Source: Paludibacteraceae bacterium
GTDB lineage: Bacteria > Bacteroidota > Bacteroidia > Bacteroidales > Paludibacteraceae
NCBI GenBank assembly: GCA_017937025.1
Contig: JAGBEJ010000003.1
Coordinates: 1 to 64,000, forward strand
Direction: 5' to 3'
DNA length: 64,000 nt
The translations under genes were made by a program, and so were the position numbers. Shown here in pieces: positions 1 to 64,000 of this stretch (position 1 is its first letter; every line of letters begins with the position of its first letter). The notes under the pieces were generated by a model, which made no database searches, had not been told where the DNA came from, and worked only from the letters and a program-made list of their open reading frames with translations.

Positions 1-2874
1 GGCGCCTTCCTCTGGAAGCGTGCGGTCGCCGAAGCTCTCGGTCACCTCGTTAGGCACTACCATGCTTGGCAAACGGAGCTCGTCCATGAACACGTCGAGG
101 TATGCCTGGCTGAAGCACAGCGAGTCAGCGTCGGCCACGGTCACTACATAGCGGCCCTTGCTGTCGACTACGCCGAGGCTCTTGACGCCCTCGTCGTAGC
201 GCCCGTTGCTGATGTCGGTCGAGTCCATCGCCGTGGCGGTGTTCTTGCGGAACCAGCGGTAGGTGTAAACGGTGCTGCTTGCGGGACTGTTAGTCGCTGT
301 CAGGTCGAGCTCGCCGCCGGTCATGCGCAGCGTGATTGGGTTGCCGTCGATGTTCTTGACATAGTCATGCGCCATGAGGCTCGTCTCGAACTTTGGAGTC
401 GCTACGACACGAACCGTCTTATCTGTGTTGTAACACTCGTTGCCGAAACCGTCCTTGACTGTGACGTTATAAACAATATCCTCCGTATTCTGTGGCTTAT
501 ATGAATATATGTTTCCAGACACAGCGCTTGTAATATCGGCTCCATCCTTTGTCAACGACCATGTCTCTACTCTCTGAGAATAACTTGGCTCTGCATTATC
601 TGGCTGATATGTCTTTGTCATATTCACCGTAACCTCATTGCCGCTTCCGTCGTTACAGAACTTAATCTCAGTCATTTCGTCGTTGAGCTTGCCGTCGCCT
701 GACACCTTCATATCGGTTTCCACCAACGATGGCACATATATCTTCATCTTGTCTGTGTATTTCACGCAGTGGTTCTGGTCGTTGTACACCACTCTGACAT
801 AAGAATTCTCCGAACCAGCCTCAAGGCTTCCTGTCGCCAATCCCTGTGGCTCGAACGCCTCTGTCAACAATGTTGTGTCATTGCCCACTACGCTGTACCA
901 TTCGTAGTGGTTCTTTGGCTGGTTAGGCAAATCGCCATCAGCGAAACCGAACCTATCCCAGTATGAGCCTAATTCCAACTGAGTAGGATTCAACTCAGCC
1001 ATACCATAACATACGGTCTTGGTCAGGTCGGCTCCCGCGTTGTCGTCCTTCACGAAGAACCATGCTTCTATCTTCTGAGTGCTGCTTCCGCCTCCACCAC
1101 CCTGAGTGATGAAACACTTTGAATATTCGTCGTCAGCCTGATTCAAGTTTCCGCTCGCCGACACTGTCATTTCAAGTTTGTAGAATCCTGGAACAACCTC
1201 GTCAGCCAGCTTGCTGTTGAATGTTGATGCTGGAGCTGATATAACATTATCCTGAACTGGTGTTGGATTCTTTATCGAATAACCGACCGTACTACCTGAC
1301 ACTGACATTGCGGCCTGATAAATAGTCCACTGCACAGAGCTGATAACCGAAGTGTTAGCCACATTCTCAAGTTTCAAATCAGCATGCATTGGGATACAAG
1401 GAGCCTGGTTTATCGAGTTGATGTCTGTTCCGATATCAAGATCCTCAGTGTCATTATTGTCGATAGATATGTCAAGCTCAGTTGTCACTGCCGCCGAACC
1501 AGCCAAGTAGCTGTACTCGCTCTTGTCTGTCTTATATCCATAAACTATGGCATTGAAGCAACGGCTGCTTGCATTTATTGAATAGGCATTATTTCCAATT
1601 TCCGCTGTCGCGTATGAATATTTTGGATTAACCGAGAATTGTGTCCAACTCAAAGGCACCTCAGAACCACCCAATTGCGCCAGCTTTACCTCGCTTGTCT
1701 TGTCAGTAGGCGACATGATTGTAACTCTGTGGTTAAGTCCATCGTATGAGTTTTCCGAAGGTGTGAAGACTATCGCGTCAAGCATCTGCTTAACAGGAGC
1801 CAGCACTACGATAGATGCATCGTTTGTCTCGCTGCCGCTCTTACGCTTATAAGTGTATTCTGCTACTTCGACTGGCTTGCTTGTTTCTATATACGCGCCC
1901 TGACTGTTGTCGTCAACATATTCATAGAACTCCGTCTGATTAAGAGTCGCAACATGTGTTCCGTTTATAGTCACTTCAGTACATGGCTTAGACGCCACTA
2001 TTCTAACCACAGGAATACAATTGTCTGCTGTAGGAGCCACCAGATACTCATTTCCCCACAAGTGAGCCGGCATCAACTGCTCGTACTCATAGTCACCTGG
2101 ATTGGCGTGCGAAGTTCCTGAGAATACAGCTATTCTCTTACATCTGTTTGCTGCATCGTCCTTTGTTCTTATCAACGTTCCTGTCAAATCGCCTTCTGCC
2201 TGCAAAGCTCTTATCTGATATGTCTGACCGGCATTCAAAGTCACTGTCACCTTGCTTATCTCAGCAGATTCACTTTGATTGTCAAGAACTGTTGTAGGAT
2301 AGATTTCTATTTCAGTATTGTCTTCAGTGGCAACAATCAGAGCCTCCGAAAAACCATATTTTCCACTTGGGTTGTTGGAACGGCTCACAACGTAATACTG
2401 ATTGCCCAAAGCTGTGTATGGATACAAGTTTGCAGCGTCGCCAGTTCCACCACCGATCAAAGCGGCATAAAGCGACACGTCCTGCGTTGTAACACCGTCC
2501 GACTCAAACACCTCGACCTTGTATCCTTTGTTCGCTACAGCGTTATTCACATCGGTGTAACAATTAGGATAAACGCCAGAGACCGCGCCGTCCTTGGATA
2601 TTGTTGCTAAAGCAATGCTGCTGGAACCAGCAGGGAAATTCGCAGTCTGCACTGTTCCTGTCGCATCAGTGAACTTTATGACACCAGCTCTCTCCGCCGA
2701 TATGTACAATATCGTTTTCTTTTCAAGTTTCTCTTCAGAGCCTTTGTTCATCTTCTGAGACTTGATGAAAGAGAAGTAGAACTCATGTCCTTTTGTACTC
2801 TCACCGCTCTCCAAGGCAAATACACCCGGAAGCGCTAATAAAGCCATTAGTAATGTGGAGAATATCTTTTTCAT
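1..2874 (-). CDS. Exported surface protein with IgGFc-binding N-terminal domain (3' end beyond window)
   Basis: An unbroken frame runs from ATG at 2874 to base 1 (958 codons, no stop), so the C-terminus is missing. Residues 1-20 (MKKIFSTLLMALLALPGVFA) form a signal peptide. GHEFYFSF near residue 30, ATEDNTEIEIYP near 185, IAVFSG near 245 and an EQLMPAHLWGNEY stretch shortly after match the IgGFc-binding protein N-terminal domain (PF17517), found in mucin-like animal proteins and in large surface proteins of Bacteroidota. The rest is threonine/asparagine-rich with Ig-like or SprB-like character. The last visible residues (DELRLPSMVVPNEVTES) may open a T9SS type B/gliding-associated C-terminal domain, but this cannot be confirmed here. 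It lies 33 bases after the 2908-4998 gene on the same strand, so the two are probably cotranscribed. Binding to IgG is not implied; adhesion or matrix binding is the general inference. Confidence 0.85.
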   Translation of the reverse strand, partial: MKKIFSTLLMALLALPGVFALESGESTKGHEFYFSFIKSQKMNKGSEEKLEKKTILYISAERAGVIKFTDATGTVQTANFPAGSSSIALATISKDGAVSGVYPNCYTDVNNAVANKGYKVEVFESDGVTTQDVSLYAALIGGGTGDAANLYPYTALGNQYYVVSRSNNPSGKYGFSEALIVATEDNTEIEIYPTTVLDNQSESAEISKVTVTLNAGQTYQIRALQAEGDLTGTLIRTKDDAANRCKRIAVFSGTSHANPGDYEYEQLMPAHLWGNEYLVAPTADNCIPVVRIVASKPCTEVTINGTHVATLNQTEFYEYVDDNSQGAYIETSKPVEVAEYTYKRKSGSETNDASIVVLAPVKQMLDAIVFTPSENSYDGLNHRVTIMSPTDKTSEVKLAQLGGSEVPLSWTQFSVNPKYSYATAEIGNNAYSINASSRCFNAIVYGYKTDKSEYSYLAGSAAVTTELDISIDNNDTEDLDIGTDINSINQAPCIPMHADLKLENVANTSVISSVQWTIYQAAMSVSGSTVGYSIKNPTPVQDNVISAPASTFNSKLADEVVPGFYKLEMTVSASGNLNQADDEYSKCFITQGGGGGSSTQKIEAWFFVKDDNAGADLTKTVCYGMAELNPTQLELGSYWDRFGFADGDLPNQPKNHYEWYSVVGNDTTLLTEAFEPQGLATGSLEAGSENSYVRVVYNDQNHCVKYTDKMKIYVPSLVETDMKVSGDGKLNDEMTEIKFCNDGSGNEVTVNMTKTYQPDNAEPSYSQRVETWSLTKDGADITSAVSGNIYSYKPQNTEDIVYNVTVKDGFGNECYNTDKTVRVVATPKFETSLMAHDYVKNIDGNPITLRMTGGELDLTATNSPASSTVYTYRWFRKNTATAMDSTDISNGRYDEGVKSLGVVDSKGRYVVTVADADSLCFSQAYLDVFMDELRLPSMVVPNEVTESFGDRTLPEEGA

Positions 2875-2907
2875 GTATGTTGTGTTTTCCTTTTTAGATT
2901 CTTATTC

Positions 2908-4998
2908 TTAGTTGCAATGCGCCGCTTTCTCGGTTATCGCTGTGCCATCCGCGCTCACAGATATGTAAGGAACATAAATGTCTGTTGTCGAGCCCGTATT
3001 TGTGATTGTTATAGTCGTTGTTGTCGAACTGTTTATAACAAGCGATTCCTCGTTTCCGTTGTTGTCGTATGACGAGAACGAGCCTGTTATTGTCTGAGTT
3101 CCGTCGGATATAGAATAAGAGCCTGCCGCCTTGGCATAAAGAATCGCATCCAATGTTCCAGCAGACTCGGCTGTAAGTGTCAGACTCTCGCCCGGAGCAA
3201 GCTTGTATGCTCCGAACTGGTCGGTCGTTGCGCCCATTGTGCTTACTGTTGCATCGTAATTTCCTGTTATGAAAGCAGGCTGAGCGAAATTGTCAGCATC
3301 CATCTTTGAAATGTATGGCAAATCTACCGTATGGAGTGTTCCGTCGGCAGTCTTGAATGTCGATGTCACCGCAGCTGCCAATTTATTGCCGACATTATCG
3401 GTGAAAGCGTCTGTAGCTATTGTCAGCGTATATGTTGTAAGGCTCTCCAAACCGCTGAAGGCTACTGTCGCTGTGTTATCGCCGGTCATCACGGCTGTCA
3501 GGTCCTGGTCTATCGAACCGCCTGTTATATGCACCTTGCCTGTTCCCAACTTCACGATTCCCGGATTGCCGCTATTGTCTGTTTCTGTGAATGTCAAGTT
3601 TATCTTGCCTGCAAGCGACACACCCTCTGCTCCATCGGCTGGACTTGTGATAGTCACTGTTGGCTTAGTGTCATCTTTATAGATTGTCAGCACATACTCC
3701 TTAGACGTTGTTCCGTCCTCTGCAGTCACAGTGAATGTCACTGGGCTTGAGTAGTTCGTTGATGATGTAGAGTAAGTACTCAGCGGAGAGGTGATTACCG
3801 TTGGCACCATGCCGCTGTTGAAGTTCGCAGTCGTCATTGTTGCTGTCGCAGTCTTTGCCACTTGGTCGATAGTAGCCGCCACCGAGCCGCCTGCGTTCAA
3901 AGGCAGTTCCAGAGTCAGCAAGTCGCATGCTGTGCTGGCTGGTTCATACTCTATTGCGAAGTTGTATGTATTAACGCTTCCGTCCTCAGCTTTCACGGCA
4001 ATGCTTGTTACGGCAGTGTAATCCACCGTCAGAGCCGTTCCGCTTGTCACAGCTGTTGAATTGCTGAGCGCGGCAGAAGCAAGATCGTCAGAGTATGTGA
4101 AAGTAGTCTGTACTGTTTTTCTCTTATTGGCGTTTGGCTTGCCGTCTGAATAAGAGAATGGCAGTTTAAGAGTCACTGTGTTACCGCTGATAGTCGCAGT
4201 TCTCGCCTGACCATCAATATCAAATGACACACCGGTAAGTGTCTTGGTTGTGCTGGCTGGTGCATGCTCTACAGTCACAGTATATGCCTTTGTTTCACTA
4301 CCATCTGTGAAATTATAGACTTGCGCTGTAGAGAAGTTTCGTCCAGTTGTGGCGTCTGTAGGTGTCACAAAATTAGTTCCCGACTCAAGTTCAAACACAG
4401 GCAGAACCACCTTGTCTGCATCATAGCTATAAGGAACCGTAACGTGTATTGTGCCAGCTGTCACATCTATGGCATCTGCTGCATAACCATCGTATGTGAA
4501 GTTTTTGACAACAGGACCTTTTGCATTTGTGTAAATAGTAATCTCAAAGAAATAAACATCACCACCGCCACTTGATTTAAATGTTACATTCTTAGTTCCA
4601 GTGACGCTCGTTTCTATATCGTATGACTCCGAAAGCAAGGTGTTTCTTTCAGAGGATTCCAATTTTACCCTATCTATAACCTTACCCCCATCTATTTCTG
4701 CAACTAAAGGTCTTGAACTTGGAGACCCCCATTTAATTTCAATTCTTCCGCCATTATTGAATTCTACGCCAGAAATTGTCACCAAACCTGCAGAACCTGT
4801 TGTATGGAAATAAGCACTCATGCTTGACGCCCAAGCTGGAACAGAAGTTCCAAACTCACCTTTCGCTATTGTAAAAGTTGAATTCTGAGTCGAATTTGTA
4901 AAATCAGTATGAAACACTTGAGTTTCAACAGCCTTTGCTGACAATGTTGACATAAGCATCAGCAAAAGCGCTACCACTAATCTTAGTGTGTTTTTCAT
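2908..4998 (-). CDS. Secreted multidomain protein with Ig-like repeats
   Basis: 696 residues. Residues 1-23 (MKNTLRLVVALLLMLMSTLSAKA) are a signal peptide. After an N-terminal beta-rich domain come three similar modules in which a stretch of numeric-like beta strands ends in YTVTVEH, YNFAIEY or YVLTIYK, the pattern of DUF5018/cadherin-like domains. Then PTVTITSPADGAEGV opens a Big_5 (SbsA-type) Ig-like domain at about residues 445-550. The C-terminal ~140 residues resemble a carbohydrate-binding beta-sandwich. No T9SS sorting domain is visible: the protein ends ITEKAAHCN, unlike its neighbours, so anchoring is unclear. It is the first gene of an apparent two-gene unit with the IgGFc-binding-domain gene. 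No enzymatic motif was seen; an adhesive or structural role is an inference. Confidence 0.85.
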   Translation of the reverse strand: MKNTLRLVVALLLMLMSTLSAKAVETQVFHTDFTNSTQNSTFTIAKGEFGTSVPAWASSMSAYFHTTGSAGLVTISGVEFNNGGRIEIKWGSPSSRPLVAEIDGGKVIDRVKLESSERNTLLSESYDIETSVTGTKNVTFKSSGGGDVYFFEITIYTNAKGPVVKNFTYDGYAADAIDVTAGTIHVTVPYSYDADKVVLPVFELESGTNFVTPTDATTGRNFSTAQVYNFTDGSETKAYTVTVEHAPASTTKTLTGVSFDIDGQARTATISGNTVTLKLPFSYSDGKPNANKRKTVQTTFTYSDDLASAALSNSTAVTSGTALTVDYTAVTSIAVKAEDGSVNTYNFAIEYEPASTACDLLTLELPLNAGGSVAATIDQVAKTATATMTTANFNSGMVPTVITSPLSTYSTSSTNYSSPVTFTVTAEDGTTSKEYVLTIYKDDTKPTVTITSPADGAEGVSLAGKINLTFTETDNSGNPGIVKLGTGKVHITGGSIDQDLTAVMTGDNTATVAFSGLESLTTYTLTIATDAFTDNVGNKLAAAVTSTFKTADGTLHTVDLPYISKMDADNFAQPAFITGNYDATVSTMGATTDQFGAYKLAPGESLTLTAESAGTLDAILYAKAAGSYSISDGTQTITGSFSSYDNNGNEESLVINSSTTTTITITNTGSTTDIYVPYISVSADGTAITEKAAHCN

Positions 4999-5064
4999 AA
5001 GTATTAATTGTGTGTTTTTCTTTCTATTAACGCATTAGAATCCACTTCTAACGCATGTTAGTCG

Positions 5065-5072
5065 CAAATATA
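5065..5072 (-). promoter_or_regulatory. -7 promoter box for the Ig-like protein gene
   Basis: TATATTTG on the minus strand matches the Bacteroidota -7 consensus TAnnTTTG and lies 66 bases upstream of the start at 4998. No clear -33 box was identified. Confidence 0.5.
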
Positions 5073-5159
5073 TAAATTCTAAAAAACATAAACAAAACAG
5101 AATTCACTTTTCACGGTAACTAATATTAAACGAAACACTTATGACATTTATTGCGGCAA

Positions 5160-5400
5160 TTGGATGTTTATGCGAATAACAACGGCACTTCGGCTTGCTT
5201 CGGCTACGCTCAGCAACCGAAATACTCAGCAACCAGGAACACTGGTCTTTGATTTTCGCCAACAGAGCGAAGTCGAAGGGCAATTCTGACAAGCCACAGT
5301 GTCCTTCGGACAGAAATAGAACAGACTCAAACAAATCTTTCAAAAGTATATTATGCGTGATTTGGAATAAATCTGTGAGATTTCTCGCGAAGCAATTACT
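5160..5400. repeat. Diverged copy of a dispersed intergenic repeat
   Basis: The 537-base gap 4999-5535 contains no gene that I trust. It holds CTTCGGCTACGCTCAGCAACCG (given here as 5190-5211), the small inverted repeat TGTCCTTCGGACA (5301-5313) followed by GAAAT, and TTTCTCGCGAAGC (5381-5393). These modules occur in the same order and orientation as in the copy at 45.4-45.7 kb, but the sequence between them has diverged. Confidence 0.6.
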
Positions 5401-5481
5401 GCAAAAACACAGAAATCACAAACATTATCGTACAGACGATGCACATCGTCTCTACAAAACAATGCCTCTGCAACTGAAAAA

Positions 5482-5514
5482 CAAAAAGGGGACACTAAAA
5501 AGCGTCCCCTTGAT
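5482..5514 (-). terminator. Terminator after the calycin-like gene
   Basis: On the minus strand AAGGGGACGC, a short T-rich loop and GTGTCCCCTT form a hairpin followed by TTTTTG, 22 bases past the stop at 5536. Confidence 0.8.
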
Positions 5515-5535
5515 TTATGTAGTCTTTTTAAAAGA

Positions 5536-6237
5536 TTACTTCTTGATGAAACGAGCGTTCTTGCCGTTTACTGAGATAACGTAGTTACCAGCAGCGAGGT
5601 CAGCAACTGAAACTGAACCATTGCTTACTACGCCAGACTTAACTGACGAACCAGCCAAAGAATAGATAGTGAACTCGCCGTTCTCTGGTACGTTGATTAC
5701 GCTTGTTGCTACTGTAGGATAAACTGACAGAGCCTTGTTCTCCTTTACAGAAGTTGTTGGAGTAAACGCAGCTTCTGAGAATGTCACGTCAGCAATTTTA
5801 CTAGAACTTCCCTTTATATAAACATTCAACTGCAAGTCCATCTTCTTTCCACCCTCATTGTACAAACCTGAAGCCACAGAAACAACTTCAAGCTCTGTCT
5901 CATAATCAAGAGCTGTTATATATGGACCTTCAACCTTTGCTGGTGTTGACAGAACATATCCTCCCTCACCATCTTCAGCTGCAGTCAAAGCAGCTTCAAT
6001 GTCACCAATATTCATGCCATTGAATGAAAAGTCCTTAATAGACAAATTAACTTTATTTGCACCATCAGCTTCAACCCCAATACTCAAAGTAGAAACCTGC
6101 GAACCTGTTGATGGTGCGTAGTACGCAATTGTTGCTGCATTTGTCACATAAGTTCCATCATAGTCTGACAAAGAAATTTTCGCCATTGAAGCCATGCTGA
6201 CCATTGCAGCCATCACTGAAAATAAGATTTTTTTCAT
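5536..6237 (-). CDS. Calycin-like domain protein with T9SS type A sorting signal
   Basis: 233 residues. Residues 1-18 are a signal peptide (MKKILFSVMAAMVSMASM). Residues ~22-155 (YDGTYVTN, KVNLSIKDFSFNGMNIGDI, KMDLQLNVYI) match the calycin-like beta-barrel domain (PF13944) common in secreted proteins of gut Bacteroidales. The last ~65 residues (KALSVYPTVATSVINV, then FTIYSLAGSSVKSG, and LAAGNYVISVNGK near the end) are a classic T9SS type A C-terminal sorting domain, so the protein should cross the outer membrane by T9SS and be released or attached to the surface. The ligand of the calycin barrel is unknown. It is probably monocistronic, with its own -7 box and terminator. Confidence 0.9.
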   Translation of the reverse strand: MKKILFSVMAAMVSMASMAKISLSDYDGTYVTNAATIAYYAPSTGSQVSTLSIGVEADGANKVNLSIKDFSFNGMNIGDIEAALTAAEDGEGGYVLSTPAKVEGPYITALDYETELEVVSVASGLYNEGGKKMDLQLNVYIKGSSSKIADVTFSEAAFTPTTSVKENKALSVYPTVATSVINVPENGEFTIYSLAGSSVKSGVVSNGSVSVADLAAGNYVISVNGKNARFIKK

Positions 6238-6319
6238 TGTTTTGTTTGTTTAGTTTTGTTAGTTAGTTATTAATTGGCGTTAATGATACGTATTACTTCG
6301 CATCCATCCAACGCAGGTG

Positions 6320-6327
6320 CAAAATTA
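6320..6327 (-). promoter_or_regulatory. -7 promoter box for the calycin-like gene
   Basis: TAATTTTG on the minus strand fits TAnnTTTG, 82 bases upstream of the start at 6237. Confidence 0.45.
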
Positions 6328-6398
6328 TATATTTTTTTAATACAAAAAGCGATTTCAAAAATAAAAGATACAGTTTTTTGCACTTCAAACCGCTTTGC

Positions 6399-6986
6399 CT
6401 AATTTTTTTTATACACGCGACGATATATCTCCACCTTCTTGTCGAAAGCCAATGGATAAGCCCGAGACGATGACACAAGCCGCCACAGAACGACCTTTCT
6501 GCCAGCCACTTGCACCTCGGCGCTCTGCCCAGCCTTCAGTTTGCCTGCGCCAAGTCTCTCGCACAGCGCAATGCAAGCTTTCTCGCCTGTCACCACGATG
6601 GTGTCCAAATGCGGTGCGGAAGCAAGCACTTGCTCCAAGTCTATCGTCTCCACAACCTTGAGGTGCAGGTCGGAACTGTCGCCGTTCTCACGCACAACCA
6701 CCGTAGCCACATCGCCGAGAGCAATGCCCTCCTCACGCAGAAACGCCACGATTTTCTCCTTGTCGAAGCGTTTCTCGCCCGGAACGACAAACTCATCTTT
6801 GTTGTCGTAATATATCTGCCCCATTATCCGCCACATATCGTTATTGATGTTGGGATAATAGAAGTCCATGCACCACCTTTTGCGCAGTGGCGGAAAACTG
6901 CCAAGCATAAGCACACGGGCATTCTCCGGAACAAACAGTCCCCAAGGATGTTTTTCGACGATACTGTCTGTTTCTGCCTTTTTCAT
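6399..6986 (-). CDS. Uracil-DNA glycosylase superfamily protein
   Basis: 195 residues from ATG 6986; an in-frame ATG at 6995 would add three. MLGSFPPLRKRWCMDFYYPNINNDMWRIM (given in parts: MLGSFPP near residue 28, MDFYYPN and MWRIMG near 45-60) matches the first motif of the Mug/UDG superfamily, where a GxFP loop and a following aromatic-Asn block shape the uracil pocket. VVTGEKA near residue 135 fits the second beta strand of the fold. Members remove uracil or related bases from DNA, or are inactive relatives. The catalytic residue is not certain from sequence alone. Genes on both sides are unrelated; the upstream gap carries a repeat rather than a clear promoter. Confidence 0.75.
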   Translation of the reverse strand: MKKAETDSIVEKHPWGLFVPENARVLMLGSFPPLRKRWCMDFYYPNINNDMWRIMGQIYYDNKDEFVVPGEKRFDKEKIVAFLREEGIALGDVATVVVRENGDSSDLHLKVVETIDLEQVLASAPHLDTIVVTGEKACIALCERLGAGKLKAGQSAEVQVAGRKVVLWRLVSSSRAYPLAFDKKVEIYRRVYKKN

Positions 6987-7012
6987 AATACACATTAATA
7001 TATTGCTGTTCG

Positions 7013-7295
7013 ACTTGACCGGTGCACTTCGGCTACGCTCAGTGACCGGAAATCAGTGACCGGAAATCAGTGACTAATATTCAGGAAGCCGCTTCGCGAG
7101 AAACCAAACAAACAACAACAAATCAAACAGAATATTCTATTTGAACGATTTGAGCATATTTTGATGGATTTCTGTCCACAGGACACTAATTTGTATCTGG
7201 CGCTTCGACTACGCTCAGCGACCGAAGAAAAATCACTTTTCGGCATTTCGGCTGCGCTTTGTTGGTGCACTTCGGCTACGCTCAGTGAACAGAAG
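7013..7295. repeat. Dispersed intergenic repeat, copy A
   Basis: This element fills the gap 6987-7302. The same 25-base sequence (GGTGCACTTCGGCTACGCTC, then AGTGA) occurs at both ends, 7021-7045 and 7264-7288. Inside are two tandem 14-base units (GTGACCGGAAATCA, 7042-7069), TTTCTCGCGAAGC on the minus strand, and TGTCCACAGGACA (7173-7185). The core of about 160 bases is nearly identical to the reverse complement of the copy at 45.5-45.7 kb. No transposase or long frame is present. Confidence 0.85.
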
Positions 7296-7302
7296 ATTTA
7301 CA

Positions 7303-7434
7303 TTACCGCTCGCCGTCCTTAGGCTCTGCGTTTTTAGGTTTCGTCACCGGCTTTTTCGCTTTCTTCGCTCCGCTCATCATCCTTTTGCGCCTCTCGTACT
7401 CCTCCATTTTCTTTTCCAAATAATTGTCTGCCAT
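7303..7434 (-). CDS. Small basic protein of 43 residues
   Basis: ATG at 7434, TAA at 7303. The sequence starts MADNYLEKKMEEYERRKR and ends EPKDGER. It is an amphipathic, very charged helix followed by a Lys/Pro-rich tail (KKAKKPVTKPK). Small proteins beginning MADNYLEK are, as I recall, widespread in Bacteroidales genomes and usually annotated as hypothetical or dehydrogenase-like; no function is known to me. The codon use is like that of its neighbours and it lies in its own transcription context between the repeat element and the YhcH-type gene, 105 bases after that gene's start-distal end. Real coding is likely but not proven. Confidence 0.65.
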   Translation of the reverse strand: MADNYLEKKMEEYERRKRMMSGAKKAKKPVTKPKNAEPKDGER

Positions 7435-7539
7435 AATAAGAAAAACTTTGCGTCTGCATTACCACAAAAAGAGAAAGCAACGTCACGGACCTCTTCAATC
7501 GCGCGGCATTGCTTTCCCCCTTAATTTATAAAATCCTAT

Positions 7540-7989
7540 TTACTTCACCTTAACCTTAACAATGATCTTGCGGAAAGGACCCTCGCCGATGCCTGGCTGG
7601 TGTCCGTCCTCTGGGAAGAAGATGGCGAACTGTCCTGGCTTCACAGTCACGTATGAGTCACCCTGGTCAGTGTACTTAGTGATGTCCTTCTCCTCGTTGT
7701 ATGGGTCGATAGGGTTCTTCAAGTCCTTAGCTGGCTTGTAGCCCATGATTTCGTCCTGAGTGTAAGGAATCTGGATATCGATATAATCTCTGTGAGTCTC
7801 CATCTTAGCTTCCTCCTTGGTCTTGCCCTTGCCCTCGGCGAAGTTGATGAAAAGGTTCTTCTCATCAAGATAGATCTTACCAGGCTCCAGCTTAGAGAAG
7901 TCTGTCTTCTTCACATAGTCGAATGCTGCTTTGAATCTTGGGTTCAAGCTCTCGTAAAGAGCTGAGTTTTCTAATGCGTCTAATATCAT
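7540..7989 (-). CDS. YhcH/YjgK/YiaL family protein (DUF386)
   Basis: 149 residues, the normal family length. KIYLDEKNLFINFAEGKGK near residue 39, ETHRDYIDIQIPYTQDEIMGY near 64-85 (given as ETHRDYIDIQ and QDEIMGY) and FAIFFPEDGHQPGIGEGPFRKIIVKV (FFPEDGHQPG near 125) are the DUF386 signature, including the His and Glu residues that coordinate metal in the cupin-like barrel. Relatives include the EbgC beta subunit of evolved beta-galactosidase and proteins of sialic-acid catabolic clusters. No sugar genes are adjacent, so the substrate cannot be named. Confidence 0.9.
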   Translation of the reverse strand: MILDALENSALYESLNPRFKAAFDYVKKTDFSKLEPGKIYLDEKNLFINFAEGKGKTKEEAKMETHRDYIDIQIPYTQDEIMGYKPAKDLKNPIDPYNEEKDITKYTDQGDSYVTVKPGQFAIFFPEDGHQPGIGEGPFRKIIVKVKVK

Positions 7990-8103
7990 TTTTGTTTTGG
8001 ATTAATTGGTTTTGGTTTCTTTATGCTTCAAAATTACTATTTGCATTTTTCTCGGCAAAGTTTTATCCTCTTTTTTTCAACCCACACTCAAAAAGGCGTT
8101 CAC

Positions 8104-8778
8104 CTATACATTATAATAATCATCCAACGCCGCGTTCATAAAGTCGTTATACGGCTTCAACACCTCGCACCACTCCACAATCTGGTTTTCCCAGCCTTCG
8201 TTGTTGAAGAAATCGTCAGGCAGTTTGTGCATCACCGTAAAATCCTTGTACTTAAGGTATTCAGCAACGGAAGAATCCTGTTCGAAGCCTAAGGGCATAC
8301 GCTTGAGGCGGTCGCCAGCAAACACGAAGTTTTCTTTGAACGACCGTTCGCCCACTATCTCAAGAAATTCCTCTTGATTCTCATTTATGGCACGCCTTGC
8401 CGCTTTCACCATCTTGCTGTCCATGCAGTACAGTCCGCCAGCCAAAAGCGACTCGCCGCCCGGCTGCAGATGGAAGTAATAGCCCGGCCTTATAGACTTT
8501 CTGCCGCCACGCGCGATGTATGCCGCCATGTGTCGTTTGTACGGACTCTTGTCGGGCGAGAATCGTATGTCGCGGTAGATGCGATATGTGCAGTCCTTGG
8601 CATGCAGGTATTTCACATCATCGTCAAAAGCCCCGAGTCCGGCTATCAGTCTGTCTACCACCTCGCCCAACACCTCTGCTGCCGCAATGTATCTCGGCTT
8701 GTGCTCGGCAAACCACTCACGATTGTTGTTCGCCGCCAAATCCTTAAGAAAGTCCAGTATTATTTCCGCCTGTGTCAT
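8104..8778 (-). CDS. DUF2461 (TIGR02453) family protein
   Basis: 224 residues. FLKDLAANNNREWFAEHKPRY near the N-terminus (ANNNREWF), RIYRDIRFSPDKSPYKRHMAAY near residue 65-85 (RDIRFSPDKSPYK), and YYFHLQPGGESLLAGGLY near 100-115 (LQPGGESLLAGG) are the hallmark blocks of the DUF2461/TIGR02453 family, found in bacteria and fungi with no established function. Complete by length. It has its own -7 box at 8809-8816 and no obvious operon partner. Confidence 0.9.
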   Translation of the reverse strand: MTQAEIILDFLKDLAANNNREWFAEHKPRYIAAAEVLGEVVDRLIAGLGAFDDDVKYLHAKDCTYRIYRDIRFSPDKSPYKRHMAAYIARGGRKSIRPGYYFHLQPGGESLLAGGLYCMDSKMVKAARRAINENQEEFLEIVGERSFKENFVFAGDRLKRMPLGFEQDSSVAEYLKYKDFTVMHKLPDDFFNNEGWENQIVEWCEVLKPYNDFMNAALDDYYNV

Positions 8779-8808
8779 TATTATATATTGTCATAAACAA
8801 ATCGAGCA

Positions 8809-8816
8809 CAAATATA
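8809..8816 (-). promoter_or_regulatory. -7 promoter box for the DUF2461 gene
   Basis: TATATTTG on the minus strand, 30 bases upstream of the start at 8778. Confidence 0.5.
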
Positions 8817-8889
8817 CTACACTTCGCCATTCAAAAATAAGCCTTGTCCAACGCATATAGAAAAGGCAAAAATCCTTTTTGAAAAATTA

Positions 8890-8922
8890 TTGAACATCGT
8901 CATGTTTTATTTCATAACTTTG
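8890..8922 (+). promoter_or_regulatory. Promoter of pheS (-33 TTG, -7 TAACTTTG)
   Basis: TAACTTTG at 8915-8922 matches TAnnTTTG and has a TTG at 8890-8892, close to the usual -33 distance. The start codon of pheS is at 8961. Confidence 0.5.
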
Positions 8923-8960
8923 CCACCAAATTTTGCTTTTTAAGATAGCATCCTGTTTTT

Positions 8961-9980
8961 ATGAAAGAGAAAATAGCACAGATAGCACAAGAAATCAGCG
9001 CGCTCGTTGCAGCGAACAAAGAAGAGGCTGAAGCGCTGAGAGTAAAATACTTGAGCAAGAAGGGCGAAATCACCGCTCTTTTCAATGAATTCAGAAACGT
9101 CCCTGCTGAGCAGAAGAAGGAGCTGGGACTGCTGCTGAACGACCTGCGCAACAAGGCTCAAGACAAGATAAACTCGCTGAAGGAGTCATTCGCTTCGAGC
9201 GAGGCGACTAACGCCAACGAAGACTACACAAGAACTGCAGACCCTGTGCTTCTGGGCAGCCGCCATCCGCTCTCATTAGTGAAGAGCGAGATTATCGACA
9301 TCTTCTCGCGCATTGGATTCTCTGTGGCAGAGGGTCCAGAGGTCGAGGACGACTGGCACGTATTCGGCGCGCTGAACTTCTCACCTGAGCACCCAGCACG
9401 CGACATGCAGGATACATTCTTCGTAGAGAAGAACCCGGACATACTGCTCCGCACGCACACATCGTCAGTGCAGTCGCGCATAATGACGTCGCAGAAGCCT
9501 CCTATCAGAGTGCTCTGCCCTGGACGTGTTTACAGAAACGAGGCTATATCGGCACGCGCGCACTGCTTCTTCCATCAGGTGGAGGGTCTGTACGTGGACA
9601 AGAACGTATCATTCGCCGACTTGAAGCAGGCTCTGCTCTACTTCGCAAAGGAAATGTTCGGCGAGAACACAAAGATAAGACTCAGACCATCATACTTCCC
9701 ATTCACAGAGCCATCGGCTGAGATGGACATCTCGTGTGACATCTGCGGCGGCACGGGATGCGCATTCTGCAAGCACACTGGATGGGTAGAGATACTCGGA
9801 TGCGGCATGGTGGACCCTAACGTGCTGGAAGCCTGCGGCATAGACAGCAAGGAGCACACCGGATTCGCATTCGGAATGGGTGTTGAGCGTATAGCAAACT
9901 TGAAATACAAGGTTAAAGACCTGAGACTCTTCTCGGAGAACGACATCCGTTTCCTTGACGAGTTCCAGTCTGCATATTGA
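8961..9980 (+). CDS. pheS: Phenylalanyl-tRNA synthetase alpha subunit
   Basis: 339 residues, the usual length. It charges tRNA-Phe with phenylalanine as part of the (alpha-beta)2 enzyme. The N-terminal ~90 residues form the tRNA-binding coiled coil (KEEAEALRVKYLSKKGEI). The class II catalytic core carries VAEGPEVEDDWHVFGALN near residue 128, GRVYRNEAISARAHCFFHQ (motif 2) near 190-208, and GFAFGMGVERI (motif 3) near 300. A four-cysteine insert, CDICGGTGCAFCKHTGW near 252-268, is typical of several bacterial lineages and may bind zinc. pheT is not adjacent, as is common in this phylum. Confidence 0.98.
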   Translation: MKEKIAQIAQEISALVAANKEEAEALRVKYLSKKGEITALFNEFRNVPAEQKKELGLLLNDLRNKAQDKINSLKESFASSEATNANEDYTRTADPVLLGSRHPLSLVKSEIIDIFSRIGFSVAEGPEVEDDWHVFGALNFSPEHPARDMQDTFFVEKNPDILLRTHTSSVQSRIMTSQKPPIRVLCPGRVYRNEAISARAHCFFHQVEGLYVDKNVSFADLKQALLYFAKEMFGENTKIRLRPSYFPFTEPSAEMDISCDICGGTGCAFCKHTGWVEILGCGMVDPNVLEACGIDSKEHTGFAFGMGVERIANLKYKVKDLRLFSENDIRFLDEFQSAY

Positions 9981-10060
9981 TTGTTTTTCCAGAATCAACC
10001 TTAATCTAATACACAAGGGAAAGCATTTCAATTTTAGAGTATTAACCAAAACATTTGCAC

Positions 10061-10846
10061 ATGAGAAAGACTTTACTTCTTGGCATCGCATCAATCGCTA
10101 CAATCTGCGGCATAAACACTTACGCAGCCACAGAGATGATTCTTGTGAAAGGAGGCACTTTCAAAATGGGAAACGAGAAGGAAACCGTTTTTGCCGACGA
10201 GCTTCCAGTTCACGACGTGACACTCAACGACTTCTATATCGGGACTTACGAAATCTCGCAACAGGAATGGCAAAACGTTATGGGCTACAACCCAAGCCAC
10301 TTCCAGGGCGACGACCTCCCAGTGGAGAGCATTTCGTGGTACGAGGCAGTGAATTTCTGCAACAAGCTGTCCGAGAAGGAAGGACTGACACCAGCCTACA
10401 AGTTCGGACGCGGCAACACCGTGATATGGGATGACAAAGCCAACGGCTACAGACTCCCAACCGAAGCCGAGTGGGAATACGCCGCACGAGGCGGTGCCGA
10501 CTCCAAGAACACAATGTTCTCCGGCAGCGACGACGCCGACATCGTAGGATGGTTCAAGGCGAACAGCAAAGCCACGACACACCCTTCGGGCATGAAGGCA
10601 TGCAACGAGATAGGACTCTACGACATGAGCGGAAACGTGTGGGAATGGTGCTGGGACTGGTACGGCGACTACAGCAGCAAGCCCGCCACAAACCCTAAGG
10701 GTCCGGTCATGGGCACAGAAAGATGCCGACGCGGAGGAGGATGGCACATAATCGAGAAATCGTGCCGCAACACAAACCGAATCGGAACACCGCCGACCTA
10801 TTCGTTCGACTATGTAGGTCTGCGTGTAGTGCGCAACGCGAAATAA
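10061..10846 (+). CDS. Exported formylglycine-generating-enzyme-like (SUMF1 family) protein
   Basis: 261 residues from ATG 10061; a TTG six bases upstream is a weaker start. Residues 1-24 are a signal peptide. MILVKGGTFKMGNEKE opens the FGE-sulfatase domain, followed by VHDVTLNDFYIGTYEIS, GYNPSHFQGDDLPVESISW and YRLPTEAEWEYAARGG near residue 135-150, and GNVWEWCWDWY near 190. These are the conserved structural blocks of the family. Active formylglycine-generating enzymes need a cysteine pair; the pattern here is closer to the many SUMF1-like proteins without proven oxidase activity. No sulfatase gene is nearby, so a sulfatase-modifying role is not supported by context. A terminator follows at once. 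Confidence 0.9.
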   Translation: MRKTLLLGIASIATICGINTYAATEMILVKGGTFKMGNEKETVFADELPVHDVTLNDFYIGTYEISQQEWQNVMGYNPSHFQGDDLPVESISWYEAVNFCNKLSEKEGLTPAYKFGRGNTVIWDDKANGYRLPTEAEWEYAARGGADSKNTMFSGSDDADIVGWFKANSKATTHPSGMKACNEIGLYDMSGNVWEWCWDWYGDYSSKPATNPKGPVMGTERCRRGGGWHIIEKSCRNTNRIGTPPTYSFDYVGLRVVRNAK

Positions 10847-10865
10847 AGACAATTCAGACAAACAG

Positions 10866-10897
10866 AAGGCTTGCTTCATCAGCAAGCCTTTTTTTAT
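10866..10897 (+). terminator. Terminator after the SUMF1-like gene
   Basis: AAGGCTTGC, a short loop and GCAAGCCTT form a perfect 9-bp stem followed by a run of T. Confidence 0.95.
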
Positions 10898-10932
10898 TGC
10901 CCTGTCCGGATTGCACACTTTCATAATATTAA

Positions 10933-12369
<1,437 letters not shown>

Positions 12370-12393
12370 TCAAAAAAACAAGCTATCATAAGA

Positions 12394-12426
12394 AAGTCCG
12401 CATCGTATGATGCGGACTTTTTTTAT
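12394..12426 (+). terminator. Terminator after eno
   Basis: AGTCCGCATC, a 4-base loop and GATGCGGACT form a perfect 10-bp stem followed by seven T. The A-run on the other side lets it also serve the opposing rnz transcript. Confidence 0.95.
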
Positions 12427-12440
12427 TCTATTTTCTATTT

Positions 12441-13364
12441 TCAGAATCTAAACACAGCCATATCCTTGGCAGTCACGGTGTTTTCGAAGACTTCGCGCGC
12501 CTCTGCCGCCATCTGCTTTATCTCCTCATCTTTGCGGTAGCGCGATGAATAATGTCCGATGACAAGTTTCTTGACACCGGCTTTCTTGGCTATCTCAGCC
12601 GCCTGACGAGCCGTCGAGTGCATCGTCTTGCGTATGCGGTCCTTGTCCGCCTCGCAGTACGTCGCCTCGTGATAAAGCATATCCACGCCTTTTATTATGT
12701 CTACAATGCTCTCTGTGTATGCCGTGTCCGAGCAGTAAGCAAAGGAGCGCACTGGCTTTGGGTCAATGGTCAGCTCGCTGTTGCTTATCACCTCGCCACC
12801 GTCGGTCACGAAGTCCTCGCCGTCCTTCAGTCCCGGTATCGCCGCCAAAGGAATGTCATATTCCTTGAGTTTCTCTTTTATAATCTTGCGCCCTTGCTCT
12901 TTCTCTCGGAAGAGGAATCCGCACGTCGGCACAGAATGCTTCAGAGGTATGGTGCTGACAACGACCTTGTTGTCCTCGAATATCACTTCGGCTTTTCTCG
13001 GGTCTATCGGGTGGATTGTGAGTTCGAACGAGAGGTCCGCCATGAAGTACTTTCTGAGCGGCTCTATAAGCTCCACAAGGTCCTTATGGGCGTGGATTGT
13101 CAGCGGACTGCGGCGTCCTCGCATCGAGAGTGTCGAAAGCAGCGGCAACAGTCCGAAGATATGGTCGCCGTGCAGGTGTGAGATGAAGATGTTGTTGATG
13201 CGCTCGGTGTGCACTCCGGTCTCCTTAAGCGCCACTTGCGCACCCTCGCCGCAGTCTATCAGATAGAGCTTGTCGCTGAGGCACAGCAGATGCGCGGCGT
13301 TCGCTCTGTCCTTGAGCGGCATCGCCGAACCGCAGCCTAATGTTATGAATTTCGCCGTGCTCAT
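12441..13364 (-). CDS. rnz: Ribonuclease Z
   Basis: 307 residues from ATG 13364 (MSTAKFITLGCGSAMPLK), the typical length of the short form. A longer in-frame extension back to 13463 runs through the upstream terminator and is not coding. The enzyme removes 3' trailers from tRNA precursors. The metallo-beta-lactamase motif HLHGDH lies near residue 62-67, with the later ligands in FAYCSDTAY (near 208), YHEATYCEAD (near 230) and the terminal IGHYSSRY (near 270), the HxS-type exosite/ligand block. It ends opposite eno with a shared terminator, and has a -7 box TATCTTTG close to the start. Confidence 0.97.
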   Translation of the reverse strand: MSTAKFITLGCGSAMPLKDRANAAHLLCLSDKLYLIDCGEGAQVALKETGVHTERINNIFISHLHGDHIFGLLPLLSTLSMRGRRSPLTIHAHKDLVELIEPLRKYFMADLSFELTIHPIDPRKAEVIFEDNKVVVSTIPLKHSVPTCGFLFREKEQGRKIIKEKLKEYDIPLAAIPGLKDGEDFVTDGGEVISNSELTIDPKPVRSFAYCSDTAYTESIVDIIKGVDMLYHEATYCEADKDRIRKTMHSTARQAAEIAKKAGVKKLVIGHYSSRYRKDEEIKQMAAEAREVFENTVTAKDMAVFRF

Positions 13365-13387
13365 GTTGCCTCGTCTGTTCTGTTTAT

Positions 13388-13395
13388 CAAAGATA
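13388..13395 (-). promoter_or_regulatory. -7 promoter box of rnz
   Basis: TATCTTTG on the minus strand, 23 bases upstream of the ATG at 13364. Confidence 0.55.
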
Positions 13396-13429
13396 GAGTT
13401 TTTGCGTAAAATATGGGCATTGTGAAAAA

Positions 13430-13461
13430 CAAAAAAGAGCCGCCCTCGCGGACGACTCTTC
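13430..13461 (-). terminator. Terminator after the DUF4832-like gene
   Basis: On the minus strand AAGAGTCGTCC, a short loop and GGGCGGCTCTT pair with two G-U wobbles, followed by TTTTTTG. Confidence 0.85.
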
Positions 13462-13481
13462 ATAAACTTTTTCCTATCGTG

Positions 13482-15842
13482 TTATCTAACAACTTTCTGC
13501 ACAGCAGAACCGTTGTCGCCGACATATCTCACGACATAGACTCCAGCTGGCAAAGCAGCCAAGTCGAATACGCTCTCGCTTGTGCTTGCCACCTTCTGAG
13601 TCGCTGCGGAGTAAATAACGACCTCGAAATTCTCGCCGCCGAAGTAGAGCTTACTGCCGCGCTGCTCTATCAGCTTGACATTCGCATTGTCGTTTACCGC
13701 TGTAGCCGCGCCAGTAGAGAGAGCGAACGAGAAGTCGTCGAGCAACACGCTGTAGTCCGTTCCTGATGATGTTGTTGTATTCACAATCTTCAGTTTGACA
13801 TCACTGCTGCTGTTCAACTCAACAGTTATGAGCGCCCAATCGTGACTTGCAGAGAAGCTCTGTGTCTTTACTGGCGAAGTATAATTGTCTGCAGAGCTAT
13901 AAACACTAAGGCTTCCAGCCTTGTTTGTATTGTAAAGTCTAGCATAGAAAGTGACAGTCTGTTTGCCCTTCAGCAATGGAGTGATTGCGATTCCGGTATT
14001 CTGAGCACCGATTCTGAGCGACTTGCTTCCACTTTCAGTATGGTTGTAGCTCGCGCCGTCGCCAAGTCTTGTCTGTGTCAAGTTCCATATATTACCTTCG
14101 ATAAGAATGTCGCCAAGGTCTCTGAAGTTTCCTGTGTTCAGTTTCACTCCAGTAGAACCGGTAACCGCATTGCTCTCCAACGTCTCGAAGTCCTCTGCCG
14201 GCCCTTCCTTGCACTCGATAGCAAGCACAGATGATTCTGTCTGAAGAGTTGCCTCGTCGGTCACAACAGCTGTTATATTGTATGTTCCGACCTCTGTTGG
14301 AGTGAATGTGTATGTGTAAGGAGCGGATGTCACAGTAGCGACCTCTGTGCCGTTCTTCTTGAACACAACGGAAGTTATATCGCCATTCTCGCTTGAAGCT
14401 GTCGCAGTCACCGTCACCTCTGTGTTTGGCTTTACAGTCACGGAACTTGCGCTTAATGAGATTGTAGGAGCGGAAAGTCCTGTGCCGTCAAGGTTGGCTG
14501 CATAAGGTATAGTCACGCCAGCAAGCAGTTTGTCTGATGTGATAGTCAGCGTAGGAGCCTCATTGCTGCCAATAGTCAAGCCAGTCACAGTACACTCTCT
14601 TGACTCGCCAGGAATCAATCCTTTCAACGAAGTTGTGCTTCTCACGCCCTTTACAGTGACGTAAGCGTCATGATAGATAGGAGCGACACCGTTGTTCTTA
14701 ACTGTCACAACAGCCTCGGTAGAAGAAACCTGATATTTTGTTATCTGGAAACTGTAGCCGGCATTGTTTCCTGCCTGCTTCAGTCTCTCTGCTGTTGCGT
14801 ATGAGCCTTCAAGAGCGTTATTACCAATGACATAAGTCATATGGTACTTAGCTGCAGCCTGCTCCCATGTCACCTCGTACATTCCATCCGGATTCAGGAA
14901 GTTGTGCTGGTCGTTATCTGTATAGTAGCTGATTTCACCTCCGCCTGGAGCGCTCTTCCATCTGTCTGTTCCCATGGCAATCCACTCCGACTCGTTCCAT
15001 CCGTCACCTTGAGCAATGTCATGCTCAGAATGCATGAATGAATCATCGAAAAGTCCGAAGTTCAGAGCCATGAGTGACTCATCTGTAGTGATTGGACAAT
15101 ATGAATCGTCAGCGGCATCAATAGAAACGCTCCATGGAGTGTTCTTGAACTGATTGGCAACATGCTTCAAGAACTCTGTCTGATAAGCATCTGATGGGAA
15201 GTACTTGCCTTTCCAGCCGCTTGGCAGTCCGTTGTCATCATAGATATGATACTCGCTCCAGTGTCCGAAGCCGACCTGAACGAAAGCGATTCTCGGGTCG
15301 TTGTCATACTTGGCAGCGAAATCGGTGTAGAACTGCTTTGTGAACCACTTCAGCTCATCGTTGGTCCAATCTGCATAATATGTCAAGCCGTCACCCTTCA
15401 CTGTCTTGTAATACTCCGGACCATATCCGTAGCTTCCATTCTTTATATACAAAGGCACTGCAGTAGCACCAGCCTGATTACATGTACAATAAGGCGCGCC
15501 TGTTATCTTGCCGTCGTTGCCAGGATACTCATATCTGAAACGCACGATAGCCTGGTGACCGCGGCTTGCCACATCGTCGAGTAATGTCTCGAACGAGCTC
15601 CAGTCGTATTGTATAGCATCGCCAACCTTTCCTGTCACCACCTTACAAGGCAGACAGTAAGAGTACTCGAGCGAGATAGAGCTGTTCAACTCAGGATGGT
15701 CAGCCATAAGGTCCGGCCAGAACACGATTCCCTTCATTGGCTCCAAAGTCGTGATTTCGCTTTGCAGCTTCACATTCCTCATTTGCGCATTGACCAAGAA
15801 AGCCGATGCTACTAACAAAGACGTAAGTAAAATTTTTTTCAT
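13482..15842 (-). CDS. Secreted DUF4832-like protein with Ig-like domain and T9SS sorting signal
   Basis: 786 residues from ATG 15842 (an upstream in-frame ATG at 15848 is possible). Residues 1-19 are a signal peptide. Residues ~30-340 look like a glycoside-hydrolase-type TIM barrel (EPMKGIVFWPDL, GHQAIVRFRYEYPG, IAFVQVGFGHWSEYHIYDD), and ~345-440 (GYSFQITKYQVSSTEAVVTV) fit DUF4832, which follows DUF4874 in such proteins. An Ig-like domain (SVTVKPNTEVTVTATA) lies near 460-545, then a jelly-roll-like domain near 555-715. The C-terminus (KLYFGGENFEVVIYSAATQKV, in parts FEVVIYSA and LPAGVYVVRYV) is a T9SS type A sorting domain. A polysaccharide substrate is likely but cannot be named. Confidence 0.85.
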   Translation of the reverse strand: MKKILLTSLLVASAFLVNAQMRNVKLQSEITTLEPMKGIVFWPDLMADHPELNSSISLEYSYCLPCKVVTGKVGDAIQYDWSSFETLLDDVASRGHQAIVRFRYEYPGNDGKITGAPYCTCNQAGATAVPLYIKNGSYGYGPEYYKTVKGDGLTYYADWTNDELKWFTKQFYTDFAAKYDNDPRIAFVQVGFGHWSEYHIYDDNGLPSGWKGKYFPSDAYQTEFLKHVANQFKNTPWSVSIDAADDSYCPITTDESLMALNFGLFDDSFMHSEHDIAQGDGWNESEWIAMGTDRWKSAPGGGEISYYTDNDQHNFLNPDGMYEVTWEQAAAKYHMTYVIGNNALEGSYATAERLKQAGNNAGYSFQITKYQVSSTEAVVTVKNNGVAPIYHDAYVTVKGVRSTTSLKGLIPGESRECTVTGLTIGSNEAPTLTITSDKLLAGVTIPYAANLDGTGLSAPTISLSASSVTVKPNTEVTVTATASSENGDITSVVFKKNGTEVATVTSAPYTYTFTPTEVGTYNITAVVTDEATLQTESSVLAIECKEGPAEDFETLESNAVTGSTGVKLNTGNFRDLGDILIEGNIWNLTQTRLGDGASYNHTESGSKSLRIGAQNTGIAITPLLKGKQTVTFYARLYNTNKAGSLSVYSSADNYTSPVKTQSFSASHDWALITVELNSSSDVKLKIVNTTTSSGTDYSVLLDDFSFALSTGAATAVNDNANVKLIEQRGSKLYFGGENFEVVIYSAATQKVASTSESVFDLAALPAGVYVVRYVGDNGSAVQKVVR

Positions 15843-15878
15843 AAGCATTTTGATTAGTTAATTAATTTTTAAAGTTCA

Positions 15879-15886
15879 CAAAACTA
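15879..15886 (-). promoter_or_regulatory. -7 promoter box for the DUF4832-like gene
   Basis: TAGTTTTG on the minus strand matches TAnnTTTG, 37 bases upstream of the ATG at 15842. Confidence 0.5.
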
Positions 15887-16005
15887 ACACTCTAAATGCA
15901 AGATTCACAGAGAAAAAACACTTTTAACATTCATCGTATGCCTTATTAATTCAATACATTAACAATAAATAAAACAGATGATTTAAATATTTATTCACTT
16001 TCCCA

Positions 16006-16013
16006 TATCTTTG
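16006..16013 (+). promoter_or_regulatory. -7 promoter box of the D-lactate dehydrogenase gene
   Basis: TATCTTTG, 29 bases upstream of the ATG at 16043. Confidence 0.55.
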
Positions 16014-16042
16014 AATAATGTATTTGAAAAACAGCATAAAAC

Positions 16043-17032
16043 ATGAAAATAGCAGTATTCAGCACTCAGAAATATGACAGAGAATTCCTCTCTGCTGTAC
16101 CGACAGAACATAAATTCGTGTTCTTCGAAGCGCAACTGAACACCGACACCGTGAACCTGACACAGGGATTCGACGGCGTGTGCATATTCGTGAACGACCA
16201 TGCCGACAGCGAGATAATAACCGAGCTGAAGAACAACGGCATCAAGGTGATAGCCTTGCGCTGCGCCGGATTCAACAACGTGGACGTGAAGGCCGCCGAG
16301 AAAGCCGGCATACGTGTGGTGCGCGTGCCTGCCTATTCGCCTGAAGCTGTGGCGGAGCATGCCGTGGCGCTGATAATGACGCTCAACCGCAAGACACACA
16401 AGGCGTATCTGCGCATAAAGGAGAACAACTTCTCGCTGGAACGACTGACGGGATTCAACATCTACGGCAAGACAGTCGGCGTAGTGGGCACAGGAAAGAT
16501 AGGCAAGGCTTTCTGCAAGATAATGCTGGGATTCGGAGCTAAAGTCATAGCCTACGATAAATTCGAGGACGACGAAGCCAAGAAACTGGGCATCAAGTAC
16601 GTAACTTTCGAGGAGGTGCTGAAGAACTCCGACATCATATCTCTGCACTGCCCTCTCACTCCTGAAACGAAGTACATGATAGACTGGGAGGCGTTCGCCA
16701 ACATGAAGGACGGCGTGATGCTGATAAACACCAGCCGCGGCGCGCTGATAAACACCAAGGACGCGATTCTGGCGCTGAAGAGAGGCAAGATAGGATACCT
16801 CGGCATCGACGTGTACGAGCAGGAGGAGCACCTGTTCTACAAGGACCTCTCGGAGAACATAATCCCCGACGACACTATCGCACGCCTGATGTCGTTCCCT
16901 AACGTGATGATGACGTCGCACCAGGGATTCTTCACCAAGGAGGCGTTGACCGAGATAGCCGCCACGACGGTGGGCAACATCGACTGCGTGGCTCATGGCA
17001 AGCCTTCGCCTAACGAGGTGAAGTCGGAATAA
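16043..17032 (+). CDS. ldhA: D-lactate dehydrogenase (2-hydroxyacid dehydrogenase family)
   Basis: 329 residues. It reduces pyruvate to D-lactate with NADH, a fermentative sink. The catalytic-domain block LRCAGFNNVD near residue 75-84 contains the substrate-binding loop; the NAD-binding Rossmann motif GVVGTGKIGKAF lies near 150-161; the catalytic Arg (INTSRGALINT near 228-238), Glu (YEQEEHLF near 260) and His (TSHQGFFTKEAL near 295) are all present. LdhA-type length and the FNNVD/YSPEAVAEHAVAL blocks favour D-lactate dehydrogenase over phosphoglycerate dehydrogenase. Monocistronic with its own promoter; the terminator is shared with htpG. Confidence 0.95.
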   Translation: MKIAVFSTQKYDREFLSAVPTEHKFVFFEAQLNTDTVNLTQGFDGVCIFVNDHADSEIITELKNNGIKVIALRCAGFNNVDVKAAEKAGIRVVRVPAYSPEAVAEHAVALIMTLNRKTHKAYLRIKENNFSLERLTGFNIYGKTVGVVGTGKIGKAFCKIMLGFGAKVIAYDKFEDDEAKKLGIKYVTFEEVLKNSDIISLHCPLTPETKYMIDWEAFANMKDGVMLINTSRGALINTKDAILALKRGKIGYLGIDVYEQEEHLFYKDLSENIIPDDTIARLMSFPNVMMTSHQGFFTKEALTEIAATTVGNIDCVAHGKPSPNEVKSE

Positions 17033-17054
17033 GGAAAACGCACATTATAAATAA

Positions 17055-17092
17055 GAAAAACGCACCGGAACATCTCCGATGCGTTTTTTCTT
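17055..17092. terminator. Bidirectional terminator between ldhA and htpG
   Basis: AAAAACGCACCGGA and TCCGATGCGTTTTTT form a hairpin with A-rich and T-rich flanks, serving the two converging genes. Confidence 0.9.
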
Positions 17093-17109
17093 TGCATATC
17101 GCTTGTCTC

Positions 17110-19167
17110 TTACTTCTTCAGCAACTCGAAACTGCGCTTAACGAACGAGCTGAGCGCCTCGCCTTTGAGCATATTGTTGCTCAGCAGCGCAAGGTCGATT
17201 ATCTGGCGCACCTGCTTGTTGTCCGCCGCGTACTTGCTGACGATGCTCTCCACGTTCTTCTTCAGTTCGTCGGCACGATCCTGCATCTTCTTTTTCTCGT
17301 CCTTCTCCGCTTGAGGTATGTCGGCGTCCTTAGCATCCTTGTGGGCGGTGTTCCATGCGGTCATCTTGTCGTCGAGCTCCTGGCGCTCCTTGTTCAGCGG
17401 CTCCACCTCGGCGTTGCACTTGCTCTCCTCGTCCTTCAGTATGTCCTCGATGAGCGGATTGGCAGTGTTCACCACGAGGCTGTAGCTGTCCGGCATCTCG
17501 CCGTAGAATCCCATCATGCCGCCGTTGACAGCCGACATTTCCTTCATACGGCGCATGAACTCAGCCTGGGTTATGACAACCGGCTGCTGGTCCTTGCCGA
17601 GGTTCTCGAAATCGACGATGAAGTTGGTCTTGTCTATCTTAGGCAGCTGCGACTGGAACACTGATGTCAGCGCCTCCTGCTGGTTCTTGGTCAGCACGCT
17701 CTTGTCCAAATCTTCTTTCGCAATGAGTCTTTCCACGACGTCGGCATCCACTCTCGTGAATCTTATCTTCTCGTTCTTCTGCTCCACAGCGTTCACCAAG
17801 TGTGTGTCCAGCTGTCCGTCCAGCACGATTACGTCGTAGCCCTTGTCCTTTGCTGCCTGAACGTATGAGTGCTGCTCGTTCTCGTTGTTTGTGTAGAGGA
17901 TTACGAGGTTGCCGTCCTTGTCGGTCTGCGCGTCCTTGACCTTCTCCTTGTACTCATCGAGAGTGAAGTACTTGCCCTCGGTGTTCTTGAAGAGGTTGAA
18001 CTTAGCGGCTCTGTCGTAGAACTTCTCCTCGCTGAGCATGCCGTAAACGATGAACAGGCGCATATTGTCCCACTTCTCCTCGAACGCCTTGCGGTCCTTC
18101 TTGAAGAGGTCCTCGAGGCTGTCCGCCACCTTCTTTGTTATGTGGCTTGAGATTTTCTTCACGTTGCTGTCGGCCTGCAGATAGCTTCGGCTCACGTTCA
18201 GCGGAATGTCAGGCGAGTCGATGACGCCGTGCAGCAGTGTCAGGAACTCAGGCACGATGCCTTCCACGCTGTCGGTCACGAACACCTGGTTGCAGTAGAG
18301 CTGTATCTTGTTTCGCTGCAAGTCCATGTTCGACTTGATTTTAGGGAAATACAGGATACCGGTCAGGTGGAACGGAAAGTCCACGTTCAGGTGTATGTGG
18401 AACAGCGGACTCTCCGCCATCGGATAGAGTTCCCTGTAGAATTTGTCGTAATCCTCGTCCTTGAGGTCGGCAGGCTTGCGCACCCAAGCCGGATTCACAT
18501 CGTTCACCACGTTGTCCTCGTCGGTGTCCACCTGCTTGCCGTCCTTCCACTCCTTCTTCTTGCCGAAGACGATTTCCACAGGCAGGAACTTGCAGTACTT
18601 GTTCAGCAGGAAACTGATTTTCGAATCCTCGAGGAAGTCCTTGTTGTCGTCGTCGATGTGCAGCACGATGTCTGTGCCTCTGTCGGCCTTGTCGATTTCC
18701 TCAATTGTGTAGTCCGGAGTTCCGTCGCAAGACCATTTCACAGCCTTCGCGCCGTCCTTATACGACTTAGTCACAATGTCCACCTGCTTAGCCACCATGA
18801 ACGCCGAGTAGAATCCGAGTCCGAAGTGTCCGATTATGGCGTTGGCGTCGTTCTTGTATTTCTCGAGGAATTCTGTCGCGCCAGAGAATGCAATCTGGTT
18901 GATATACTTGTCGATGTCCTCGCTCGTCATTCCTATGCCTCGGTCGCTGATAGTCAGTGTGCCGGCCGCCTTATCGACGCTTACCTTCACCTTCAGTTCG
19001 CCAAGTTCGCCCTTGTACTCGCCCACCGACGAAAGCGTCTTCAGCTTCTGTGTCGCGTCAACGGCGTTGCTTACAATCTCGCGCAGGAAAATCTCATGGT
19101 CGCTGTAAAGAAATTTCTTGATGACAGGGAAAATGTTGTCTGTCGTTACTCCTATTGTACCTTTCAT
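17110..19167 (-). CDS. htpG: Molecular chaperone HtpG (Hsp90)
   Basis: 685 residues, the length of Bacteroidota HtpG. The GHKL ATPase domain begins IGVTTDNIFPVIKKFLYSDHEIFLREIVSNAVDA (in parts: FLREIVSNAVDA near residue 27-38), with ISDRGIGMT near 74-82 and GHFGLGFYSAFMV near 113-125, which bind ATP. The middle domain (FPFHLTGILYFPKI) and C-terminal dimerisation domain follow. An acidic/lysine-rich stretch near 580-625 (KERQELDDKMTAWNTAH, DEKKKMQDRADELKKN) is a lineage-specific insertion forming a coiled coil in these homologues. The gene stands alone. No heat-shock element could be recognised. Confidence 0.98.
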   Translation of the reverse strand: MKGTIGVTTDNIFPVIKKFLYSDHEIFLREIVSNAVDATQKLKTLSSVGEYKGELGELKVKVSVDKAAGTLTISDRGIGMTSEDIDKYINQIAFSGATEFLEKYKNDANAIIGHFGLGFYSAFMVAKQVDIVTKSYKDGAKAVKWSCDGTPDYTIEEIDKADRGTDIVLHIDDDNKDFLEDSKISFLLNKYCKFLPVEIVFGKKKEWKDGKQVDTDEDNVVNDVNPAWVRKPADLKDEDYDKFYRELYPMAESPLFHIHLNVDFPFHLTGILYFPKIKSNMDLQRNKIQLYCNQVFVTDSVEGIVPEFLTLLHGVIDSPDIPLNVSRSYLQADSNVKKISSHITKKVADSLEDLFKKDRKAFEEKWDNMRLFIVYGMLSEEKFYDRAAKFNLFKNTEGKYFTLDEYKEKVKDAQTDKDGNLVILYTNNENEQHSYVQAAKDKGYDVIVLDGQLDTHLVNAVEQKNEKIRFTRVDADVVERLIAKEDLDKSVLTKNQQEALTSVFQSQLPKIDKTNFIVDFENLGKDQQPVVITQAEFMRRMKEMSAVNGGMMGFYGEMPDSYSLVVNTANPLIEDILKDEESKCNAEVEPLNKERQELDDKMTAWNTAHKDAKDADIPQAEKDEKKKMQDRADELKKNVESIVSKYAADNKQVRQIIDLALLSNNMLKGEALSSFVKRSFELLKK

Positions 19168-19239
19168 TTTTTATATATGTGTTTATTGATTTGTCCGCCT
19201 CTGGTTTATCAAAATAAATGCCAGCTATGTTTTTATGAC

Positions 19240-19310
19240 AATATGGCATAAACACGAAGGTTCAGACTGACAATCCTGACATTGCCAGCCTTCGTTGTGT
19301 GTTATGTGTT
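19240..19310 (-). terminator. Possible terminator after the antiporter gene
   Basis: On the minus strand ACGAAGG...CCTTCGT enclose a second stem CTGGCAAT/ATTGTCAG, giving a long interrupted hairpin, but the following T-run is weak (GTTTATG). Confidence 0.4.
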
Positions 19311-19327
19311 GTGTGTTTACGCAGCCG

Positions 19328-21478
19328 CTAATTGCCGCCTTTGAGCATGCCGCTGAGTCCACGGCCAATGTTGCGCAGCTGAAGCGTAGGAGCCGCCTCC
19401 AGACCCTGAATCTTGTTCTGTGCGCCGTGTTGCGGATAGATGACAACTCTGTCGTTCTTCACGAAGCGGATTTCCAGCTCAATAGGAACTTGCTCCAGTT
19501 CCTCTTTATACGACGCTGAGCCAGGTCTTGCCGACACGACGATTATAAGGTCGGTCTCGTTTATGACTCTCTTAAGCGTGAGGAAACTATCCCACTTGTC
19601 GAACTCGCTGTGCGAGAACTTAGCCATCTTCCTTGCATAGACTTTCTTTATTGCGCTGTAGGTCTGTCCGTTACTAAGCATCAGAATAGGCAACGTCAGC
19701 TCACGAGAGAGCTTCAGCACTTTCTCGAACCAGATGGAGAATCCGGCCTCGTACTCGGCGTAAGGCGGCACGATAAGCACGATTCTCTTGTGCAGAATCA
19801 GTTGCTTGGTCAGTTTGCACATGAAGACGGTCTTGTTGGTGTTGCCCACGACACCGCCGGCATTGGCACCGAGCAGCTTGTCGAGGAAGCCCATCTTGCG
19901 CGGCCAGCCCATGACGATGATGTCCGCCATAGCCTCCTTAGTCAGACGAACGATGCCGCCGCTCATGTTGTAGTCGAGAGTCGTCATCACATTGAGCGGA
20001 ATCTCGCTCGCTGACGCCTCCTTGACGTACTTCTTGAGGCTCTCCCTCGTCGCGCGCACCTTATTCTCCGCCCCTTCGTCGTTGAGTAGCACTGTGCCCA
20101 CGAGCAGCGGGCGTGTCGATTTCTTGTCGCGTATCATAAGGGCGAAGTCGATGAGACGCTCGAAAACGACTTCCAGCGATATTGTCACGAGAATATTCTC
20201 GACCGACGGCATGTACTTGTTCCGTGCGTTGGACTCGTCGTCGGAGAGATTGTCGCTCGCCTCCAAATGCTTGTTCATCTGCAACGCGAGTTTTCTCGAA
20301 GCCCGCTCTGTAAGCACTGCCGACACTGTACATGTGAGCAGTATGAGCACCACGGCGGCGTTAAGCACATCCTCCGAGATAAAGCCAGCCCTCACACCCA
20401 CAAGTATGACGGCTATGGTGATGGCGGCATGGCTGCCGCTTAGTCCGAACATCAGCTGGCGCTGTATCGCCGTCATGTTGAAGAGCTTCTGCGTGATGAA
20501 CGCCGCGCCCCATTTGCTGAGAAGCGCCGCAGCCGTCAGCACCAGCGATATAAGAATAACCCACCAGTCGCCGATAACGCTCCTGAAGTCCATCATCAAA
20601 CCAACGTTTATGATGAAGAACGGTATGAAAAGCGTGTTGCCGATGAAGGCGATTCTATTCATGAGAGCCGATGTGCTCGGTATCATCTTGTTGACTGCCA
20701 GACCTGCGAGGAACGCGCCGATGATAGGCTCGAAGCCGCCAAGCTGCGCCAAAAACGACGACATGAACATGATGGCAAGCACCAGTATGAAGTGCGCGCC
20801 CTTCTCATTCTCGAAGCGGCGGAAAAACAGCTTCAGCACCCAAGGGAACAGCTTGAAAATTGTCAGGAACAGCACTATGCCGGACAGCAGCATGCGCAAG
20901 GCGAACCCCCAGCCCACATGCCCGGAACTATGCCCCAGCAGGAGCGCAAGGAGTATGAGCGCCGCAGTGTCGGTTATTATCGTGCCGCCCACTGTGACAG
21001 CCACCGACACGTCCTTCACCACCTCCATCTTGCTCGCTATAGGATAGGAGATGAGCGTGTGAGTGGCGAAAACACAAGCCACAAGCATGCAGCCCATGCT
21101 GCTCATGCCCAAAACGTACCTCGACACGACGAAACCGGCAAGCATAGGTATCGAGAATGTCAGTATTCCATGCAATATACTCTTGGAGCGGTGTATGCGG
21201 AAATCGTTCAAGTCGAGGTCAAGACCCACGATGAACATTATATAAAGCAGACCGATGGTGGAGAACAGGTCAATAGCCTGATTCTGCTCGATAAGCCCGA
21301 CTCCGTGAGGTCCAAACACAAGTCCGGAAATAATGAGAATTATGATGCCAGGGACTCTCAGCCTCTTGAGGAAAACAGACGACAAGAGTATGAGTATAAG
21401 CAAAATAGAGAACACCAGTATCTGATTATGAACTGGCAACGTGAACATCTCTTTTATTGAATCCAACAGCTCTCCCAT
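19328..21478 (-). CDS. Cation:proton antiporter (CPA2 family) with long C-terminal cytosolic domain
   Basis: 716 residues from ATG 21478 (MGELLDSIKEMF); a TTG four codons upstream is less likely. Residues ~20-400 contain about 12 membrane segments in the Na+/H+ exchanger fold: LRVPGIIILIISGLVFGPHGVGLI near 43-66 (VPGIIILIISGLVFGP), VGLDLDL near 88, GGTIITDTAALILLALLLG near 165-183 (the TDTAAL block of the ion site) and FEPIIGAFLAGLAVN near 250. The C-terminal ~300 residues are soluble and contain two segments like universal stress protein domains (RPLLVGTVLL, DIIVMGWPRK, RIVLIVPPYAEYEAG), possibly a nucleotide-sensing regulatory part. It may exchange Na+ or K+ for protons for pH and ion balance. 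Confidence 0.9.
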   Translation of the reverse strand: MGELLDSIKEMFTLPVHNQILVFSILLILILLSSVFLKRLRVPGIIILIISGLVFGPHGVGLIEQNQAIDLFSTIGLLYIMFIVGLDLDLNDFRIHRSKSILHGILTFSIPMLAGFVVSRYVLGMSSMGCMLVACVFATHTLISYPIASKMEVVKDVSVAVTVGGTIITDTAALILLALLLGHSSGHVGWGFALRMLLSGIVLFLTIFKLFPWVLKLFFRRFENEKGAHFILVLAIMFMSSFLAQLGGFEPIIGAFLAGLAVNKMIPSTSALMNRIAFIGNTLFIPFFIINVGLMMDFRSVIGDWWVILISLVLTAAALLSKWGAAFITQKLFNMTAIQRQLMFGLSGSHAAITIAVILVGVRAGFISEDVLNAAVVLILLTCTVSAVLTERASRKLALQMNKHLEASDNLSDDESNARNKYMPSVENILVTISLEVVFERLIDFALMIRDKKSTRPLLVGTVLLNDEGAENKVRATRESLKKYVKEASASEIPLNVMTTLDYNMSGGIVRLTKEAMADIIVMGWPRKMGFLDKLLGANAGGVVGNTNKTVFMCKLTKQLILHKRIVLIVPPYAEYEAGFSIWFEKVLKLSRELTLPILMLSNGQTYSAIKKVYARKMAKFSHSEFDKWDSFLTLKRVINETDLIIVVSARPGSASYKEELEQVPIELEIRFVKNDRVVIYPQHGAQNKIQGLEAAPTLQLRNIGRGLSGMLKGGN

Positions 21479-21487
21479 ATATACATA

Positions 21488-21495
21488 CAAAGATA
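21488..21495 (-). promoter_or_regulatory. -7 promoter box of the antiporter gene
   Basis: TATCTTTG on the minus strand, 9 bases before the ATG at 21478, which implies a very short leader or none. Confidence 0.45.
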
Positions 21496-21564
21496 GGATT
21501 TAATAAGGAAAAATAAAATCGGTCACAAGTGCAATAATATGTATCAATTCAATACTTTAACTAT

Positions 21565-21572
21565 TATCTTTG
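21565..21572 (+). promoter_or_regulatory. -7 promoter box of mpl
   Basis: TATCTTTG, 21 bases upstream of the ATG at 21594. It would drive mpl and probably the two genes after it. Confidence 0.55.
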
Positions 21573-21593
21573 CAAGATTGATAAATAGTCATT

Positions 21594-22964
21594 ATGAAGA
21601 AAGTTCACTTTATAGCAATAGGCGGAGCGGCAATGCACAACCTCGCTCTCGCCCTCAACGACAAGGAAGGTTACCAGATAACAGGCTCGGATGACGAGTT
21701 CTTCGACCCATCAAAATCGAGGCTCGCTGCCGCAGGACTGCTGCCCGAAAAAGCTGGATGGTTTCCCGAGAGAATAACGCCAGACCTCGATGCTGTAATC
21801 CTCGGCATGCACGCAAGAGAGGACAATCCGGAGCTGATAAAAGCCAAGGAACTCGGGCTGAAGGTTTACTCTTTCCCTGAATATCTCTACGAACAGACAA
21901 AGGACAAGAAAAGAGTCGTGATAGGCGGAAGCCACGGCAAGACCACGACCACATCCATGATTCTCTTCGTGCTGAAGGAGGCCGGCATCAAAGCCGACTA
22001 TATGGTAGGCGCGCAGATAGAGGGATTCAAGAACATGGTTTCGCTGAGCAACGACGCGCAGATAGCCGTGTTCGAGGGCGACGAGTACCTGACCTCGCCT
22101 ATCGACCTGCGCTCCAAGTTCCTGCTCTACCATCCGCACGTGGCTCTGCTGACAGGCATCGCGTGGGACCATGTGAACGTGTTCCCAACGTTCGACCTCT
22201 ACGTCGATACATTCCGCAAGTTCGTGTCGTCGATAAAGCCTGACGGCAAGTTCATATACTTCGCGCAGGACGAGAATCTGCAGGCGTTAGCCAAGGAGAC
22301 AAGAGCCGATGTCGAGGCGATTGCATACGACACGCCAGAACACACCGTGAACAACGGCGTGACCACAATAAAAGCTGACGGCATAACCACAAAGCTGAAC
22401 GTGTTCGGCGACCACAATCTGCAGAACATCATGGGCGCTTACAAGGTGTGCCTGCAGCTGGGCATCTCGCCAGAGCAGTTCTTCAGCTCGATAAGCAAGT
22501 TCAAGGGCGCGGCTAACCGTCTGCAGAAAATAGCCGAGACTGACAACGCAGTGGCATTCAAGGACTTCGCCCACTCGCCATCCAAGCTCAAGGCGACTGT
22601 ACACGCCGTGAAGAGCCAGTTCCCTGACCGCAAGCTCGTGGCGTGCATGGAGCTGCACACATTCAGCAGCCTGACAAAGTCGTTCCTGCCGCAGTACGAG
22701 AACGCAATGGCGGAGGCTGACACGGCTTTCGTATATTTCAACCCCGAAGTCATAAAGCACAAAAGGCTGGAGGCGTTCAGCGTGGACGATGTGCGCAAGG
22801 CGTTCGGCGGCGACAACCTGACCGTGTTCTGCAACTCAGCCGAATTGCAGAAGACCTTGCGCCAAATCGACTTCCACGACAAGACGCTGCTGATGATGAC
22901 ATCGGGCAACTTCGACGGTGTGGACATTATAGGATTCTCAAAGGAATTACTGAATATTAAATAA
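21594..22964 (+). CDS. mpl: UDP-N-acetylmuramate:L-alanyl-gamma-D-glutamyl-meso-diaminopimelate ligase
   Basis: 456 residues. It attaches the recycled tripeptide L-Ala-gamma-D-Glu-mDAP to UDP-MurNAc in peptidoglycan recycling. The Mur-ligase N-terminal glycine loop is AIGGAAMHNLALAL (residues ~8-21; the Met-His after the loop separates Mpl from MurC), the P-loop is VIGGSHGKTTTTSM near 108-121, FEGDEY lies near 160, and DHVNVFPTF near 195. DFAHSPSKLKATVHAV near 325 is the C-terminal domain block, again of Mpl type. It is the first gene of a likely three-gene unit with the deaminase (15-base gap) and the protease. Confidence 0.95.
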   Translation: MKKVHFIAIGGAAMHNLALALNDKEGYQITGSDDEFFDPSKSRLAAAGLLPEKAGWFPERITPDLDAVILGMHAREDNPELIKAKELGLKVYSFPEYLYEQTKDKKRVVIGGSHGKTTTTSMILFVLKEAGIKADYMVGAQIEGFKNMVSLSNDAQIAVFEGDEYLTSPIDLRSKFLLYHPHVALLTGIAWDHVNVFPTFDLYVDTFRKFVSSIKPDGKFIYFAQDENLQALAKETRADVEAIAYDTPEHTVNNGVTTIKADGITTKLNVFGDHNLQNIMGAYKVCLQLGISPEQFFSSISKFKGAANRLQKIAETDNAVAFKDFAHSPSKLKATVHAVKSQFPDRKLVACMELHTFSSLTKSFLPQYENAMAEADTAFVYFNPEVIKHKRLEAFSVDDVRKAFGGDNLTVFCNSAELQKTLRQIDFHDKTLLMMTSGNFDGVDIIGFSKELLNIK

Positions 22965-22979
22965 AACAGAACTCGCCCT

Positions 22980-23429
22980 ATGGACGACAAGACAAACAAA
23001 GAACTGAAGCAAAGGAACCTCGACACCCGCTACATGCGCATGGCGACTATCTGGGCAGAAAACTCGTACTGCAAGAGACGCCAGGTCGGAGCATTGCTCG
23101 TTAAGGACAAGATGATAATCTCGGACGGATACAACGGCACGCCGTCGGGATTCGACAACAACTGCGAGGACGAGAACAACAGTTCCTTCCCATACGTTCT
23201 GCACGCCGAAGCCAACGCCATAACCAAAGTGGCGCGCTCCAACAACAGCAGCGACGGCGCGACGCTCTACGTCACCGCTTCGCCTTGCATCGAATGCGCG
23301 AAACTCATCATACAGGCAGGTATCAAGCGTGTGGTCTATGGCGAGCAGTACCGTCTGCTGGACGGCGTAGATCTGCTGCGCAAGGCCGGCATCGACGTGT
23401 CGCAAATAGAACCAGAAAATAACCCCTAA
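22980..23429 (+). CDS. Deoxycytidylate (dCMP) deaminase family protein
   Basis: 149 residues. The zinc-site blocks are both present: HAEANAITKVAR near residue 78-89 (His and proton-shuttle Glu) and TASPCIECAKLIIQAG near 98-113 (the PCxxC cysteines). CKRRQVGALLVKDKMIISDGYNGTPSGF, read in parts as RRQVGALLV and GYNGTPSG near 30-55, is typical of ComE/dCMP deaminases that convert dCMP to dUMP for thymidylate synthesis. Allosteric dCTP/dTTP control cannot be judged from sequence. It lies 15 bases after mpl and 12 bases before the protease gene, so cotranscription is likely. Confidence 0.93.
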   Translation: MDDKTNKELKQRNLDTRYMRMATIWAENSYCKRRQVGALLVKDKMIISDGYNGTPSGFDNNCEDENNSSFPYVLHAEANAITKVARSNNSSDGATLYVTASPCIECAKLIIQAGIKRVVYGEQYRLLDGVDLLRKAGIDVSQIEPENNP

Positions 23430-23441
23430 ACAATAAGCACA

Positions 23442-25058
23442 ATGTCCTCGAACAAATGGAAATCACTGATTCCGCTGCTTGCAGCTGTTATGGTTGTAAT
23501 CGGAATCGTCATCGGCAGGCTGACAGCATCATTCAGCAACATCAGCTCATTCGACACGCTGAACGGCGAAAGCACGTCGTCCAAGATAACATCGCTGCTG
23601 CAACTCATCGACAGATACTACGTGGAGGACGTGAACAACGACTCCATAACCGAAGACGCCATAAACATGATACTGGCTGACCTGGACCCCCACTCCGCCT
23701 ACATCCCAGCCAAGGACCTGAAAAGCGTGAACGAGGACCTGGACGGTTCTTTCTCAGGCATCGGCGTGCAGTTCAACATACAGTCGGACACGGTGATGGT
23801 GGTGTCGGTGATACACGGCGGACCGTCGGAGAAAGTCGGTCTGCAGCCGGGCGACAGAATCGTGAAGGTGAACGACTCGGTGTTTGTCGGCAAGTCGATA
23901 AACGAGGACAAGGTGGTACACACGCTGAAAGGCCCTAAAGGCACGAAAGTGAAATTGGGCATCAAGAGAGCCTCATCAGCCAAGATTCTGGACTACACAA
24001 TCGTGCGCGACGACGTGCCGCTCAAGAGCGTGGAGGCGACCTACATGATAGCGCCAGGCATCGGATACATAAAAATCGGCTCGTTCGGCGCCAAGACATA
24101 CAACGAGTTCATAACCGCCATAGCGAAAATCAAGAAGCATAACGCCAAGAAGGTCATAATAGACCTGAGGGGCAACCCGGGCGGATACCTGAACGCCGCT
24201 TGCAGTATGATAAACGAGTTTCTGAACAAGGGCGACCTCATCGTCTATACCGAGGGCAAGAACTATCCGCGCGAGGAGGAGTACGCCGACGGCAACGGCT
24301 CGTGCCAGGACATGGGCGTGGCTGTGCTGATAGACGAGTGGTCGGCATCGGCAAGCGAGATTTTCGCCGGAGCCATACAGGACAATGACCGAGGCATAAT
24401 CATAGGACGACGCTCGTTCGGCAAGGGACTCGTGCAGCAGCAGTATCCGTTCTCCGACAGCTCAGCCGTGAGACTCACCATAGCACGATACTACACGCCG
24501 TCGGGACGATGCATACAGAAGCCTTACAAGAAAGGCGACATCTATGAGTACGAGACCGAAATCCTGCAACGATTCGCCCACGGCGAGTTCAACAGCCGCG
24601 ACAGCATAAAGCACGACGAGAAGAACAAGTTCAAGACCAAGAAAGGACGCACCGTCTATGGCGGAGGCGGCATAACAGCCGACATCTTCGTGCCGAGAGA
24701 CACGACAGGCTACACGCCTTACTACAACAAAGTAGCGAACGCCGGACTGATGTACACATACGCGTTCCAGTACGTGGACAAGCACCGCAACGAGCTGAAG
24801 AGGTTCAAGGACACCAACAGCCTGCTCAACCACCTCAGAAGACAGTCGCTGCTGAAGGACTTCACCAAGTTCGCCGAGACCAAGGGCGTGAAGCTCGACA
24901 TACCGCAGATAGTCAAGAGCGAGAAGCTCATCGAGGAGTCAATTTACGCATACATCGCCCGCAACATCGACAACACCGATGTCATGTTCTACCAGATCAT
25001 CAATCAGGACGACAAATGCGTCACATCTGCCGTGAACTACCTCAAAAAGCAGAAGTAA
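23442..25058 (+). CDS. S41 family C-terminal processing peptidase
   Basis: 538 residues. A single membrane anchor or signal segment (LIPLLAAVMVVIGIVIGRL, residues ~9-27) puts the enzyme in the periplasm. The PDZ domain covers ~85-175 (GIGVQFNIQSDTVMVVSV; PGDRIVKVNDSVFVG). The protease domain holds IIDLRGNPGGYL near 240 and the catalytic Ser in DEWSASASEIFAGAIQDN near 300-317 (WSASASEIFAGA), with the Lys in GRRSFGKGLVQQQY near 325-338. Such proteases cleave C-terminal tails of envelope proteins; a link to peptidoglycan turnover would suit the position behind mpl. The C-terminal ~120 residues are helical and lineage-specific. A terminator follows. Confidence 0.93.
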   Translation: MSSNKWKSLIPLLAAVMVVIGIVIGRLTASFSNISSFDTLNGESTSSKITSLLQLIDRYYVEDVNNDSITEDAINMILADLDPHSAYIPAKDLKSVNEDLDGSFSGIGVQFNIQSDTVMVVSVIHGGPSEKVGLQPGDRIVKVNDSVFVGKSINEDKVVHTLKGPKGTKVKLGIKRASSAKILDYTIVRDDVPLKSVEATYMIAPGIGYIKIGSFGAKTYNEFITAIAKIKKHNAKKVIIDLRGNPGGYLNAACSMINEFLNKGDLIVYTEGKNYPREEEYADGNGSCQDMGVAVLIDEWSASASEIFAGAIQDNDRGIIIGRRSFGKGLVQQQYPFSDSSAVRLTIARYYTPSGRCIQKPYKKGDIYEYETEILQRFAHGEFNSRDSIKHDEKNKFKTKKGRTVYGGGGITADIFVPRDTTGYTPYYNKVANAGLMYTYAFQYVDKHRNELKRFKDTNSLLNHLRRQSLLKDFTKFAETKGVKLDIPQIVKSEKLIEESIYAYIARNIDNTDVMFYQIINQDDKCVTSAVNYLKKQK

Positions 25059-25083
25059 TCACACTATTCCAAATAATCAGACA

Positions 25084-25112
25084 AAAGGGAGCGAGGTTTT
25101 CGCTCCCTTTGT
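25084..25112 (+). terminator. Terminator after the S41 peptidase gene
   Basis: AAAGGGAGCGA and TCGCTCCCTTT form an 11-bp stem with a short loop, then TTGTTGTTTT. Confidence 0.9.
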
Positions 25113-25230
25113 TGTTTTCTGTGAAAACACTTTGCGTTTAAGAACAAAAACAACTATTTTTGAAATAAGACACCAGCCGGGGACTTCTTCATTGCAGAAT
25201 TCTGATTCATGACCCCACCCAAAAAAAACA

Positions 25231-25264
25231 CAAAAAAGCCGAAACTTTCGTTTCGGCTTTTTCT
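25231..25264 (-). terminator. Terminator after tRNA-Val
   Basis: AAAAAGCCGAAAC, loop GAAA on the minus strand, and GTTTCGGCTTTTTTG form a near-perfect hairpin just past the 3' end of the tRNA gene; both flanks are A/T runs, so it can act both ways. Confidence 0.9.
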
Positions 25265-25269
25265 TTCTG

Positions 25270-25344
25270 TGGGCGTTGACGGATTCGAACCGCCGACCCT
25301 CTGCTTGTAAGGCAGATGCTCTGAACCAGCTGAGCTAAACGCCC
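25270..25344 (-). tRNA. tRNA-Val (anticodon TAC)
   Basis: On the minus strand the gene starts GGGCGTTTAGCTCAGCTGG and ends AACGCCCA with no encoded CCA (CAC follows only partly by chance). The acceptor stem GGGCGTT/AACGCCC pairs perfectly, the anticodon stem-loop is CTGCC TTACAAG GCAG-like with anticodon TAC, and GGTTCGAATCC is the T loop. TAC reads GTA and other GTN valine codons. Confidence 0.97.
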
Positions 25345-25419
25345 TTACTTAAAAGTGATGCAAAGATACGGCTTTCTTGCGTAAAAACAAGCCCTTGCAC
25401 GATTTTTTTTCCAAAAATC

Positions 25420-26178
25420 TTAAATCTTCACTCTCGTTTTCTTCTTCAGCACGAAGTCGCGGCCAAGGTAGCGCTCCTTTACGATAGGGTTTTCCGCCAG
25501 TTCGTCGGCTGTGCCCTGGAAGAGCACCTTGCCCTCGAAGAGCATGTAGGCGCGGTCGGTGATGGAGAGCGTCTCGTCCACGTTGTGGTCGGTTATCAGA
25601 ATACCAATGTTCTGGTCCTTGAGTGTCCAGACGATGTCCTGGATGTCCTGCACGGCGATAGGGTCAACGCCGGCGAAAGGCTCGTCCAGCATTATGAACT
25701 TAGGCTCGATGGCGAGGCAGCGCGCAATCTCGGTTCTACGGCGTTCGCCTCCGGAGAGCTGGTCACCGTTGCTCTTTCTCACCTTCTGCAACGAGAATTC
25801 CTCGATGAGCTGCTCGAGCTTCTCCTTCTGATATTCCTTTGAGAAGTTGGTCATCTCCAGCACGCCCTTGATATTGTCCTCGACTGTGAGTTTGCGGAAG
25901 ACAGACGCTTCCTGCGCCAAGTATCCGATGCCCTTCTGCGCACGCTTATAGACAGGCAGCGAGGTTATGTCCTCGTCGTTGAGGAACACCTTGCCCTCGT
26001 TCGGTATCACGAGCCCTACGGTCATGTAGAAAGTCGTCGTCTTGCCGGCTCCGTTTGGTCCGAGCAGTCCGACTATCTCGCCTTGCTTCACGTTTATCGA
26101 GACTTTGTTGGCTACGGTTCTTCTGCCGTAACGCTTAACCAAATCCTCGGTTCTCAACACCATTCCTTCGTTTTCCAT
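25420..26178 (-). CDS. lptB: LPS export ABC transporter ATP-binding protein
   Basis: 252 residues. LptB powers extraction of lipopolysaccharide from the inner membrane together with LptFG. The Walker A motif [12 protein letters not shown] lies near residue 34-45, [17 protein letters not shown] near 140-156 is the ABC signature, and [16 protein letters not shown] near 163-178 is Walker B plus D loop; the Q-loop is in YLAQEASVF near 88. The [13 protein letters not shown] and [15 protein letters not shown] blocks are specific for LptB rather than other ABC ATPases. The lptC/lptA genes are not adjacent. It lies 21 bases after mnmA on the same strand and may be cotranscribed with it. Confidence 0.96.
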
Positions 26179-26199
26179 AATGGTCTGTTTTTCTTAAAA

Positions 26200-27282
26200 T
26201 CAATCTTCGGTAATTATCTCGCCGCCGCCGATGCAGATGCGCGCCTCTGGGTCATAGACCGTGGCGAACTGTCCTGCGGCTATGCCTTGCTGCTTGTGCT
26301 CGGCTCTTATTCTGTAAATGTCGCCTATCTTCTCCAGCGTTCCGTCGGTGAAGTCTGGCGTGTGTCTTATCTTGAACTTGCATGGCACTCGCTCGCCGTT
26401 CTCCACTCCGCTCAGGGTGTAGAATCCTGCTATGTTGTTGAATCCTCTGAGGTTCACCACGTTGCCGTACTGCGTCTCCGGGTCATAGCCCTGCGAGACG
26501 TATATGACATTCTCCTCCACGTTCTTTTTCACCACGAACCAAGGTCCGCCGCCCAGTCCGAGCCCCTTGCGCTGACCTATCGTGTGAAACCAGAATCCCT
26601 TGTGCTCGCCTATTATCTTGCCGGTCTCTAAGCACACGATTTTGCCCTTCTTCTCGCCGAGATACCTTTTTATAAAGTCGTTGTAATGAATCTTGCCGAG
26701 GAAGCATATTCCCTGACTGTCCTTTCTCGTGGCTGAAGGCAGGTGCGCCTCTGTGGCTATTCTCCTGACCTCGTCCTTCATCATGTGTCCGATGGGGAAC
26801 ATCGAACGCGCGACCTGGCTGCCGGACATCTGCGAGAGGAAGTCGGTCTGGTCCTTGACGGGGTCGGGCGATGTGGAAAGGTAGATTCTGCCGTCAATCT
26901 CGGTGGTTGTGGCATAGTGTCCTGTCGCTATCTTGTCGAACTCGTGTCCCCACTTGCTGTCGAAGTAGCCGAACTTTATCATCTTGTTGCACATCATGTC
27001 GGGGTTGGGAGTCAGTCCCTGACGGACTTTCTCTATGGTGTACGCCACCACATTGTCCCAGTACTCCTCGTGCAGCGACACCATCTCGACCTTCAGCCCG
27101 TAGTGCTTGCCGAGCCATGTCACGATGGTCATGTCGTCCTCAGCCGGGCAGTCGATGTAGCCGTGCTCATCCTCCATGCCTATCTTGATGTAGAACAATG
27201 TAGGTTCGTACCCCTGCTCCTTGAGCAAGTGCACTGCCACGGAGCTGTCCACTCCTCCCGATGCCAATACCGCTATGTTCAT
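26200..27282 (-). CDS. mnmA: tRNA-specific 2-thiouridylase MnmA
   Basis: 360 residues. It thiolates U34 of tRNA-Glu, -Gln and -Lys, using sulfur relayed to its catalytic cysteines. The PP-loop VLASGGVDSSVAVHLL lies at residues ~5-20, MCNKMIKFG near 98-106 carries the first catalytic Cys, and GICFLGKIHYNDFI near 190-203 the second (FLGK/GxCFI block). The C-terminal barrel (GRVPCKFKIRHTP-like, ERVPCKFKIRHTP near 300) is intact. Genes for two other tRNA-modifying enzymes lie in this window: queA directly upstream and mnmE (also acting on U34) further along. Confidence 0.96.
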   Translation of the reverse strand: MNIAVLASGGVDSSVAVHLLKEQGYEPTLFYIKIGMEDEHGYIDCPAEDDMTIVTWLGKHYGLKVEMVSLHEEYWDNVVAYTIEKVRQGLTPNPDMMCNKMIKFGYFDSKWGHEFDKIATGHYATTTEIDGRIYLSTSPDPVKDQTDFLSQMSGSQVARSMFPIGHMMKDEVRRIATEAHLPSATRKDSQGICFLGKIHYNDFIKRYLGEKKGKIVCLETGKIIGEHKGFWFHTIGQRKGLGLGGGPWFVVKKNVEENVIYVSQGYDPETQYGNVVNLRGFNNIAGFYTLSGVENGERVPCKFKIRHTPDFTDGTLEKIGDIYRIRAEHKQQGIAAGQFATVYDPEARICIGGGEIITED

Positions 27283-27313
27283 TTCTTTACGTTGCCGCCC
27301 TTGTAGAGCGATG

Positions 27314-27321
27314 CAAATATA
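27314..27321 (-). promoter_or_regulatory. -7 promoter box of mnmA
   Basis: TATATTTG on the minus strand, 31 bases upstream of the start at 27282, inside the short gap after queA, so mnmA-lptB can be transcribed independently of queA. Confidence 0.5.
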
Positions 27322-27339
27322 GTTATTATATCTTATGTC

Positions 27340-28545
27340 TTAAACCTCCAAGAGCGAGCTGTCGCCGTAGCTCAGGAATCGGAATCCGTGGCTGAGCGCG
27401 TAGTCGTAAACCCTGCGCCAGTCACCTTTCAGATAAGCCGATATGAGCAGCAGCAGTGTGCTTTTAGGCTGGTGGAAGTTGGTTATGAGCCTGCCCACGA
27501 CCTTGAACTCGTAGCCCGGCGCTATGATTATCTGCGTTGATGTTATCAGCGTGTCCATGCCGTGGCGGTCGAGGTAGTCGATGATGCAGCCGAGAGCCTC
27601 GTCGGCGGTTATATCCTTGTCGTCGCCGTAAGGTGTCCACTGCCCCACTTTCAGGTCGTCAAGCGCGGCGTCGGGGTGCTGGCTTATGTATTTGCCTATG
27701 TAGTAGAGGCTTTCGAGCGTGCGGACCGATGTCGTGCCTACTGCCACGATGTGTCCGAGTTTTTTCTTCAAATGCTCTATCGTGCTCTTTCTCACCGATA
27801 TAACTTCGGAGTGCATCGTGTGGTCCTTGATGGTCTCGGACTTCACTGGTTTGAACGTTCCTGCGCCCACATGCAGCGTCAGTTCCTCCAATTCAATGCC
27901 TTTGCCTCGGCAGTCGCCCATCACCTTCTCGGTGAAGTGCAGTCCTGCAGTCGGCGCCGCCACCGAGCCTTTTATCTTGGAATAGACGGTCTGATAGGTC
28001 GTCTTGTCGCTTTCCTCGGTGTGGCGGTGCAGGTACGGCGGTATAGGCAGTTCGCCGCACTGGTCCAGCACGTCGGCGAAGGTCATGCTCTTGTCGTCCC
28101 AAATCAGCCTGATGATGGACGTTTCGCCGTTATTCTCAATGCGTTCGGCGTGCAGTCCAGGGTGCTGTGTGGAGTTCAGCAGTCCTTCCTTCCACTTGTT
28201 GGAGTTGCCCACAAGACATTTCCACTCGCACTCGCCCGTCGTCTGGAACGCCTGAGCGTAGTCGCGCGGATTGTGCGGCTCAAGGCAGAATATCTCCACA
28301 TGACCGCCAGTGGCTTTCTGGAAGAAGAGCCTTGCCTGTATCACCCTTGTGTTATTGAACACGAGGAGCGAATCCTGCGGCAGTATCTCAGGCAGTTCGT
28401 AGAAGCGCCTTTCGGTTATGTCGCCCTTGTTGTAAACAAGCAGTTTGGAATGGTCGCGCTCCTTGAGCGGGAATTTGGCGATTCGTTCGTCAGGCAGCGG
28501 ATAGTCGTAATCCTCTATCCTTATATCTTGTGTGTCCTTAAGCAT
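27340..28545 (-). CDS. queA: S-adenosylmethionine:tRNA ribosyltransferase-isomerase
   Basis: 401 residues, longer than the ~350 of enterobacterial QueA but usual for Bacteroidota. It adds the epoxycyclopentane ring during queuosine synthesis in tRNA anticodons. DYDYPLPDERIAKFPLKERDHSKLLVY in parts (LPDERIAKFP near residue 17, RDHSKLLVY near 32) is the N-terminal signature, VFNNTRVIQARLFF near 62-75 follows, and VAAPTAGLHFTEKVM near 197-211 and LHVGAGTFKPVKSE near 228-241 are the SAM/tRNA-binding blocks. Its promoter overlaps that of the divergent Smr gene. Confidence 0.97.
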   Translation of the reverse strand: MLKDTQDIRIEDYDYPLPDERIAKFPLKERDHSKLLVYNKGDITERRFYELPEILPQDSLLVFNNTRVIQARLFFQKATGGHVEIFCLEPHNPRDYAQAFQTTGECEWKCLVGNSNKWKEGLLNSTQHPGLHAERIENNGETSIIRLIWDDKSMTFADVLDQCGELPIPPYLHRHTEESDKTTYQTVYSKIKGSVAAPTAGLHFTEKVMGDCRGKGIELEELTLHVGAGTFKPVKSETIKDHTMHSEVISVRKSTIEHLKKKLGHIVAVGTTSVRTLESLYYIGKYISQHPDAALDDLKVGQWTPYGDDKDITADEALGCIIDYLDRHGMDTLITSTQIIIAPGYEFKVVGRLITNFHQPKSTLLLLISAYLKGDWRRVYDYALSHGFRFLSYGDSSLLEV

Positions 28546-28567
28546 TTATGCGATTGTAATTTGAAGA

Positions 28568-28575
28568 CAAAGTTA
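28568..28575 (-). promoter_or_regulatory. -7 promoter box of queA
   Basis: TAACTTTG on the minus strand, 22 bases upstream of the queA start. It abuts the oppositely oriented box of the Smr gene (28577-28584). Confidence 0.55.
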
Positions 28576-28576
28576 A

Positions 28577-28584
28577 TAAATTTG
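28577..28584 (+). promoter_or_regulatory. -7 promoter box of the Smr gene
   Basis: TAAATTTG on the plus strand, 55 bases upstream of the ATG at 28640, one base away from the divergent queA box. Confidence 0.5.
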
Positions 28585-28589
28585 CATGA

Positions 28590-28613
28590 GCGATTGCCAT
28601 TAGGGCGATTGCC
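28590..28613. repeat. Direct repeat GCGATTGCC (two copies) between queA and the Smr gene
   Basis: GCGATTGCC occurs at 28590-28598 and 28605-28613, a 15-base period, just beyond the two divergent -7 boxes. It might be a regulator site or chance. Confidence 0.5.
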
Positions 28614-28639
28614 GGGTTAAATATTAATATTCTTTTGTT

Positions 28640-29806
28640 ATGATAAAGATAGGAGACAAAGTCAGATTTCTAAACGCCGTAGGTGGCGGCAAAGTCGTAG
28701 GTTTTCAGGATAAGAACATAGTGCTGGTGGAGGAAGAGGACGGATTCGAGACTCCGGTGCTGGTCAACGAGATAGTCGTGGTGGAGGCTGGCGACGACAT
28801 GGCGAAGGCGATGAGCAAGGAGGAGAAGAAGAAAAGCGCCGGCACGACGACACAAAGCCTGCACGCCGCCATGAACCAGGGACTCGACGACGAGGACGAG
28901 CCCGAGATAAAGACATCGGCAAGCGCCAGACCATCAGCCGGCAGCGAAGACGAAGCACCATACTTCACCGACGACCTCGACTCGGCCGACGGCGAGAAAA
29001 TAAACATCTCGCTCGCCTTCATGCCCGTGACCGAGGACAAGCTGCAGAACACCGACTTCGACCTCTACCTGATAAACGACGACAACTACTTCGTGTCGTT
29101 CTTCATCTCCACAAAGGACGACTCGTCGTTCGAGAACGAGGAGGAACGATGGGTGCTGAGAGAGCAAGGCACCATAGAGCCGCACACCAGACTGCTGCTC
29201 AACCGCATAACCAACGGACATGCCGGCGACTGGGAACGCATCAACGTGCAAGCCATCGCCTTCAAGGACAAGCGCTCATTCTTGCAGAAGCCGGCATTCA
29301 ACGCCAGCCTGCACCTGTCGCCAACAAGGCTCTACAAGCAGAACGCATTCACAGCCAACGACTACTTCGACCGCAACGCGCTGGTGCTCGCCGTGGTGAA
29401 GGACGACAGACAAGCCGCGCCGACAACCATCAGCGCCGAGAGCATCGAGGAAGCCATCATGACCAAGCCTGCGGAGAAAGCCCCTGCGCAGAAGACCAGA
29501 ATCGAGAAGAAGGAAAAGAAAGACGACATTCTGGAGATAGACCTGCACATAGACAAACTGCTGGACGACACCACCGGCATGCAGCCTAAGGACATACTCG
29601 ACTATCAAGTCTCAAAGTTCCGCCAGACCATGGAGGCGCACAAGAAGGAGAAAGGCAAGCGAATAGTCTTCATACACGGCAAGGGCGAAGGCGTGCTGCG
29701 CAAGGAGCTATGGAAAAGGCTCACGCTCGAATACCCAAGCTGCGACAAGCAGGACGCATCGTTCCTGCGCTACGGTTTCGGAGCCACGATGGTGACGATC
29801 GGGTAA
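28640..29806 (+). CDS. DUF2027 and Smr domain protein
   Basis: 388 residues. The N-terminal ~45 residues (IGDKVRFLNAVGGGKVVGFQDKN in parts: VRFLNAVGGGKVVGF) are the first part of DUF2027, a family largely confined to Bacteroidota. An acidic linker follows (~60-110), then a beta-rich domain (~115-275). The C-terminal ~90 residues are an Smr domain: EIDLHIDKLLDD near 302-313 and IVFIHGKGEGVLRKEL near 349-364 (HGKGxGxLR motif), related to the MutS2 nuclease domain. Free Smr domains cut or bind branched DNA or RNA; the target here is unknown. Single gene with its own promoter and a terminator. Confidence 0.92.
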   Translation: MIKIGDKVRFLNAVGGGKVVGFQDKNIVLVEEEDGFETPVLVNEIVVVEAGDDMAKAMSKEEKKKSAGTTTQSLHAAMNQGLDDEDEPEIKTSASARPSAGSEDEAPYFTDDLDSADGEKINISLAFMPVTEDKLQNTDFDLYLINDDNYFVSFFISTKDDSSFENEEERWVLREQGTIEPHTRLLLNRITNGHAGDWERINVQAIAFKDKRSFLQKPAFNASLHLSPTRLYKQNAFTANDYFDRNALVLAVVKDDRQAAPTTISAESIEEAIMTKPAEKAPAQKTRIEKKEKKDDILEIDLHIDKLLDDTTGMQPKDILDYQVSKFRQTMEAHKKEKGKRIVFIHGKGEGVLRKELWKRLTLEYPSCDKQDASFLRYGFGATMVTIG

Positions 29807-29831
29807 GGAAAAAGAATATGTTTTCAAACAC

Positions 29832-29866
29832 AAAACGCGACGCTCGCAAGTGTTGCGTTTTTTCTT
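29832..29866 (+). terminator. Terminator after the Smr gene
   Basis: AAAACGCGACGCT and AGTGTTGCGTTTTTT form a hairpin with one or two wobble pairs, then CTTTTTT. Confidence 0.8.
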
Positions 29867-29938
29867 TTTTATAAATAACTTGCTCTGCATCATGACTCTC
29901 GACAAAAAACATACAACCACTATAAAAAAGGACAAGTT

Positions 29939-30409
29939 ATGAAAAAGACAAAACTATGGATGATTGCAGCCATCATCACATTCTGCAGCATCGGCGCATT
30001 GACATCGTGCAACGACGCCAACGCCGACAACGACAGTGACAAACTGCCACAAGTGAAAAACACAGAACTGGTGCGAACTTCGCAAAGCTGGGACGGCATG
30101 GAGCTGCCCGACTACCCTGAAGGACGCCCAGAGCTCGTGGCTGTGAAATACGAGTTCCCTGCCGGACAGAAATTAGGCTGGCACCACCACCCTTCGATGA
30201 ATTTCGGCATACTCGTGCAGGGCGAGCTGACCATCATCGACCAGGAGGGCAACGAGAAAGTCGTGCATGAAGGCGAGGCTGTCGTAGAGATGGTCGGGAC
30301 TGTACACCACGGCGAGAACCGCGGCAACAAGCCAGTAATACTCTACATGTTCTATCTCTCGCAAAAGGATGTGCCTCTGGCTGTCCAGCATCCAGACATT
30401 CCGCTATAA
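29939..30409 (+). CDS. Cupin-domain lipoprotein
   Basis: 156 residues. A lipoprotein signal peptide ends LTSC (Cys 24), so the protein is probably lipid-anchored in the periplasm or outer membrane. The cupin domain (~55-150) shows GWHHHPSMNFGILVQGELTI in parts: two His of the first motif in GWHHHPSMNFG near 78-88, LVQGELTI near 90, and the second-motif His in GTVHHGENRG near 120. This fits a metal-binding single-domain cupin (PF07883); the reaction, if any, is unknown. No close operon partner is visible. A hairpin lies downstream. Confidence 0.85.
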   Translation: MKKTKLWMIAAIITFCSIGALTSCNDANADNDSDKLPQVKNTELVRTSQSWDGMELPDYPEGRPELVAVKYEFPAGQKLGWHHHPSMNFGILVQGELTIIDQEGNEKVVHEGEAVVEMVGTVHHGENRGNKPVILYMFYLSQKDVPLAVQHPDIPL

Positions 30410-30448
30410 ACGGGAAAAACGACAAAACAGGAAACGACAAAAAACGAC

Positions 30449-30475
30449 AGAAGCCCGGCATAACGCAGGGCTTCT
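30449..30475 (+). terminator. Hairpin after the cupin gene
   Basis: AGAAGCCC and GGGCTTCT form a perfect 8-bp stem around an 11-base loop 39 bases after the stop. There is no T-run, so termination would be weak; it ends only 12 bases before the transporter remnant. Confidence 0.45.
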
Positions 30476-30486
30476 ACTATGTAAAA

Positions 30487-30567
30487 ATGAATTGGATAAT
30501 CTTAATCGTAGCAGGACTGTGTGAAGTGGGATTCACAAAAAGCCCTGTCATAAAGATTTCACAATAA
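30487..30567 (+). pseudogene. Remnant of an SMR-family (SugE/EmrE-like) transporter
   Basis: A 26-codon frame starts MNWIILIVAGLCEVGFTKS and stops at TAA 30565-30567. The first 16 residues match the N-terminus of SugE-type small multidrug resistance proteins, including the essential membrane-embedded Glu in GLCEVGF. A functional member has about 105 residues and four membrane segments; here all but the first half-segment is missing, and the tail (PVIKISQ) may be the joined C-terminal end. The next start codon is one base after the stop. Confidence 0.75.
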
Positions 30568-30568
30568 C

Positions 30569-30772
30569 ATGAAACTGAAGAAACGCAAAATCAAGTATTC
30601 AGCAATATTCTTCCTCTGCTGGTTCACATTTTTAGTCATATTAGTTGACGGCATCATAAAATTCCAGACATTAGTGGATTATTTCGGGTCATACGCATTG
30701 ACGGAGATTACGTTGCTGCTGTTGGTAATTCTGCCCACATTGGCTGTTTACAAATTCACTAATGAGAAATGA
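30569..30772 (+). CDS. Small two-span membrane protein, unrecognised
   Basis: 67 residues. A basic N-terminus (MKLKKRKIKYS) precedes a membrane segment (~11-29, AIFFLCWFTFLVILVDGII) and a second one (~44-61, LTEITLLLLVILPTLAVY). No family is recognised. It begins one base after the stop of the SMR transporter remnant, so the two could once have been translationally coupled. The composition is more A/T-rich than the surrounding genes. It might be an accessory gene of the decayed transporter or itself a remnant of something larger. Confidence 0.55.
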   Translation: MKLKKRKIKYSAIFFLCWFTFLVILVDGIIKFQTLVDYFGSYALTEITLLLLVILPTLAVYKFTNEK

Positions 30773-30835
30773 CAAATAGAAACATACCATCTATGAAGAT
30801 GGTAAAGTATGCGAGACTAAGCAAATAAATTCAGA

Positions 30836-31768
30836 ATGAAACACAGGGGAATAATCTGCGGCATACTGGCTGCGGTCTGTTATGGCACAAATCCGCTCGG
30901 AGCCTTGCCACTCTATGCGGAGGGCGTGAACACGTCATCCGTTCTTTTCTTTCGCTTTTCCATAGCTACAGTGATGCTGGGTATCGTCCTTATAGCTAAT
31001 CGGAAGAGCTTTGCAGTGACAAGAGCCGAACTAAAGACGATAGCCAGTCTGGGCGGTTTGATGGCAGCATCCAGCCTAACCTATTACCAGAGTTTCCACT
31101 ACATGGATGCCGGCATTGCCTCCACCATCCTTTTCGTCTATCCCGTGATGGTGGCTGTAATCATGGCAACATTCTTTCGAGAGAAAGTTACGGCTTCAAC
31201 CGTCACTTCCATCATCCTCGCGTTAACAGGCATCAGCTTGCTATACAGTGGTGATGCAGGCGTGTCGCTCAGCGGGATTGGCGTGTCGCTGGTGATGGTG
31301 TCCTCGCTGACTTATGCCGTCTATATCGTGATTGTCAACCAGTCGAGCATCCGCATGTCAACGATGAAGCTAACGTTCTATGTCCTGCTGATATGCATGA
31401 CGTGCCTGCTTGCCTATTCGTTCACCTCGCCCGACCTGCATCTGATGCTGCCACCGTCGCCGCGAGCATGGTTCTTTGCCTGCTGGCTGGGGCTGGTGCC
31501 GACGGTCCTTTCCTTGATACTGATGACCGTTGCCGTTCACGAAGTGGGAGCCACGCCTACAGCCATCATGGGAGCCTTGGAGCCACTGACGGCGGTAGCC
31601 ATCGGCGTGATGGTGTTTGGCGAAGCACTCACCTTCCGTCTTGCCGTCGGCATTGTGCTTATCCTTTCAGCCGTCCTGCTGATCGTGCTGGGAAAAAACT
31701 TCCATCTGCGTACCATCAGTCATGCTATAACCTCCATCGTCAAAAAGACCTGGCGATGGAAATCATAG
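30836..31768 (+). CDS. EamA (DMT superfamily) transporter
   Basis: 310 residues with ten membrane segments in two EamA repeats (~6-140 and ~150-290). FRFSIATVMLGIVLI near residue 35, SSLTYYQSFHYMDAGIASTILFVYPVMVAVI in parts (YYQSFHYMDAG near 80, LFVYPVMVAVI near 97) and GALEPLTAVAIGVMVFGEALTF in parts (ALEPLTAVAIGV near 248) are diagnostic. These inner-membrane proteins export or import amino acids or other metabolites; the substrate cannot be told. The next gene starts 15 bases downstream. GTC/CGC-rich codon use differs a little from genes upstream, so recent acquisition is possible. Confidence 0.92.
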   Translation: MKHRGIICGILAAVCYGTNPLGALPLYAEGVNTSSVLFFRFSIATVMLGIVLIANRKSFAVTRAELKTIASLGGLMAASSLTYYQSFHYMDAGIASTILFVYPVMVAVIMATFFREKVTASTVTSIILALTGISLLYSGDAGVSLSGIGVSLVMVSSLTYAVYIVIVNQSSIRMSTMKLTFYVLLICMTCLLAYSFTSPDLHLMLPPSPRAWFFACWLGLVPTVLSLILMTVAVHEVGATPTAIMGALEPLTAVAIGVMVFGEALTFRLAVGIVLILSAVLLIVLGKNFHLRTISHAITSIVKKTWRWKS

Positions 31769-31782
31769 ACAAAGCGTGTATT

Positions 31783-32598
31783 ATGAAAAAGATATTATTC
31801 CTTCACGGATTTTTCGCGAGTGGACAATGCGTTCCGGCAGTGGCATTGCGCGAGGCTTTCGACGGGCGCGCCGAGGTGATTGCTCCCGACCTGCCGCTTC
31901 GCCCCAACGAGGCCATCGCCCTCATACGCGAGCTGATTGACCGCGAGCGCCCCGACCTCATGGTGGGCAACAGCTGCGGAGCGTTCTACGCCCAGATGCT
32001 GGCTTCCGTCGTAGGCATTCCTGCGCTTTTGGGCAATCCGCATTTTCGCATGACCGAGTTCCTGACGCAGCGCATCGGACAGCAGCAATACAAGTCGTCA
32101 CGCACGGACGGACGGCAAGAGTTCACGATAGACGAAGCCTTGATTGAAGAATTTGCCGAACTGGAGGCTACGCAGTTTAATTATTGCAACCCCTACTACA
32201 AAGACCGCGTCTGGGGCTTATTCGGCGAACAGGACACGCTGGCGCACTTCGAGCCGATGTTTCTGGAGCATTACAGCCACTCGCGCCACTTCCCCGGAGG
32301 ACACACTCCGACAGCCGAGGAAGTGCGCACACATTACGCGCCATTGGCCGAGGAAATGCTCGCTGCCTATCCCCTTCCCGACGACGGCGTGCGCTACTTC
32401 CGTCATTTCAAGGGCAGCGAGTACCGCTTCATCCGCACGGCGTTCGATTCCGAGACAACGGAGCGCATGGTCGTCTATCAGGCGCTGTACGGCGAAGGAA
32501 AATTCTGGGTGCGCCCAGAGAAAATGTTCTTCGAAAACGTCGAACGCGACGGCCGCCGCTTCCCGAGATTCACAGAAATAGACTGTCGCCGTCCTTAA
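31783..32598 (+). CDS. YqiA-type alpha/beta hydrolase fused to DUF1653
   Basis: 271 residues from ATG 31783 (MKKILFLHGFFASG); an in-frame ATG at 31756 would overlap the EamA stop. Residues 1-190 are a YqiA/YcfP-type esterase: oxyanion HGF at 8-10, nucleophile Ser64 in VGNSCGAF, Asp151 in FGEQDTL and His174 in PGGH form a complete triad. Residues ~202-265 (GVRYFRHFKGSEYRF, VVYQALYGEGKFWVRP, PRFTEI) are a DUF1653 domain, a short beta-rich unit often encoded alone. The substrate of either part is unknown; the fusion suggests they act together. Likely cotranscribed with the EamA gene. Confidence 0.88.
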   Translation: MKKILFLHGFFASGQCVPAVALREAFDGRAEVIAPDLPLRPNEAIALIRELIDRERPDLMVGNSCGAFYAQMLASVVGIPALLGNPHFRMTEFLTQRIGQQQYKSSRTDGRQEFTIDEALIEEFAELEATQFNYCNPYYKDRVWGLFGEQDTLAHFEPMFLEHYSHSRHFPGGHTPTAEEVRTHYAPLAEEMLAAYPLPDDGVRYFRHFKGSEYRFIRTAFDSETTERMVVYQALYGEGKFWVRPEKMFFENVERDGRRFPRFTEIDCRRP

Positions 32599-32694
32599 TG
32601 CCAGGAGCGAATAAAGTTTCAGTTTCTGCTCTAAACCTCCTTATATGATTTGAATGTTTGCCATAGGCCATTTGTCTGTTCGATAAATTGGAAT

Positions 32695-33249
32695 TTACTT
32701 TTTCCTTTTTTTACGCCACCTAATAGCAAATCTCAAAATCACTATGGCAGCGATAATATAAAAGAAATATCTCACAATAAAAATAATAATAAGCAGAAAA
32801 GTTTGATAACTATATTGCCCAACCTTTTCCATGAAAGAGGCGTTTTCGTCAATCTGATAGAGATGGTATCTTGGCAATATATATTCTTCATTTCCTTCAT
32901 ATAGCCTGAGCGTATCTAATGACTCGTTTACAATAGTTGAGTCCGGATTTGATATTACATTTTTATATACCTCGTTATCCGAATCAGCCTTAGTCCAAGT
33001 AATTATGATATAGGGATGTTTGTATTCATAGTGTCCGCATACATAATCGGTGAAACGGCCAACAAAATCAGTTGAAGAGATTTCTCCCTCTACCTGAGAG
33101 TTCGACTCAAACTCTATATAAATCCTTTCGCAAGCATTGTAATAGCCTTGATAACTCTTGCCTGTAAGGTTGTTATTATCGCAAGAGTATAAAGACACAG
33201 CAACAAGGCAAAGGAACACCCACCAATATTTTATGACGAAATGTTTCAT
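32695..33249 (-). CDS. Lipoprotein with C-terminal membrane segment, unrecognised
   Basis: 184 residues. A lipoprotein signal ends LYSC (Cys 23), followed by an Asn/Asp-rich region and a ~120-residue beta-rich domain (IYIEFESNSQVEGEIS; HPYIIITWTKADS). A second hydrophobic segment (~150-177, TFLLIIIFIVRYFFYIIAAIVIL) is followed by a basic end (RWRKKRKK). So the folded part would sit in the periplasm, tethered at both ends. No family is recognised. The A/T-rich composition contrasts with neighbouring genes and suggests an accessory gene. Confidence 0.75.
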   Translation of the reverse strand: MKHFVIKYWWVFLCLVAVSLYSCDNNNLTGKSYQGYYNACERIYIEFESNSQVEGEISSTDFVGRFTDYVCGHYEYKHPYIIITWTKADSDNEVYKNVISNPDSTIVNESLDTLRLYEGNEEYILPRYHLYQIDENASFMEKVGQYSYQTFLLIIIFIVRYFFYIIAAIVILRFAIRWRKKRKK

Positions 33250-33291
33250 TATATATTCTGCTAAATTCCGATTTATCTGTTTAGCTAAAGC

Positions 33292-33978
33292 TTAAACCCA
33301 ATCAAAGTTTGTATTATCGGCACCAATTTCAAAGTGGTATTTGGCAATGCCTAAATCCATCTTGGTATAGCCAATCATGGAAAATCCCTTCTTTGCTCTT
33401 ATTTGGTGACAGTTGTTTTTCACTCCGATGTGTTCAAAAGAAAATTTCTGTTGATTCACGGCTGTAGGGGCAAGCAAGGCTGCTTCAACACCTTTTTTGA
33501 ACCAGGAAGGAGTGATGTCACTGGCATTGCTGACTTGCTCAACGGTCTTGATTTTATGGCTGACTCCTTGTGTCTCACCATAACCTATGGCAATGTAACA
33601 AGCAATCTTCTCGTCTTCGCCCAGCTCATACGTTCCTGGCACCTTCGAATAGGAGAGGCCTACCCAACAGGTGTTTAATCCAAGTGTCTGAGCCAACAAC
33701 ACCAGATGCTCACCATAGTAGCCTATGCGTTCATCAAGATCTTCGGCTTTCTTTCCTGCCATGACAATATAGTTGTTGGCGTTACGGAACTTTCCATATT
33801 TAGCCAAAGTCCCTTGGAATGCCTTTGGCTCGTTAAGAATCAACTGCATGTGCAGCTTGCCTTCACGATTCAGAACGGCGATCTGCTCTTCCAGCGCCTT
33901 GACAACATCCTCTGCCAAAGGCTCGTTTCTGTATGCCCTTACACTGTGTCGGGCTTCAATAGCTTCTTGTAGTGTCAT
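33292..33978 (-). CDS. Nitroreductase family protein
   Basis: 228 residues from ATG 33978 (MTLQEAIEARHSVRAYRNEPL); upstream in-frame codons are not supported. RHSVRAYRNEPL is the FMN phosphate-binding start of the family, and GYYGEHLVLLAQTLGLNTCWVGL in parts (LLAQTLGLNTCWVGL near 112-126) is the second core block. Members are FMN- and NAD(P)H-dependent reductases of nitro compounds, quinones or enones. A C-terminal extension with KKGVEAALLAPTAVNQQ near 165-181 (LAPTAVNQQ is the FMN-contact block) places it in a subfamily with permuted order. A second, shorter nitroreductase is at 40.9 kb. Confidence 0.88.
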   Translation of the reverse strand: MTLQEAIEARHSVRAYRNEPLAEDVVKALEEQIAVLNREGKLHMQLILNEPKAFQGTLAKYGKFRNANNYIVMAGKKAEDLDERIGYYGEHLVLLAQTLGLNTCWVGLSYSKVPGTYELGEDEKIACYIAIGYGETQGVSHKIKTVEQVSNASDITPSWFKKGVEAALLAPTAVNQQKFSFEHIGVKNNCHQIRAKKGFSMIGYTKMDLGIAKYHFEIGADNTNFDWV

Positions 33979-34005
33979 TTGTCTTTTCTTTGTTTTACGT
34001 TCCAA

Positions 34006-34013
34006 CAAATATA
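34006..34013 (-). promoter_or_regulatory. -7 promoter box of the nitroreductase gene
   Basis: TATATTTG on the minus strand, 27 bases upstream of the ATG at 33978. Confidence 0.45.
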
Positions 34014-34175
34014 CGTAATAGCCGACAAAATCGCAGCGCTCAGGGAAAAGCACTTGGAAGATGTTAAATAGTTTTTTTTCGAATATTTTTTCGATATTGT
34101 ACCACGATTCGGGACAATCCCAAGCTTACTTTGTCCATAGAAATGGAAAAGAAGTCAAACACAGGAAATGACAAC

Positions 34176-34994
34176 ATGACACACCACACATTAAAACCCT
34201 GGCTGCTGACAACGGCGCTTGCCATAGCGTGCCTCGCCTCATGCGCATCGAGCGAGGAAAAAGCCGCCTCGCAGCCCACCATCGAGCGAATCGAACAACG
34301 CGGCAAGATGCTCGTCGGCACGACGGGCGACTACCGTCCGCTCTCCTTCCGCGAGGAGGACGGCACCTACTGGGGATTCGGCATAGAGATGGCGAACGAG
34401 ATAGCCAAAAGGATGGGCGTGACCGTGGAGTTTGTCCAGACCTCGTGGCCGACGCTGACTGCCGATGTGCAGGCAGAGCCGCAGACATTCGATCTCGCCA
34501 TAGGCGGCATAACCATCACCGACGCGCGCCGCGAAACGATGCTCATGAGCGACGGCTATTTAGCCAACGGCAAGACCATACTGTGCCGTGCGAGCGAGGC
34601 GGACAAGTACAAGTCGATAGCCGACATCGACCGCCACGAGGTGCGTGTGATGGTGAACCCCGGCGGACTTAACGAGAAGTTCGCCAATGCCAGCCTGCCC
34701 CACGCCACAATCATCGTCCACCAAAGGAACGAGGAGATTCCCTCGCTCGTGGCTGATGGCGACGCCGACGTGATGATAACCGAGATAACCGAAGCGCCAT
34801 ACTACGTCCAGACCGACACACGGCTGGCTGCCCCGCTACTCGGCGAGCCGTTCACCCACGGCGAGATCGGCGTGCTTATGCGCAAAGGTCAGGACGACCT
34901 GCTCCAGCTGGTGAACGACGTCATCAGCCAAATGAAACGCGACGGCTCACTCCGCCGGCTCCACGAGAAATACGGACTTGTGTATGAGTATTGA
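34176..34994 (+). CDS. Periplasmic lipoprotein of the solute-binding/cyclohexadienyl dehydratase (PheC-like) family
   Basis: 272 residues from ATG 34176, which gives an ideal lipoprotein signal ending LASC (Cys 23); ATG 34143 is an alternative. The SBP_bac_3 fold is clear: VGTTGDYRPLSFREEDG near 47-63, GFGIEMANEIAKRMG, FDLAIGGITITDARRE near 105-120. Several blocks look closest to the Pseudomonas cyclohexadienyl dehydratase PheC as I recall it: TSWPTL (89-94), NPGGLNEKFA (161-170) and ITEITEAPYY (201-210), where Glu206 would align with the catalytic Glu of PheC. It may convert prephenate or arogenate, or simply bind a small acid. No ABC transporter genes adjoin it. Confidence 0.8.
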   Translation: MTHHTLKPWLLTTALAIACLASCASSEEKAASQPTIERIEQRGKMLVGTTGDYRPLSFREEDGTYWGFGIEMANEIAKRMGVTVEFVQTSWPTLTADVQAEPQTFDLAIGGITITDARRETMLMSDGYLANGKTILCRASEADKYKSIADIDRHEVRVMVNPGGLNEKFANASLPHATIIVHQRNEEIPSLVADGDADVMITEITEAPYYVQTDTRLAAPLLGEPFTHGEIGVLMRKGQDDLLQLVNDVISQMKRDGSLRRLHEKYGLVYEY

Positions 34995-35000
34995 AAAACA

Positions 35001-35034
35001 CACGAAAAGGTTGTAACGCTACAACCTTTTCGTG
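35001..35034 (+). terminator. Terminator after the PheC-like gene
   Basis: CACGAAAAGGTTGTA and TACAACCTTTTCGTG form a perfect 15-bp stem with loop ACGC, bordered by A/T. It can also serve the opposing restriction-modification gene. Confidence 0.9.
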
Positions 35035-35080
35035 TAAAATATTTAACAATAGACAGTGGACAGAGTCAATCCTGCTTCGT

Positions 35081-38068
35081 CTATTCCATGCCATTGTCTA
35101 TTCTTCGCATCAGTTCTGCGGTGCGCAGGAGCACAACAATGATACGGCGGTAATGTTCTATGTCGTCAAAGGAAAGTGTGCGGCCTTTGCGGTCTTTGAG
35201 CCATTTCTGCGCGGGCTGGTAGCCTCCGATATAGAATTCCCATGCTTCACGAGGTACGTTGTCAAAATATTGAGTGGCATTGATATGTACCTTGTTATCT
35301 TCGTAGTTTGTCTGCTCTACTACCATATTGCCGTCTTCGGGGAATCCAACTGGCGATTCCGGCACATTGTGCATCAAATGAAGTTCGCGGAGTTGGTTGC
35401 CGAAAGAGCGGAAATGCTCAAACTCAGCTTGGTCTTTCGGGTAAGGGATACGCGGGAAGTCCACTTTGAGGAACTCCTTGTATTTCGCGCGATACGCAGA
35501 CGAGTGCAAGACACCATAGACATAATCGAAGATGTCTTCGGGGCACAGAACTCCATTATATCCTTCCGCTAAATCTACTACAATTCGACTATCTTCCACA
35601 TATGCAAAATGAATATTATCTGCTATTTTATTTGCGATATTTTCATCAATATTTGCTCGGCGGTTGACATCTATAGAGCCTTCTTCTGGATAGAGATAGA
35701 GGGGAAATACAGAGGTGTTATCTTTAGAAGACAATATTGTTTTATCAGTTATCCCTTTTGTTACGAAAGCCTTTAAAAGCCCATCTACAGAACTATTAAC
35801 TTTGATAAGACACAACGCAATATTCTCTTTTTGCAAATTTCTCATTATGGACTCTCGCGGTCGAACTACTTGGTTTAAGTCATAATTGAGCCATAAGGTA
35901 TCAAAGGGACGATAATAATATCTTGTGTTAGTAGAATATGAAAATGGAGAGAAAGATACCAGTTCTTTATCGTGTCCCGTAGTTACTCCCATGCTATTTA
36001 CACTACACAAATCATTTATCTTGAACCCATTCATATATTCTTTTTCTCCTTTTGAATCTTTTGGAACAAAAAAGTAAAATGGCTCTCCATAATCTATTTT
36101 TTGGAAATCCATAGTATCAATTTTATTTAAACTCAAAAACTCATACTTATTTTTTCTCTCTCCATATAAATCTAAATAATACACCTCAGCAAGATTCTTC
36201 TTTTTGCCTGTTTTGACAAAGATATTTATGGATGTACCGACCATAATATCAAAGACGTTTTCATCTTTACTTCCGTCTGGACAGGTTTCTTTCTTTAGGG
36301 AATTTCCGTGCAGATTGATGATATAGATTTTATCAAAACTATGCAACAAGTTCCAACGCATTCCTCGGAAAGTGGGATTGTCCAAGAAACCATTGTTGCA
36401 GATATAAGCAAGAACACCTTCTTTGTTTCTATCTACATAGTATTGCCCCAAACGTATAAACTTGCAATAATCATCGTTAATCCATTTGGGATTACGCTCT
36501 TTAAGAGGAGAAATACCTCCCGGTTCTTTCTTATAATCCTCCATGAGTTTCATAATCCACTCACTTTTATTTTGGCTTTCGCCCGAATAAGGCGGATTGC
36601 CCATAACAATCATCACAGGAGCAGATTGTTTGATATGGGAGGCTTCGTTGGCTTCTTGCGCCAAATAATTGCCGAAAAGCGTACGGGCTTCTTTGTTGGC
36701 TTCTTCGAGAGAGTTGGTCAGGAAGACTTTGAGGCGTTGCTGGGCTGGGATGCCTATCTCCATATCCAATTTGAGGTGAGCTATCGTGTAAGGCGCCATC
36801 ATCAATTCAAAGCCATGCAAGCGTGGTAGCAAATGTTCTGGAACATAGCTCTGCCAAGCGCCCATCTGTCCGCCGAGGTCACGTTTGATTTGTCGCACCG
36901 TCTCCACTAAGAATGTACCTGTTCCTGTGGCAGGATCAAGTACTTGCACACGATGAACGAATTTCTTCTCTTTGCGGTGTTTGCGGTCTTGCTCTATCTC
37001 TTGTTCAATCTCAACTTTAGATGTGTCCGCCAAGCCCATAGGCAGGTTAAAATCCTTGCGGAGAATGTCGTCCACGGCGCGCACTATGAAATCAACAACC
37101 GGTTGCGGCGTGTAATAAACGCCACATCGTTTCTTGGCTGCGGGGTCGTACTTGGACAAGAAATCTTCATAGAAATGCAGCATGGGATCGGTCTGCTGAG
37201 TGCTTTTACCAAATCCATGCATAATCTTCTCCATTTCCGTAGCCGCAAAAGCGGAAACCAAGTCATCCACTATCCACGCAATACGTTCGTCTAAATCGTA
37301 GCCTGCAATTTGCTGGAATACTTTGCGCAAGAATGGATTCGACTTTGGAATGAGGTTGGCGGCTTCGGTGCGTGTGAAGTCGTCTGGGGTGTCGTCATGC
37401 AAGCGAGCGGCAAACATTCCGTAAGCGATAGTCTGCGCATAGATGTCAGCAAAAGTCTTTGGCGTAATGTCGTGGATGAGTACCTGTTGAAATGCCTGCA
37501 TGTATCCACACAGTTCAGTAGGCGTGTCGCCGTCTTGGACGAGCGCTTGCTCAATAATATCACGCAAGAGGCGCGCCTTACCCGCCATCAGTTCCGCTAA
37601 CTTGGAGGCAGAGGTGATGCGTTGCGGACTGGCGTTTTTAATATGTTCCATGAGCGAGACGAAACGGTCAGAGTCCGAAAGACGAATCTTATCTCCTTGT
37701 ATCTCCGCCAAACGAACAGATTGTTGCCATTCGCCGTGTTCGTACAAATGAAAATCCAAATAATCGGTAAAAATTATAGTGTCCAACGAAGCCTTGTAGC
37801 GGTCGAACTGCTCTTTGTTCTTTTTGCGACCGTCGAGGTCGCCATCTTCAAGGTCTTTTGCCTCAACATAAGCAATCGGCAGTTGTTTGCTAAGCAAAGT
37901 CAAATCAGGTGCGCCACAGTCAATATGGCTCTGCTCGTTGATGACAGTGCAGCCAGTGCATTCCTGCAAAAGTCGCTGCAAGGCTGGGCGGAAAGAATGT
38001 TCGGTAGTAAGTCCAGTTTGATAAAGCTGGTTTATTTCCTTGATATAGGTGGAGATTGAGTCTGTCAT
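35081..38068 (-). CDS. Single-chain restriction-modification enzyme (type IIG/ISP-like)
   Basis: 995 residues. The N-terminal domain has a PD-(D/E)xK nuclease site: Asp55 (GAPDLTLL) and Glu69-Ala-Lys71 (AYVEAKD). A helical connector spans ~150-310. The adenine methyltransferase domain carries VLDPATGTGTF (motif I, 377-386) and VMGNPPYSGES (motif IV, NPPY 491-494). The C-terminal ~350 residues include VCPEDIFDYVYGVLHS and FLKVDFPRIPYP, typical of the type ISP specificity domain (PF18135). No helicase domain separates nuclease and methylase, so it resembles type IIG more than full-size ISP enzymes. It would methylate self DNA at adenine and cut unmodified DNA. The middle part (~35.6-36.5 kb) is A/T-rich, as expected for an exchanged recognition domain. 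Confidence 0.92.
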   Translation of the reverse strand: MTDSISTYIKEINQLYQTGLTTEHSFRPALQRLLQECTGCTVINEQSHIDCGAPDLTLLSKQLPIAYVEAKDLEDGDLDGRKKNKEQFDRYKASLDTIIFTDYLDFHLYEHGEWQQSVRLAEIQGDKIRLSDSDRFVSLMEHIKNASPQRITSASKLAELMAGKARLLRDIIEQALVQDGDTPTELCGYMQAFQQVLIHDITPKTFADIYAQTIAYGMFAARLHDDTPDDFTRTEAANLIPKSNPFLRKVFQQIAGYDLDERIAWIVDDLVSAFAATEMEKIMHGFGKSTQQTDPMLHFYEDFLSKYDPAAKKRCGVYYTPQPVVDFIVRAVDDILRKDFNLPMGLADTSKVEIEQEIEQDRKHRKEKKFVHRVQVLDPATGTGTFLVETVRQIKRDLGGQMGAWQSYVPEHLLPRLHGFELMMAPYTIAHLKLDMEIGIPAQQRLKVFLTNSLEEANKEARTLFGNYLAQEANEASHIKQSAPVMIVMGNPPYSGESQNKSEWIMKLMEDYKKEPGGISPLKERNPKWINDDYCKFIRLGQYYVDRNKEGVLAYICNNGFLDNPTFRGMRWNLLHSFDKIYIINLHGNSLKKETCPDGSKDENVFDIMVGTSINIFVKTGKKKNLAEVYYLDLYGERKNKYEFLSLNKIDTMDFQKIDYGEPFYFFVPKDSKGEKEYMNGFKINDLCSVNSMGVTTGHDKELVSFSPFSYSTNTRYYYRPFDTLWLNYDLNQVVRPRESIMRNLQKENIALCLIKVNSSVDGLLKAFVTKGITDKTILSSKDNTSVFPLYLYPEEGSIDVNRRANIDENIANKIADNIHFAYVEDSRIVVDLAEGYNGVLCPEDIFDYVYGVLHSSAYRAKYKEFLKVDFPRIPYPKDQAEFEHFRSFGNQLRELHLMHNVPESPVGFPEDGNMVVEQTNYEDNKVHINATQYFDNVPREAWEFYIGGYQPAQKWLKDRKGRTLSFDDIEHYRRIIVVLLRTAELMRRIDNGME

Positions 38069-38099
38069 AGAAGATGGATTTGATACGCAAAATACGTTT

Positions 38100-39503
38100 T
38101 TACTTTCCGATGCAGAAATTCTTGAAGATGTTGCCGAGGACTTCGTCGGTGGTGATTTCGCCGGTGATTTCGCCTATGTGCTGGAGGCACTCGCGGAGGT
38201 CCTGAGACAGGAAGTCACCTGAAATGTTGCTGGCAAGGCCGTCGTTCACACGGCGGATTGAAGCCAGGGCGTTCTTCAGTGCCTCGTAGTGGCGCATGTT
38301 GGTCACGGTGACGTCGTTGTCGCCAACCTCGGGCAGCTCAGCCACTTCGGTTATCATCTTGCGCAGGTCGTCGAGCGCGATGCCTTGCTTGGCGGAAATG
38401 TAGATTTTTGGCGCATCATAGGTGCTGAAGATATTGTCCAGCGCCTTTTTCTCCTCCTGCTCTATCTTGTCGGACTTGTTGAGCACGAGCAGCAGTTTCT
38501 TGCCTTTTGAGTGCTTGACGATGCGCTCGGCGAGCCACTCGATATGCTCTGTGACCTTCTGGCAGTCGATTATCCACAGCACGACAGCCGCCTTATCCAT
38601 TGTCTGATAGGTGCGCTCGATGCCCATGTTCTCTATCGTGTCGGTGGTCTGGCGCAGTCCGGCTGTGTCGATGAATCGGTACAGTACTCCGTTGATGTTC
38701 ACAACGTCCTCTATCACGTCGCGCGTCGTGCCCTGAATGTCGCTGACGATGGCTTTCTCCTCGCCTACAAGGGCATTGAGCAGTGTGGATTTGCCGGCGT
38801 TGGTCTCGCCCACTATCGCCACAGGGATGCCCTCCTTTATGGCATTGCCCACGCTGAAGCTGCCCGCAAGCGACGAAATCTTGTCCTCTATCTTATGCGC
38901 AAGCTCCTTGAGCTCAGTGCGATCGGCGAACTCGAGGTCCTCATGGTCGGAGAAGTCGAGCTCCAGCTCCACGAGCGACGTGAACTTGAGCAGCTGTCCA
39001 CGCAGTTCCGCTAATTCCTTCGAGAATCCGCCCTTCATCTGGTTCAGCGCCAGACGGTGAGCCGACTTGCTGCGCGACGATATGAGGTCAGCCACGGCCT
39101 CCGCCTGACTGAGGTCCATCTTGCCGTTGAGGAAGGCGCGCTGTGTGAACTCGCCCGGACGAGCCAGACGGCAGCCGTTGTCAAGCAGCACACGGACAAT
39201 CTCCTGCTGGATGTAAACCGAGCCGTGGCAGCTTATCTCCACGACGTCCTCGCCCGTGAACGAACGCGGCGCACGGAACACAAGAGCCACAATCTGGTCT
39301 ATGTCGCGCACGCCGTCGTAGAACGTGCCGTAAACAGCATGATAAGCCTCGAGCTCGGTCAGCTGGCGGTCCTTGGGCAGACGCACCACCTTGTCCACAA
39401 TATACAGAGCCTGCGAGCCCGAAACACGAATAACGGCAATGCCGCCCACACCCTGCGCAGTGCTCACCGCACAGATAGTATCATTATAATTGTCAGATTT
39501 CAT
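38100..39503 (-). CDS. mnmE: tRNA uridine-5-carboxymethylaminomethyl(34) synthesis GTPase MnmE
   Basis: 467 residues from ATG 39503 (MKSDNYNDTICAVST); the frame extends upstream into the preceding gene. With MnmG it modifies U34 of several tRNAs. The N-terminal formyl-THF-binding domain includes GVGGIAVIRVSG near 17-28 and PGEFTQRAFLNGKMDLSQAEAV in parts (RAFLNGKMDLSQAE near 125). The G domain has G1 GETNAGKSTLLN near 232, the K-loop DIQGTTRD near 255, G3 DTAGLR near 280 and G4 NKSD near 350. It ends FCIGK, the conserved C-terminus that carries the one-carbon-relay Cys. It overlaps no gene but starts 8 bases after the phosphorylase. Confidence 0.97.
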   Translation of the reverse strand: MKSDNYNDTICAVSTAQGVGGIAVIRVSGSQALYIVDKVVRLPKDRQLTELEAYHAVYGTFYDGVRDIDQIVALVFRAPRSFTGEDVVEISCHGSVYIQQEIVRVLLDNGCRLARPGEFTQRAFLNGKMDLSQAEAVADLISSRSKSAHRLALNQMKGGFSKELAELRGQLLKFTSLVELELDFSDHEDLEFADRTELKELAHKIEDKISSLAGSFSVGNAIKEGIPVAIVGETNAGKSTLLNALVGEEKAIVSDIQGTTRDVIEDVVNINGVLYRFIDTAGLRQTTDTIENMGIERTYQTMDKAAVVLWIIDCQKVTEHIEWLAERIVKHSKGKKLLLVLNKSDKIEQEEKKALDNIFSTYDAPKIYISAKQGIALDDLRKMITEVAELPEVGDNDVTVTNMRHYEALKNALASIRRVNDGLASNISGDFLSQDLRECLQHIGEITGEITTDEVLGNIFKNFCIGK

Positions 39504-39511
39504 AAGTTGGT

Positions 39512-40384
39512 TTAAATGCGATGCAGCACCTTGTCTATCAGACATTCGATGCCGCCTTTATAGTTAACATTGGCCTCTTTGGCGAAGCGGTTGGCTATGA
39601 CACAGCAGACGGTCAGCGCCTTGTGCCCCATCATGCGCGAGAGCCCGGCTATGAGCGAGCCTTCCATCTCGTAGTTGCAGACCTTGAGGTCGCCGTAGCG
39701 GAAGGCGCGTATCTTGCTGTTCACGTCGGGGTCGTCGAGCTGCAGGCGCACCACTCTGCCCTGAGGCGCGTAGAAGCCGTTGGCCGAGACGGTTATGCCG
39801 CGTATCATGTCGTCGGCAGCGATGCGGTCGGTCAGTTCGTCGTCGGCTTTCACGACGTAAGGCGCGGCTTTCTGCGGATTCCAGTCAGTGGCAGACACGA
39901 AGGCGCGCTCCATGTCGAGATCGGAGACAGCGTCTCTGCCTGCGTAGAAGTTAAGCACGCCGTCGATGCCTATGGAATATTCCGAAGCCACGAACGAGCC
40001 CAGCGGCACATCCTCCTGCATGCCGCCGCAAGTGCCTATGCGCACGATGGTGAGCGAGCGCAGCGTGTCATTGACAGTGCGTGTGGCGAGGTCGATGTTG
40101 ACCAAGGCGTCCAGCTCGTTCATTACGATGTCGATGTTGTCGGTGCCGATGCCCGTGGAAAGCACGGTTATGCGCTTGCCTTGATATGAGCCTGTGGCGC
40201 TGACGAACTCACGGTTGGACGTGCGCGACTCGATGCTGTCGAACCTCGAAGCGATAAACTCCACACGCCCCGGATCGCCCACAAGGATGACACGGTCAGC
40301 CAGCTGCGACGGTTTCATATTCAGGTGGAACACGCTGCCGTCGTCTCTTATAATAAGTTCAGATTCTTCTATAACCCTCTTCAT
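39512..40384 (-). CDS. Nucleoside phosphorylase (uridine phosphorylase type)
   Basis: 290 residues from ATG 40384 (MKRVIEESELIIRD). RVILVGDPGRVEFIASRFD near 31-49 is the phosphate-binding start, TVLSTGIGTDNIDIVMNEL near 74-92 the core, and CNYEMEGSLIAGLSRMMGH in parts (NYEMEGSLIAGLSR near 240) holds the ribose-binding Met-Glu. The family splits nucleosides to base and ribose-1-phosphate. Length and blocks favour uridine phosphorylase (PNP_UDP_1) over AMP nucleosidase or purine enzymes, but specificity is inferred. It lies between folK (18-base gap) and mnmE (8-base gap), one likely transcription unit. Confidence 0.9.
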   Translation of the reverse strand: MKRVIEESELIIRDDGSVFHLNMKPSQLADRVILVGDPGRVEFIASRFDSIESRTSNREFVSATGSYQGKRITVLSTGIGTDNIDIVMNELDALVNIDLATRTVNDTLRSLTIVRIGTCGGMQEDVPLGSFVASEYSIGIDGVLNFYAGRDAVSDLDMERAFVSATDWNPQKAAPYVVKADDELTDRIAADDMIRGITVSANGFYAPQGRVVRLQLDDPDVNSKIRAFRYGDLKVCNYEMEGSLIAGLSRMMGHKALTVCCVIANRFAKEANVNYKGGIECLIDKVLHRI

Positions 40385-40401
40385 AAGCACAAATTATAAA
40401 A

Positions 40402-40779
40402 TCACACAAAAGGTCTGATTTCGGCTATGAGTTTCCTGAGAAACGAGAAATTGGCATAGTCCTTATGCACAATCTGGTGGCCGACGATTATGATGTCCAA
40501 ATCCACCGGCACGATTTTCTGCTTTTTCAGTTCCGGAGTTCTGCCGAGTTTCTCCTCCACACTGCGCAGAAAGTCCTTCATCTCGTCCTCGTTCAGACGG
40601 CTTGTCAGCGAGACGGCCGTGTTGGTGAAGTCGCGCTGCGGATAACCCTCGCCCACCGGTTTTGTGTTTATGACAGAAGAGAATTTCACATTACTGAACT
40701 CCTTCTCGAGAATCTCCTTAGTCAGCGCGATGTTCTTGTCCGCCTGCTCGTTGCTGCTTATCGAAATTATATATTCCAT
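40402..40779 (-). CDS. folK: 2-amino-4-hydroxy-6-hydroxymethyldihydropteridine diphosphokinase
   Basis: 125 residues from ATG 40779 (MEYIISISSNEQ), shorter than the ~160 of typical HPPK. It transfers pyrophosphate from ATP to 6-hydroxymethyldihydropterin in folate synthesis. SISSNEQADKNI is the N-terminal block, GRTPELKKQKIVPVDLDIIIVGHQI in parts (LGRTPELKKQKIVPVDLDIII near 77-97, given as VPVDLDII) contains the two magnesium-binding Asp of the PxDLDI motif. The shortening affects the loop after strand 1, a variant common in this order. Cotranscription with the phosphorylase and mnmE is likely. Confidence 0.85.
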   Translation of the reverse strand: MEYIISISSNEQADKNIALTKEILEKEFSNVKFSSVINTKPVGEGYPQRDFTNTAVSLTSRLNEDEMKDFLRSVEEKLGRTPELKKQKIVPVDLDIIIVGHQIVHKDYANFSFLRKLIAEIRPFV

Positions 40780-40817
40780 AACCTGAAAACTTTTATACGC
40801 CTGCGTTAGGCATAAGA

Positions 40818-40825
40818 CAAATATA
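40818..40825 (-). promoter_or_regulatory. -7 promoter box of folK
   Basis: TATATTTG on the minus strand, 38 bases upstream of the ATG at 40779. Confidence 0.5.
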
Positions 40826-40871
40826 CACAAAGTATATTACAATTTATAAATCCCCTTGGCTCTTTTTTGAC

Positions 40872-40879
40872 TATCTTTG
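40872..40879 (+). promoter_or_regulatory. -7 promoter box of the second nitroreductase gene
   Basis: TATCTTTG, 27 bases upstream of the ATG at 40907; probably drives the nitroreductase-DUF2520-kdsC unit. Confidence 0.5.
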
Positions 40880-40906
40880 ACAAGAGATAAAACAAGCATA
40901 AAACGT

Positions 40907-41431
40907 ATGGATTTTTTAGAATTACTGAGAAACAGAAGAAGCTACAGAAAGTTCAAGGAGCAACCTGTGGAGACTGAGAAAATCGAGGCGATAAAGAAGG
41001 CGGCGCTGATGTCGCCTGCTGGCAAGAGATGCAACGAATGGGAGTTCATCGTGGTGGAGGACAAAGCCACACTGCAGGCGCTGTCCACATCCAAGGAATC
41101 GGGCGCGGAACTCGTGAGCGGAGCGCCGCTCGCCATAGTCGTGGCAGCCGACACCACAGTCTGCGACACCTGCGTGGAGGATGCTTCCATAGCTTCCATC
41201 ATCATACAACTCGAGGCGGCTGATCTCGGACTGGGCTCATGCTGGGTGCAGTGCAAAGGCAGAAAGGACAAGGACGGCAACAGCTGCGAGGACAACGTGA
41301 GACGAATCCTCGGCATACCTGAAAAGTACATGGTGCTGAACATCATAGCCATAGGCTACAAGGACCAGGACAGAAAGCCGTACGAATACGACAAGCTGGC
41401 TTACGACAAGTTCCACAACGAGAAGTTCTGA
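40907..41431 (+). CDS. Nitroreductase family protein
   Basis: 174 residues from ATG 40907 (MDFLELLRNRRSYRKFKEQPV). LRNRRSYRKF is the FMN-phosphate site, SPAGKRCNEWEFIVVED near 42-58 the second FMN contact, and LEAADLGLGSCWVQCKGR near 113-130 the core helix. Several cysteines (CDTCVED near 93-99, GSCWVQC) are close together, but no iron-sulfur pattern is evident. It is a flavin-dependent reductase of unknown substrate. It is followed after 3 bases by the DUF2520 gene. Confidence 0.88.
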   Translation: MDFLELLRNRRSYRKFKEQPVETEKIEAIKKAALMSPAGKRCNEWEFIVVEDKATLQALSTSKESGAELVSGAPLAIVVAADTTVCDTCVEDASIASIIIQLEAADLGLGSCWVQCKGRKDKDGNSCEDNVRRILGIPEKYMVLNIIAIGYKDQDRKPYEYDKLAYDKFHNEKF

Positions 41432-41434
41432 CCG

Positions 41435-42199
41435 ATGACCGTCACACTGATAGGCGCAGGAAACTTAGCCACGCAGCTCGGACTGGCTCTGCACGAGAGA
41501 GGCATCAGAGTAATGCAGGTTTACAGCAGAACGGAAGAGTCCGCCAAGACGCTGGCTGAGCGAATCGGCGCGGAATACACAACCGACGCCACCGACATAA
41601 AAGACGGAGCGGACTTCTACATATACTCGCTGAAAGACGACGCGCTGGAGGACGTGATAAACAAGACCGCGGCACACGACGGAGTGCATCTGCACACGGC
41701 AGGAAGCGTGAGCATGAACATATTCCGAGGCAAAAAGAAAAGCTACGGCGTGATGTACCCGATGCAGACATTCAGCAAAAGCAAGAAGGTGGATTTCAGG
41801 AAGATACCGGTGTTCGTGGAAGGATGCGACAAGGAGACGGCACGCCAAATCAGCGGATTAGCTGAAACGTTGAGCGACAACGTGCAGCCGTGCGACTCGG
41901 CACAGAGAATGACACTGCACCTCGGAGCCGTGTTCTGCTGCAACTACAGCAACTACATGTGCCGCATAGCCGAGAAACTGATGACCGACAAAGGGCTGGA
42001 CTTCAAGCTGATGCTGCCGCTGCTGGAGGAGACCGTAGAGAAGCTCCACCATCTGACAGCAAAGGACGCGCAGACCGGTCCGGCAGCGAGAAACGACCAC
42101 AGCGTGATGGACAAGCACATCAAGGCTCTGGAAGCCTACCCTGCATACCATAAACTGTACAAGGAGATAGCCGAAGGCATAATGAACGAAGAAAAATAA
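41435..42199 (+). CDS. Rossmann-like and DUF2520 domain protein
   Basis: 254 residues. The N-terminal dinucleotide-binding motif VTLIGAGNLATQLGLALHERG in parts (LIGAGNLATQLG at 4-15) starts a Rossmann domain, and the C-terminal half (~130-250) is the helical DUF2520 domain (LGAVFCCNYSNYMCRIAEKL in parts: FCCNYSNYMCRIAE; LTAKDAQTGPAARNDH near 207). The overall plan resembles pyrroline-5-carboxylate reductase or ketopantoate-reductase-like enzymes; DUF2520 proteins have no assigned reaction. The kdsC gene follows after 12 bases, a pairing recurrent in Bacteroidales. Confidence 0.88.
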   Translation: MTVTLIGAGNLATQLGLALHERGIRVMQVYSRTEESAKTLAERIGAEYTTDATDIKDGADFYIYSLKDDALEDVINKTAAHDGVHLHTAGSVSMNIFRGKKKSYGVMYPMQTFSKSKKVDFRKIPVFVEGCDKETARQISGLAETLSDNVQPCDSAQRMTLHLGAVFCCNYSNYMCRIAEKLMTDKGLDFKLMLPLLEETVEKLHHLTAKDAQTGPAARNDHSVMDKHIKALEAYPAYHKLYKEIAEGIMNEEK

Positions 42200-42211
42200 C
42201 AACATACCATA

Positions 42212-42745
42212 ATGAAACAGGAAAAGAACATCAAGGAGAGACTTAAAGACGTCAAGGCGTTCGTATTCGACGTGGACGGAGTGCTGTCAACATCGCACAT
42301 ACCGCTCTACCCCGGCGGCGAGCCTATGAGAGTGATAAACACAAAGGACGGATACGCACTGCACCAGGCATCCATCAGGAACTACCCTCTCGCCATACTG
42401 ACCGGCGGCAAGACCGACGCCATAGAAGCGCGATTCCGCGGACTGGGCTTCCACGAGATATACATGGGCGCGAAAAACAAAATCGGCAAGCTCAATGAAT
42501 TCGCCGAGAAGTACAACCTGAAGCTGGAGGAAATCATGTACATGGGCGACGACATACCGGACTACGAGTGCATGAAGGCGGTGGGATTCCCCGTCTGCCC
42601 AGCCGACGCCGTGCCCGAGATAAAGGCTATCTCGGTTTACATATCGGACCGTGAAGGCGGCAGAGGCTGCGCCAGAGACGTCGTGGAGCAGGTGCTGAAG
42701 GCACAAGGACAATGGATGTCAGACACTGAGGCGTTCGGATGGTAA
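42212..42745 (+). CDS. kdsC: KdsC-type HAD phosphatase (3-deoxy-D-manno-octulosonate 8-phosphate phosphatase)
   Basis: 177 residues, the KdsC length, with no cap domain. HAD motif I is FVFDVDGVLS (residues 16-25), motif II is LTGGKTDAIEARF near 68-80, and the motif III/IV region is YMGDDIPDYECMKAVGFPVCPADA in parts (MGDDIPDYECM near 110, FPVCPADA near 127). This is the classic KDO-8-P/N-acylneuraminate-9-P phosphatase arrangement; the context with lipopolysaccharide genes elsewhere favours KDO synthesis. It ends in a bidirectional terminator shared with the opposing gene. Confidence 0.9.
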   Translation: MKQEKNIKERLKDVKAFVFDVDGVLSTSHIPLYPGGEPMRVINTKDGYALHQASIRNYPLAILTGGKTDAIEARFRGLGFHEIYMGAKNKIGKLNEFAEKYNLKLEEIMYMGDDIPDYECMKAVGFPVCPADAVPEIKAISVYISDREGGRGCARDVVEQVLKAQGQWMSDTEAFGW

Positions 42746-42770
42746 GCCGACGAAACGCAGACAAATAAAG

Positions 42771-42803
42771 AAAGCCCGGATTTTTCAATTCGGGCTTTTC
42801 TTT
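42771..42803. terminator. Bidirectional terminator between kdsC and the HerA-like gene
   Basis: AAAGCCCG and CGGGCTTTT enclose an A/T-rich loop, followed by CTTTTGC; converging genes flank it. Confidence 0.85.
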
Positions 42804-42819
42804 TGCTTTATGTCCGGCT

Positions 42820-44400
42820 TTATCTTATCAGATTGCCGAGAATGTCGCGTGTGATCTGGCGTGTGACAGCCGAAGTGGTGTTCTTAGCCACACGTCCGGC
42901 TATGTCTCTCTTCGTGGTCTTGGTCTTCTTGCCGGTTATGCTGTTGGAAACCTTGGTTCCGATAATCGTTGCCACAGTGGCTGTGACAGCCGTCACCAGC
43001 GCCTTGCCAATCCTGCCGAGAAGCGACTTCTTCTTGCCGTTCGCCTTTTCCTCCTTGGCTTGCGCCTTCTCTAACTCTTTCTGCTCTTTCTCCGCCGCAG
43101 CCTGCTGCTCAGCCGCCTCCGACTCCGCCAGAAGCACCTCAAAAGCGCTCTCGCGGTCAACGGTCTTGTCGTACTTGCCGTAGAGAGCCGAACGGCGCAT
43201 AGCCTCATCGCGCTGTCCTGGCGAAATAGCGCCTATCTGGCTCAGAGGGAACAGGATTCTCGCACGCTCGACTACCGTAGGCGCGCCCTTCTCGTCGAGC
43301 ACCGACACGAGCGCCTCGCCTGTCTCCAGGTTCTGTATGGCGTCCTCGGTTTTGAAGTCGGGATTGGCGCGGAACGTCTCGGCAGCGGCACGAACGGCCT
43401 TCTGGTCCTTAGGCGTGAACGCGCGCAGAGCGTGCTGCACACGGTTTCCAAGCTGTCCGAGTATCACATCCGGTATATCGGTCGGGGTCTGTGTCACGAA
43501 GTATATGCCGACGCCCTTGCTTCGTATCAGTCGAATCACCTGCTCTATCTTATCGACAAGCGCCTTGGAAGTGCCGTCGAAGAGCATGTGAGCCTCATCG
43601 AAGAAGAACACCAGCTTAGGGTACTCCAAGTCGCCCACCTCAGGCAGGCGAGAATACAGCTCGGACATAAGCCAGAGCAGGAATGTGGAGTAAAGCTTAG
43701 GCTGGAGCATGAGGCGGTCGGCTGCGAGCACGTTCATCACGCCTTTGCCTCCTTCTGTCGCCAACAGGTCGCTGATGTCGAAGGCTGGCTCGCCGAAGAA
43801 CTTGTCAGCGCCTTGGTTCTCTAATGCGAGCAACGCACGCTGTATGGCTCCAACGCTTGGCGCTGTTATGTTGCCGTACTGCGACGTGAACTGCGAGGCG
43901 TTCTTAGCCACATAGTCGAGCATGGAGCGCAGGTCCTTCATGTCGATGAGCAGGAGTCCCTTGTCATCGGCTATGCGGAAGACGATGTTCAGGATTCCGC
44001 TCTGCGTCTCGTTGAGGTCCAGCAAGCGCGAGAGCAGCTGCGGACCCATGTCGCTGACGGTGGAGCGCATCGGATGTCCCTGCTCGCCGAACACGTCGAA
44101 GAAACGCACCGGACACGCCTGGAACTGCGGATTCTCGATGCCGAACTCCACCTGGCGCTTCTCGATGAACGACGATGTCTTGCCTGCCTGGCTTATTCCA
44201 GAGAGGTCGCCTTTCATGTCTGCCATGAAACATGGAACACCGGCTTGGCAGAAGCTCTCCGCCAGCACTTGCAGCGTTACGGTCTTTCCTGTACCTGTGG
44301 CGCCGGCTATCAGTCCGTGCCTGTTCGCCATCTTGCCCATGATGCTGATCGGCCCTTTGGAGCCGTGGGCGATGTAAAGTCCTTCGTTTTGTGTAAACAT
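42820..44400 (-). CDS. HerA-like ATPase/helicase, DUF853 (YjgR) family
   Basis: 526 residues. [22 protein letters not shown] in parts ([10 protein letters not shown] near 33-42, Walker A), [13 protein letters not shown] near 58-70, and [13 protein letters not shown] near 262-274 (Walker B) form the FtsK/HerA-type motor. [19 protein letters not shown] near 294-312 is the sensor block. The C-terminal ~120 residues are coiled coil and lysine-rich with a hydrophobic glycine-bearing end, a variable tail. YjgR-type proteins are widespread with no settled role, though their relatives pump or unwind DNA in repair. Monocistronic. Confidence 0.9.
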
Positions 44401-44440
44401 AAGCTATTAGGATAAAAGGTTAATCAAAAAACATGTGAAA

Positions 44441-45316
44441 TCAATTCTTTACAAGTTCCAAAACTTCTTCCTTGAGCAGCGGCTCCAGACGTGAGTAAGG
44501 TATCGTGAACTGCGGCATTCCGCACGCGTACGGCGCTATCTCATACTGCCCGTAGATGAACACCAGGCCGTCCTTCAGGAAGTACGGATTGGTTGACGGC
44601 ATCGGGATTTTACGGTAATCGACTCCGAGCAGCATCTCTCCCAGTTCCTCGTTGCTCTTCACCTCGAAGTACTCCCTGAGTCCTCGCAATATCTCGTTGC
44701 GCAGTTCCTTGGACTTCAGGTTTTTGAAAATCTCTGTGCCAAGGCGTTTGCCAGTCTTGCGGTCGAACGATACTGCGCCGGCGTAAGACAACGGATGAGC
44801 GCCGCCGGCATAGACGCTGCCGCAATCCTCTATCGTGATTATCTTCTCGGTCTCGTAGCTCTTGGCTATGGTGCGTTCGTTCGACATGGAGAAGAAGCCG
44901 TCGTCCTCGCCGCCCATATTCTCGCGCACATCGTCGTACTCCGCCTTCATGTTTGTCAGCAGCGAGTCGTAGTAAACACGCACCACTGCGTCGCCGTCAC
45001 GCAAATCCACCTTTTTCGGACTCGCGCCAAGCTCCTGGGCTATGTACGCGCGGAGCGAGTCCACGAGCACGTCGGGACCGGTGAGCGGATACTGCACCTT
45101 CACATCGACGAGGAAACGTCCGTCGTCGCACGAATACTTGAGCGCGATGGTGTCCATGACCACAGGCACGCTGAGGTCAACCTCCGCCATGCTGTCTGTC
45201 TCTGCCACGACTATCGAATCGGACTGCTCTCCGTCGGCGGCTTTCTTTCCGCACGACGTCATTGCCACCATCCCCACGACGGCAGCCAAAGCTATGATTT
45301 TATCTGCTTTCATCAT
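44441..45316 (-). CDS. DUF4163/DUF3298 lipoprotein (PdaC/RsiV-like)
   Basis: 291 residues. A lipoprotein signal ends MTSC near residue 22. YSCDDGRFLVDVKVQYPLTG near 60-80 opens the DUF4163 part, and GGAHPLSYAGAVSFDRKTGKRL in parts (GGAHPLSYAGAVSFD near 170) is the defining motif of DUF3298, found in the B. subtilis deacetylase PdaC and the lysozyme-sensing anti-sigma factor RsiV. In RsiV this fold binds lysozyme; a similar binding role here is only a possibility. VFIYGQYEIAPYACGMPQFTIPY in parts (QYEIAPYACGMPQFTIPY near 257) is the C-terminal block. Single gene. Confidence 0.85.
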   Translation of the reverse strand: MMKADKIIALAAVVGMVAMTSCGKKAADGEQSDSIVVAETDSMAEVDLSVPVVMDTIALKYSCDDGRFLVDVKVQYPLTGPDVLVDSLRAYIAQELGASPKKVDLRDGDAVVRVYYDSLLTNMKAEYDDVRENMGGEDDGFFSMSNERTIAKSYETEKIITIEDCGSVYAGGAHPLSYAGAVSFDRKTGKRLGTEIFKNLKSKELRNEILRGLREYFEVKSNEELGEMLLGVDYRKIPMPSTNPYFLKDGLVFIYGQYEIAPYACGMPQFTIPYSRLEPLLKEEVLELVKN

Positions 45317-45419
45317 TGAAAATTATAATTCAAAACTTAACAAATATAAGAAATGGGAGTTAAAGTATCAATAAAAGCAAAAAGAAATAGCACAAGAAAA
45401 TACAGAAGTCCGCTCATTT

Positions 45420-45735
45420 CGACTGCGCTCCCTTCGACTACGCTCAGGGACCGAACCACGCCGGTCGCTGAGCGGAGCCGAAGCGCCAAAGTGCACCAAC
45501 TAAGCGACAGCAGAAATACAGGATGCAAATTCTGTGTCCTGCGGACAGAAATCCATCAAAATATGCTCAAATTGTTCAAATAGGATATTCTGTTTGATTT
45601 GTTGTTGTTTGTTTGATTTCTCGCGAAGCGGCTTTCTGAAGATTAGTCACTGATTTTCGGTCGCTGATTTTCGGTCACTGAGCGTAGCCGAAGTGCCGAA
45701 GCACCAAAGTGCACCAACCAAACGGAGCCGAAGCG
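45420..45735. repeat. Dispersed intergenic repeat, copy B
   Basis: This fills most of the 477-base gap 45317-45793, which holds no credible gene. From 45534 to about 45695 it is about 95 percent identical to the reverse complement of 7023-7187: TGTCCTGCGGACA (45535-45547), a conserved stretch of A/T-rich sequence, TTTCTCGCGAAGC (45617-45629), and two tandem 14-base units (TGATTTTCGGTCGC type, 45651-45678). GAAGCGCCAAAGTGCACCAAC (45480-45500) and a near copy at 45700-45719 border the core in direct orientation. Confidence 0.85.
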
Positions 45736-45793
45736 CCTAACATATACGTTTTCACACAAAACAAACGAAAGGTTTGAGTGTGAGAAGAAAAAA

Positions 45794-46201
45794 ATGTATA
45801 ATTGCGCAGTAAAAAACGCGCAAAGACAAAGTGAACAGATGGAGAAATTAGTATTCGGACTGGCTAACCAGCTGATGAGGATAAACCTGGACGACATCGT
45901 CTATGTGAAATCCGACGGCAACTACTCGCAAGTCTGCCTGTACAACGGCGTGAAGCAGACTATGACGATACAGCTGCACTACTTCGAGGACAAGATAAAA
46001 GCCACAAGCAAAGACAACAAGTTCGTGAGAATAGGCAGAAGCGTGCTTGTGAACAAGGACTATATCTGCATGATAAACCTGACGGAAAAACAGCTGCTGC
46101 TGTCGGGCCACAAGATGATGGACAAATGGACGATTAGCGCGTCCAGAGAGGCTCTGAAGGAAGTGAAGGATGAACTTGAAAAACAAGAAACAAGGAGGTA
46201 A
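45794..46201 (+). CDS. Stand-alone LytTR-domain DNA-binding protein
   Basis: 135 residues from ATG 45794; ATG 45839 (MEKLVFGLANQL) gives 120. Residues ~25-120 form a LytTR domain: INLDDIVYVKSDGNYSQV is the first strand block, FVRIGRSVLVNKDYICMIN near 75-95 (in parts FVRIGRSVLVN) the second. There is no receiver domain, so control must come from elsewhere, for instance from the next gene, whose start codon overlaps the stop (TAATG, 1-base overlap). Stand-alone LytTR proteins encoded with membrane proteins form regulator/inhibitor pairs in streptococci. It lies just after repeat copy B. Confidence 0.88.
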   Translation: MYNCAVKNAQRQSEQMEKLVFGLANQLMRINLDDIVYVKSDGNYSQVCLYNGVKQTMTIQLHYFEDKIKATSKDNKFVRIGRSVLVNKDYICMINLTEKQLLLSGHKMMDKWTISASREALKEVKDELEKQETRR

Positions 46202-47229
46202 TGATGATGAACGACAGATATAAGAAAGACGATGTGATAATAATAGACAACGGCGAGGAGCAGACGTCCACTGCCGACAACCGCACCATGCTGATTAACC
46301 CGACCGACGAGGAGCCGCTGTTCTTCATCGAGGACGACGGCGAGGGCGACGGCAACAGCAGCAGGAAAAAGCCGCTGTCGAAAACCATCCTCACAGCCGC
46401 CGCGCTCATAGTCGCGCTGGCTGCCGCCTACGCCGTTTACCACAAGTTCTTCGGACCGGGCATCACAGGCTCGGCGACGCCTAAGGAGAACATCGAGAAA
46501 CTGAAAGCGCCCGCCGTGGACGAGACTCCGGAAGTGGCGATGACGACCGACACCGCCGCCGGCATAAGAATGAACATATACGAACTGAGAGGACTGAAGG
46601 CGAGCATCGAATTCAGAGAGCCGAGCCAGAGCGACAAGAACGTCTATCTCTACAGCGCATCGGCCGACTGGACAGCCGACAAGACATACATCGGCAGCCT
46701 CGTGGCGAACGGCGAGGAAAAGCCTTCGACCGGCGTGTCGAGGCTCGGATACTTCGCCTCAGCCAACGGCAACGAGGTGATAGGCATAGCCAAGAGCGAG
46801 GCGGTGAAGGACTACGTCAAGGAACAAGGCGGACACTTCTTCAGGCAGTTCATCTTGGTGTACAACAGCAGGACGCCGCTCAAGTTCCATCTGCACGGCA
46901 AAGTGGAAAGGCGCGCGTTGGCCATGACCAGAGAAGACATAACCGACGAGAGCGGCATGACGATATACGACAGCCAAGGCAAGGCGCAGACCAAGGAGCG
47001 CTTATACTACGTGGCGACGACGGAGAAGACCACGCTCGAGGACTTCGCCAACGCGCTGAAGACCTACGGATTCACCGACGCGATATACATGACCGGCGGC
47101 AACGCATGCAGCTACTACCGCGACAGCAGCGGCACGCGGCACGACATAGGCGACACATCGAAGCGCACAAGCGAAAGCAAGAGGAAGAAGACGAGAATCA
47201 CACCGTTCCTCGTGTGGAGAAAGCAGTAA
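46201..47229 (+). CDS. Single-pass membrane protein with phosphodiester-glycosidase-like ectodomain
   Basis: 342 residues from ATG 46201; 46204 and 46207 are alternatives, and an AGGAGG at 46193-46198 is best spaced for 46207. Residues 1-60 are an acidic cytosolic part, 62-80 a membrane segment (TILTAAALIVALAAAYAVY), and ~120-315 an outside domain. GYFASANGNEVIGIAKSE (183-200), a GGHFFRQFILVYNSR stretch (210-224), TLEDFANALKTYG (278-290) and IYMTGGNACSYYRDSSG (295-311) resemble the order of blocks in the NAGPA/phosphodiester glycosidase domain (PF09992), whose last block is usually NLDGGGS. The match is by eye. Translational coupling to the LytTR gene suggests a functional pair. A strong terminator follows. 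Confidence 0.75.
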   Translation: MMMNDRYKKDDVIIIDNGEEQTSTADNRTMLINPTDEEPLFFIEDDGEGDGNSSRKKPLSKTILTAAALIVALAAAYAVYHKFFGPGITGSATPKENIEKLKAPAVDETPEVAMTTDTAAGIRMNIYELRGLKASIEFREPSQSDKNVYLYSASADWTADKTYIGSLVANGEEKPSTGVSRLGYFASANGNEVIGIAKSEAVKDYVKEQGGHFFRQFILVYNSRTPLKFHLHGKVERRALAMTREDITDESGMTIYDSQGKAQTKERLYYVATTEKTTLEDFANALKTYGFTDAIYMTGGNACSYYRDSSGTRHDIGDTSKRTSESKRKKTRITPFLVWRKQ

Positions 47230-47255
47230 GCACACACACCCAAAACATAGCCGCA

Positions 47256-47297
47256 AAGGGCGTCCGAACACAAACGGACGCCCTTCTTTTTGTCCAT
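47256..47297 (+). terminator. Terminator after the LytTR/membrane protein pair
   Basis: AAGGGCGTCCG and CGGACGCCCTT form a perfect 11-bp stem with loop AACACAAA, followed by CTTTTTG. Confidence 0.95.
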
Positions 47298-47430
47298 GCC
47301 ACAGACTGCGGAGATGCATTTCGTACATAAAATCGGGGTGTTCATACAACGGAGCCCGAAATGTTTGAACAGACGGATTTATCAATGTAAAATTGCAACG
47401 AAATCAATAAACACAAAGCACATAAAAGAC

Positions 47431-47622
47431 ATGAGAACAAGAAGTTTCGACCCAAGCGATTTCGAAGAATTCTTCGACGCTAAAGAATTGGAAAGCATGA
47501 TGAACGGAATGCACATAACAAGATTCGGAGAATACAGAGACGACGACACCGAGGAATTACAAGCAGACCGGCACAAGAAAGAGAAAGAAAAACAGCAAAC
47601 AAGCTATGGAAACCTTAAATAA
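47431..47622 (+). CDS. Small acidic soluble protein, unrecognised
   Basis: 63 residues from ATG 47431 (MRTRSFDPSDFEEFFDAKELESMM in parts: SFDPSDFEEFFDAKELE). An upstream frame from the terminator region is not credible. The protein is rich in Asp/Glu, then Lys/Glu, with no membrane segment. The stop codon is directly followed by the ATG of the next gene (TAA then ATG), so coupling is likely. No family is recognised. It is the first of six same-strand small genes. Confidence 0.6.
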   Translation: MRTRSFDPSDFEEFFDAKELESMMNGMHITRFGEYRDDDTEELQADRHKKEKEKQQTSYGNLK

Positions 47623-48228
47623 ATGGGTTCAAGAATATTTAGACACAAAACAATCCGGCGGTGCTTAATCGCCTTGATAGCAATCACAAGTATTTTAATA
47701 CTTAATGGATTAGCATATTTATGCGTCTTCCAATACAAGACAGTCGAGAAAATCAGACATCATGAAAATATAAACCTGTATGAAAAAATTAGCATTATGA
47801 CATTGCATACAGGATTATGGACTGTCGGGAACTTGTATTGTCTGGACGCGGCTTATGCAAACTTCAAAATGCTGACGAAGAATGACACAGTTTATCTGCA
47901 TAGCAACAATTGGCTTTCGCCCAAGATAACGAAACGTTTCAACAGCAACAGACTGGGCAAAATGGCGTGGAACGGAAATTCTGACTATGCGTATGATTCG
48001 AAAGAAAAGAACGCAGCCGTATTGCTGAATTATTGCTACTTGAAAGAGGGGAAAATCAACGGCAAACCATGTTACATCGCCATTTGTGAATACACATGGA
48101 AACAGCCTTCGAAAACGCGGTTTAAAATAGGACCTTGTTCTATTACAATTCATGAAGAATTATTCTATGAGTTAGAAAAAATCAATTTGTTACACCCTTA
48201 CACATTAATCTGTTATTATGAAAGATAA
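47623..48228 (+). CDS. Membrane-anchored protein, unrecognised
   Basis: 201 residues. One N-terminal membrane segment (~13-34, CLIALIAITSILILNGLAYLCV) follows a basic stretch (RHKTIRR). The rest (~35-200) would lie outside the cytoplasm and contains several Cys and aromatic residues (DAAYANFKMLTKNDTVYLHSN, KPCYIAICEYTWKQ). LLNYCYLKEGKINGKPCYIA looks like paired beta strands. No known family. Its last 11 bases overlap the next gene. A/T-rich compared with the surrounding chromosome. Confidence 0.65.
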   Translation: MGSRIFRHKTIRRCLIALIAITSILILNGLAYLCVFQYKTVEKIRHHENINLYEKISIMTLHTGLWTVGNLYCLDAAYANFKMLTKNDTVYLHSNNWLSPKITKRFNSNRLGKMAWNGNSDYAYDSKEKNAAVLLNYCYLKEGKINGKPCYIAICEYTWKQPSKTRFKIGPCSITIHEELFYELEKINLLHPYTLICYYER

Positions 48229-48400
48229 ACTGACCACATTGCTTTTAGCGATTTTCTGCATTCCATGCGTGATAGTTGTATTACTGTTGGTGTTCGACAT
48301 ACACATACCCGGCGCGATAGAGGAAAAACTGTTCGTATGGATTTTGGTGCAAGTTCTGTTGTACCCAGTGTTCAAACTGATCATGCGATTCATAAAATGA
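48218..48400 (+). CDS. Two-span membrane peptide, unrecognised
   Basis: 60 residues with two membrane segments (~7-27, TLLLAIFCIPCVIVVLLLVFD, and ~38-57, LFVWILVQVLLYPVFKLIM). It begins inside the end of the previous gene (11-base overlap) and its stop overlaps the next start as ATGA. Tight overlaps on both sides argue for real, coupled translation. No family is recognised. Confidence 0.6.
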   Translation: MKDKLTTLLLAIFCIPCVIVVLLLVFDIHIPGAIEEKLFVWILVQVLLYPVFKLIMRFIK

Positions 48401-48888
48401 TAAATTATGAGCAAACTAAAAGATTCGACACTAATATGGAACAGATAATATTCGCAATACTATGTCAACTGTTGGCGATGCTCGGAGCAGCATTCAATCT
48501 TTCCTATGTAGAAATAAGCGTGATACTATGTTTAATAATAGTGCCGATTGTGTGCATACTCTCAGCTGTGCCGATTATGATAGGGACATTCCGAAACTTC
48601 ACACAGAAAAACACCCGATATAGCATAATGCGAATCATCTTGTCCATCATATACATCGGTGTTTATGTGTACTTATTCAAACAATGCTGCACACACTATT
48701 TCCCAACGGGAACTATTGATTACAATTATGCTTTCGAGTTATGCAAAAACGACTTGATACACATAGCTGAGATTTGCAACACCAGCTATGCTATGGTCAA
48801 TCTAATAATCTACGTTATCGCATTCGGAGCAATATTAATCCTCAATGAGATATTAGGATTTATAGCCAATAAAAAGAAACTATTTTGA
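48397..48888 (+). CDS. Four-span membrane protein, unrecognised
   Basis: 163 residues from ATG 48397 (MINYEQTKRF), which overlaps the previous stop as ATGA; ATG 48436 (MEQIIFAIL) is possible. Four hydrophobic segments are visible: ~15-35, ~43-63, ~77-95 and ~130-150. KNTRYSIMRIIL and NKKKLF are basic and would lie inside. No signature of a known transporter or of an immunity-protein family was recognised. Spelled tightly with its upstream partners, it ends 71 bases before the transglutaminase-like gene, with two inverted repeats between. Confidence 0.65.
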   Translation: MINYEQTKRFDTNMEQIIFAILCQLLAMLGAAFNLSYVEISVILCLIIVPIVCILSAVPIMIGTFRNFTQKNTRYSIMRIILSIIYIGVYVYLFKQCCTHYFPTGTIDYNYAFELCKNDLIHIAEICNTSYAMVNLIIYVIAFGAILILNEILGFIANKKKLF

Positions 48889-48899
48889 AAAATCAAACA

Positions 48900-48930
48900 G
48901 CTCATGGGGAACTGATTACTCCCCATGGGC
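48900..48930. repeat. Strong hairpin before the transglutaminase-like gene
   Basis: GCTCATGGGGA and TCCCCATGGGC form an 11-bp stem (one G-U pair) with a 9-base loop. No T-run follows, so it may be a processing site, pause or operator rather than a terminator. Confidence 0.65.
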
Positions 48931-48937
48931 ACGATTA

Positions 48938-48959
48938 AACTCATTAAAACAAATGAGTT
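48938..48959. promoter_or_regulatory. Inverted repeat abutting the start of the transglutaminase-like gene
   Basis: AACTCATT and AATGAGTT are perfect 8-bp arms around a 6-base spacer; the second arm ends at the base before ATG 48960. It could bind a regulator or occlude the start in the RNA. Confidence 0.5.
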
Positions 48960-49493
48960 ATGAAAAAGATACTTATTACCACTCTTGTTTTGCTAATTCC
49001 AGTATTATTGATATTAATATCAGGATTAAAATTAGTAAAAACAGGGAATAGGCAAGTTAGTTATTCGCTGACGACAGAAATGCGTAACCAAATAGACAAG
49101 GAAACCCGCGGAATGACCGCCTTTGAAATTCAAATTTACAGCATAGAGTTCACAGCTAAACATTTGGATTTTGCAAAACGAAATGATATTTCAAAGGGAA
49201 AAGCGAATTGTGTTGGTTATGCTCAATTATGCGCCTGCGTTTTTAATCAAGCGTTAGCTTCAAATAAACTTAAAGGATATGCCAAACCCGTAGTCGGATA
49301 TGTGAAACTTGGAAGACTCAATATTTGTCATGTTTTAAGAAGCCTCGTCACATCTAAATACAAAAATTTTGTAAAAGACCATGATTTTGTGGAATTTGAC
49401 TATGAAGGATGGATTGACGGACCTAGATACGCTGACCCATGTGCATACGATTTAATCGGAGACGACTGTATGACATTTGCATTATCATTTTAA
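48960..49493 (+). CDS. Membrane-anchored transglutaminase-like protein
   Basis: 177 residues. An N-terminal hydrophobic segment (~5-22, LITTLVLLIPVLLILISG) anchors or exports it. The pattern KANCVGYAQLCACVF (Cys84), KDHDFVEFDYEGWID (His141) and RYADPCAYD (Asp159) reproduces the Cys-His-Asp order and local sequence of transglutaminase-like/cysteine peptidase domains (GxCxGYA, HxWxE, DP). It is smaller than most such enzymes. It could crosslink, hydrolyse amides or cleave peptides outside the cytoplasm; the substrate is unknown. The preceding six-gene context contains no known partner. Confidence 0.7.
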   Translation: MKKILITTLVLLIPVLLILISGLKLVKTGNRQVSYSLTTEMRNQIDKETRGMTAFEIQIYSIEFTAKHLDFAKRNDISKGKANCVGYAQLCACVFNQALASNKLKGYAKPVVGYVKLGRLNICHVLRSLVTSKYKNFVKDHDFVEFDYEGWIDGPRYADPCAYDLIGDDCMTFALSF

Positions 49494-49559
49494 TTTCTTA
49501 ATTTTGCCTATTTAATATAAAATCAAACATAGTTCAACACACAAAAAACATTTAAATCC

Positions 49560-49808
49560 ATGGCTAAAAAAATCAAAGAAATAATAATAAACATAGGCAG
49601 ATACATAATTGGATACGCATGTCTTCTCATTCTACTTCCATTTATATTGGCGTTTGTCAACGAAATTGGAGAGAGGGAAAAGAGGGGCATACCAGTTTTC
49701 TTGGGCTTCCCTGACGACGACGTGTTCTTTCAAGACGAAGAAAACCGCAGAAAGTATGCAGAAGCAATGGAAAAGATGGAACAAGAGCGAGGAGATTTTT
49801 CGTTCTAA
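49560..49808 (+). CDS. Small single-span membrane protein, unrecognised
   Basis: 82 residues. A basic start (MAKKIKEIII) precedes one membrane segment (~14-33, YIIGYACLLILLPFILAFV), then an acidic, helical tail (DEENRRKYAEAMEKMEQERGD) that would lie on the other side. No family is known. It is the last of the small-gene run and is followed by a strong terminator. Confidence 0.6.
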   Translation: MAKKIKEIIINIGRYIIGYACLLILLPFILAFVNEIGEREKRGIPVFLGFPDDDVFFQDEENRRKYAEAMEKMEQERGDFSF

Positions 49809-49820
49809 AACAAAAATCAT

Positions 49821-49854
49821 AAAAAATCCCGAGCCTTAAGCCCGGGATTTTTAT
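49821..49854 (+). terminator. Terminator after the small-gene run
   Basis: AAAATCCCGAGC, a short loop and GCCCGGGATTTTT form a hairpin with one mismatch or wobble, followed by ATTT; A-rich on the other side. Confidence 0.85.
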
Positions 49855-49911
49855 TTATATCTCATTGTGTATCAACTTGTAAGCCAGGGGATTTCCAATA
49901 AGCGCAAGGGA

Positions 49912-51258
49912 TTATGCGAATATGAAGGCACTCTCAAGCCAATAGCACAGGATTCCCGCAATGTAGCCAACAAAAGCAATCCATGAGATTCTCTTCATAT
50001 ACCAACCAAATGTGATTTTCTCCAACCCCATAACAACAACGCCTGCCGCGCTGCCGACTATCAGCATGGAGCCGCCAACGCCTGCGCAATAAGCCAGCAA
50101 CTGCCAGAATACGCCGTCGACAGCCATGTCGCCCACTGGCGCTACGGAGTACATGCCCATGCAGCCAGCCACAAGCGGCACATTATCTATTATGGATGAA
50201 AGCATGCCTATTATTCCTGTCACCAGATAATGGTTGCCGTCGAACAGCGTGTTGAGTCCTTCTCCCATCCTTGTCAACACGCCTATTGTCTCTAAGCAAG
50301 CCACAGCCATAAGAATACCGAGAAAGAAGAGTATGGTGGACATATCAATGCGTGTGAGCATCTGTGTGACACGTTTCTGCATAGCTCCTTTTTCTTCTGG
50401 CTCCTTAAGGTGTGCGTAGAACAATTCTGTAACCGTCCACAGTACGCCCAGGACAAGCAAAATGCCGACAAATGGAGGCAGGTGTGTTATCGACTTGAAT
50501 ATCGGCACAAACATAAGTCCGCCGACGCCGAGGAAGAAAATGATCTTGCGTTGCATTTCAGTCAACTCGTCTGTCCGAACCGTCTGAGCCATCTTGCCAG
50601 TAAAGGCGAGCTCGCCTTTCAATGAAAGCGAAAGCAGATAGGCTGGTATGACCATAGACACAAGCGAAGGGACGAGCAGTTTCAGTATAACCCCGGCTGC
50701 CGTTATCACTCCTTTGTTCCAGAGCATGATTGTGGTCACGTCGCCAATTGGCGAGAATGCGCCTCCTGAATTTGCTGCTATGACTACCAACGAGGCATAT
50801 ATGATACGGTCGTTACGCTCGCTAACCAATTTGCGCAGAATCATAATCATAACAATGGATGTCGTCAGATTGTCAAGAATTGCTGAGAGGCAGAACGTCA
50901 TGAATGCAATGCGCCACAACAACGAGCGCTTGCTCCGTGTCTGAATCATGTTGCGCACGAAATTGAAACCGCCGTTCTGGTCCACAAGCTCCACTATGGT
51001 CATAGCTCCCATAAGGAAGAACAACGTGGTGCTGGTTGAGCCCAAGTGGCGCTCTATAACCTCGCTGACAGCCGACGCCACATGGTCGCCAACGGCAGCT
51101 GGCAAGTAACTGTCTGGGGCTATCATGAACAAGCTCCACGTCAAAACCAGCATCAGCAGGGCTACAGCCGCCTTGTTGATTTTCGTGACACTCTCGATGG
51201 CTATGAAAAAGTAGCCTATGCAGAAAACGATAACTATCGCTAATGTAAGTGTACTCAT
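49912..51258 (-). CDS. nhaD: Na+/H+ antiporter NhaD
   Basis: 448 residues with about 12 membrane segments. NhaD exports sodium in exchange for protons. KINKAAVALLMLVLTWSLFM near 27-46 (NKAAVALLM), IVELVDQNGGFNFV near 105, LSAILDNLTTSIVM near 145-158 and AANSGGAFSPIGDVTTIMLWNKGVI in parts (NSGGAFSPIGDVTTIMLW near 178) are the family core; the DNLTT and SSIIDNVPLVAGCMGMY (near 365, IIDNVPLVA) blocks each carry a charged membrane residue of the transport site. The leader region is discussed as a separate feature. Confidence 0.95.
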   Translation of the reverse strand: MSTLTLAIVIVFCIGYFFIAIESVTKINKAAVALLMLVLTWSLFMIAPDSYLPAAVGDHVASAVSEVIERHLGSTSTTLFFLMGAMTIVELVDQNGGFNFVRNMIQTRSKRSLLWRIAFMTFCLSAILDNLTTSIVMIMILRKLVSERNDRIIYASLVVIAANSGGAFSPIGDVTTIMLWNKGVITAAGVILKLLVPSLVSMVIPAYLLSLSLKGELAFTGKMAQTVRTDELTEMQRKIIFFLGVGGLMFVPIFKSITHLPPFVGILLVLGVLWTVTELFYAHLKEPEEKGAMQKRVTQMLTRIDMSTILFFLGILMAVACLETIGVLTRMGEGLNTLFDGNHYLVTGIIGMLSSIIDNVPLVAGCMGMYSVAPVGDMAVDGVFWQLLAYCAGVGGSMLIVGSAAGVVVMGLEKITFGWYMKRISWIAFVGYIAGILCYWLESAFIFA

Positions 51259-51443
51259 GATTTACAATAATTTTGCATGTGAATAAAGCGCATTCTTCGG
51301 CAGTCCGAAAAATGCTTTTTTATGATTAAATCGCTGTGCGAGAAGACAGCAACAGCCATCTCCAAGTTTTTATGCTTGGCACAGTTGTTTTTGTTTTTAG
51401 ATTATGAAAAGATAGTATCTCCCTTATGCGGGAAACAACTATG
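51259..51443. other. Gap with inverted repeats upstream of nhaD
   Basis: No gene is seen. AAGCGCATTCTTCGG/CCGAAAAATGCTT (51286-51317) and a composite stem CTGTG(51334-51338)/CACAG(51380-51384) enclosing CCAAG/CTTGG (51362-51379) could fold in the nhaD leader RNA. Confidence 0.4.
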
Positions 51444-51827
51444 CTAACAGATGATGTGTCTCAGCGCGATGACATAGTAATCGCTCGAGACTGACGTGCA
51501 GAAAGGGGCTGTCTCAAGCCTCCATCTGCTGTCGTTGGGAGATTTTAGTGTTTTGACAATATTCCGTAGAGCAAGGCTTATGCTTCTTGCACTGCGCTCA
51601 ATTCTGGAGAACTGCGTTGTGATAATACGCTGTGGGCGTGAGCCGCAGACGTTATAAAGCAGTGTGAGGTCTGTCAGAGTCGCCTCGTGGTTATGCTGGT
51701 CGGATTGTGACATTATGATGGATGACGCAGACTGCGACGCATAGGTGCGGTCCACCTTTTCTTGCCAGTTCGTCAGAACCATCAGAAGCATCGCTGCTAT
51801 TATTGCCAGCAGTCCTTTCTCTTTCAT
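51444..51827 (-). CDS. Exported or anchored protein, unrecognised
   Basis: 127 residues from ATG 51827; a GTG directly upstream is possible. The N-terminal hydrophobic stretch (~5-19, GLLAIIAAMLLMVLT) is a signal or anchor. The rest shows SASSIIMSQSDQHNHEATLTD, then a basic helix (SRIERSARSISLALRNIVKTL) and a tail ending YYVIALRHIIC. No family is known. Similar short exported proteins of Bacteroidales are often annotated as hypothetical. Moderately confident that it is coding because of its signal-like start and clean frame. Confidence 0.5.
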   Translation of the reverse strand: MKEKGLLAIIAAMLLMVLTNWQEKVDRTYASQSASSIIMSQSDQHNHEATLTDLTLLYNVCGSRPQRIITTQFSRIERSARSISLALRNIVKTLKSPNDSRWRLETAPFCTSVSSDYYVIALRHIIC

Positions 51828-51901
51828 CACAAGACCATGTTTATAGTCGTAAAGTTACTTGTTTTCATGAAAGAATAGCAACATCAACAAATTTAATCTT
51901 T

Positions 51902-52678
51902 TCAAATTTCATTGTGTATCAATTTATAGGCTATGGAGCCGGGCTGCGGCGACGCCGGACAATCGTCGCGGCTGAACCACTGGGCATCGGCTATCTCGTC
52001 GGGCTGGAGGCGGAATTCTCCGCTCTCGTACTCGGCTGTGAAGGCGAGCATAAGCTGGTCGGGGAAAGGCCAGCTCTGGCTGCCGCGGTAGCGCACGTTG
52101 CGGACAGTCAGCCCCGTCTCCTCAATAATCTCGCGCACGACAGCCTGCTCCGCCGACTCGCCGCTCTCGATGAATCCGGCTATGCAGGCGTAAATGTCCT
52201 GGTTGCGCTGAACGTGGCGCGCGAGGAGTATCTTGTCGCCACGGCTGACGAGCACGATGACACACGGCTCGATGCGCGGAAAGAACAGCTTATGGCAGTG
52301 CGGACACTCGCGGGCGGTGAACTCGGCGCTGTCGGCGAGCTCTGTGCCGCACACCGAACAGAAACGCACGTCGGCACGCCAGTTGGCAAGCGCCTTGGCA
52401 CGGGCTGCCTTGAACGAGAGCGTCTCGCCGTGGGTGTGGAAGAACTGACGCATGGCTACCCTCTCGAAACCTTGCGGCAGAACAGCATCGGGCGCCAGCA
52501 CCACAGCCGACAGAGAAAAATCCTTCTCAGTAAATGAATCCAACACCTCGACACTTGACAAAAACACATCAAGGTCGGCTGACGATAGCGCAGCGCCGTC
52601 GGTCTTGAGTATTATATCCCTGCCGGAAACTACAAAAACAGGGAAATCCTCACCCATGCTCAATGATTCCAATGCCAT
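51902..52678 (-). CDS. nudC: NAD(+) diphosphatase (Nudix, NudC type)
   Basis: 258 residues from ATG 52678 (MALESLSMGEDF). NudC hydrolyses NADH/NAD and removes NAD caps from RNA. The zinc-ribbon is complete: FCSVCGTEL near 94-102 and ECPHCHKLFFPR near 113-124 supply four cysteines. The Nudix box is GFIESGESAEQAVVREIIEETGL in parts (GFIESGESAEQAVVREI near 158, EETGL near 175). The SQSWPFPDQLMLAF block near 193-206 (SQPWPFPxS in NudC) is the NADH-pyrophosphatase signature and separates it from other Nudix enzymes. Confidence 0.95.
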   Translation of the reverse strand: MALESLSMGEDFPVFVVSGRDIILKTDGAALSSADLDVFLSSVEVLDSFTEKDFSLSAVVLAPDAVLPQGFERVAMRQFFHTHGETLSFKAARAKALANWRADVRFCSVCGTELADSAEFTARECPHCHKLFFPRIEPCVIVLVSRGDKILLARHVQRNQDIYACIAGFIESGESAEQAVVREIIEETGLTVRNVRYRGSQSWPFPDQLMLAFTAEYESGEFRLQPDEIADAQWFSRDDCPASPQPGSIAYKLIHNEI

Positions 52679-52699
52679 AATGACTTTTTTTATCCCTGA

Positions 52700-52707
52700 C
52701 AAAGATA
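52700..52707 (-). promoter_or_regulatory. -7 promoter box of nudC
   Basis: TATCTTTG on the minus strand, 21 bases upstream of the ATG at 52678. Confidence 0.55.
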
Positions 52708-52754
52708 AGAAATCGCTATCGATTATTCTTCAGTCATTGCTCTACGTCCTGTTG

Positions 52755-53270
52755 CTACTCGTTTATTATCGTCTTGGTCGAGTAGTCGGAGTACACGATT
52801 ATCTGCACACCAGCCTCAGCCCCGTTTATCTTTTGCCCGAGCAGGTTATATCTCGCTATCTCTGTCACACCCTCTTCTGACGCTCTCGTCGCAGCATTCA
52901 CATCTGTTCCAGAATCTGGACTTGCCGTGCCTGTCGTCACATTGGCCGTCACTGCCTCATCACTCTCGCCGTCTCTCGACATTATCGCTACCTGCACTTG
53001 CTCGTTTTGCATGTACGCAGTATTTGATGACGAGTAGCTCTTTGCCGAAACCTCTAAATCAAACTTGTCCAGCACATAACCCATATTACCAAGCGTGTTT
53101 ATAATGTCACCCATGTTGCGCAAACGAGGAAATACTTCTTCCAATCCGTCTGGTATGTCACCACGTACAACAGTACCTGAACCATCTTGTTTTATATACA
53201 CATAACTTTTTACTCCGAAAGCCATGGTTGACGCAAGGCCAAGCATTAACAATAAGCACAATCTTTTCAT
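52755..53270 (-). CDS. Exported protein with variant C-terminal sorting-like tail
   Basis: 171 residues from ATG 53270 (an upstream in-frame ATG at 53276 exists). A signal peptide covers ~1-19 (MKRLCLLLMLGLASTMAFG). The middle is unrecognised (VKSYVYIKQDGSGTVVRGD; LRNMGDIINTLGNMGYVL), with a Thr/Ser/Asp-rich linker (~105-135). The last 35 residues (ITEIARYNLLGQKI-like: EIARYNLLGQKINGAEAG, then VQIIVYSDYSTK) resemble the ends of some T9SS cargo (xYNLxGQxV...GxxIIxYSDG) but lack the usual Lys-rich finish. Function unknown. Confidence 0.65.
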   Translation of the reverse strand: MKRLCLLLMLGLASTMAFGVKSYVYIKQDGSGTVVRGDIPDGLEEVFPRLRNMGDIINTLGNMGYVLDKFDLEVSAKSYSSSNTAYMQNEQVQVAIMSRDGESDEAVTANVTTGTASPDSGTDVNAATRASEEGVTEIARYNLLGQKINGAEAGVQIIVYSDYSTKTIINE

Positions 53271-53432
53271 AAGCATAATTATTTAATTATTACCATATTA
53301 GTATAGAACACACATCTATAAAACTAAGCAAAAATCTTGCCGTAGTTTCATTCAGAATCCACTATCTTATAAAAATCAAGCCGTGTCCACAGACTATGAC
53401 AAATCCGTCTTCAGACCTACCGACGAACACGA

Positions 53433-53495
53433 GAAAAGACATTGAATTTGCATTTTTTTGATGCAGCTCTGCGTCATCAAGCCTATATAGAAAGG
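53433..53495 (+). pseudogene. Decayed, internally deleted fragment of the UbiA gene
   Basis: 53457-53494 matches 54811-54848 (codons ~21-32 of the UbiA gene, LMQFCIVKPIEN) at 32 of 38 positions, in the same orientation. Translated, it reads LMQLCVIKPI and then stops (TAG). Just before it, AAAAGACATTGAATTTG (53434-53450) resembles AAAAGACGTTATATTTG (54703-54719) of the UbiA promoter. The sequence between these two parts in the intact gene is missing here. Confidence 0.6.
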
Positions 53496-53508
53496 ACAAC
53501 AAAGACAA

Positions 53509-54570
53509 TCAATTGCCCAGAACTATCTTGAACGAGACATCGCCAACCCTCACAAGATAAACGCCGGAAGCCAATGGCAATTCCAGCCTACGCCCAGTGA
53601 CTAAACCAGAATGGACAAGCGCTCCATTATAACCGAAAATATGGATCCTCAAGCCTTCGCCACCATCAACGACAACACCGCTCCCCGACGAATAGACACG
53701 CAGTGCCGAACCGTCTGCAACAGAAGTAGAGACACAAGGCAATACCTCCGAGGCATACAGAGCCACTTCGCCGTAGGACGACTCTCCTGCAACGATAGGC
53801 AGCGAACTGCAATTCCTGACTGTAGCGAGAGACGCACATCCGTAGAATGCGTTGTCGTCTATGGTCTCAACGGAAGAAGGAATCGTGATTTCCGACAAAC
53901 TTTCGCACATAAAGAACGCCCTGTTCCCGATGCTCTTGACACCAGACGGCAGCGCAACGGCAGCAAGCGAGGTGCAGTTGGCGAATGCGCCGTCCTTTAT
54001 AGACTTGACCGATGAAGGTATCTTTACAGAGCTTATGTATGAACAATACTGAAACGCACTGCTCGGCAACTCCGTGATGCCGTCATAGACAGTCACGACG
54101 CCAGTTTTGCCGCGCGGAGAGAGAAGCAACGCCAAGGGGCTGCGTGAATAAAGGACACCGTCGTAAGAAAAGAACGAAGGATTTTCCGAATCGACACTAT
54201 AAGACGCAAGCGAATTGCACAGAGATACAACATTGTAGCCTATGGAAACAACCGACGAGGGAATATGCAGCGACGTCATGCCAGACGAACCTGCGAAAGC
54301 GGAATTGCCGATGGAAGTGACCGCATAGTCAACACCGCCATACGAGACCGAAGACGGTATTACGACATCACCCTGATACAGTTGCGAGGCCTGGAAATAC
54401 ATCCACCCGTCCTCACCGTCAATATCGTAGCCGCGGCATGTCACAGCCGCAGTCCTTGAATCCTCGTCGAGCAAGTAATACACACCGTCGATATTCTGGT
54501 AGAGCAACGCCCCAAACGCCGTAAACTGAAGCGACATAGCCAAAAGCATAAACAATGTTCTCATAGGCAT
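53509..54570 (-). CDS. BspA-type leucine-rich-repeat protein with T9SS sorting signal
   Basis: 353 residues from ATG 54570 (MPMRTLFMLL; ATG 54564 is an alternative). A signal peptide covers ~1-21. LRR_5 (BspA/TpLRR) repeats of about 23 residues run from ~75 to 255: SIGNSAFAGSSGMTSLHIPSSV in parts (IGNSAFAGSS, LHIPSSVVSIG), AFANCTSLAAVALPSG, AFFMCESLSEITIPSSV, AFYGCASLATV. The last ~65 residues (LRIHIFGYNGALVHSG, LPLASGVYLVRVGD, IVLGN) form a T9SS type A sorting domain. Such proteins bind host matrix or other bacteria in oral and gut species. Confidence 0.9.
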   Translation of the reverse strand: MPMRTLFMLLAMSLQFTAFGALLYQNIDGVYYLLDEDSRTAAVTCRGYDIDGEDGWMYFQASQLYQGDVVIPSSVSYGGVDYAVTSIGNSAFAGSSGMTSLHIPSSVVSIGYNVVSLCNSLASYSVDSENPSFFSYDGVLYSRSPLALLLSPRGKTGVVTVYDGITELPSSAFQYCSYISSVKIPSSVKSIKDGAFANCTSLAAVALPSGVKSIGNRAFFMCESLSEITIPSSVETIDDNAFYGCASLATVRNCSSLPIVAGESSYGEVALYASEVLPCVSTSVADGSALRVYSSGSGVVVDGGEGLRIHIFGYNGALVHSGLVTGRRLELPLASGVYLVRVGDVSFKIVLGN

Positions 54571-54711
54571 GACTTGTAGTTTATCGCTAAAATATGGAAT
54601 CAAAAACGGAGAAGGAAACTCCGTAAGAATATTTCAGAAAAAAAGACAATTAAAAACAAGTTTTATGGCTTATGAACTAAGGCTAAAGGACAAAGAGTAA
54701 GGAAAAGACGT

Positions 54712-54719
54712 TATATTTG
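54712..54719 (+). promoter_or_regulatory. -7 promoter box of the UbiA gene
   Basis: TATATTTG, 32 bases upstream of the ATG at 54752; a degraded copy of the same sequence is at 53443-53450. Confidence 0.55.
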
Positions 54720-54751
54720 TGATTCGGTAAATAAAGAAACAGAACAAAACA

Positions 54752-55810
54752 ATGGATTATTTAAGACTCGTCAGATACAAAAATCTGATATTCATAACAT
54801 TAGTGATGATTTTGATGCAATTCTGCATCGTCAAGCCTATAGAGAACGCCTTCGGATTCGCAAGCGACGACACATCGCTGATGCCCGACTACATATTCTG
54901 GATGCTGACAGCCGCCACAGTGCTGATAAGCGCTGGAGGATACGCCATAAACGACTACTTCGACACCAAGATAGACCTGCTGAACAAGCCCGACAAGTTG
55001 ATTGTGGGCAGGACGATAACCAAGGACCAGGCGTCGATGGTGCACCATGTGACCACCGGACTGGGAGCCATCATAGGCATCGTGGCAGCCATACTGCTGC
55101 GCAACCTGACGACGGGATTCATCTTCGTCATGGTGCCGGGACTGCTGTGGTTCTACTCGGCGTCGTACAAGAGGCAGATGCTGATAGGAAACGTAGTGAT
55201 AGCGCTGCTGGCTGGCACTTGTCCGCTGCTGCTGGCTATCGCCAACCACGCCTACCTGAACATGGACAGCAACTTCGGCGAGCTCATCAACCAGACTCCG
55301 ATGCCTAAGGCCATGTACAGCGTGCTGTGCGTGTTCGGACTGTTCGCCTTCCTGCTCACGCTTGTAAGAGAAATCATCAAGGACATGCAGGACGAGTACG
55401 GCGACAGAGAGTCGGAGTGCAGAACGATTCCAGTAGTAATAGGCACAGGCAAGACGAAGTTCATCGTCTATGCGCTCATCGCCATCACGGCGTTCGTAGC
55501 TGTTTACATCAGCCTGGGCGTGCCTAAGTTCCCTCTGCTGTCGTCCACCACGACGACACTGACAGGCGACGTGGTAGTAGCGCCGGGCAGCTTCGCGCTG
55601 AGATATGCGCTCGTAGGTGTCGTGGCGCCGCTCATAGCGCTCGCCATACTCATCATCAGAGCCAAGACTCCGGACGACTACAAGAACGCATCCACGCTGA
55701 CAAAGTTCATCATGGCTGTGGGCGTGCTGTTCGCAATCGTGTTCTACTACATGCTCGCCAAGGCGCAAGGGCTCGTGATGTTCGGGCTGTTCGTAGTGGC
55801 ACAGCAGTAA
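54752..55810 (+). CDS. UbiA-family prenyltransferase (geranylgeranylglycerol-phosphate type)
   Basis: 352 residues with about nine membrane segments. The two aspartate motifs are NDYFDTKID (near 71-79) and REIIKDMQDEYGD (near 211-223, KDMQDEYGDRE), which bind Mg-prenyl diphosphate. Residues 1-30 (MDYLRLVRYKNLIFITLVMIL) contain the acceptor-side start. In Bacteroidota this paralog is usually annotated geranylgeranylglycerol-phosphate geranylgeranyltransferase, but the true lipid product is not established. An extra loop (~275-292, SSTTTTLTGDVVVAPGS) sits between late segments. The maf gene follows after 18 bases. Confidence 0.92.
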   Translation: MDYLRLVRYKNLIFITLVMILMQFCIVKPIENAFGFASDDTSLMPDYIFWMLTAATVLISAGGYAINDYFDTKIDLLNKPDKLIVGRTITKDQASMVHHVTTGLGAIIGIVAAILLRNLTTGFIFVMVPGLLWFYSASYKRQMLIGNVVIALLAGTCPLLLAIANHAYLNMDSNFGELINQTPMPKAMYSVLCVFGLFAFLLTLVREIIKDMQDEYGDRESECRTIPVVIGTGKTKFIVYALIAITAFVAVYISLGVPKFPLLSSTTTTLTGDVVVAPGSFALRYALVGVVAPLIALAILIIRAKTPDDYKNASTLTKFIMAVGVLFAIVFYYMLAKAQGLVMFGLFVVAQQ

Positions 55811-55828
55811 CATAAAAACAGAAACGGC

Positions 55829-56410
55829 ATGTTAGAAAACCTGAGCAAATACAACATAATACTCGCCTCCAACTCGCCAAGGCGCAAGGAGATACTCGGC
55901 GGACTGGACCTGAAGTTCGAGGTCAAGACACTCAGCGGCATAGACGAGAGCTACCCCGACACGCTCAAGGGCGAGGAGATACCGCTGCACATAGCCAAGA
56001 AGAAAGCCGAGGCCTACAAGGCGCTGCTGAACGGCAACACGATGATAATAACAGCCGACACGATAGTGTGGGACGGCGAGAGAGTCATGGGCAAGCCGAA
56101 GGACGAGGCCGACGCGAAGGCGATGCTCAGAGCGCTGAGCGGCAAGCAGCACATGGTCTATACCGGCGTGACCATAAACACAAAGGAGAAGAGCGAGGCG
56201 TTCGTGGCGTCGTCCAAAGTGAAGTTCGCTGAGCTCAGAGACGAGGACATAGAATACTACGTAAGCAAATACAAGCCGATGGACAAAGCCGGCTCGTACG
56301 GCATACAGGAATGGATCGGGTACATCGCCGTGGAAGGCATCGAAGGCTCGTTCTACAACGTCATGGGACTGCCGGCGCAGAGACTGTGGCAGGCTTTAAA
56401 GAAATTCTAA
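55829..56410 (+). CDS. maf: Maf-family nucleoside triphosphate pyrophosphatase
   Basis: 193 residues. ILASNSPRRKEILGGL near 10-25 is the signature loop, followed by ADTIVWDGERVMGKPKDEADA near 74-94 (with the catalytic Asp and Lys) and DKAGSYGIQEWIGYIAVEGIEGSFYNVMGLP in parts (DKAGSYGIQ near 151, GSFYNVMGLP near 171). It cleaves non-canonical or pyrimidine NTPs to monophosphates; the YhdE-like (dTTP/UTP) subfamily is more likely than m7GTP-specific YceF, judging by GSYGIQ. Cotranscribed with the UbiA gene. Confidence 0.95.
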   Translation: MLENLSKYNIILASNSPRRKEILGGLDLKFEVKTLSGIDESYPDTLKGEEIPLHIAKKKAEAYKALLNGNTMIITADTIVWDGERVMGKPKDEADAKAMLRALSGKQHMVYTGVTINTKEKSEAFVASSKVKFAELRDEDIEYYVSKYKPMDKAGSYGIQEWIGYIAVEGIEGSFYNVMGLPAQRLWQALKKF

Positions 56411-56430
56411 CCTGAAAAAACGCATTGACT

Positions 56431-57165
56431 ATGAAGAAGACAATATCACTGATTCTGATAGCGGCAATGACCGCGCTGACAGGACTTTCCGCAGCGACCA
56501 ACAACAAGTCGAAGGGCAAGGAGAAGCAGAAAGAGGTTGCCAACTTCAACGGCAAGATAAAATACATAGGCAAAGTCACGAGAATACCGGACAGAAGCAA
56601 GACCGCTGTCAAGCTGAACGACTTCGAGGGTGAGTTCTACGAGTATTACAACGACGAGTTTGTAAAGCGCGAGGAGAACATCAACAACCAGCTGAAAGTC
56701 AGCAACGTGACCGGAATCAAGAGCGACATTTTCTTCCAGACGATAGAGTCAATCGTCGATAAGACAATGATATACATAACCGCCACACCCGACGAGCAGA
56801 GGCAGTTCCAGCTGACTCCGAGAATGATGAGAGCCAACTCCAAGAAGATAACTTTCTCTTCGGGAAAACTCGTCGTGCTGAAAAGGAAGTGCAAGAAGGT
56901 GGTCTGCAACATGGTGACCGAGGACAACATACACCTGCAGCTCGTGGCGTGGTATGACCCAAACCTGAAAATAAACGGATTCTGCGTGCCTTACTTCGGC
57001 AAGATAGACTATCTGCCACTGAAATACGACTTCTACAACGGCGAGTATGTGGTGACCTACACCGCTACGGAAATCAAGGAGATGCCGGTTTTCAGCGGCA
57101 CGTTCGACAGACCGGACGCCACACCTATCACCATGACGGAATACGTCATGAGCCAGCAGCAGTAA
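56431..57165 (+). CDS. Exported protein, unrecognised
   Basis: 244 residues from ATG 56431; TTG 56425 is a weaker start. The signal peptide spans ~1-20 (MKKTISLILIAAMTALTGLS). The mature part begins with a Lys-rich segment (NNKSKGKEKQKEVANFNGK), then a beta-rich domain (IKYIGKVTRIPDRS, EFYEYYNDEFVKRE, MMRANSKKITFSSGKLVVLKRK in parts: KKITFSSGKLVVLKRK). LPLKYDFYNGEYVVTYTATEIKEM in parts (YNGEYVVTYTATEI near 200) recalls secreted proteins of the GLPGLI group, but this is weak. It lies 20 bases after maf on the same strand and converges on murB. Confidence 0.75.
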   Translation: MKKTISLILIAAMTALTGLSAATNNKSKGKEKQKEVANFNGKIKYIGKVTRIPDRSKTAVKLNDFEGEFYEYYNDEFVKREENINNQLKVSNVTGIKSDIFFQTIESIVDKTMIYITATPDEQRQFQLTPRMMRANSKKITFSSGKLVVLKRKCKKVVCNMVTEDNIHLQLVAWYDPNLKINGFCVPYFGKIDYLPLKYDFYNGEYVVTYTATEIKEMPVFSGTFDRPDATPITMTEYVMSQQQ

Positions 57166-57173
57166 CCGCTGCC

Positions 57174-58184
57174 CTACTTCACGAATATAACCTCAGGGAA
57201 GATGTCGATGCCGAACTTGGCCTTGACATCGGCTGCGACTGTGTCCGACAGCGCCACCACCTCGTCGGCTGACGCTTTGCCAGTGTAGTTGACAAGCACA
57301 AGCGGCTGCCTGGCATCGACAGCCGCATTACCGAGCTGACGGCCCTTCCACCCCGACTGCTCTATGAGCCACGCCGCAGGTATCTTCACGCCGCCATCGA
57401 CAGCGAAGTGCGGCATTTCAGGATAATCATTGAGCAGCTCGTCGGCCTTGGACTGCGCCACGACAGGATTTTTGAAGAACGAGCCTGCGTTGCCGGTAAC
57501 TTTCGGGTCTGGCAGCTTGGACTCGCGTATGGCGATGACCGCCTCACGAACATTCTTCAGGTTCACTTCCACGCCTTCGAGTTTGGACTTGATGTTGCCG
57601 TAGTCGAGGCTGAAACGAGGCACAAGGCTCAGGCGATAAGTCACACGCACAACGGCGTAGCGGCGATAGTCGGCACGCTTGAAAATGCTGTCGCGGTAGC
57701 CGAAGCAGCACTCCGCATTGGTGAACACCCTGCCGACGCCGGTCTCCAGGTCCACGCACTCGACACTTTCGATTATGTCCTTAGCCTCAACGCCGTACGC
57801 GCCGATATTCTGCACAGGCGACGCCCCTACCTCACCAGGGATTATGGAGAGGTTCTCGGCGCCGTAGTAGCCAGCCTCGACGCAATATGACACAAAATCG
57901 TCCCACACCACGCCTGCGCCCACCGACAGCAGCACCTCCTTGTCAGAGAAGGCTATCTTGTCGATGCCCATGATGCAGGAATGCAGCAGCACGCCGTCGT
58001 AGTCGCGGCAGAAAAGCAGGTTGCTGCCTCCGCCGATGCACATGAAACGTCGGTCCTTTAGTTTGCCGGACGAAATGATGCTCTTCAGTTCCGAAACTGA
58101 TGAATACTCAATGAATGTCTGGGCTTTAGCCTCCACTCCGAAAGTCGTGTGGCGCTTCACCGATTCGTTTTCAAGTATTGTCAT
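57174..58184 (-). CDS. murB: UDP-N-acetylenolpyruvoylglucosamine reductase
   Basis: 336 residues, the length of type I MurB. It reduces UDP-GlcNAc-enolpyruvate to UDP-MurNAc with NADPH and FAD in peptidoglycan synthesis. CIGGGSNLLF near 51-60 is the FAD pyrophosphate loop, ENLSIIPGEVGASPVQNIGAYGVE near 107-130 (IPGEVGASPVQNIGAYG) the core, and GNAGSFFKNP near 215-224 (with the catalytic Ser in AGSFFKNPVV) the substrate block. SKLPDPKVTGNAGSFF and the C-terminal IDIFPEVIFV fit type I. Convergent with the exported-protein gene upstream of it, with only 8 bases between. Confidence 0.97.
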   Translation of the reverse strand: MTILENESVKRHTTFGVEAKAQTFIEYSSVSELKSIISSGKLKDRRFMCIGGGSNLLFCRDYDGVLLHSCIMGIDKIAFSDKEVLLSVGAGVVWDDFVSYCVEAGYYGAENLSIIPGEVGASPVQNIGAYGVEAKDIIESVECVDLETGVGRVFTNAECCFGYRDSIFKRADYRRYAVVRVTYRLSLVPRFSLDYGNIKSKLEGVEVNLKNVREAVIAIRESKLPDPKVTGNAGSFFKNPVVAQSKADELLNDYPEMPHFAVDGGVKIPAAWLIEQSGWKGRQLGNAAVDARQPLVLVNYTGKASADEVVALSDTVAADVKAKFGIDIFPEVIFVK

Positions 58185-58219
58185 AATGCGCAGAAATATG
58201 TCAATGTTTAAAGGATTAT

Positions 58220-58227
58220 CAAAGATA
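58220..58227 (-). promoter_or_regulatory. -7 promoter box of murB
   Basis: TATCTTTG on the minus strand, 35 bases upstream of the ATG at 58184. Confidence 0.55.
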
Positions 58228-58410
58228 AATCATTTTGTCTGAATTGTGAATAAGAAAAATCCGCCGCATTTTCTTTGTAGAAAAAAACTGGGTTAACACA
58301 CTGATATTTATTTTTTCACTACATTTATTGCAATGTCGAACTTGGCTTAATGGGTAAAAGCTGGATGAAAATCACGCAAAATGCCTTAAAGCCCACAAAA
58401 CACTAAGACC

Positions 58411-59547
58411 ATGAGAAAGATTATGTTTTCAACAATGTTGCTGACAATTGCCTCTGCAGTCTCAGCACAAATGACACCAGAGGCGGTGATGGCGGCATTA
58501 CCACAAATGCCAACTGTGGCAGAGATGATTCGCTACGAAAAGGAGAGCCTAAACCCAGACCCTAAAAAAGAGATGACACAGCCGAACCTCTATATCGACT
58601 TCCACAAGGCTCTGAAAAGCGCTAAGGACCGTACCGACGAGCAGATAAAAAACAACGTCAGCACATCGGTAGAGCGCAAGATAATGAACTCGAAGGTGGC
58701 TGGCAGCAACTACACCGTAGCTCAGATGGAAGCCATGAGCGAGGCCGAGCAAGAACGTGTGGCTAACCAGATAGTGCAGAACAAGCTGAAAGGCTACGGA
58801 ATAAGCCAAGCCGACATGGCAAAAATGCAGAGCGGCAACATGAGCAAAGCCGACGAGGAAGCCATGGCCAACAGAATGATACAGCAGATGACTGGCGGCA
58901 TGACCATGAGCGACATACAGATGATGCAGGGCATGACCGACAAGGAGCGCGCGCAGTTCATGCAGGCATCGGGACTCGCCGAGCAGACCCAAGCCAAAGC
59001 GAAGGAGAACAAGCAGAATGCACAAAAGAATGCCAACCTAAACGCCCTAATTCAACAGATGCAGAAATGCGACCGCCAACTGAATGAGCTGAACAACCGT
59101 ATGCTGAAGATGGACAATGAAGTGAAGCAAGCCGGACGCGAGCTCTACAAGCAAAGCTACGAACAGCAGGTGGCGAAGTGGGACGCTGTGTTCATGGAAG
59201 CTGTGAAGGAAGGTGCGTTCTCCGAAAAGTACACCGAGGAGGAGAGACCTATGGTGGAAGCCGCTCAGAGAAAAGCAGACAACGCAGCCAACCAGAAATG
59301 GATACTCCTATGTGACTTCTACACCAAGTACATACCAACATGGCGCAACATGATAGTGAAGAAGATGGACATGTGTCGCTCACAGATGATGCCGCTGCTC
59401 GTGGAAAAGAAAAACATAAGCGACAACCTCTACAAGATAACGCAGGACGCTGGATATGCACAAGGTGAGAGCTATCCTTACATAGCTGCAAGTTCATATC
59501 TTGACATTCCGTTCGACATAGACAAGTACGACCCTTTCGAGCAATAA
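58411..59547 (+). CDS. Exported coiled-coil protein, unrecognised
   Basis: 378 residues. A signal peptide covers ~1-19 (MRKIMFSTMLLTIASAVSA). The mature part is almost wholly helical, unusually rich in Met, Gln and Lys: AQMEAMSEAEQERVANQIV, YGISQADMAKMQSGNMSKAD and IQMMQGMTDKERAQFM are Met-rich helices, and ~205-260 (NALIQQMQKCDRQLNELNNRML) forms a coiled coil. IAASSYLDIPFDIDKYDPF is the terminal block. No family is recognised; the periplasm is the likely site. A hairpin terminator follows. Confidence 0.75.
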   Translation: MRKIMFSTMLLTIASAVSAQMTPEAVMAALPQMPTVAEMIRYEKESLNPDPKKEMTQPNLYIDFHKALKSAKDRTDEQIKNNVSTSVERKIMNSKVAGSNYTVAQMEAMSEAEQERVANQIVQNKLKGYGISQADMAKMQSGNMSKADEEAMANRMIQQMTGGMTMSDIQMMQGMTDKERAQFMQASGLAEQTQAKAKENKQNAQKNANLNALIQQMQKCDRQLNELNNRMLKMDNEVKQAGRELYKQSYEQQVAKWDAVFMEAVKEGAFSEKYTEEERPMVEAAQRKADNAANQKWILLCDFYTKYIPTWRNMIVKKMDMCRSQMMPLLVEKKNISDNLYKITQDAGYAQGESYPYIAASSYLDIPFDIDKYDPFEQ

Positions 59548-59576
59548 ACGAAGAGCACTGAAAAAACATTAGCAAA

Positions 59577-59620
59577 CAACGCATAGCAGAAGAATATCCA
59601 AGCTGTGCGTTGTTTCTTTG
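59577..59620 (+). terminator. Terminator after the coiled-coil gene
   Basis: CAACGCATAGC and GCTGTGCGTTG form an 11-bp stem with one wobble and a 14-base loop, then TTTCTTTG. Confidence 0.85.
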
Positions 59621-59717
59621 TTTATTATGCAATTACACCAGCGAAATGCTAATGAAAGAAAAATTGCTACCTTTAACCATTCAAAAAACAGCACAAAGAT
59701 TTTTTCAATAAGAAATA

Positions 59718-60500
59718 ATGAAAAACGGACAAAAGAAATTCCTGAGAGCAAGAAACATCATCCTAATCGCGCTGATGGCCGGCTGTCTGGGCGGATGCCA
59801 CTTCTTCTCTGCGCAGCAGAGTGGCAAGGAGGCTGAATACATGAAACGCCTCGACTCGCTGCCAGAGCTCACCACCACGGCACAGATACTGCAGGCTGTG
59901 AAAGCGCCACAGAAGCAGCTCTACGTCATAAACAACTACCAGTTCCCGATATACACAGCAGCGCAGGACCCTTACCACAACTCGGTGAAGGAGTGCGTTT
60001 ACATCTCTGTGTCGGTAAGCACCGAGGGCAGCGACGGCAAAAGCAAAGACCAGCCGAACATGTACAAGACGGCATACGGCAGCCTGCTTTTCGACAACGA
60101 CACACCGCTGCTCGACTTCAAGCACGCGACCGTCTCAACAGCCGGCACGGGACTGAAGAAGTCGCGCTTCGAGTACGAATACTACTACAGCACCCTGGAG
60201 CCTAACGCGAAACTCTCGTTCGTGGCTAAGCTTGGAGGCGGCGAGGCACGCGTATCAAGCATCGACGGCAACAGACAGATAGTGGAAGGCGACAAGACCG
60301 GATTAGCAAAACAAAGCGAAGACTCAATGACAAACTTCCTGCTGAAAATCGCGTGCGGCATAGTTTGCGGATTTTTAGGATTATTCGTTCTTGCCGACTG
60401 GGTAAGCATAAAAGAAAAGAAGGAAAAAAGCAAGCAAAGGCAGCAGAGCAAGCAAGCCAGAAAAAACGACAAGCACAAAGATTTTTTCAACAAGAAATAA
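59718..60500 (+). CDS. Lipoprotein-like protein with C-terminal membrane segment, unrecognised
   Basis: 260 residues. The N-terminal hydrophobic segment ends LGGC (Cys 27), a lipoprotein-like site, though the preceding basic region is long. The domain at ~45-195 is beta-rich (LYVINNYQFPIYTAAQ, FEYEYYYSTLEPNAKLSFVAKL in parts: YSTLEPNAKLSFVAKLGG). A second membrane segment (~209-229, FLLKIACGIVCGFLGLFVLAD) precedes a strongly basic tail (KEKKEKSKQRQQSKQARK). The plan N-segment, domain, C-segment resembles GIDE-type bacterial proteins only distantly. It is separated by 4 bases from the next gene. Confidence 0.7.
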   Translation: MKNGQKKFLRARNIILIALMAGCLGGCHFFSAQQSGKEAEYMKRLDSLPELTTTAQILQAVKAPQKQLYVINNYQFPIYTAAQDPYHNSVKECVYISVSVSTEGSDGKSKDQPNMYKTAYGSLLFDNDTPLLDFKHATVSTAGTGLKKSRFEYEYYYSTLEPNAKLSFVAKLGGGEARVSSIDGNRQIVEGDKTGLAKQSEDSMTNFLLKIACGIVCGFLGLFVLADWVSIKEKKEKSKQRQQSKQARKNDKHKDFFNKK

Positions 60501-60504
60501 AACG

Positions 60505-61527
60505 ATGAGAAAGGCATTCATATTAACAATAGCTGCGTTTTCCACGCTGAACGCCGCAGTAGCCCAGGACGCAGGCGACTTCATAAAACACGGCAAGGCG
60601 CAAAAGATAGTGAAGGAGAACTGGACAAAAACCGACTACGACTTCAACGGCGACGGATATGACGACTTTTTCGTGATAGACACCTACGACACAAGATTCG
60701 GCATCTACATAAACGACAAGAAAGGCGCATACGACCGGCTTTATTACACAAAAAAGCCGATAGAGAGCGGCTTCGTCATAAACATCGAGAACGAATTGCT
60801 GAGGGTGGCGACCGGAACGGAGACCGACGAAAGAGGCGACGGCTGCACATATTTCTACCGCAGTCTGAACGGCAATCTGGTACTCGTGAAAGGCGAAATG
60901 TGGTATTTCGAGGCAGGCTCCAGCTTCAACACCCACCTCGACTTGATAAAAAACACGAAACTGGATGTATATACCGACGGATTGGGCGAATCGGAAAGAA
61001 CGAGCGCAATACCAGCGCTTCCGCTCAAGACCATCGGCGAGGTGGACTTCGCCGGCTGCGAGCTCCGCAACTACGACACAAAGCAGCAAATGTCGGCCAT
61101 CTGCGAGCAAGTGCTGCCGTATCTGAACTGCTCGCACTTGTTCACCTTCGACGGCGACGGCGGCAAATGCACCTACAAAGACCGCTCAAGCGAATACATG
61201 AGCTACGAGTTCTCGTTCTACTGCTACCCTCTCAAAAAAGGCGGCTACCGTGTTTACATCTGCCAAACGGAGATAAACAGCGAAGCGCCGAAGGACCTGC
61301 ACAACACGACACTCAGCGCCATGACATACACCAAAGGCAGACCGACAGAATGCAAGCCGGAAGCCGAGATAACGGCGATGATACAAAAAGACGGCGGCGT
61401 AGGCTCGTACGATGTTGTCAAATTCGACAAAGACGGCATGACCGTATATGTGTGGGACGGCAGACCGACTCACGACGGCGTGGAAGCCACATTCAAATGG
61501 AACGGAGAAAGAATGGTAAAACAATAA
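60505..61527 (+). CDS. Exported protein with a VCBS-like calcium motif, paralog of the next gene
   Basis: 340 residues. The signal peptide is ~1-20 (MRKAFILTIAAFSTLNAAVA). TDYDFNGDGYDDFFVID near 46-62 is an FG-GAP/VCBS-type Asp-rich loop likely to bind calcium. SAIPALPLKTIGEVDFAGCELRNYD near 170-194 (in parts SAIPALPLKTIGEV) has a counterpart near the end of the following gene, so residues ~20-195 are shared. The C-terminal ~145 residues (CSHLFTFDGDGGKCTYKDRS; YVWDGRPTHDGVEATFKWNGE in parts: THDGVEATFKWNG) are unique to this copy. No enzyme motif is visible. Confidence 0.75.
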   Translation: MRKAFILTIAAFSTLNAAVAQDAGDFIKHGKAQKIVKENWTKTDYDFNGDGYDDFFVIDTYDTRFGIYINDKKGAYDRLYYTKKPIESGFVINIENELLRVATGTETDERGDGCTYFYRSLNGNLVLVKGEMWYFEAGSSFNTHLDLIKNTKLDVYTDGLGESERTSAIPALPLKTIGEVDFAGCELRNYDTKQQMSAICEQVLPYLNCSHLFTFDGDGGKCTYKDRSSEYMSYEFSFYCYPLKKGGYRVYICQTEINSEAPKDLHNTTLSAMTYTKGRPTECKPEAEITAMIQKDGGVGSYDVVKFDKDGMTVYVWDGRPTHDGVEATFKWNGERMVKQ

Positions 61528-61540
61528 CCAACAACGCATT

Positions 61541-62137
61541 ATGACAGGGAATCGAACGAAGAAAACCGCCATAATATCCGCGCTTGCACTTCTTGCAAGC
61601 ATGGGAGCGTACGCCATAAAAGGCATAGCGCTGACCGAAGGCGAAGTTTACGAGATAGAGAAAAAGACGTCGAGAGTGAAAGCCGACTTGAACAAGGACG
61701 GCGTCACCGACCTCGTGGTTTACAACGAGAAAGGGCTGTCAATATACTTCAGCAACGGACATGCGAAATACTTCGCGCGCGGCGCCGGCAACGTGGAAAA
61801 CGAATACGCCGACAGCAGGATAACAAACGTCAAAGTCAATGACAAAGGCGTGCTGAGGATAGAGACCGAATGGGTGAACGACCGCGGAGCGAGCGGCTCA
61901 GACACCTACGTCGCACGATTCCAGAACAACGACTTCTACCTGATAGGCTACGACGGCATGTACAACAATCCGCCCACGACCTACTCCTTCAACCTGCTGA
62001 CGGGCAAGGCTGTGACCGTGTCAGGATACGCCGAGGACACAAAGCGGAAAACCTCCGCTATAAAGAAGCTGCCGCTGAAGAAACTCTCGGAAGTGAAAAT
62101 CGGCGAATACAAGTGCGAGGATTACTACGAATATTAA
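61541..62137 (+). CDS. Exported protein with a VCBS-like calcium motif, shorter paralog
   Basis: 198 residues. A hydrophobic N-terminal segment (~10-25, AIISALALLASMGAYA) acts as a signal. KADLNKDGVTDLVVYN near 45-60 is the Asp-rich loop matching that of the gene upstream, and SAIKKLPLKKLSEVKIGEY near 174-192 the shared end block. The protein stops where the longer paralog continues, giving an apparent loss or gain of a C-terminal domain. Start codons and 13-base spacing suggest one transcript with the two upstream genes. A hairpin terminator follows. Confidence 0.75.
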   Translation: MTGNRTKKTAIISALALLASMGAYAIKGIALTEGEVYEIEKKTSRVKADLNKDGVTDLVVYNEKGLSIYFSNGHAKYFARGAGNVENEYADSRITNVKVNDKGVLRIETEWVNDRGASGSDTYVARFQNNDFYLIGYDGMYNNPPTTYSFNLLTGKAVTVSGYAEDTKRKTSAIKKLPLKKLSEVKIGEYKCEDYYEY

Positions 62138-62156
62138 CAGATCACAAACAAAGCAA

Positions 62157-62194
62157 TAGTGCAGGCCGCATTAAAAACGACCTGCACTATTTTC
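62157..62194. terminator. Terminator between the paralog pair and the MFS gene
   Basis: TAGTGCAGGCCG and CGACCTGCACTA pair over nearly their full length around an A-rich loop, followed by TTTTCTTT; A-rich on the left for the opposing gene. Confidence 0.85.
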
Positions 62195-62195
62195 T

Positions 62196-63815
62196 TTAAT
62201 CACGCTGCTTCCGTGTCCGTGACGAGACACGAGCCAGAAGCTCTATGCCGTAAACCGGCCAGTAAGGTACTTTGCCGATGCCTGTGCGCACACGAGGAAT
62301 GTCAAGAAGCATGAAAGCCGAAGTCATCAAAGCCGCCACCCAGATAATCTGACCGAAAATCTGCTTCAGCGTGACCGACATCATGGAGTGCATAAAGCCT
62401 GAGTCGATGCCTGACGACGACAGCGCGCCGATGTGCGTCAGCGTTAGTTCAGCGCCATAGCGCGAGACGTTGTCAGCCATGAAGTGCTGGAATAGCGTGG
62501 TGTAAATGCCGTAGCCTGCCGCGCCCGCCAAATACATGTGTATGACATTGAAAATGAACAGCGCCATGAAGAAATGCTCCAAATCGTGCACCGACTCGTG
62601 CAGACTCCACATGAGCGACGCCGCCAGTATGGAGTAAGCGCATCCGCGGCAAACGAGCGCAAGGCGGTATTGCGAGAGCGGCGCATTGACATCGAGATAG
62701 AAATACATCTGAACGGCATAAGCCAGAATGCAGCCGAAGCCGATGGCGAACAGTTTCCACACCTTCCAGCGCTTATGTCCAAGCCAGAAGAGCGTGATGC
62801 CGACACCGACGTACACACCCGGCAGCGACCACAGCCCAAGACCGGTCTTCGTGTGTTCCTCGAGCGCGCGGACCTCGGTCCAATAGATTTCCTCGAGCGT
62901 ATGCTCCGCGCCGAGCAGTATCTCCGCAACGACCGTCACAAGCAGTATCGGAATCATATTCCTGTACTTGAAAATATCGAGCGAAATGTACGGTTTTTCC
63001 ACTGTCTTGAGCCTATACAGGACGAAGGCGAGCAGAATGAGCGAAAGGGCGAAAACCCAGCGCAGCAACGGCGACGAGAACCACATGAGGTAGTCGCCAT
63101 AGACCATGAAGCAGCAAGCCATGAGCATAAGCAGGCTTATGAGCAGGCCGCTGGATATGTCGATGCCGCGCAATGGCATACGCTGCGGCATAGGACACCA
63201 CGGACGGCACAGCACAAGCTGGCTAAGCACCACATAACACATCGTGCCTATGGTCAGCACATGCATCGTCTGCCATGTGAAATGGAAAGCGACCACAGCC
63301 GCAAGCCACGCACTGCCCGTGATGGCGGTCAGCAGCACAATATGCAGCACCGGGAAGAACACGCCGAAGTCACGCGGCGGCGTAATCCACAGCTGTATGT
63401 TGGACATGCACTCGAACGTGCCTTGTATCTTGGCTATGCCGGCTATGAAGCAGACCGGCAGCAGTATCGCCATGTTGGTCGTGCGCATGGTTATGAAGTT
63501 GCACACGGCTATCACCACAGCCGAGCCGACAAGCAGAAAGCGGTTGGTGAAGCGGAATTTCATGCGGAAGAGCATAGGAAACCACACCGCCATGCCCGCA
63601 AGAGTGGCATAAAGCAGCATCAGCAAGTCTTCAATCATCAGATTCGTCGTGCCGCGCACAGCTTCCAACGCACCGAGATAGACTCCGCCAGAAAACTGTA
63701 TGCATAGCACTGTGACTATGTACAGCCACGGCTGGATGCGGCGTGGCACCCACTCGCGGTACATAGGCATGGCGAACGGCATTCCTGCCTGATTTGGTAA
63801 CGGAGGATTAGGCAT
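62196..63815 (-). CDS. MFS transporter, DHA2/EmrB-like
   Basis: 539 residues with about 14 membrane segments. After MPNPPLPNQAGMPFAMPMYREW come segments such as YIVTVLCIQFSGGVYLGAL and AGMAVWFPMLFRMKFRFTNRF in parts (VWFPMLFRMKFRFTN, the motif-A-like loop). YISLDIFKYRNMIPILLV near 277-294 lies at the EmrB-type long loop. Position 6 bases after an HlyD/EmrA-type gene defines a tripartite efflux or export unit, probably with a TolC-like outer-membrane channel outside the window. The substrate is unknown: drugs, bile salts or arylated lipids are all possible. Confidence 0.88.
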   Translation of the reverse strand: MPNPPLPNQAGMPFAMPMYREWVPRRIQPWLYIVTVLCIQFSGGVYLGALEAVRGTTNLMIEDLLMLLYATLAGMAVWFPMLFRMKFRFTNRFLLVGSAVVIAVCNFITMRTTNMAILLPVCFIAGIAKIQGTFECMSNIQLWITPPRDFGVFFPVLHIVLLTAITGSAWLAAVVAFHFTWQTMHVLTIGTMCYVVLSQLVLCRPWCPMPQRMPLRGIDISSGLLISLLMLMACCFMVYGDYLMWFSSPLLRWVFALSLILLAFVLYRLKTVEKPYISLDIFKYRNMIPILLVTVVAEILLGAEHTLEEIYWTEVRALEEHTKTGLGLWSLPGVYVGVGITLFWLGHKRWKVWKLFAIGFGCILAYAVQMYFYLDVNAPLSQYRLALVCRGCAYSILAASLMWSLHESVHDLEHFFMALFIFNVIHMYLAGAAGYGIYTTLFQHFMADNVSRYGAELTLTHIGALSSSGIDSGFMHSMMSVTLKQIFGQIIWVAALMTSAFMLLDIPRVRTGIGKVPYWPVYGIELLARVSSRTRKQRD

Positions 63816-63821
63816 GGCTGA

Positions 63822-64000
63822 TTAGTATTTAACCTCACATTCCACACTATACCCGGCCTTGAGGCGGTCGAGGTCGGCTGGCTTATTGCCGGCAAGCGAT
63901 ATGCGCACCGTCAGCCGCTGCTCCACCTTGACGAAGTTGCCTGTCGCATTGTCCACCGGTATAAGCGAGAATGCGCTGCCTGTGGCGTCGGACATGCGCT
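63822..64000 (-). CDS. HlyD/EmrA family membrane fusion protein (5' part beyond window)
   Basis: Only the C-terminal 59 codons are visible. SDATGSAFSLIPVDNATGNF, then VKVEQRLTVRISL, is the highly conserved end of EmrA/HlyD_D23-type periplasmic adaptors (the GSxFSLLPPxNATGNFxKVxQRxPVRI pattern). The stop is at 63822-63824. The gene is upstream of the MFS gene in the same transcript, the usual emrA-emrB order, so it bridges the transporter to an outer-membrane channel. Confidence 0.9.
   Translation of the reverse strand, partial: RMSDATGSAFSLIPVDNATGNFVKVEQRLTVRISLAGNKPADLDRLKAGYSVECEVKY

Follow-up and report, generated by a model that had tools for sequence, protein, structure and literature searches.

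The question raised by this locus is whether a run of six small, unfamiliar genes forms an accessory system of the cell envelope or is a random collection of orphan genes, both of which had been offered as readings in a first-pass annotation of the same DNA. The run lies on contig C11 of a nearly complete genome of 2.21 Mb (G000), within the 64-kb stretch that was analysed and that is referred to here as the window. ORF calls and hydropathy reproduced the layout as it was first described, with six same-strand ORFs at 47431-49808. The TAA of gene 1 is followed without a gap by the ATG of gene 2 (47620-47625), genes 2 and 3 overlap by 11 bases (48218-48228), genes 3 and 4 share an ATGA overlap (48397-48400), and proteins 1 to 6 carry 0, 1, 2, 4, 1 and 1 membrane spans, respectively. 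The flanking terminators and the A/T-rich composition were likewise recovered, the latter as a GC content of 35-39% inside the run against mostly 47-61% in the flanks. The features of the locus are as follows.

47256-47285: terminator hairpin on the 5' side of the run, from a hairpin search
47365-47395, forward strand: promoter-like sequence of the Bacteroides -33/-7 kind, TTG-N-TAAAATTG, upstream of gene 1; found by pattern search, a consensus match only and weak evidence
47431-47622, forward strand: gene 1 (P0001), 63 residues, acidic, soluble, without a family
47623-48228, forward strand: gene 2 (P0002), 201 residues, one N-terminal span and a domain of about 165 residues; family A5, with an 'NLYEK-S' motif
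48218-48400, forward strand: gene 3 (P0003), 60 residues, two-span membrane protein
48397-48888, forward strand: gene 4 (P0004), 163 residues, four-span membrane protein, internally duplicated
48900-48959, forward strand: two stable hairpins between genes 4 and 5 (z=-6.5)
48917-49501, forward strand: exchangeable segment, in which gene 5 is replaced by other genes in the sister genome G005
48960-49493, forward strand: gene 5 (P0005), 177 residues, predicted membrane-anchored cysteine enzyme of the transglutaminase superfamily
49504-49518, forward strand: remnant TTTTGCCTATTTAAT of the 3' end of a 105-residue gene that is complete in G005, from alignment with L061
49560-49808, forward strand: gene 6 (P0006), 82 residues, one span
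49822-49852, no strand assigned: terminator-like hairpin closing the run and facing a convergent antiporter gene

The hairpins at 48900-48959 stand back to back, the second reaching as far as the gene 5 start codon, and could possibly serve in attenuation or represent a scar of exchange.

None of the six proteins gave a significant match in Pfam, NCBIfam, PHROGs or PADLOC; weak Pfam matches (DUF5684, a beta-propeller and MARCHF6) lay below the cut-offs and were discounted. The six ORFs were judged to be genuine genes, beyond chance ORFs, since proteins 1-4 and 6 are kept in the sister genome and diverged members of families 2, 4 and 5 occur in other genomes. The named homologues come from Bacteroidales. 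The survey of relatives comprised 1,710 genome searches, with many genomes repeated, mostly one family and one order covered and gene calls in the other genomes based on ORFs; its member counts are to be read as "at least".

Protein 5 had been described as transglutaminase-like, which profile comparison bore out. A profile of five family-5 sequences matched transglutaminase-core domains from related genomes with an hhalign P of 1.9e-5, compared to 0.12 for the reversed control profile and 0.53-0.83 for five shuffled ones, and residues C84, H141 and D159 of P0005 aligned with the catalytic Cys, His and Asp in this profile-profile comparison. The same three residues are conserved in every family-5 homologue long enough to judge, and the family, with homologues in four other genomes, has in common the motifs NCVGYA and KDHDFV and a downstream Asp. 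In the predicted model of P0005 (pLDDT 75), C84 opens a helix, H141 opens a strand and D159 follows closely on the next strand. As judged from these alignments, protein 5 belongs to the transglutaminase superfamily. A match to the transglutaminase core (PF01841) above the curated cut-off was seen neither in any family-5 member nor elsewhere in the genome, and P0005 is thus placed in the superfamily and not in the Pfam family. It shares with that core a Cys-His-Asp triad in the same order, the CVGYA, DHDFVE and DP motifs and the profile similarity, and differs from it in being too diverged for a Pfam match and in having, ahead of the His, a family-5-specific insertion of some 25 residues that contains an invariant Cys (C123 in P0005). 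No significant match to protein 5 came from a Foldseek search of the PDB. At least one family-5 copy may be decaying, as the G066 homologue is interrupted by an in-frame stop.

The two membrane-protein families that recur with exported enzymes are uncharacterised. Protein 4 is built from a short membrane module present twice, its two copies of 'F..C...L......SY..(I/V)(N/S)V' lying in halves that match each other (hhalign P=2.5e-5; model pLDDT 86). Eleven full-length members of family 4 were aligned, with 22-97% identity to gene 4, and half-size relatives of 46-103 residues were found elsewhere. Family 4 has no Pfam or PDB relative above cut-off, no CPBP match and no significant Foldseek match in the PDB; family 2 has no Pfam match above cut-off, and PDB sequence searches with families 2, 4 and 5 gave no significant match. 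Members of families 2 and 4 were assigned by profile, the one at G508:C22 being distant (E=8e-7). A literature search, in which few subscription papers were covered, found nothing on either family. Other settings of family 4 include a 67-residue half-module (L043:7208-7411) directly before a DUF4153 and LRR protein, and a gene placed directly after two adenine methyltransferase-like genes with a restriction-like gene between them, as read from sequence (L028:4269-7685).

Comparison with G005, a genome of the same genus, revealed which parts of the run are stable. The same locus is found there, with a DNA identity of 96-98% up to window position 48916 and of 99% from 49502 on, and proteins 1-4 and 6 differ by 19 synonymous and 15 non-synonymous codons in total. 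Gene 1 is kept at 98% and gene 6 is kept on the far side of the exchanged segment, the left edge of which, where identity ends at 48916, falls in the first hairpin of 48900-48959. In place of gene 5, G005 carries a lipoprotein with an archaemetzincin signature (Peptidase_M54, E=4.7e-5; 23.9 bits, narrowly short of the 24.4 cut-off) and a C92/YiiX enzyme (E=4.7e-26). Another lipoprotein gene begins after these and is cut off by the contig end, and a membrane protein of 105 residues is encoded on the other contig. This slot was read from two contigs with an assembly gap inside, and holds the M54-like and C92 genes and at least two more. The sequences indicate that genes 1-4 and 6 are a frame whose enzyme slot is exchanged by whole genes, because gene 5 is replaced in G005, the last 15 bases of the 105-residue gene still stand ahead of gene 6 in the window, and a stretch of 17 bases past the gene 5 stop recurs after the M54 gene in G005. 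A fixed system of six genes is not supported, given the exchange of the gene-5 slot between sister genomes, the occurrence of some homologues of genes 2, 4 and 5 apart from one another and the recovery of proteins 1, 3 and 6, in the relatives survey, only here and in G005; the linkage of these three proteins to the set is seen in the sister genome alone.

At the left junction in the sister, a 59-codon open frame (P0007; L024:1391-1567, reverse strand) reads like a protein fragment, but no convincing relative of it turned up. A repeated cassette-border element was rejected, as the 81-base junction sequence occurs once in the genome and, apart from the orthologous edge in the sister, nowhere else in the genus; no integron-like site was thus seen. 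A search of G001-G003 for an empty site revealed none, their only match being to an antiporter of about 50% identity at a different place. A phage or plasmid-borne origin is not supported, as relatives are near absent from such sequence: viral contigs searched with families 5, 4 and 2 contained none, and phage and plasmid records, searched with families 4 and 5 and, for the plasmids, with protein 2 as well, contained only one family-4 gene, on a Prevotella replicon. Separately, window positions 7053-7197 match (88%) L024:4780-4921, in the part of the sister contig that corresponds to roughly 45.4-45.6 kb in the window, which suggests a dispersed intergenic repeat.

Families 2, 4 and 5 were also found linked to one another and to exported enzymes in other genomes. 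A single ORF in G093 (L007:5122-6186) has a family-5 domain at its N-terminus and a family-4 domain at its C-terminus, and in an uncultured Bacteroidales assembly (L002) a 46-residue family-4 half-module (E=7e-9) begins a few bases past the stop of a family-5 gene; the two families are adjacent in the window as well, with the gene order reversed. Two congeners from another genus, G048 and G131, carry family 2, family 4 and a C92 gene adjacent in that order, with short gaps or overlaps, and an M23 enzyme upstream. Family 2 recurs beside C92 and M23 enzymes, adjoining the former in G261 and the latter in G091. An M48 enzyme adjoins family 4 in G302 and another lies near the fused gene in G093, and an anchored L,D-transpeptidase-like protein lies 1.6 kb from the family-4 gene of the Prevotella replicon. 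The slot enzymes that were read in sequence have an N-terminal span, a signal or a lipobox.

These associations exceed expectation. Among 17 genomes searched, seven of nine C92 genes have a family-2 or family-4 gene no more than about 5 kb away, where 0.05 would be expected; because G048 and G131 are congeners, the seven amount to about six independent cases. In the surveys of families 2 and 4, an enzyme is the immediate neighbour or fusion partner at 6 of 11 independent loci (binomial P of about 2e-5 at 6% expected), the loci without an immediate enzyme being G158, G218, G013, G508:C34 (with a C92 gene at 4.6 kb) and G115. The expectation of 6% assumes two neighbours and takes roughly 3% as a general figure for the share of peptidase-type genes. 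Co-occurrence of the genes in other genomes, raised earlier as a check on the system, has two sides: families 2, 4 and 5 do share neighbourhoods, but homologues also occur apart (G158, G218, G013, G115, G066 and G082), including family-4 genes without an adjoining enzyme in G158, G218 and G013 and family-5 genes without family 4 in G066 and G082.

The surroundings of some of these genes were also noted. The family-2/C92 pair of G261 (L069:1-11000) lies beside RhuM-like, zinc-ribbon, dynamin-like GTPase and DnaK-like genes, named from their sequences, in a setting that resembles a defence island. Similar islands with DUF1810, LRR, Sel1/TPR and family-4 genes occur on a Prevotella replicon and in another family of the same order (L038:5207-9260 and L039:1034-9692), the first additionally with DUF6717 and YbjN-like genes. 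L039:1866-2393 (reverse strand) encodes an anchored protein of 175 residues with CAGY...GHIAVYDG motifs, like a CHAP/NlpC-type amidase and without a Pfam match.

Fusion, adjacency and repeated association with further envelope enzymes tie genes 2, 4 and 5 together, so an envelope-located accessory system, one of the readings initially offered, remains the best one, and the fusion of families 4 and 5 and the recurrent 2-4-enzyme neighbourhoods argue against a random collection of orphan genes. We hold with moderate confidence that the run is one version of a modular Bacteroidales envelope gene set, consisting of a membrane platform and an exchangeable envelope enzyme. The enzyme families, the 4-5 fusion, the recurring neighbourhoods and the exchange between sister genomes can be read directly from sequence, and the gene set probably modifies or controls something in the cell envelope. 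Families 2 and 4 would be its recurrent part, and the neighbouring slot would hold one or more exported membrane-anchored or lipoprotein enzymes exchanged as whole genes, of the transglutaminase superfamily here, M54-like and C92 in the sister, and C92, M23 or M48 elsewhere. Protein 4, together with protein 2, may sit in the inner membrane as a partner that holds the enzyme, presents its substrate or restrains it, and the enzyme may cut or transfer acyl or peptide groups on envelope proteins, lipopeptides or wall material. Both the substrate and the mechanism of this pairing are what we infer; an envelope enzyme with a membrane partner is the safe statement. A single common substrate is doubtful, because the enzyme types of the slot are chemically very different (cysteine versus metallo-enzymes), and as metallo-enzymes also occupy the slot, no role in lipoprotein acylation is claimed.

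The pairing could work like LnsA/LnsB of Staphylococcus aureus, without being a member of that system. There, lipoprotein N-acylation requires both a YiiX-related enzyme and a multi-span protein (PMC7387801). The likeness consists of a papain-like, YiiX-related enzyme in need of a separate multi-span membrane protein and of mosaic loci between related strains. LnsB, however, is CPBP-like, a match that family 4 does not show, the window enzyme belongs to the transglutaminase superfamily and not to the permuted NlpC/P60 type (a C92 enzyme is present in the sister's version), and lnsA and lnsB are non-contiguous whereas the genes here are adjacent or fused. Lnb (DUF4105), a Bacteroides lipoprotein N-acyltransferase, is a relative of permuted NlpC/P60 enzymes according to its citation in PMC12994826. 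For YiiX-type enzymes, which bind a fatty acid, an action on lipid-peptide bonds has been proposed (PMC3142127), and the roles of C92/YiiX-type enzymes in bacteria are poorly understood (PMC3142127, PMC7387801).

Alternatively, the exchangeable enzymes could be envelope-acting antibacterial toxins, with family 4, and perhaps family 2, as immunity proteins gathered in islands, as is common for immunity genes; we consider this a serious rival, if a fairly unlikely one. Whole-gene swaps between sister genomes would fit an arms race, and permuted papain-like C92, M23, L,D-transpeptidase-like and transglutaminase-like enzymes overlap known antibacterial effector types. A T6SS toxin of the permuted NlpC/P60 kind, Tox-Act1, has been published together with its two-span membrane immunity protein, Imm-Act1 (PMC12994826), and immunity islands are known in Bacteroidetes (PMC3482391). 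The first likewise combines a permuted papain-like enzyme with a small membrane protein, but Tox-Act1 is delivered by a T6SS, whereas here there are export signals, no T6SS and a changing type of slot enzyme. The polyimmunity loci (PMC3482391) are also variable islands of small genes, but in the present islands exported enzymes recur and no known Imm family was matched. The enzymes begin with export signals or anchors and lack a delivery domain, no ORF in 44000-53000 encodes a long delivery protein with a toxin C-terminus, and PADLOC gave no match. The T6SS protein TssD is absent from G000 and from all genomes with a linked locus, being present only in G082, where the family-5 gene stands alone, and the fusion of family 4 in cis to an enzyme in G093 would be unusual for immunity. 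Contact-dependent interference, suggested in the first-pass annotation, is not supported, as neither a delivery domain at the locus nor TssD here or in the linked-locus genomes was found. For peptide maturation, also suggested there, no precursor-like peptide was evident.

It is also unlikely that the run is a set of unrelated accessory genes which share A/T-rich insertion spots and not a function. Such an origin would explain why genes 1, 3 and 6 are unlinked elsewhere and why unlinked copies exist, and is consistent with the A/T-rich composition of the run and with the mixed islands containing DUF1810, Sel1, LRR and YbjN-like genes. It leaves unexplained, however, the fusion of families 4 and 5 and the order 2-4-C92, conserved with short gaps or overlaps in another genus, and the family-specific clustering of C92 genes speaks against it. 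Very improbable is a release of surface proteins, in which P0005 would trim a surface protein as a periplasmic protease like LapG, controlled by a receptor that the membrane proteins form: LapG (Peptidase C93) is an exported transglutaminase-like cysteine enzyme of the same Cys-His-Asp class and the nearest candidate with a name, its structures being among the top Foldseek matches of P0005, with the highest probability (0.21-0.23), but these are not significant (E of about 0.7-0.9, TM 0.33), no significant sequence match was found, neither the LapD/LapA partners nor any LapD-type (GGDEF/EAL) protein or large adhesin is seen at the locus, and the metallo-enzymes of the slot would be left unexplained.

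Returning to the modular envelope gene set, a more general form of it can be put forward tentatively, in which families 2 and 4 are an undescribed membrane platform that has spread through Bacteroidales and works with any adjoining exported cysteine or metallo-enzyme, such that a cassette swap between close relatives would alter envelope modification. Two unannotated membrane-protein families thereby gain a testable role as partners of envelope enzymes, and direct experimental material exists in the natural 4-5 fusion and in the sister loci, which are nearly identical and have their main difference in the enzyme slot. If true, this would open a general route into the function of C92/YiiX-type enzymes in Bacteroidales.
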